Of a stretch of 11,548 nt of DNA, positions 1-11,548 are shown one piece after another. Every line of letters begins with the position of its first letter. Within the stretch, counting starts at the first letter, position 1. The notes under the pieces were generated by a model. It had not been told where the DNA came from. It saw nothing but the letters and a program-made list of their open reading frames with translations, and did no database searches. Origin of the DNA: Tannerellaceae bacterium (GTDB lineage: Bacteria > Bacteroidota > Bacteroidia > Bacteroidales > Tannerellaceae); assembly GCA_031265595.1 (NCBI GenBank), contig JAISCM010000149.1:1-11548 (forward strand), written 5' to 3'. The position numbers were made by a program, and so were the translations under genes.

Positions 1-96
1 CGACACTTCTCGCGAGATGGCCGCTATCTCTTACGCTATGGCCGCTAAGTTTCGCATGTTTTTCCCGCTATCTCGCCTGAAAGGGGGGCTATCTTG
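1..96. repeat. Degenerate tandem array, about 21-bp period, GC-rich near-palindromes
   Basis: Related units follow each other at 11-31, 32-52, 53-75 and 76-96, each ending in a variant of CCGCTATCTC, giving periods of 21, 21, 23 and 21 bp. The first ten bases look like the end of another unit, so the array probably continues left of the window. TCTCGCGAGA at 8-17 is a perfect palindrome. GAGATGGCCGCTATCTC at 15-31 is nearly self-complementary and would pair as RNA with one G-U. No reading frame here resembles a protein. The array lies beyond the terminator of the minus-strand operon, so it is not clearly part of that transcript. Confidence 0.6.
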
Positions 97-177
97 TATA
101 AGAAAGATTTCGTCCGTAACGATATGGGAAAAATAAATGGGACGACGCCACATACAAAACCGCACGTGATGCACAGA

Positions 178-223
178 AGTAAAAACAAGGAAGCGCAGAA
201 GGCCTATAAATCCTCCCGCGCTT
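178..223 (-). terminator. Rho-independent terminator of the fecR-susC-susD-isomerase operon
   Basis: Read on the minus strand, AAGCGCGGGAGG (223-212) pairs with CCTTCTGCGCTT (202-191) around a 9-nt loop. All twelve positions pair, two of them as G-U. The stem is followed at once by CCTTGTTTTTACTT, a T-rich run. It starts 23 bp after the isomerase stop codon. A smaller hairpin (ACCGG-ATG-CCGGT, about 230-242) lies between the stop and this stem. Position and structure indicate the end of the operon. Confidence 0.8.
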
Positions 224-246
224 ACTAATACCGGATGCCGGTTACA

Positions 247-1236
247 TTATTTCACGGGATAATCCGTGTAATATTTATCAATATACTTCTTAAACAGATT
301 CAGGCTCTCGATAGATGATTGGATGGGATCGGCCTTCCCTTCAAATTCGAGGGTGATATAGCCGCGGTAGTCTGCATCATAGAATATTTTGATGATGCGG
401 TCGTAATCCAGCTCAAGCGAGTACCATGTGCCGCCACCCTGATAGGTTTTGCAGGAAACGAAGGCACAGTCTCCGATGATCTTTTCAATCTTATCGTATG
501 GCTCTTCAAGGAAGTTGCCTGTGTCGAGTAAGAACTTCAGCCATTCGGAGCTGACGCTGTTCTTGATACGGATCATACCGTCGGGCGTGCCGGCAATACC
601 CCAATGATTTTCAAGCGCCATTACTACGCCGCACTTTTCGGCGGTGGGGATACATTTATAGATACAGTCTTGCACCCATCCGAAACCATCGTCGAGCGTA
701 TAGCCATCGATGAGCGGTTCAATGCCGCGCGCTTTCATCAGGTCGTTGAACGAACCGGTTGTGCCCCACGTGCCCGAGTTGAGGCGGATGGCCGGAATAC
801 CCATATTGTAGGCAAGTTCGATGCAGCGAATCGTGTGTTCAACCATGCGCTGGCGGTATTCGGGATGCGGGTCTACAAAGTCTTGATGGATTGAGAGGCA
901 GGCCAGCGTTACGCCGTTGCGATAAGCCGTCTGTTTGAGCTTTTGGCAATAAGCGTTGTCTTCGCTTGGCATGCTTCGGTGGAGGATGTCAACAGCATCA
1001 ATGCCGAAGTCGGCTGCTGTGAGAATACTTTTTTCAATTCCGTCCGGGTCGCGGCGGAAACTTTGCAGGCTGTAAGTAGAGACGCACAATTTAGGACGTC
1101 CCTTCACGCCTGCGCTCGTCTTCATTGGAGCAGGAGAGGGAGATTCGGGGGACGCTGCCCGTGCCAAACCGGAAAGCCTCATACCTGCTGCGCCGGCTAT
1201 GCCGGAGGCAAGACATGATCTGCGTGATAGATTCAT
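247..1236 (-). CDS. Tat-exported TIM-barrel sugar isomerase/epimerase (xylose isomerase-like family)
   Basis: A 329-residue protein of the sugar phosphate isomerase/epimerase (AP endonuclease 2-like TIM barrel) superfamily. The N-terminus carries a twin-arginine signal (SRRSCLA, residues 4-10), a small hydrophobic stretch and an ALA-rich cleavage zone near residue 28, so the enzyme is probably exported folded with its metal. The barrel begins near residue 48. Likely metal or catalytic acids are E209 in MALENHWG, D238 in LLDTGN, and E297/E299 in ITLEFEG. Family members isomerise or epimerise sugars and inositols; in Bacteroidota some relatives act on 3-keto-glycosides, and an extracytoplasmic location would fit that better than a phosphosugar substrate. 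This last point is inference. It is the last gene of the operon, starting 20 bp after susD ends. Fold is confident; substrate is unknown. Confidence 0.82.
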   Translation of the reverse strand: MNLSRRSCLASGIAGAAGMRLSGLARAASPESPSPAPMKTSAGVKGRPKLCVSTYSLQSFRRDPDGIEKSILTAADFGIDAVDILHRSMPSEDNAYCQKLKQTAYRNGVTLACLSIHQDFVDPHPEYRQRMVEHTIRCIELAYNMGIPAIRLNSGTWGTTGSFNDLMKARGIEPLIDGYTLDDGFGWVQDCIYKCIPTAEKCGVVMALENHWGIAGTPDGMIRIKNSVSSEWLKFLLDTGNFLEEPYDKIEKIIGDCAFVSCKTYQGGGTWYSLELDYDRIIKIFYDADYRGYITLEFEGKADPIQSSIESLNLFKKYIDKYYTDYPVK

Positions 1237-1256
1237 GATTATTTAGTTTAATAGGA

Positions 1257-2792
1257 TTAATATCCGGTATTCTGTATCAGGTTCTCATTGATTGACAGTT
1301 CGCTGCTGGCGATCGGGAGATAGTTGTCTCTCTCCACCTTATATCCGTTGGGGAATTTCACTTCAATCCTGTTGCCGTTATCGTCCTCTACTATACAGGG
1401 ATAAAGTTCCGGGCCGGCTTTCCAGCGCTTGATGTCATCCCAGAACTGTCCTTCAAATGCCAGCTCGATGCGGCGTTCGTGACGCAGTACTTTACGGGCT
1501 TCCGCCTGGCTCAGGCCATGTTGGACAGATGTGATTTTTACATCGTTGCGTTCTGTACGGATGCGGTTGATGAGGTCGATGGCTTCGTTGATCTGCTGGT
1601 TCCTTTCGATGAGCGCTTCTGCACGGCAAAGCAACACATCGCCGTAACGAAGCACCATAAAGTCGAGGTCGGACTGAAACTCAACCACCTGACGGGTTTC
1701 AATAAGATACTTACGAATATTGAGGCTTACAGCCAACGCTTGCGCATGTTTATGGATTTCCGTTGGAAACAGTTGTCCCTGGAAATAAGCGCCGGGTCGT
1801 ACGATGGTAAAATCAAGACGCGGGTCTCTGTTCTCGTATGGCTTTCCCGGATCTACAGGCGAGCCGTCGATTGTTTCATACTCGCGAACAAGTGCATACG
1901 TAGGATACGTAGAACTCGATCCGTCCATGCCGTACTTCAGGTTTTGAGGCTGAAAGTAACGGTCGAAGCAACTACCCTGGCTGTTTGGCCCGCTTGCGAA
2001 GCTGAGAGCATACAGCGTTTCGGCGTTTCCTTCGTTTTCAGGTTGGAACAAACCATAGTAAGAGGGATAGAGGCTGTATTTATTCAGCGCGTCAATCTTG
2101 TCGCAATATTCCAGCACTTCGGCCCATTCCGAATTATAAAGATAGGCTTTCATCTTCATTCCGAGGGCGGAGCCTAACGTTGCCTGACCGCTCTTACCGT
2201 CTTTGGCAAGTCGTTTGATGGCTTCGTCATAGTCGCTGAAAACTTGTTTCCAGCTATCTTCTTCGGTAGCACGCACAAGTTCCTTCGATTCGGCGGTAGT
2301 GATCACTTTCGTTACAATCGGTATGCCGCCGTAAGTCCGGGTAAGAAGATCGTATGCAAGCGCACGGAGGAAATAGGCTTCTCCTATCACTTGTTCTTTT
2401 TTTGCCTTGTCGTAGCCAGGTATCTTATCGATATTTTCGAAAAGATAGTTGATGCGGTAAACCATCTGGTAGCAGAACTGCCAGCGGCGGGGAACAATCA
2501 GATTGGTGGTTGGCGATATCGTACCGTTGCCTACATAAGCCAGACGGTTTTCCCAGCTTGCCCACTGATAAGCATTGGGCGTAGCGGCGTCAATACCGGG
2601 GCCATAACCCAGCATACAAATGTCGGTCAATGATCTGTAGCATCCGTTTAACGCCATGTCGGCGTCGGCAGGTTCTTCCCAGAATGTGGCATCTGTGATC
2701 TGATCATCCGGCAAAACGTCCAGATAATCGCTACATGCATGAAAGCCTGTTAATATGGCTAAGGCAACTATGCCTGTCAATATCTTTTTCAT
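1257..2792 (-). CDS. SusD/RagB-family outer-membrane glycan-binding lipoprotein
   Basis: A 511-residue SusD-like protein forming the outer lid of the SusC transporter and binding the glycan at the cell surface. The start chosen is the ATG at 2792, giving MKKILTG, a hydrophobic stretch and a lipobox cysteine at C20, followed by SDYLDVLPDD, the normal SusD beginning after lipidation. The open frame continues 98 codons further upstream, but that part overlaps susC in another frame and has no SusD likeness. Family landmarks are KEQVIGEAYFLRALAY (132-147), the TPR helices around it, LRYGDVLLCRAEALIE, the IELAFEGQFWDDIKRWK motif, and the C-terminal QNTGY. It starts 26 bp after the susC stop, the usual tight pairing. 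Length is normal. The ligand cannot be read from the sequence. Confidence 0.95.
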   Translation of the reverse strand: MKKILTGIVALAILTGFHACSDYLDVLPDDQITDATFWEEPADADMALNGCYRSLTDICMLGYGPGIDAATPNAYQWASWENRLAYVGNGTISPTTNLIVPRRWQFCYQMVYRINYLFENIDKIPGYDKAKKEQVIGEAYFLRALAYDLLTRTYGGIPIVTKVITTAESKELVRATEEDSWKQVFSDYDEAIKRLAKDGKSGQATLGSALGMKMKAYLYNSEWAEVLEYCDKIDALNKYSLYPSYYGLFQPENEGNAETLYALSFASGPNSQGSCFDRYFQPQNLKYGMDGSSSTYPTYALVREYETIDGSPVDPGKPYENRDPRLDFTIVRPGAYFQGQLFPTEIHKHAQALAVSLNIRKYLIETRQVVEFQSDLDFMVLRYGDVLLCRAEALIERNQQINEAIDLINRIRTERNDVKITSVQHGLSQAEARKVLRHERRIELAFEGQFWDDIKRWKAGPELYPCIVEDDNGNRIEVKFPNGYKVERDNYLPIASSELSINENLIQNTGY

Positions 2793-2818
2793 TTTAATAT
2801 GTATTTGAATGATTGTCA

Positions 2819-5800
2819 TTAGAATGTTATATTTAAGCCCACAGTAAAGACTCTCGGCACCGGGTAATGGAAGTTGCCGGATTCTGAGCCGTCGCGTTCG
2901 GGGTCGAAGCCCTCGTAGTCTTTTGTTACCCAACAGTAGAGATCGGAACCATTCAGATACACGTACAAGCGTTGCAGCTTTAGTTTGTCGATGACCGTTT
3001 GCGGAACGCTGTATCCTATCTGCAGGTTTTTCAGCTTCACCCACCACATATCGGCTGTCCAGAAAGAGCTGGCATAGCCAAGCCATGAATAGTTGACAGC
3101 GATTCTCGGCAACGTCGTGCCCGGATTTTCAGGCGTCCAACGATTCTCCCAGCGTTTGGTGATCGTGCCACCGGATGTATTAAGCGGCTGCGACCAGTAA
3201 TTATTGAAATACGATGTATAACCGGCCGAACCTGTGAACGAGAAATTCAGATCGAAGTTTTTATAGGCGATACTACCATTCAGGCCATAGTTGAATTTGG
3301 GGATCGTATTGCCAAGTACCTGCATGTCTTTGTTGTCTATCTTGTTATCCTTATTGACGTCTACATATCTCAGGTCGCCGGCTTTTGGTTTGATGCTGTT
3401 GTCTTTCATGTGTGCGGCAGCTTCTTCATCGCTTTGATAGATGCCATCCCATACATAGCCGTAGAGAGACTGGAATGAATAGCCTTCACGTATCAGGAAG
3501 GTCTGGTCGGGGGATTTACCGCCTTGAAACTTCGTTACCTTATTATCAACATAGGTGATATTTCCGCTGAGGCGATATGACAGTCCCGAAGCGCGGTTGC
3601 GATCCTGCCAGGTAGCATTTACCTCAAACCCTTTATTGATCACTTCTCCGATATTTTCGGTTGGAGGCGTCAGGCCGCCCATTGCCAGAGGAAGGGGCAG
3701 AGAAACAAGAATATCAGACGTTTTCTTATAGAAATAATCCGCTTCAATGCTCAGGCGATTGTTCAGGATGCCAACGTCAAGGCCTACGTCGCTTGTTGTA
3801 GTTGTTTCCCAGGTCAGGCCGTATTCCGACAGGGCCGTTACCGCTGCTCCTGCTGCCAGTGAATTGCCGTAATTGTAGCTTGTTTCATAGTTCTGACTTA
3901 CGATCGTCAGATACGGGAAGTAATCGAGGTTATTACGATTGCCGGTATTCTGATTGCCGAGCTGGCCGATAGACGCCCTGAGCTTCAGGTTATCAAAGAA
4001 ACCCTGATTTTTGATGAACGATTCTTCGCCAAGCCGCCATGCTGCCGAAACAGAAGGGAAATACCCCCAGCGCTTGTTTGGATTGAACCGCGACGAAGCA
4101 TCCGCACGAAGATTGACTTCCAGCAAGTACTTGCTCATCAACGCATAATTAACACGTCCGAAGTACGACAACATTCGCCATTGATAACGGTTTCCCTGGC
4201 CTTCAATATTATCTGTGCCGGCGCTTACCTGATGTAAGATCGGTTTGGGCGGATTCATACGGCTGGCCCGGGTGTAGCGCTTATTCAGCCCTTCCTGTTG
4301 ATAGCCAAGAACGCCGCTGATCTCATGAATGTCATTGAATGTCTTGTCGAAATTCAGGTTGGCAAAGAAGGTAGAATACCATTCGTCGTTGATACGGCGG
4401 GAATTGGTGATATTCGTGATATAGTCGAGCGATTTCGTATACCCGCTTCCATCTGTTCCGGTGTAGCAATAGTTTGGCGTATTGTAGACATCGAGCGTAT
4501 TATTGGTATATTGTCCGCTGTAATTAACCGTCAGGTGTAGCCAATCGGTAAAATCGGCCGACGCATACACATTGCCGCGGAAGAAATTATTCAGTGTGGT
4601 AGACTGGCCGTTGTACAGGTCGGGGAAAGGATTGCGTGTATCCACCACCGGCTGTCCGGCCAGATTGCCCGAAAGATAAAGCGCCTGCGTAGCGCCGAAG
4701 GTTTTACCGTCTTGCAGGTAGGGCGTAGCAAACGGATAGCCGAAAGCAGCCAGGTACAACGCACGGCTAATGCCACTTCCGGAAGCCGTAATAGATGATT
4801 CGGGAGCATAACCGGGGGCCAGATCCTCTCTGCGTTGCAAACGGGCGCGCGCTCCAACGCGCAACCAGCTCTTTATCTTAGTCTCGTTATTCAGGTTTAA
4901 GCTGTATCGTTCCGACGATGTATTCCGCATGATACCCTCATTGCTGAGGTAAGACAGCGAAACATTCGTACTTGAACTTTGGCTTCCGATATTAACCGAC
5001 AAATTATGCGATGTGATAAACGAATTTCTGAAGATCTCTTTTACAAAGTCGGTATTCGGATACCGGTATGGATCCGTTCCGCTGCGGAATGCGGCAATTA
5101 CATCATTCGGAAACAATTGAGACGTCCCCGTATTCGCGCGCGCTTCGTTCCAGAGCTCCATAAAGTCGGCGCTATTGGTGATAAACTCAGGCGAATGCGA
5201 CAGTTGCTGCACACCCGCATAGCCGTTGTAAGACATGCTGACACGACCCGCTTCGCCCTTTTTCGTTTCAATCAAAATAACCCCGTTGGCAGCACGCGAG
5301 CCGTAGATGGCTGCCGAAGCTGCGTCTTTGAGCACCGTGATCGATTCGATGGCGTTCGGATCAACTTCCGACATACGTCCCTCGATGCCATCAATCAATA
5401 CAAGAGGATTCGGGTCGCGCGAATCGGTAGCTGTTCCCAGCGAACCATATCCACGGATACGGATGGTTGCGCCGTCTGTTCCCGGATTGCCGGAGAACTG
5501 CGTAGCCCATACGCCAGGCACTTTCCCCTGCAATACCTGCGACACATCGGTTATGGGGCGGTTTTCCAGTTCCTGGTCATACTTCACCGTCGTCACGGCG
5601 CCAGTGAGGTTGACTTTCTTCTGTGTCCCATAGCCTACAACTACCACTTCGTCCAACGCCTGCAAATCTTCCTTCAGCGCAATCGTAATAGTTGCCTGAT
5701 TCTTTACCGGAATGCGTTGCACGATATACCCGATATAGGATATTTCCAGTATTGTATTCTCTTCTACAGGCAAAGAGAACGCTCCGTCTATATCCGTTAT

Positions 5801-6310
5801 CACCCCGTTTGTAGTTCCCGCTTCAATCACATTGGCTCCGATGATGGGTTCGCCCTGTTCATCGGTGACTGTTCCGGTGATTTGTTTTCTTATCTGTTGC
5901 GGAAAAGGAGCGCCAGCCTTGCCGGGTTGCAGATCATTCGTTTTATATAATATGATATGCCTGTCTTTTATTGTATAGCTGATTTTTTTCCCGGTGAATA
6001 GCTGATTCAATATTTCCAAAACCGTCTTGTCTTCTATCTCTATGGAGACTTTGCGGCTGGCGTCAATCTGTTTGGTGTTGTAAGTGAAATAAAATTCGCT
6101 TTTCTTTTCTATTTCAGACAACACCTCCTGTACAGTCGCATCATTCAGCAGCAGGGATAATCTGGTAGCTTGCGAGTAAGCGTTATTTGCTATTGAATGT
6201 AATGTTCCTGATAAAAGGAACACAAAGACACATCTCATAATAACTAAACTTTTTTTCATCCACGGCATTCTTTTCCGACGCCATGAATTGTTTTTCATAA
6301 CAGAAATCAT
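2819..6310 (-). CDS. SusC/RagA-family TonB-dependent transporter with STN signalling domain
   Basis: A 1163-residue outer-membrane importer. From the N-terminus: basic leader and hydrophobic signal (to about residue 46, NNAYSQA); STN secretin/TonB short N-terminal domain (about 52-123), the part that contacts a FecR anti-sigma factor; a carboxypeptidase-regulatory-like beta domain (about 143-215, ITGTVTDEQGEPIIGANV); a TonB-box-like stretch (219-229, LDEVVVVGYGT); the plug (about 232-352, with VLIDGIEG and IYGSRAANGVILIETKKG); then the barrel, ending in a terminal phenylalanine (FTVGLNITF) as outer-membrane barrels do. The frame opens at 6310; a second ATG at 6298 (MKNNSWRRKR) is equally plausible, and one at 6259 (MKKSLVIM) is possible. 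The STN domain and the fecR gene immediately upstream indicate substrate-induced trans-envelope control. No frameshift or truncation is seen. Confidence 0.96.
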   Translation of the reverse strand: MISVMKNNSWRRKRMPWMKKSLVIMRCVFVFLLSGTLHSIANNAYSQATRLSLLLNDATVQEVLSEIEKKSEFYFTYNTKQIDASRKVSIEIEDKTVLEILNQLFTGKKISYTIKDRHIILYKTNDLQPGKAGAPFPQQIRKQITGTVTDEQGEPIIGANVIEAGTTNGVITDIDGAFSLPVEENTILEISYIGYIVQRIPVKNQATITIALKEDLQALDEVVVVGYGTQKKVNLTGAVTTVKYDQELENRPITDVSQVLQGKVPGVWATQFSGNPGTDGATIRIRGYGSLGTATDSRDPNPLVLIDGIEGRMSEVDPNAIESITVLKDAASAAIYGSRAANGVILIETKKGEAGRVSMSYNGYAGVQQLSHSPEFITNSADFMELWNEARANTGTSQLFPNDVIAAFRSGTDPYRYPNTDFVKEIFRNSFITSHNLSVNIGSQSSSTNVSLSYLSNEGIMRNTSSERYSLNLNNETKIKSWLRVGARARLQRREDLAPGYAPESSITASGSGISRALYLAAFGYPFATPYLQDGKTFGATQALYLSGNLAGQPVVDTRNPFPDLYNGQSTTLNNFFRGNVYASADFTDWLHLTVNYSGQYTNNTLDVYNTPNYCYTGTDGSGYTKSLDYITNITNSRRINDEWYSTFFANLNFDKTFNDIHEISGVLGYQQEGLNKRYTRASRMNPPKPILHQVSAGTDNIEGQGNRYQWRMLSYFGRVNYALMSKYLLEVNLRADASSRFNPNKRWGYFPSVSAAWRLGEESFIKNQGFFDNLKLRASIGQLGNQNTGNRNNLDYFPYLTIVSQNYETSYNYGNSLAAGAAVTALSEYGLTWETTTTSDVGLDVGILNNRLSIEADYFYKKTSDILVSLPLPLAMGGLTPPTENIGEVINKGFEVNATWQDRNRASGLSYRLSGNITYVDNKVTKFQGGKSPDQTFLIREGYSFQSLYGYVWDGIYQSDEEAAAHMKDNSIKPKAGDLRYVDVNKDNKIDNKDMQVLGNTIPKFNYGLNGSIAYKNFDLNFSFTGSAGYTSYFNNYWSQPLNTSGGTITKRWENRWTPENPGTTLPRIAVNYSWLGYASSFWTADMWWVKLKNLQIGYSVPQTVIDKLKLQRLYVYLNGSDLYCWVTKDYEGFDPERDGSESGNFHYPVPRVFTVGLNITF

Positions 6311-6374
6311 AATTTTGTAAATGTTTTGTTAGTAATAAATTAAAAAACTCACCAATGCATTACTTGCAAAATCG

Positions 6375-6404
6375 GAACCGGGGATATTGGCGTATCTTCG
6401 GTTC
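6375..6404 (-). promoter_or_regulatory. Two-step hairpin in the fecR-susC spacer
   Basis: GAACCG and CGGTTC close an outer 6-bp stem. Inside it, GATA and TATC form a second 4-bp stem around CGCCAA, separated from the first by a 2x2 internal loop. It lies 43 bp past the fecR stop and 64 bp before the susC start, directly after an A/G-rich tract in the transcript. There is no U-run after it, so it is not a standard terminator. It could be a processing or leader structure. Confidence 0.4.
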
Positions 6405-6406
6405 AT

Positions 6407-6429
6407 TTTCTTTCTTTCTTTCTTTTTTT
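6407..6429. repeat. TTTC tetranucleotide tract followed by T7
   Basis: Four perfect TTTC units (6407-6422) run into seven T residues (6423-6429), giving GAAA repeats and poly-A on the transcribed minus strand. It lies in the 137-bp spacer between fecR and susC. Such tracts can change length by slipped-strand mispairing, and an A/G-rich leader can also aid translation in this phylum. Four units is short for an active contingency tract. Confidence 0.6.
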
Positions 6430-6447
6430 ACTCCATAGGCTATCTGC

Positions 6448-7425
6448 TTATCGTTTGAAAATTTGTATACTATTCCCGTCCATTTCATAATCTAATTCCC
6501 TTGTTTCTTTCAGGCGATCAAGAAATTGTATTAACGTTTCATCAGGCGTCGATTTCGTTGTAAACAACTCTTCAGACAATGGCCGGTCGGGTATTGAAAT
6601 CCTTACATCGAACTGACGCTCCAAGTCTTTGACTATGCCCGACAACGGCTGATTCACATACACGAACGCTCCGAATATCCATGCTTTTACTCCTTCTGTC
6701 TTGATTTGCCGGGAAAGCGTGATATGGCCGTTCGCCTCTGAAATACAAGCCTGTTCGTTGGGCTTTAATATCAGTTTATTCTGTTTGTCTGAAGTAGTTA
6801 TTTCCACTTTCCCTTTCAATAGCGTAATAAAAGAAGTTTCTCCCTTATAAGATTTCACATTGAATTTGGTACCTAATACCTTTATTTCCGATAAGGCAGT
6901 TTGTACCGTAAACGGATGTTTTTCGTCACTGAATACGTCAAAATAGCCTTCTCCGTCAAGGCTTATATGCCTGTTTTTGGCAGAAAAATCAGATGGATAC
7001 TTCAGTTTGCTTCCTGCATTCAGCCATACTGTTGTTCCATCGGGCAAGGAAAGTAGCGCCCGTTGCCCAACCGGAGCTTCAAAACATACATACGCCGGTT
7101 CAGACCGTTTGCTTCCATAATACTGATATAAAGAGAAAATACCTGCCGCCAGCAGGATAACCGCCGCGTACCTGACCGCCTGAAGCATGATTCTACGGAT
7201 AAATACGTTACGGACTTTTTGCTTGAAACCTTTGTATTTACGTTGCGCATACGCCTTATCTCCTTCCTTTTCCTGCGCCATGACAAGAGATAAGGTATTC
7301 AACTTATCTGCAAACTCTTGCTGAAGAACGTTATCGCCATCCAATTCTTTCAAAACAAGTTGCTTTTCTTCATCCGATAAAAGATTAAAAAGGTATTTAT
7401 CTATGTCTTCTTCCATTAATGCCAT
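6448..7425 (-). CDS. FecR-family anti-sigma factor, inner-membrane regulator of the sus operon
   Basis: The protein from the ATG at 7425 is 325 residues: MALMEEDIDKYLFNLLSDEEKQ is a typical cytoplasmic sigma-binding N-terminus. A single membrane helix follows (RYAAVILLAAGIFSLY, about residues 86-101 from this start), then the periplasmic FecR domain with LPDGTTVWLNAGSKLKYP, GEGYFDV and VLGTKFNV, and a C-terminal DUF4974-type domain (VNQPLSGIVKDLERQFDVRI). It should hold an ECF sigma factor inactive until the STN domain of the SusC next door reports substrate. The frame remains open to 7476, but that extension (KRPKKIKRPK) is encoded by an 18-bp tandem duplication and is unlike the family; an ATG at 7416 is also possible. 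Oddity: no ECF sigma gene is found on its upstream side, where it usually lies. Confidence 0.92.
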   Translation of the reverse strand: MALMEEDIDKYLFNLLSDEEKQLVLKELDGDNVLQQEFADKLNTLSLVMAQEKEGDKAYAQRKYKGFKQKVRNVFIRRIMLQAVRYAAVILLAAGIFSLYQYYGSKRSEPAYVCFEAPVGQRALLSLPDGTTVWLNAGSKLKYPSDFSAKNRHISLDGEGYFDVFSDEKHPFTVQTALSEIKVLGTKFNVKSYKGETSFITLLKGKVEITTSDKQNKLILKPNEQACISEANGHITLSRQIKTEGVKAWIFGAFVYVNQPLSGIVKDLERQFDVRISIPDRPLSEELFTTKSTPDETLIQFLDRLKETRELDYEMDGNSIQIFKR

Positions 7426-7461
7426 TCTTTTTGGTCGTTTAATTTTTTTAGGTCGTTTAAT
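7426..7461 (-). repeat. 18-bp tandem duplication abutting the fecR start codon
   Basis: Positions 7426-7443 and 7444-7461 are two adjacent 18-bp units sharing GGTCGTTTAAT and matching at 16 of 18 positions. On the minus strand each reads roughly ATTAAACGACC plus an A-rich tail, and the last unit ends directly at the ATG at 7425. They could be a duplicated operator or a translation-control element in the leader. If translation began further upstream they would encode the repeated peptide IKRPK. Confidence 0.75.
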
Positions 7462-7510
7462 AATAAAGTCGTACAAGAACGAGACAATAACTATAGACGG
7501 AAAGTTAATG

Positions 7511-7545
7511 TTTGTTATTACTGTACTTCACGCGGGGTAGCTTTG
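7511..7545 (+). promoter_or_regulatory. Candidate Bacteroidota housekeeping promoter for the plus-strand block
   Basis: TAGCTTTG at 7538-7545 is an exact match to the TAnnTTTG -7 box of Bacteroidota. A TTTG at 7511-7514 could serve as the -33 box, but the 23-bp gap is a little longer than usual. Transcription would begin near 7552, a few bases before the repeat at 7561, and would carry the repeat as a leader into the susD remnant and the rhamnosidase gene. The match rests on one short motif. Confidence 0.5.
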
Positions 7546-7560
7546 TACAGACGCTACACA

Positions 7561-7685
7561 TTTCTTCATACAAAACTATTGAAAAGATCGCATCAGTTTC
7601 CTGTTTTGGTCGCATCCTATTGATCGTACCACCCGGGTGGTCCAAGTGTACCACCTGGGTGGGACAGATGGACCGCCCGGGTGAG
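7561..7685 (+). repeat. Dispersed palindromic repeat, left copy, right arm missing
   Basis: The first 67 bp (7561-7627) match 11097-11163 at 65 positions, in the same orientation. Three core units follow at 22-bp spacing: 7630-7651, 7652-7673 and a partial one at 7674-7685, each carrying CACCCGGGTG or a close variant. In the complete copy the core is followed by an inverted right arm. Here the match stops after GGGTGAG at 7685 and susD-like coding sequence begins at once. The repeat happens to be open in the susD frame, but that translation (around PPGWSKCTTW) resembles no protein domain. Confidence 0.92.
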
Positions 7686-8855
7686 GAAAAGAAACAAGTA
7701 TTTATTGGAGAAGTGAAGTTCTTACGTGCTTTCTTCTACACCACATTGGCCCGTTTGTTTGGTGGAGTCCCTATCATGACGCATCCATTAGCCTTGAATG
7801 AAACGATTCCGCCAAGAGATTCTGCTGAGGATGTTTACAATTTCATTATAAACGATCTGAATGAAGCTGCTCAATTACTCCCCCTGGAGCGAAAAGATCA
7901 GGCGGAAATAGGACGTGCAACGCGAGGTGCGGCTCTTTCTTTGAAAACAATTATAAGTACATATTTCAATAAGTATGATGTTGCAGCGAGAACCGCAAAG
8001 GAAGTGATGGACTTAGGAGTTTATGGGTTAGTTGACAACTATGAAAAACTCTTTCATCCGGTTTATGAGAACAGCAAAGAAGTGATTTTCGATCATCAAT
8101 ACCTGGAGAATGCAAAAGACTTCACCGAAGGTAGCCTTATTGATCAGGCATTCGGGCCGCAAACATATAGCGGCTGGGAAGCAGTTTCGCCTACGCAGGA
8201 TCTTGTCGATACCTATTATTGTATAGACGGAAAGCCGATTGCCGAATCTCCATTGTATACGCCTGAAAGTCCTTATGAAAACCGTGATCCGCGTCTTGGC
8301 TATACCGTCTTATGGGAAGGCGCTATTTTTGCAGGAAAAGCATACACGCCCCAGACTGGTGCGGCAAATGCTACCCGTACAGGATATACATTTCGTAAAT
8401 ATATAAATCCTGACAATGATGGATGTACCCGACCGGGGTGGACCAATTTCATTTATATGCGCTATGCCGATATCTTATTATCTTATGCGGAAGCTCAAAA
8501 CGAGATTAATGGCCCGGATCAGTCAGTTTATGATGCAGTGAATCAGGTACGGCAACGTCCAAGTGTGGAAATGCCTCCGCTTTCTGCCGGATTGACGAAA
8601 GAACAGATGCGCGAAGAGATTCGACATGAAAGACGAGTTGAGTTTGCATTTGAAGGCATTCATTTGTTGGATACCCGCCATTGGAAAATAACGGAAGAGA
8701 TCATTTTGAAACCTGTATATGGCGCTATTAAAGATGGAAAACATATATTTGTGGAACAAAGGAAGTTTAATCCCGAAAAGGATTACCTATGGGCTATTCC
8801 TCTGAATGAGATCAATTTGTCTAGAGGAGCATTAACACAAAATCCAGGATATTAA
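7668..8855 (+). pseudogene. N-terminally truncated SusD/RagB-family gene
   Basis: SusD likeness begins at 7686 with EKKQVFIGEVKFLRAFFYTTLARLFGGVPIM. This aligns with residue 132 onward of the complete SusD in this window, so about 133 residues are missing, including the signal peptide, lipobox cysteine and first ligand-binding segment. The remainder looks intact: RHERRVEFAFEGIHLLDTRHWK, a YADILLSYAEAQNE helix, and the terminal LTQNPGY. The only nearby in-frame ATG (7668) lies inside the repeat; the open frame reaches a TTG at 7512, which falls within the putative promoter. No matching susC gene is present. A product made here would be cytoplasmic and unlipidated, so it is called a pseudogene. 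Its frame is still open, suggesting a fairly recent event or tolerated readthrough to the gene 17 bp downstream. Confidence 0.85.
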
Positions 8856-8872
8856 TATTTTAACAAAGTACA

Positions 8873-11086
8873 ATGAGAGACTTATTATCAAAGAGATTTT
8901 TTTTATCTACGATCGGATTATTCATCTGTGCCTGCCTGCAGGCACAGAGTCCGGCGTTTGATCCGTTGTTGGATCCGGCTTGTGAGGTGATTAGCCAGCC
9001 GAATGTGGAGGAGTGGAGGAGTTCTTATATGTGGTACCCGGGACAGTTGAGCGCTCACATGCAGAAATATCATAAACAGAAATCTGCGGAAAGATGCACT
9101 TATGTGGGATATCCGGGGAAATTCAACAAGGATGTTTACGCTTCTTCTTTTCGGAAGACGGTAACGCTTCAACAAAAGACAGCGTTGGGATGGAGCGGAC
9201 CGGGGGCAATTAGTTGTACTGTGGATGGACAAAAGTTAGACGAAGCCGTTCGTAATCACGTGCTGGAGGCGGGAACGCATACACTCGTTTTTGATGTCTT
9301 ATCCGCCGATCACCTACCTTGCCTGATTGTTAAAGGTGATGGTGTGTCGGAACAGAAGGGTTGGCAAGTGAGTCTGGATAATAAGCATTGGAACACACCG
9401 GAAACGGATCCGCGATACAACAAACCTTCGTTCTTACCTGACGGTGAACTGGAAATAACAGTCCGCATACTGCCAGATAACTATATTTTACTACGGAATG
9501 CAACCAACAAAAACGGAAAGTTGGAACTTGGTAAGAATGCACAGATTATTATTGATTTCCGTCATTTAGAGGTGGGGTATGTTAAGCTACGTGCAACAGG
9601 GACGGGCAATTTGTCTTTTTTCGTTGGTGAAAGTACTGAAGAAGTACTGAATGATAACCTGAAAGATTTCGAACAGCGGCCAATAGCGCGTTTTACTTTG
9701 GCAGATAGCATACAGGAAATAACACTACCGGTAATGGCTTTGCGTTATGTAAGGATTGAGAGTGAGCAATCTTGTTCTATTTCCTTTGTCAGCTTGGATG
9801 CGATGGTATGGCCTGTTGAGTTTCAGATGCAGTTCGAAAGTAGCGATCCGAATCTGAATGATATGTGGCATGCTGGTGTTGCTACTTTGCATACTTCGAT
9901 GCATAATTTCTATTTGGATGGTGCGAAACGGGATTATCTACCTTGGTCGATGGATGCTATTGTAAGTTCGTTTGCCAGCGATTATCTGTTTGGTGACCAA
10001 CAAGTATCCCGGAATGGCCTGTCGATTGCGTTAACGCCTCCCCAGCCGGAAGTAAGCGATCTGGGTATTGTGGATTATCCCTTACATGCGTTGATCGGTT
10101 TTAAACAAAATTACTTGCGTTATGGCGATATCAATACCTCCTTGTTATTTAAGGATCGGATCATCCAGATGCTTGCTTTGTATGAGTTTATCCAAGATGA
10201 AAACGGTTTTATTTCCGATAAATATTCAACGGCAGGCTTTATTCCCGGATGGGCAACAAAGATGGGGCCGAGCGGACAAGGCATACCGGCTTACGGACAG
10301 ATCATGTTGTACCAAAACTATGTTATAGGCGCTTATTTCGCCCATCTCTGGAAAGAGAATGCTTTGGCAAAGAAGTATGAGGGAAAAGCGGCTGTGCTCC
10401 AACAAAACATTATGAAACATTTCTGGGATAAAGACCGGAAAGCCTTTATCAATGGCTATATGATAGATGGAGAAAAAGATACGCGTGTGTCTCATCATGC
10501 GCAGTATTGGGCCATGCTGGCAGACCTGTTTCCACCGGAAGATTACGATCATTTGTACAATGTTGTTATCCCTAATATCCCTTATTATAAGGAAGATGTC
10601 AGCTATGAAAAGGGATATGAGTTTCTATCTTATATAAAAGCAGGGCGTGTCCGGGATATGTTCTCCCTGCTCAATCTGGTTTGGGGCGATTGGTTGCAAC
10701 AAGGCCATACGCGTTTCCCGGAAAACTTCTCACAGCAAGCATCATTGAAACAACAACTCGTCTTTTATAGCCGGCCTTATGGATTAAGCCTTTGTCATGG
10801 TGGCAATGGTGTTCCACCCGTCGTGGCTATATTGCATGGTATTTTCGGTTTCTCCCAATCCGACAAAAAAATCTCGGAGTATTCCCTGACCCCGCAACTC
10901 TTAGACTTACATTGGGTAAAAGGCAGAATCCCGTTGAAAGAAGGATATATCAATCTTGATATCCGTAAGAATGGAACAAGCACGATCGAGATACCGGAAA
11001 ACTGCATCATTTCCTTAAATCTAAATGACGGGAAGAAACCTGTGAGCTATAAAAAAGCCGGAAAATACGAATTTATTTATCAATAA
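8873..11086 (+). CDS. Secreted GH78-type alpha-L-rhamnosidase
   Basis: A 737-residue exported glycoside hydrolase. A signal peptide (KRFFLSTIGLFICACLQAQ, residues 7-25) probably directs it to the periplasm. Residues about 30-315 are beta-sandwich modules typical of bacterial rhamnosidases. The (alpha/alpha)6 catalytic domain spans about 320-665, and a small beta domain closes the protein. The GH78 acidic cluster is visible as DGAKRDYLPWSMD (349-361): D349, R353, D354, W358 and D361 keep the family spacing, with Asp at the position that is Glu in some characterised members. E617 in HTRFPENF is the likely second catalytic acid. It would release terminal alpha-L-rhamnose from plant or bacterial glycans; the exact substrate is not readable. 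It begins 17 bp after the susD remnant, so both were probably co-transcribed. Its base composition looks more AT-rich than that of the minus-strand susC. A divergent family member of other specificity is possible. Confidence 0.82.
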   Translation: MRDLLSKRFFLSTIGLFICACLQAQSPAFDPLLDPACEVISQPNVEEWRSSYMWYPGQLSAHMQKYHKQKSAERCTYVGYPGKFNKDVYASSFRKTVTLQQKTALGWSGPGAISCTVDGQKLDEAVRNHVLEAGTHTLVFDVLSADHLPCLIVKGDGVSEQKGWQVSLDNKHWNTPETDPRYNKPSFLPDGELEITVRILPDNYILLRNATNKNGKLELGKNAQIIIDFRHLEVGYVKLRATGTGNLSFFVGESTEEVLNDNLKDFEQRPIARFTLADSIQEITLPVMALRYVRIESEQSCSISFVSLDAMVWPVEFQMQFESSDPNLNDMWHAGVATLHTSMHNFYLDGAKRDYLPWSMDAIVSSFASDYLFGDQQVSRNGLSIALTPPQPEVSDLGIVDYPLHALIGFKQNYLRYGDINTSLLFKDRIIQMLALYEFIQDENGFISDKYSTAGFIPGWATKMGPSGQGIPAYGQIMLYQNYVIGAYFAHLWKENALAKKYEGKAAVLQQNIMKHFWDKDRKAFINGYMIDGEKDTRVSHHAQYWAMLADLFPPEDYDHLYNVVIPNIPYYKEDVSYEKGYEFLSYIKAGRVRDMFSLLNLVWGDWLQQGHTRFPENFSQQASLKQQLVFYSRPYGLSLCHGGNGVPPVVAILHGIFGFSQSDKKISEYSLTPQLLDLHWVKGRIPLKEGYINLDIRKNGTSTIEIPENCIISLNLNDGKKPVSYKKAGKYEFIYQ

Positions 11087-11096
11087 GGATAAGCCG

Positions 11097-11266
11097 TTTC
11101 TTCATACAAAACTATTGAAAAGATCGCATCTGTTTCCTGTTTTGGTCGTATCCTATTGATCGTCCCACCTGGGTGGTACAACTGTCTCACCCGGGTGGTA
11201 CACCTGTCTCACCTGGGTGGTACACCTGTCTCACCTGGGTGAGACGATCAATAGGATGCGATCAAA
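11097..11266 (+). repeat. Dispersed palindromic repeat, complete copy with inverted arms
   Basis: The first 67 bp match the left copy at 65 positions. The left arm is 11141-11164 and the right arm 11243-11266. They are inverted over 24 nt with two mismatches, both G-U pairs in plus-strand RNA. Between them lie three full 22-bp units (11166-11187, 11188-11209, 11210-11231) and a partial fourth, each containing CACCTGGGTG or CACCCGGGTG followed by GTACAMCTGTCT. The outer core units can also pair, extending the hairpin inward by ten more pairs after one mismatch. It begins 10 bp after the rhamnosidase stop codon and could act as a 3' end or stability structure. No T-run follows it, so ordinary intrinsic termination is not supported. 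Confidence 0.93.
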
Positions 11267-11372
11267 CGATTACTTATTCACCATCAATACAATAAAACGA
11301 TGAGATGATTGTATGACTTTTGCAGGTGATTCCCCACGTATGGCTAAGCGTTCTTTCTACAACCCAATCATA
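11267..11372. other. Spacer between convergent genes, no gene seen
   Basis: Convergent spacer between the repeat and the end of the GH30-like gene. It holds an AT-rich inverted repeat, ATACAAT (11287-11293) with ATTGTAT (11308-11314), too weak to call a terminator. A further hairpin, AATCACA (11375-11381) with TGTGATT (11388-11394), overlaps the stop codon of the GH30-like gene and could mark its 3' end. No open frame here has protein-like composition. Confidence 0.5.
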
Positions 11373-11548
11373 CTAATCACAGTTTAGTGTGATTGTATTG
11401 AATGACTGAGGCTTTACTGAGAGGGAAACCGTGTGGTCGCCGATTTTTATAGTAGGTTTGATCTCGGTGTCGTTTGTGTTGTGGATTACCAGTACGTAGC
11501 TGCCGTCGGTGTTGCGGAAGGCCATCAGGTCTGTAAATTCGCCGGATA
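11373..11548 (-). CDS. C-terminal end of a GH30-like glycosidase (partial)
   Basis: The stop codon is TAG at 11375-11373, and 57 complete codons run to the window edge. The peptide contains DLMAFRNTDGSYVLVIHNTN followed by KIGDHTVSLSVKPQSFNTITL. This is the pattern of the beta-sandwich that closes GH30 enzymes (glucosylceramidase and beta-1,6-glucanase relatives): a line like AFxNPDGSxVVVxxN, a short strand, then a PxSxxT strand. The catalytic barrel is outside the window, so activity and subfamily cannot be judged. It converges on the rhamnosidase gene, with the complete repeat copy between them. Another glycosidase with a similar C-terminal sandwich is possible. Confidence 0.7.
   Translation of the reverse strand, partial: SGEFTDLMAFRNTDGSYVLVIHNTNDTEIKPTIKIGDHTVSLSVKPQSFNTITLNCD

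Follow-up and report, generated by a model that had tools for sequence, protein, structure and literature searches.

How two copies of one palindromic repeat came to flank a susD gene that has lost its front and a rhamnosidase-like gene is the question raised by the stretch of 11,548 nucleotides analysed here (the window). The preferred answer, given a probability of about one half, is that the left copy (copy 1) is what remains of an element at the site of a rearrangement, most probably a microhomology deletion, by which a susC gene and the front of susD were lost.

The features of the locus are listed in Table 1. The complete element comprises about 225 bp. Its leader of 67 bp is followed by a palindromic array, in which four dyads of 10 bp recur at a spacing of 22 bp, and then by a tail. 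Direct comparison of the two leaders confirmed the same-orientation pair described in the initial annotation, with identity at 65 of 67 positions, whereas 41 of 56 positions were identical downstream of the leader (Fisher p 1.4e-4). The right copy (copy 2), previously taken to end at 11266, extends to approximately 11324, as judged from relatives at other loci. A core pattern of two dyads, with up to 2 mismatches allowed, matched the window 5 times, compared with 0.01 matches expected from 200 shuffles, and all matches fell inside the two copies. The outer arms of copy 2 (CCTATTGATCGT on either strand, 11152-11163 and 11244-11255) overlap the ends of its array, and the RNA of 11097-11324 was predicted to form a long, nearly complete hairpin (-98.2 kcal/mol, z -10.5). 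No Rfam family matched the window at gathering score.

Table 1. Coordinates of the repeat copies, the junction and the adjoining genes in the window.
Feature	Position	Strand	Remarks
fecR, left of copy 1	6448..7476	-	
Copy 1, leader	7561..7627	+	65/67 identical to copy 2 leader; homologous leaders at other G550 and G594 loci
Copy 1, truncated palindromic array	7628..7685	+	Three dyads, of which the third (CGCCCGGGTG) carries one change; followed by junction
Junction of array and susD codon ~124	7682..7685		2-4 bases fit both sides (TGA/TGAG); window compared with L001
susD, 3' part (389/512 codons)	7686..8855	+	
GH78-type alpha-L-rhamnosidase-like gene	8873..11086	+	Bac_rhamnosid-like_N, Bac_rhamnosid6H
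Copy 2, leader	11097..11163	+	Alignment with relatives and comparison with copy 1
Copy 2, complete four-dyad array, 22-bp spacing	11164..11245	+	
Copy 2, tail	11246..11324	+	3' edge approximate; also conserved in G550 (six loci) and G594 (one locus)
GH30 gene, C-terminal end, runs off contig	11376..11548	-	Glyco_hydro_30C (9e-12); convergent to GH78

Copy 1 lacks the array end and the tail, and its match to the sequence model R1 covers 7618-7685. It looks truncated rather than ancestral, because the array of copy 2 runs past the junction point and four dyads were present in 18 of 20 arrays fetched from genomes G003 and G431, a count that includes dyads with one change and one array (L060) with two compensating changes; of the other two arrays, one has two dyads and one is interrupted by the end of its contig. 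An additional G003 array, not among these 20, has three dyads. Nucleotide homology to the intact operon L001 of an uncultured Parabacteroides sp. starts at 7682 and the protein alignment at residue 124, so that the left copy does end at the start of susD homology, as claimed earlier, to within 2-4 bases. The remaining gene codes for the C-terminal 389 residues of a SusD with 512 residues, the first 123 codons being absent, and its frame is open backward through copy 1 as far as a TTG at 7512. Among 120 proteins listed, the best full-length match to this fused frame reached 83% and none was near-identical over the full length, the window's own frame being likewise absent from that list. The junction is known from one contig. 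Since copy 1 is broken and fused to a front-less susD, the repeat marks a site of DNA rearrangement.

In L001 the gene row is intact (sigma factor, fecR, susC, a 512-aa susD and the same GH78 gene), an order like that of SusC/SusD polysaccharide utilisation loci under ECF sigma/FecR control, from which the window differs in that susC and the susD front are gone. Over the part retained in the window, the closest SusD is P0029 (225/234 residues identical), in which the N-terminus is likewise intact, and the block between the two copies holds no susC, in agreement with the initial annotation. Sigma genes adjoin fecR in L001 and L091; none was seen upstream of fecR in the window, where minus-strand frames in 7380-8900 are open for at most 93 codons.

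The repeat is not private to this locus. A strict core pattern, run against 393 Bacteroidales genomes, gave a single match (G203) that appeared unrelated by eye; as this pattern misses other letter variants, R1 was used instead. Among the 123 genomes of the family to which G001 belongs, 53 contain relatives of the array, as compared with 3 among 198 genomes sampled across the order. The element is a non-coding, intergenic, dispersed repeat found mainly in this family. G003 carries it at 15 contig places in 3.1 Mb. Full-length relatives were found on six contigs of G550 and one contig of G594, and alignment of copy 2 with the six G550 copies and L124 revealed a non-repetitive leader and tail around the array. 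The latter locus was considered, together with L095, as the orthologous site of copy 2 and rejected, because its flanks (a GH28-like gene, judged by eye, and a SusD gene) identify a different locus. The element is dispersed, short and non-coding, as MITEs in general are; its edges, placed by eye in the alignment (GTTTsTTC... and ...TTACGACTTCTA), are weakly alike and not clear inverted repeats, the inverted repeats being the internal arms of the array. Broken copies also occur elsewhere: a leader-only piece (L149) and tail-only pieces (L150, L151, L152) were found in two relatives, with no array detected there by R1. At the L148 locus the array is absent in two relatives (L188 and L189), the alignment with and without array being poor and showing no clean target duplication.

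According to the preferred explanation, a break would have occurred inside the palindromic array of copy 1, and a microhomology of 2-4 bases would have mediated joining of the broken end to mid-susD. The element would thereby have lost its tail and the right end of its array, and the operon a susC together with susD codons 1-123, leaving susD-GH78 devoid of its transporter partner. Long, near-complete hairpins are known to promote breaks and deletions, and the role of the element would have been passive, that of a breakpoint and of a homologous stretch, rather than that of an active mover. The higher similarity of the leaders (97%) than of the arrays (73%) suggests a recent exchange between the leaders of copies 1 and 2, which may have taken place by homologous recombination, later or in the same event. 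As only two copies are known from the window genome, strong constraint on its leaders could also explain this likeness; among the six G550 copies, leaders are 70-87% and arrays 61-88% alike, so that copies 1 and 2 resemble each other beyond the leader no more than G550 paralogues do. The anatomy, the truncation, the dispersal, the broken copies at other loci and the contrast between leader and array are observed, whereas the deletion, with its order and polarity, and the exchange between leaders are inferred. The intact L001 operon, the intact N-terminus of P0029, the L149-L152 remnants, the array-less L188 and L189 and a GC content without a step at the junction count in favour of this explanation. 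The earlier proposal that recombination or deletion at the repeat removed susC and the susD front is upheld in part: both are missing relative to L001 and P0029, the repeat recurs at many loci, broken copies included, and leader exchange is likely.

Several observations count against a deletion in place. It gives no account of the spacing of two elements within 3.5 kb, which is dense beside the 15 contig places in 3.1 Mb of G003, the ancestral order fecR/element/susC-susD-GH78 is a reconstruction, and the proteins listed include no near-identical, full-length counterpart of the fused frame. Moreover, GH78 relatives (E<=1e-150) occur in only 5 of the 123 family genomes and in none of the three whose left operon is closest (G550, G595 and G597). 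The proximity of the elements would be accounted for by an insertion, which we consider possible though less probable: a piece of DNA that starts within susD, spans GH78 and ends with the leader and array of a donor element would have closed on itself at the array/susD junction and then recombined through the 67-bp leader into a resident element between fecR and GH30, so that two leaders flank the block. This predicts what is seen, namely two direct leaders, a truncated copy 1 joined to susD, a complete copy 2, and paralogue-like differences between arrays with matching leaders. It needs two steps, however, and no circular intermediate, donor locus or fecR/element/GH30 site was found; the six relatives with frames listed (L086-L089, L091, L092) carry other genes upstream of the orthologous operon. 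An assembly chimera, in which the contig joins two metagenome places at a repeated palindrome, is improbable. Repeats are typical points of misassembly, the window is probably one whole short contig, as the record of its GH78 protein (P0121, 3 member sequences) shows a single contig of 11,548 bases, and the unmatched fused frame would fit as well. Yet GC content shows no step at the junction (fecR 0.41, susD 0.43, GH78 0.44), other assemblies contain broken copies too, and the junction links the array to unique susD sequence, for which reason shared repeat sequence alone cannot create it. That the repeats are the ends of a mobile unit carrying susD-GH78, as also suggested initially, is very unlikely: the element is dispersed and direct repeats flank the block, but the latter starts inside a gene and contains no transposase or recombinase gene, copy 1 lacks its array end and tail and is not equivalent to copy 2, inspection by eye revealed neither clear terminal inverted repeats nor a target duplication, and no match was found in phage, plasmid and viral-contig collections. 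Two further candidates were rejected, insertion of copy 1 as an element into susD because the tail is missing on the susD side, and derivation of one half of the left operon (fecR and 5' susC) from the GH78 locus by inversion because identity to L001 is only 34% for fecR, compared with 75% for GH78 and 87% for susD.

As to the normal role of the element, a transcription terminator or mRNA 3' hairpin is doubtful. The predicted hairpin is very stable and copy 2 lies between convergent genes, but no T-run terminator-like site is present in 7561-7685 or 11097-11324, and among 18 intergenic elements of G003, G431 and G550 with both neighbours called, 11 have tandem, 7 divergent and none convergent neighbours (other gaps of at least 100 bases: 47, 13 and 7, respectively, determined with a home-made gene caller on draft contigs). 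The L044 element overlaps a called frame; if this frame is spurious, its neighbours are convergent. No neighbour gene family recurred, at most 2 of 39 neighbours (one of 40 left out) sharing a Pfam family. Core letters are common to the copies of one genome and differ between lineages (CACCnnGGTG in G003, G431 and G550, GACCnnGGTC in G004, CACAnnTGTG elsewhere), with the geometry kept. Pairing was analysed in 18-19 four-dyad arrays, L049 and L057 being the same orthologous array. Outer dinucleotides were complementary in 13/18 arrays (6.1 expected). Symmetric dinucleotides were rarer than expected next to cores (7/72 vs 14.5) and linkers (4/54 vs 11.4) and commoner between partners across one long hairpin (14/54 vs 7.2), and single variable positions paired less than after shuffling (225 vs 240; 1975/2000 shuffles at or above the observed value). 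In 56 arrays from many lineages (of 59; L111, L123 and L199 were dropped for low score), local, long-hairpin and decoy pairings were nearly equal at the core, with the register set to maximise local dyads and a few arrays settling on the linker. Tentatively, the element may be a family-wide binding platform for a fast-changing DNA-binding factor (possibly a chromosome organiser, regulator or mobilising protein), and may itself recurrently break and reshape neighbouring loci; the four dyads would then form an intergenic lattice in which seven dyads of 8 bp alternate at 11-bp intervals along one face of the helix, between symmetric arms.

No description of the array family was found in the literature searched. 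The nearest published relative is BrickBuilt of Porphyromonas gingivalis, which, in the available part of its description (PMC4596501), likewise consists of a leader, tandem units of ~22-23 nt and a tail, is intergenic and dispersed (19 copies in one strain), is predicted to form a long stem-loop, and has some copies devoid of leader or tail. The window element differs in its spacing (22 vs 23 nt), in units that hold dyads, in having four dyads in most copies (vs 1-22.8 repeats), in the existence of leader-only and tail-only pieces devoid of an array, and in its occurrence in many genomes of a family rather than in P. gingivalis and P. gulae; the IS5-type GAGACC ends of BrickBuilt were not seen at its edges. 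REP/BIME palindromes, GTAG/CGTC-tagged and associated with RAYT transposases, are also intergenic and dispersed, but the REP palindrome measures 20-40 bp in the part of the source available (PMC3733652), as opposed to ~225 bp with four phased dyads, a leader and a tail.

In Parabacteroides-like gut bacteria, intergenic palindromic arrays appear to form a sizeable family. Should these be binding platforms, they would give access to a DNA-binding system that is family-wide in gut bacteria; should they be fragile sites, they would help to account for truncated and reshuffled sugar-utilisation loci.

The window carried two copies of a dispersed repeat (67-bp leader, palindromic array of 10-bp dyads, tail), to which the dyad pattern was confined; copy 1 was flanked by divergent genes, copy 2 by convergent ones. 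The initial annotation had proposed that a susC gene and the front of a susD gene were lost at this repeat, or that the repeats carry a movable cassette. The missing front was confirmed, as the susD fragment aligned to residues 124-512 of the SusD of L001 (340/389 identical), a related locus titled uncultured Parabacteroides sp. The search for an intact counterpart was likewise successful, since L001 encodes a sigma factor, FecR, SusC, a 512-residue SusD and GH78 consecutively. Relatives of the GH78 protein were encoded at three genome loci, L001 among them. The window probably spans a complete contig, as one contig of 11,548 bases is given in the protein record of its GH78 gene (P0121, 3 member sequences). 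A sigma gene upstream of fecR, present in L001 and locus L091, was not seen at window 7431-7560. In the junction alignment (window, ..CCCGGGTGAGGAAAAGAAACAAG..; L001, ..ATGAATGAAGAAAAGAAACAGG..), homology started at 7682-7685, with TGA or TGAG common to the GGGTGAG of the array and to susD. At the corresponding point, the array of copy 2 continues with one more dyad, the closing arm and the tail. Over the shared stretch, the closest SusD was P0029 (225/234 identical); it had a normal N-terminus and stopped early, after residue 357 and two additional residues. P0029 (longest contig 11.9 kb; JGI among the sources) adds another truncation of this susD gene, unlike the first, in a close relative.

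Positions and strands of the features in the window
Feature	Position	Strand
Second short array, downstream of left operon	8-94	
Sugar isomerase-like gene, susD, susC, fecR	within 247-7476	minus
Copy 1 (broken)	7561-7685, right of fecR	
5'-truncated susD, GH78-type gene	right of copy 1	plus
Copy 2 (complete)	11097 to ~11324, right of GH78	
End of GH30 gene	right of copy 2	minus

In the left operon, nucleotide homology of susC to its closest orthologues (genomes G550, G595 and G597) ended at 5655, and GC content beyond that point (susC 5' part, fecR) was 0.41, versus 0.49-0.51 for the isomerase gene, susD and the 3' portion of susC; this susC looks like a mosaic gene. The second short array had GGCCGCTATCT-like unit letters at 21- and 44-base spacing, with a lattice similar to that of the element but different letters.

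Full-length relatives of copy 2 were sought with window 11070-11340 as the query, yielding six in G550 (on six contigs, 68-72% identity over 202-228 bases) and one in genome G594 (77%, 242 bases). Leader, array and tail were common to the aligned relatives, similarity dropping at window ~11096 and ~11324, and the element is dispersed because the flanks of the G550 and G594 copies differ. Remnants without an array were present in genomes G563 and G549 (leader-only, L149; tail-only, L150, L151 and L152). In L188 (G563) and L189 (G549), the flanks of the G550 locus L148 adjoined with no array between them, although the right flank there was just 70-72% alike and aligned poorly; the ten outermost leader bases were kept in L188, as judged by eye. 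The flanks of G550 element L145 lay 7.5 kb apart in G549. Those of L146, another G550 element, fell on separate contigs in G549; in G547 they were on opposite strands with 29 kb between them. These separations fit rearrangement at the elements, though the assemblies are drafts.

Array-bearing segments at orthologous loci of genomes G003 and G431 were 99.6% (L042/L058) and 98.4% (L049/L057) identical, above the neighbouring segments (84-96%); the L043/L060 region was 78% alike. Since arrays were kept at orthologous sites, the array is not hypermutable, which makes it notable that the window copies were alike at 65 of 67 leader positions, as initially reported, versus 41 of 56 array positions (Fisher p 1.4e-4). 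For comparison, the six G550 copies were 70-87% alike in leaders and 61-88% in arrays. The leaders in the window most likely resemble each other because they recently exchanged sequence; alternatively, with two copies to judge from, leaders may be under unusually strong constraint in this genome.

For the arrangement as a whole, we favour deletion combined with leader exchange. The array of copy 1 would have broken and its end been joined to susD through microhomology, a joining that would have deleted the intervening DNA; leader sequence would, in addition, have been exchanged between the copies. Alternatively, a DNA segment that had closed on itself at the array/susD junction may have been inserted by recombining into a resident element via the leader, which would account both for how well the leaders match and for the short distance between the two elements. 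Deletion is tentatively preferred, as it would need fewer unusual intermediates than such an insertion. Misassembly is a less likely source of the junction, since repeat is joined to unique sequence with no GC step (fecR 0.41, susD 0.43, GH78 0.44).

A search of G003, to which L003 belongs, located the array at 15 contig places (25 matches, counting both strands). A two-dyad pattern detected it in two of four genomes of this genus, with 24 and 31 matches on each strand and none for the reversed control, and a DNA query matched the same two genomes alone among 120 of the family of G003. A strict core pattern matched one of 393 Bacteroidales genomes, at a site unrelated by eye. Among twenty fetched loci, 18 had four dyads at 22-bp spacing (including dyads with one change and, in L060, with two compensating changes), one had two dyads and one was cut by a contig end; a further G003 array outside the twenty had three. 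The sequence-only model R1 was based on 19 arrays, comprising 17 of G003 and G431, one of G011 and window copy 2. At E<=0.001, it had matches in 53 of the 123 genomes in the family of G001; among 198 genomes sampled across the order it had matches in three, including G004, a member of the genus of G001. Such matches are not copy numbers, as each array is reported on both strands and a capped set of candidates was scored, and weak single matches may be chance. The constancy of four dyads outside G003/G431 is partly built in, R1 being derived from four-dyad arrays.

The predicted fold was strong for copy 2 (-98.2 kcal/mol, z -10.5) and had a z of -4.4 for the copy 1 stretch; no terminator or promoter was predicted inside either. 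With a home-made gene caller, 25 of 26 elements of G431, G003 and G550 lay outside called genes, L044 overlapping a called frame. Both neighbours were called for 18 of these 25 (tandem 11, divergent 7, convergent 0; comparison gaps of at least 100 bases in those loci, 47, 13 and 7), and no common neighbour family was found (at most 2 of 39 neighbours in one family). By eye, the G003/G431 arrays at L043, L045 and L054 were bordered by repeated words (e.g. GCATGAAGT, GGCTATAGGAAAGTCGTG) in partly mirrored order, which suggests nested repeats. At L056, a paired change affected both arms (TTCTCG / CGAGAA in place of TTATCG / CGATAA); at L059, this change was confined to one arm.

A literature search, with subscription papers mostly outside its reach, found no published description of this array family. 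In overall plan, the element most resembles BrickBuilt (PMC4596501), from which it departs in repeat number, unit and ends. REP sequences are treated in PMC3733652 and PMC12306157, and in a P. gingivalis resequencing study, IS or MITE copies are reported to contain two thirds of the assembly gaps (PMC5771137). Across 56 arrays (L111 of G007, a genome with R1 matches, was left out for its low score), the dyad lattice recurred and the letters varied by lineage; letters were consistent among the copies read in G003, G431 and G550 and broadly so in G004, while three arrays of G069 mixed CACC and GACC cores. The element may act as a platform bound by a changing factor, or it may be MITE-like.
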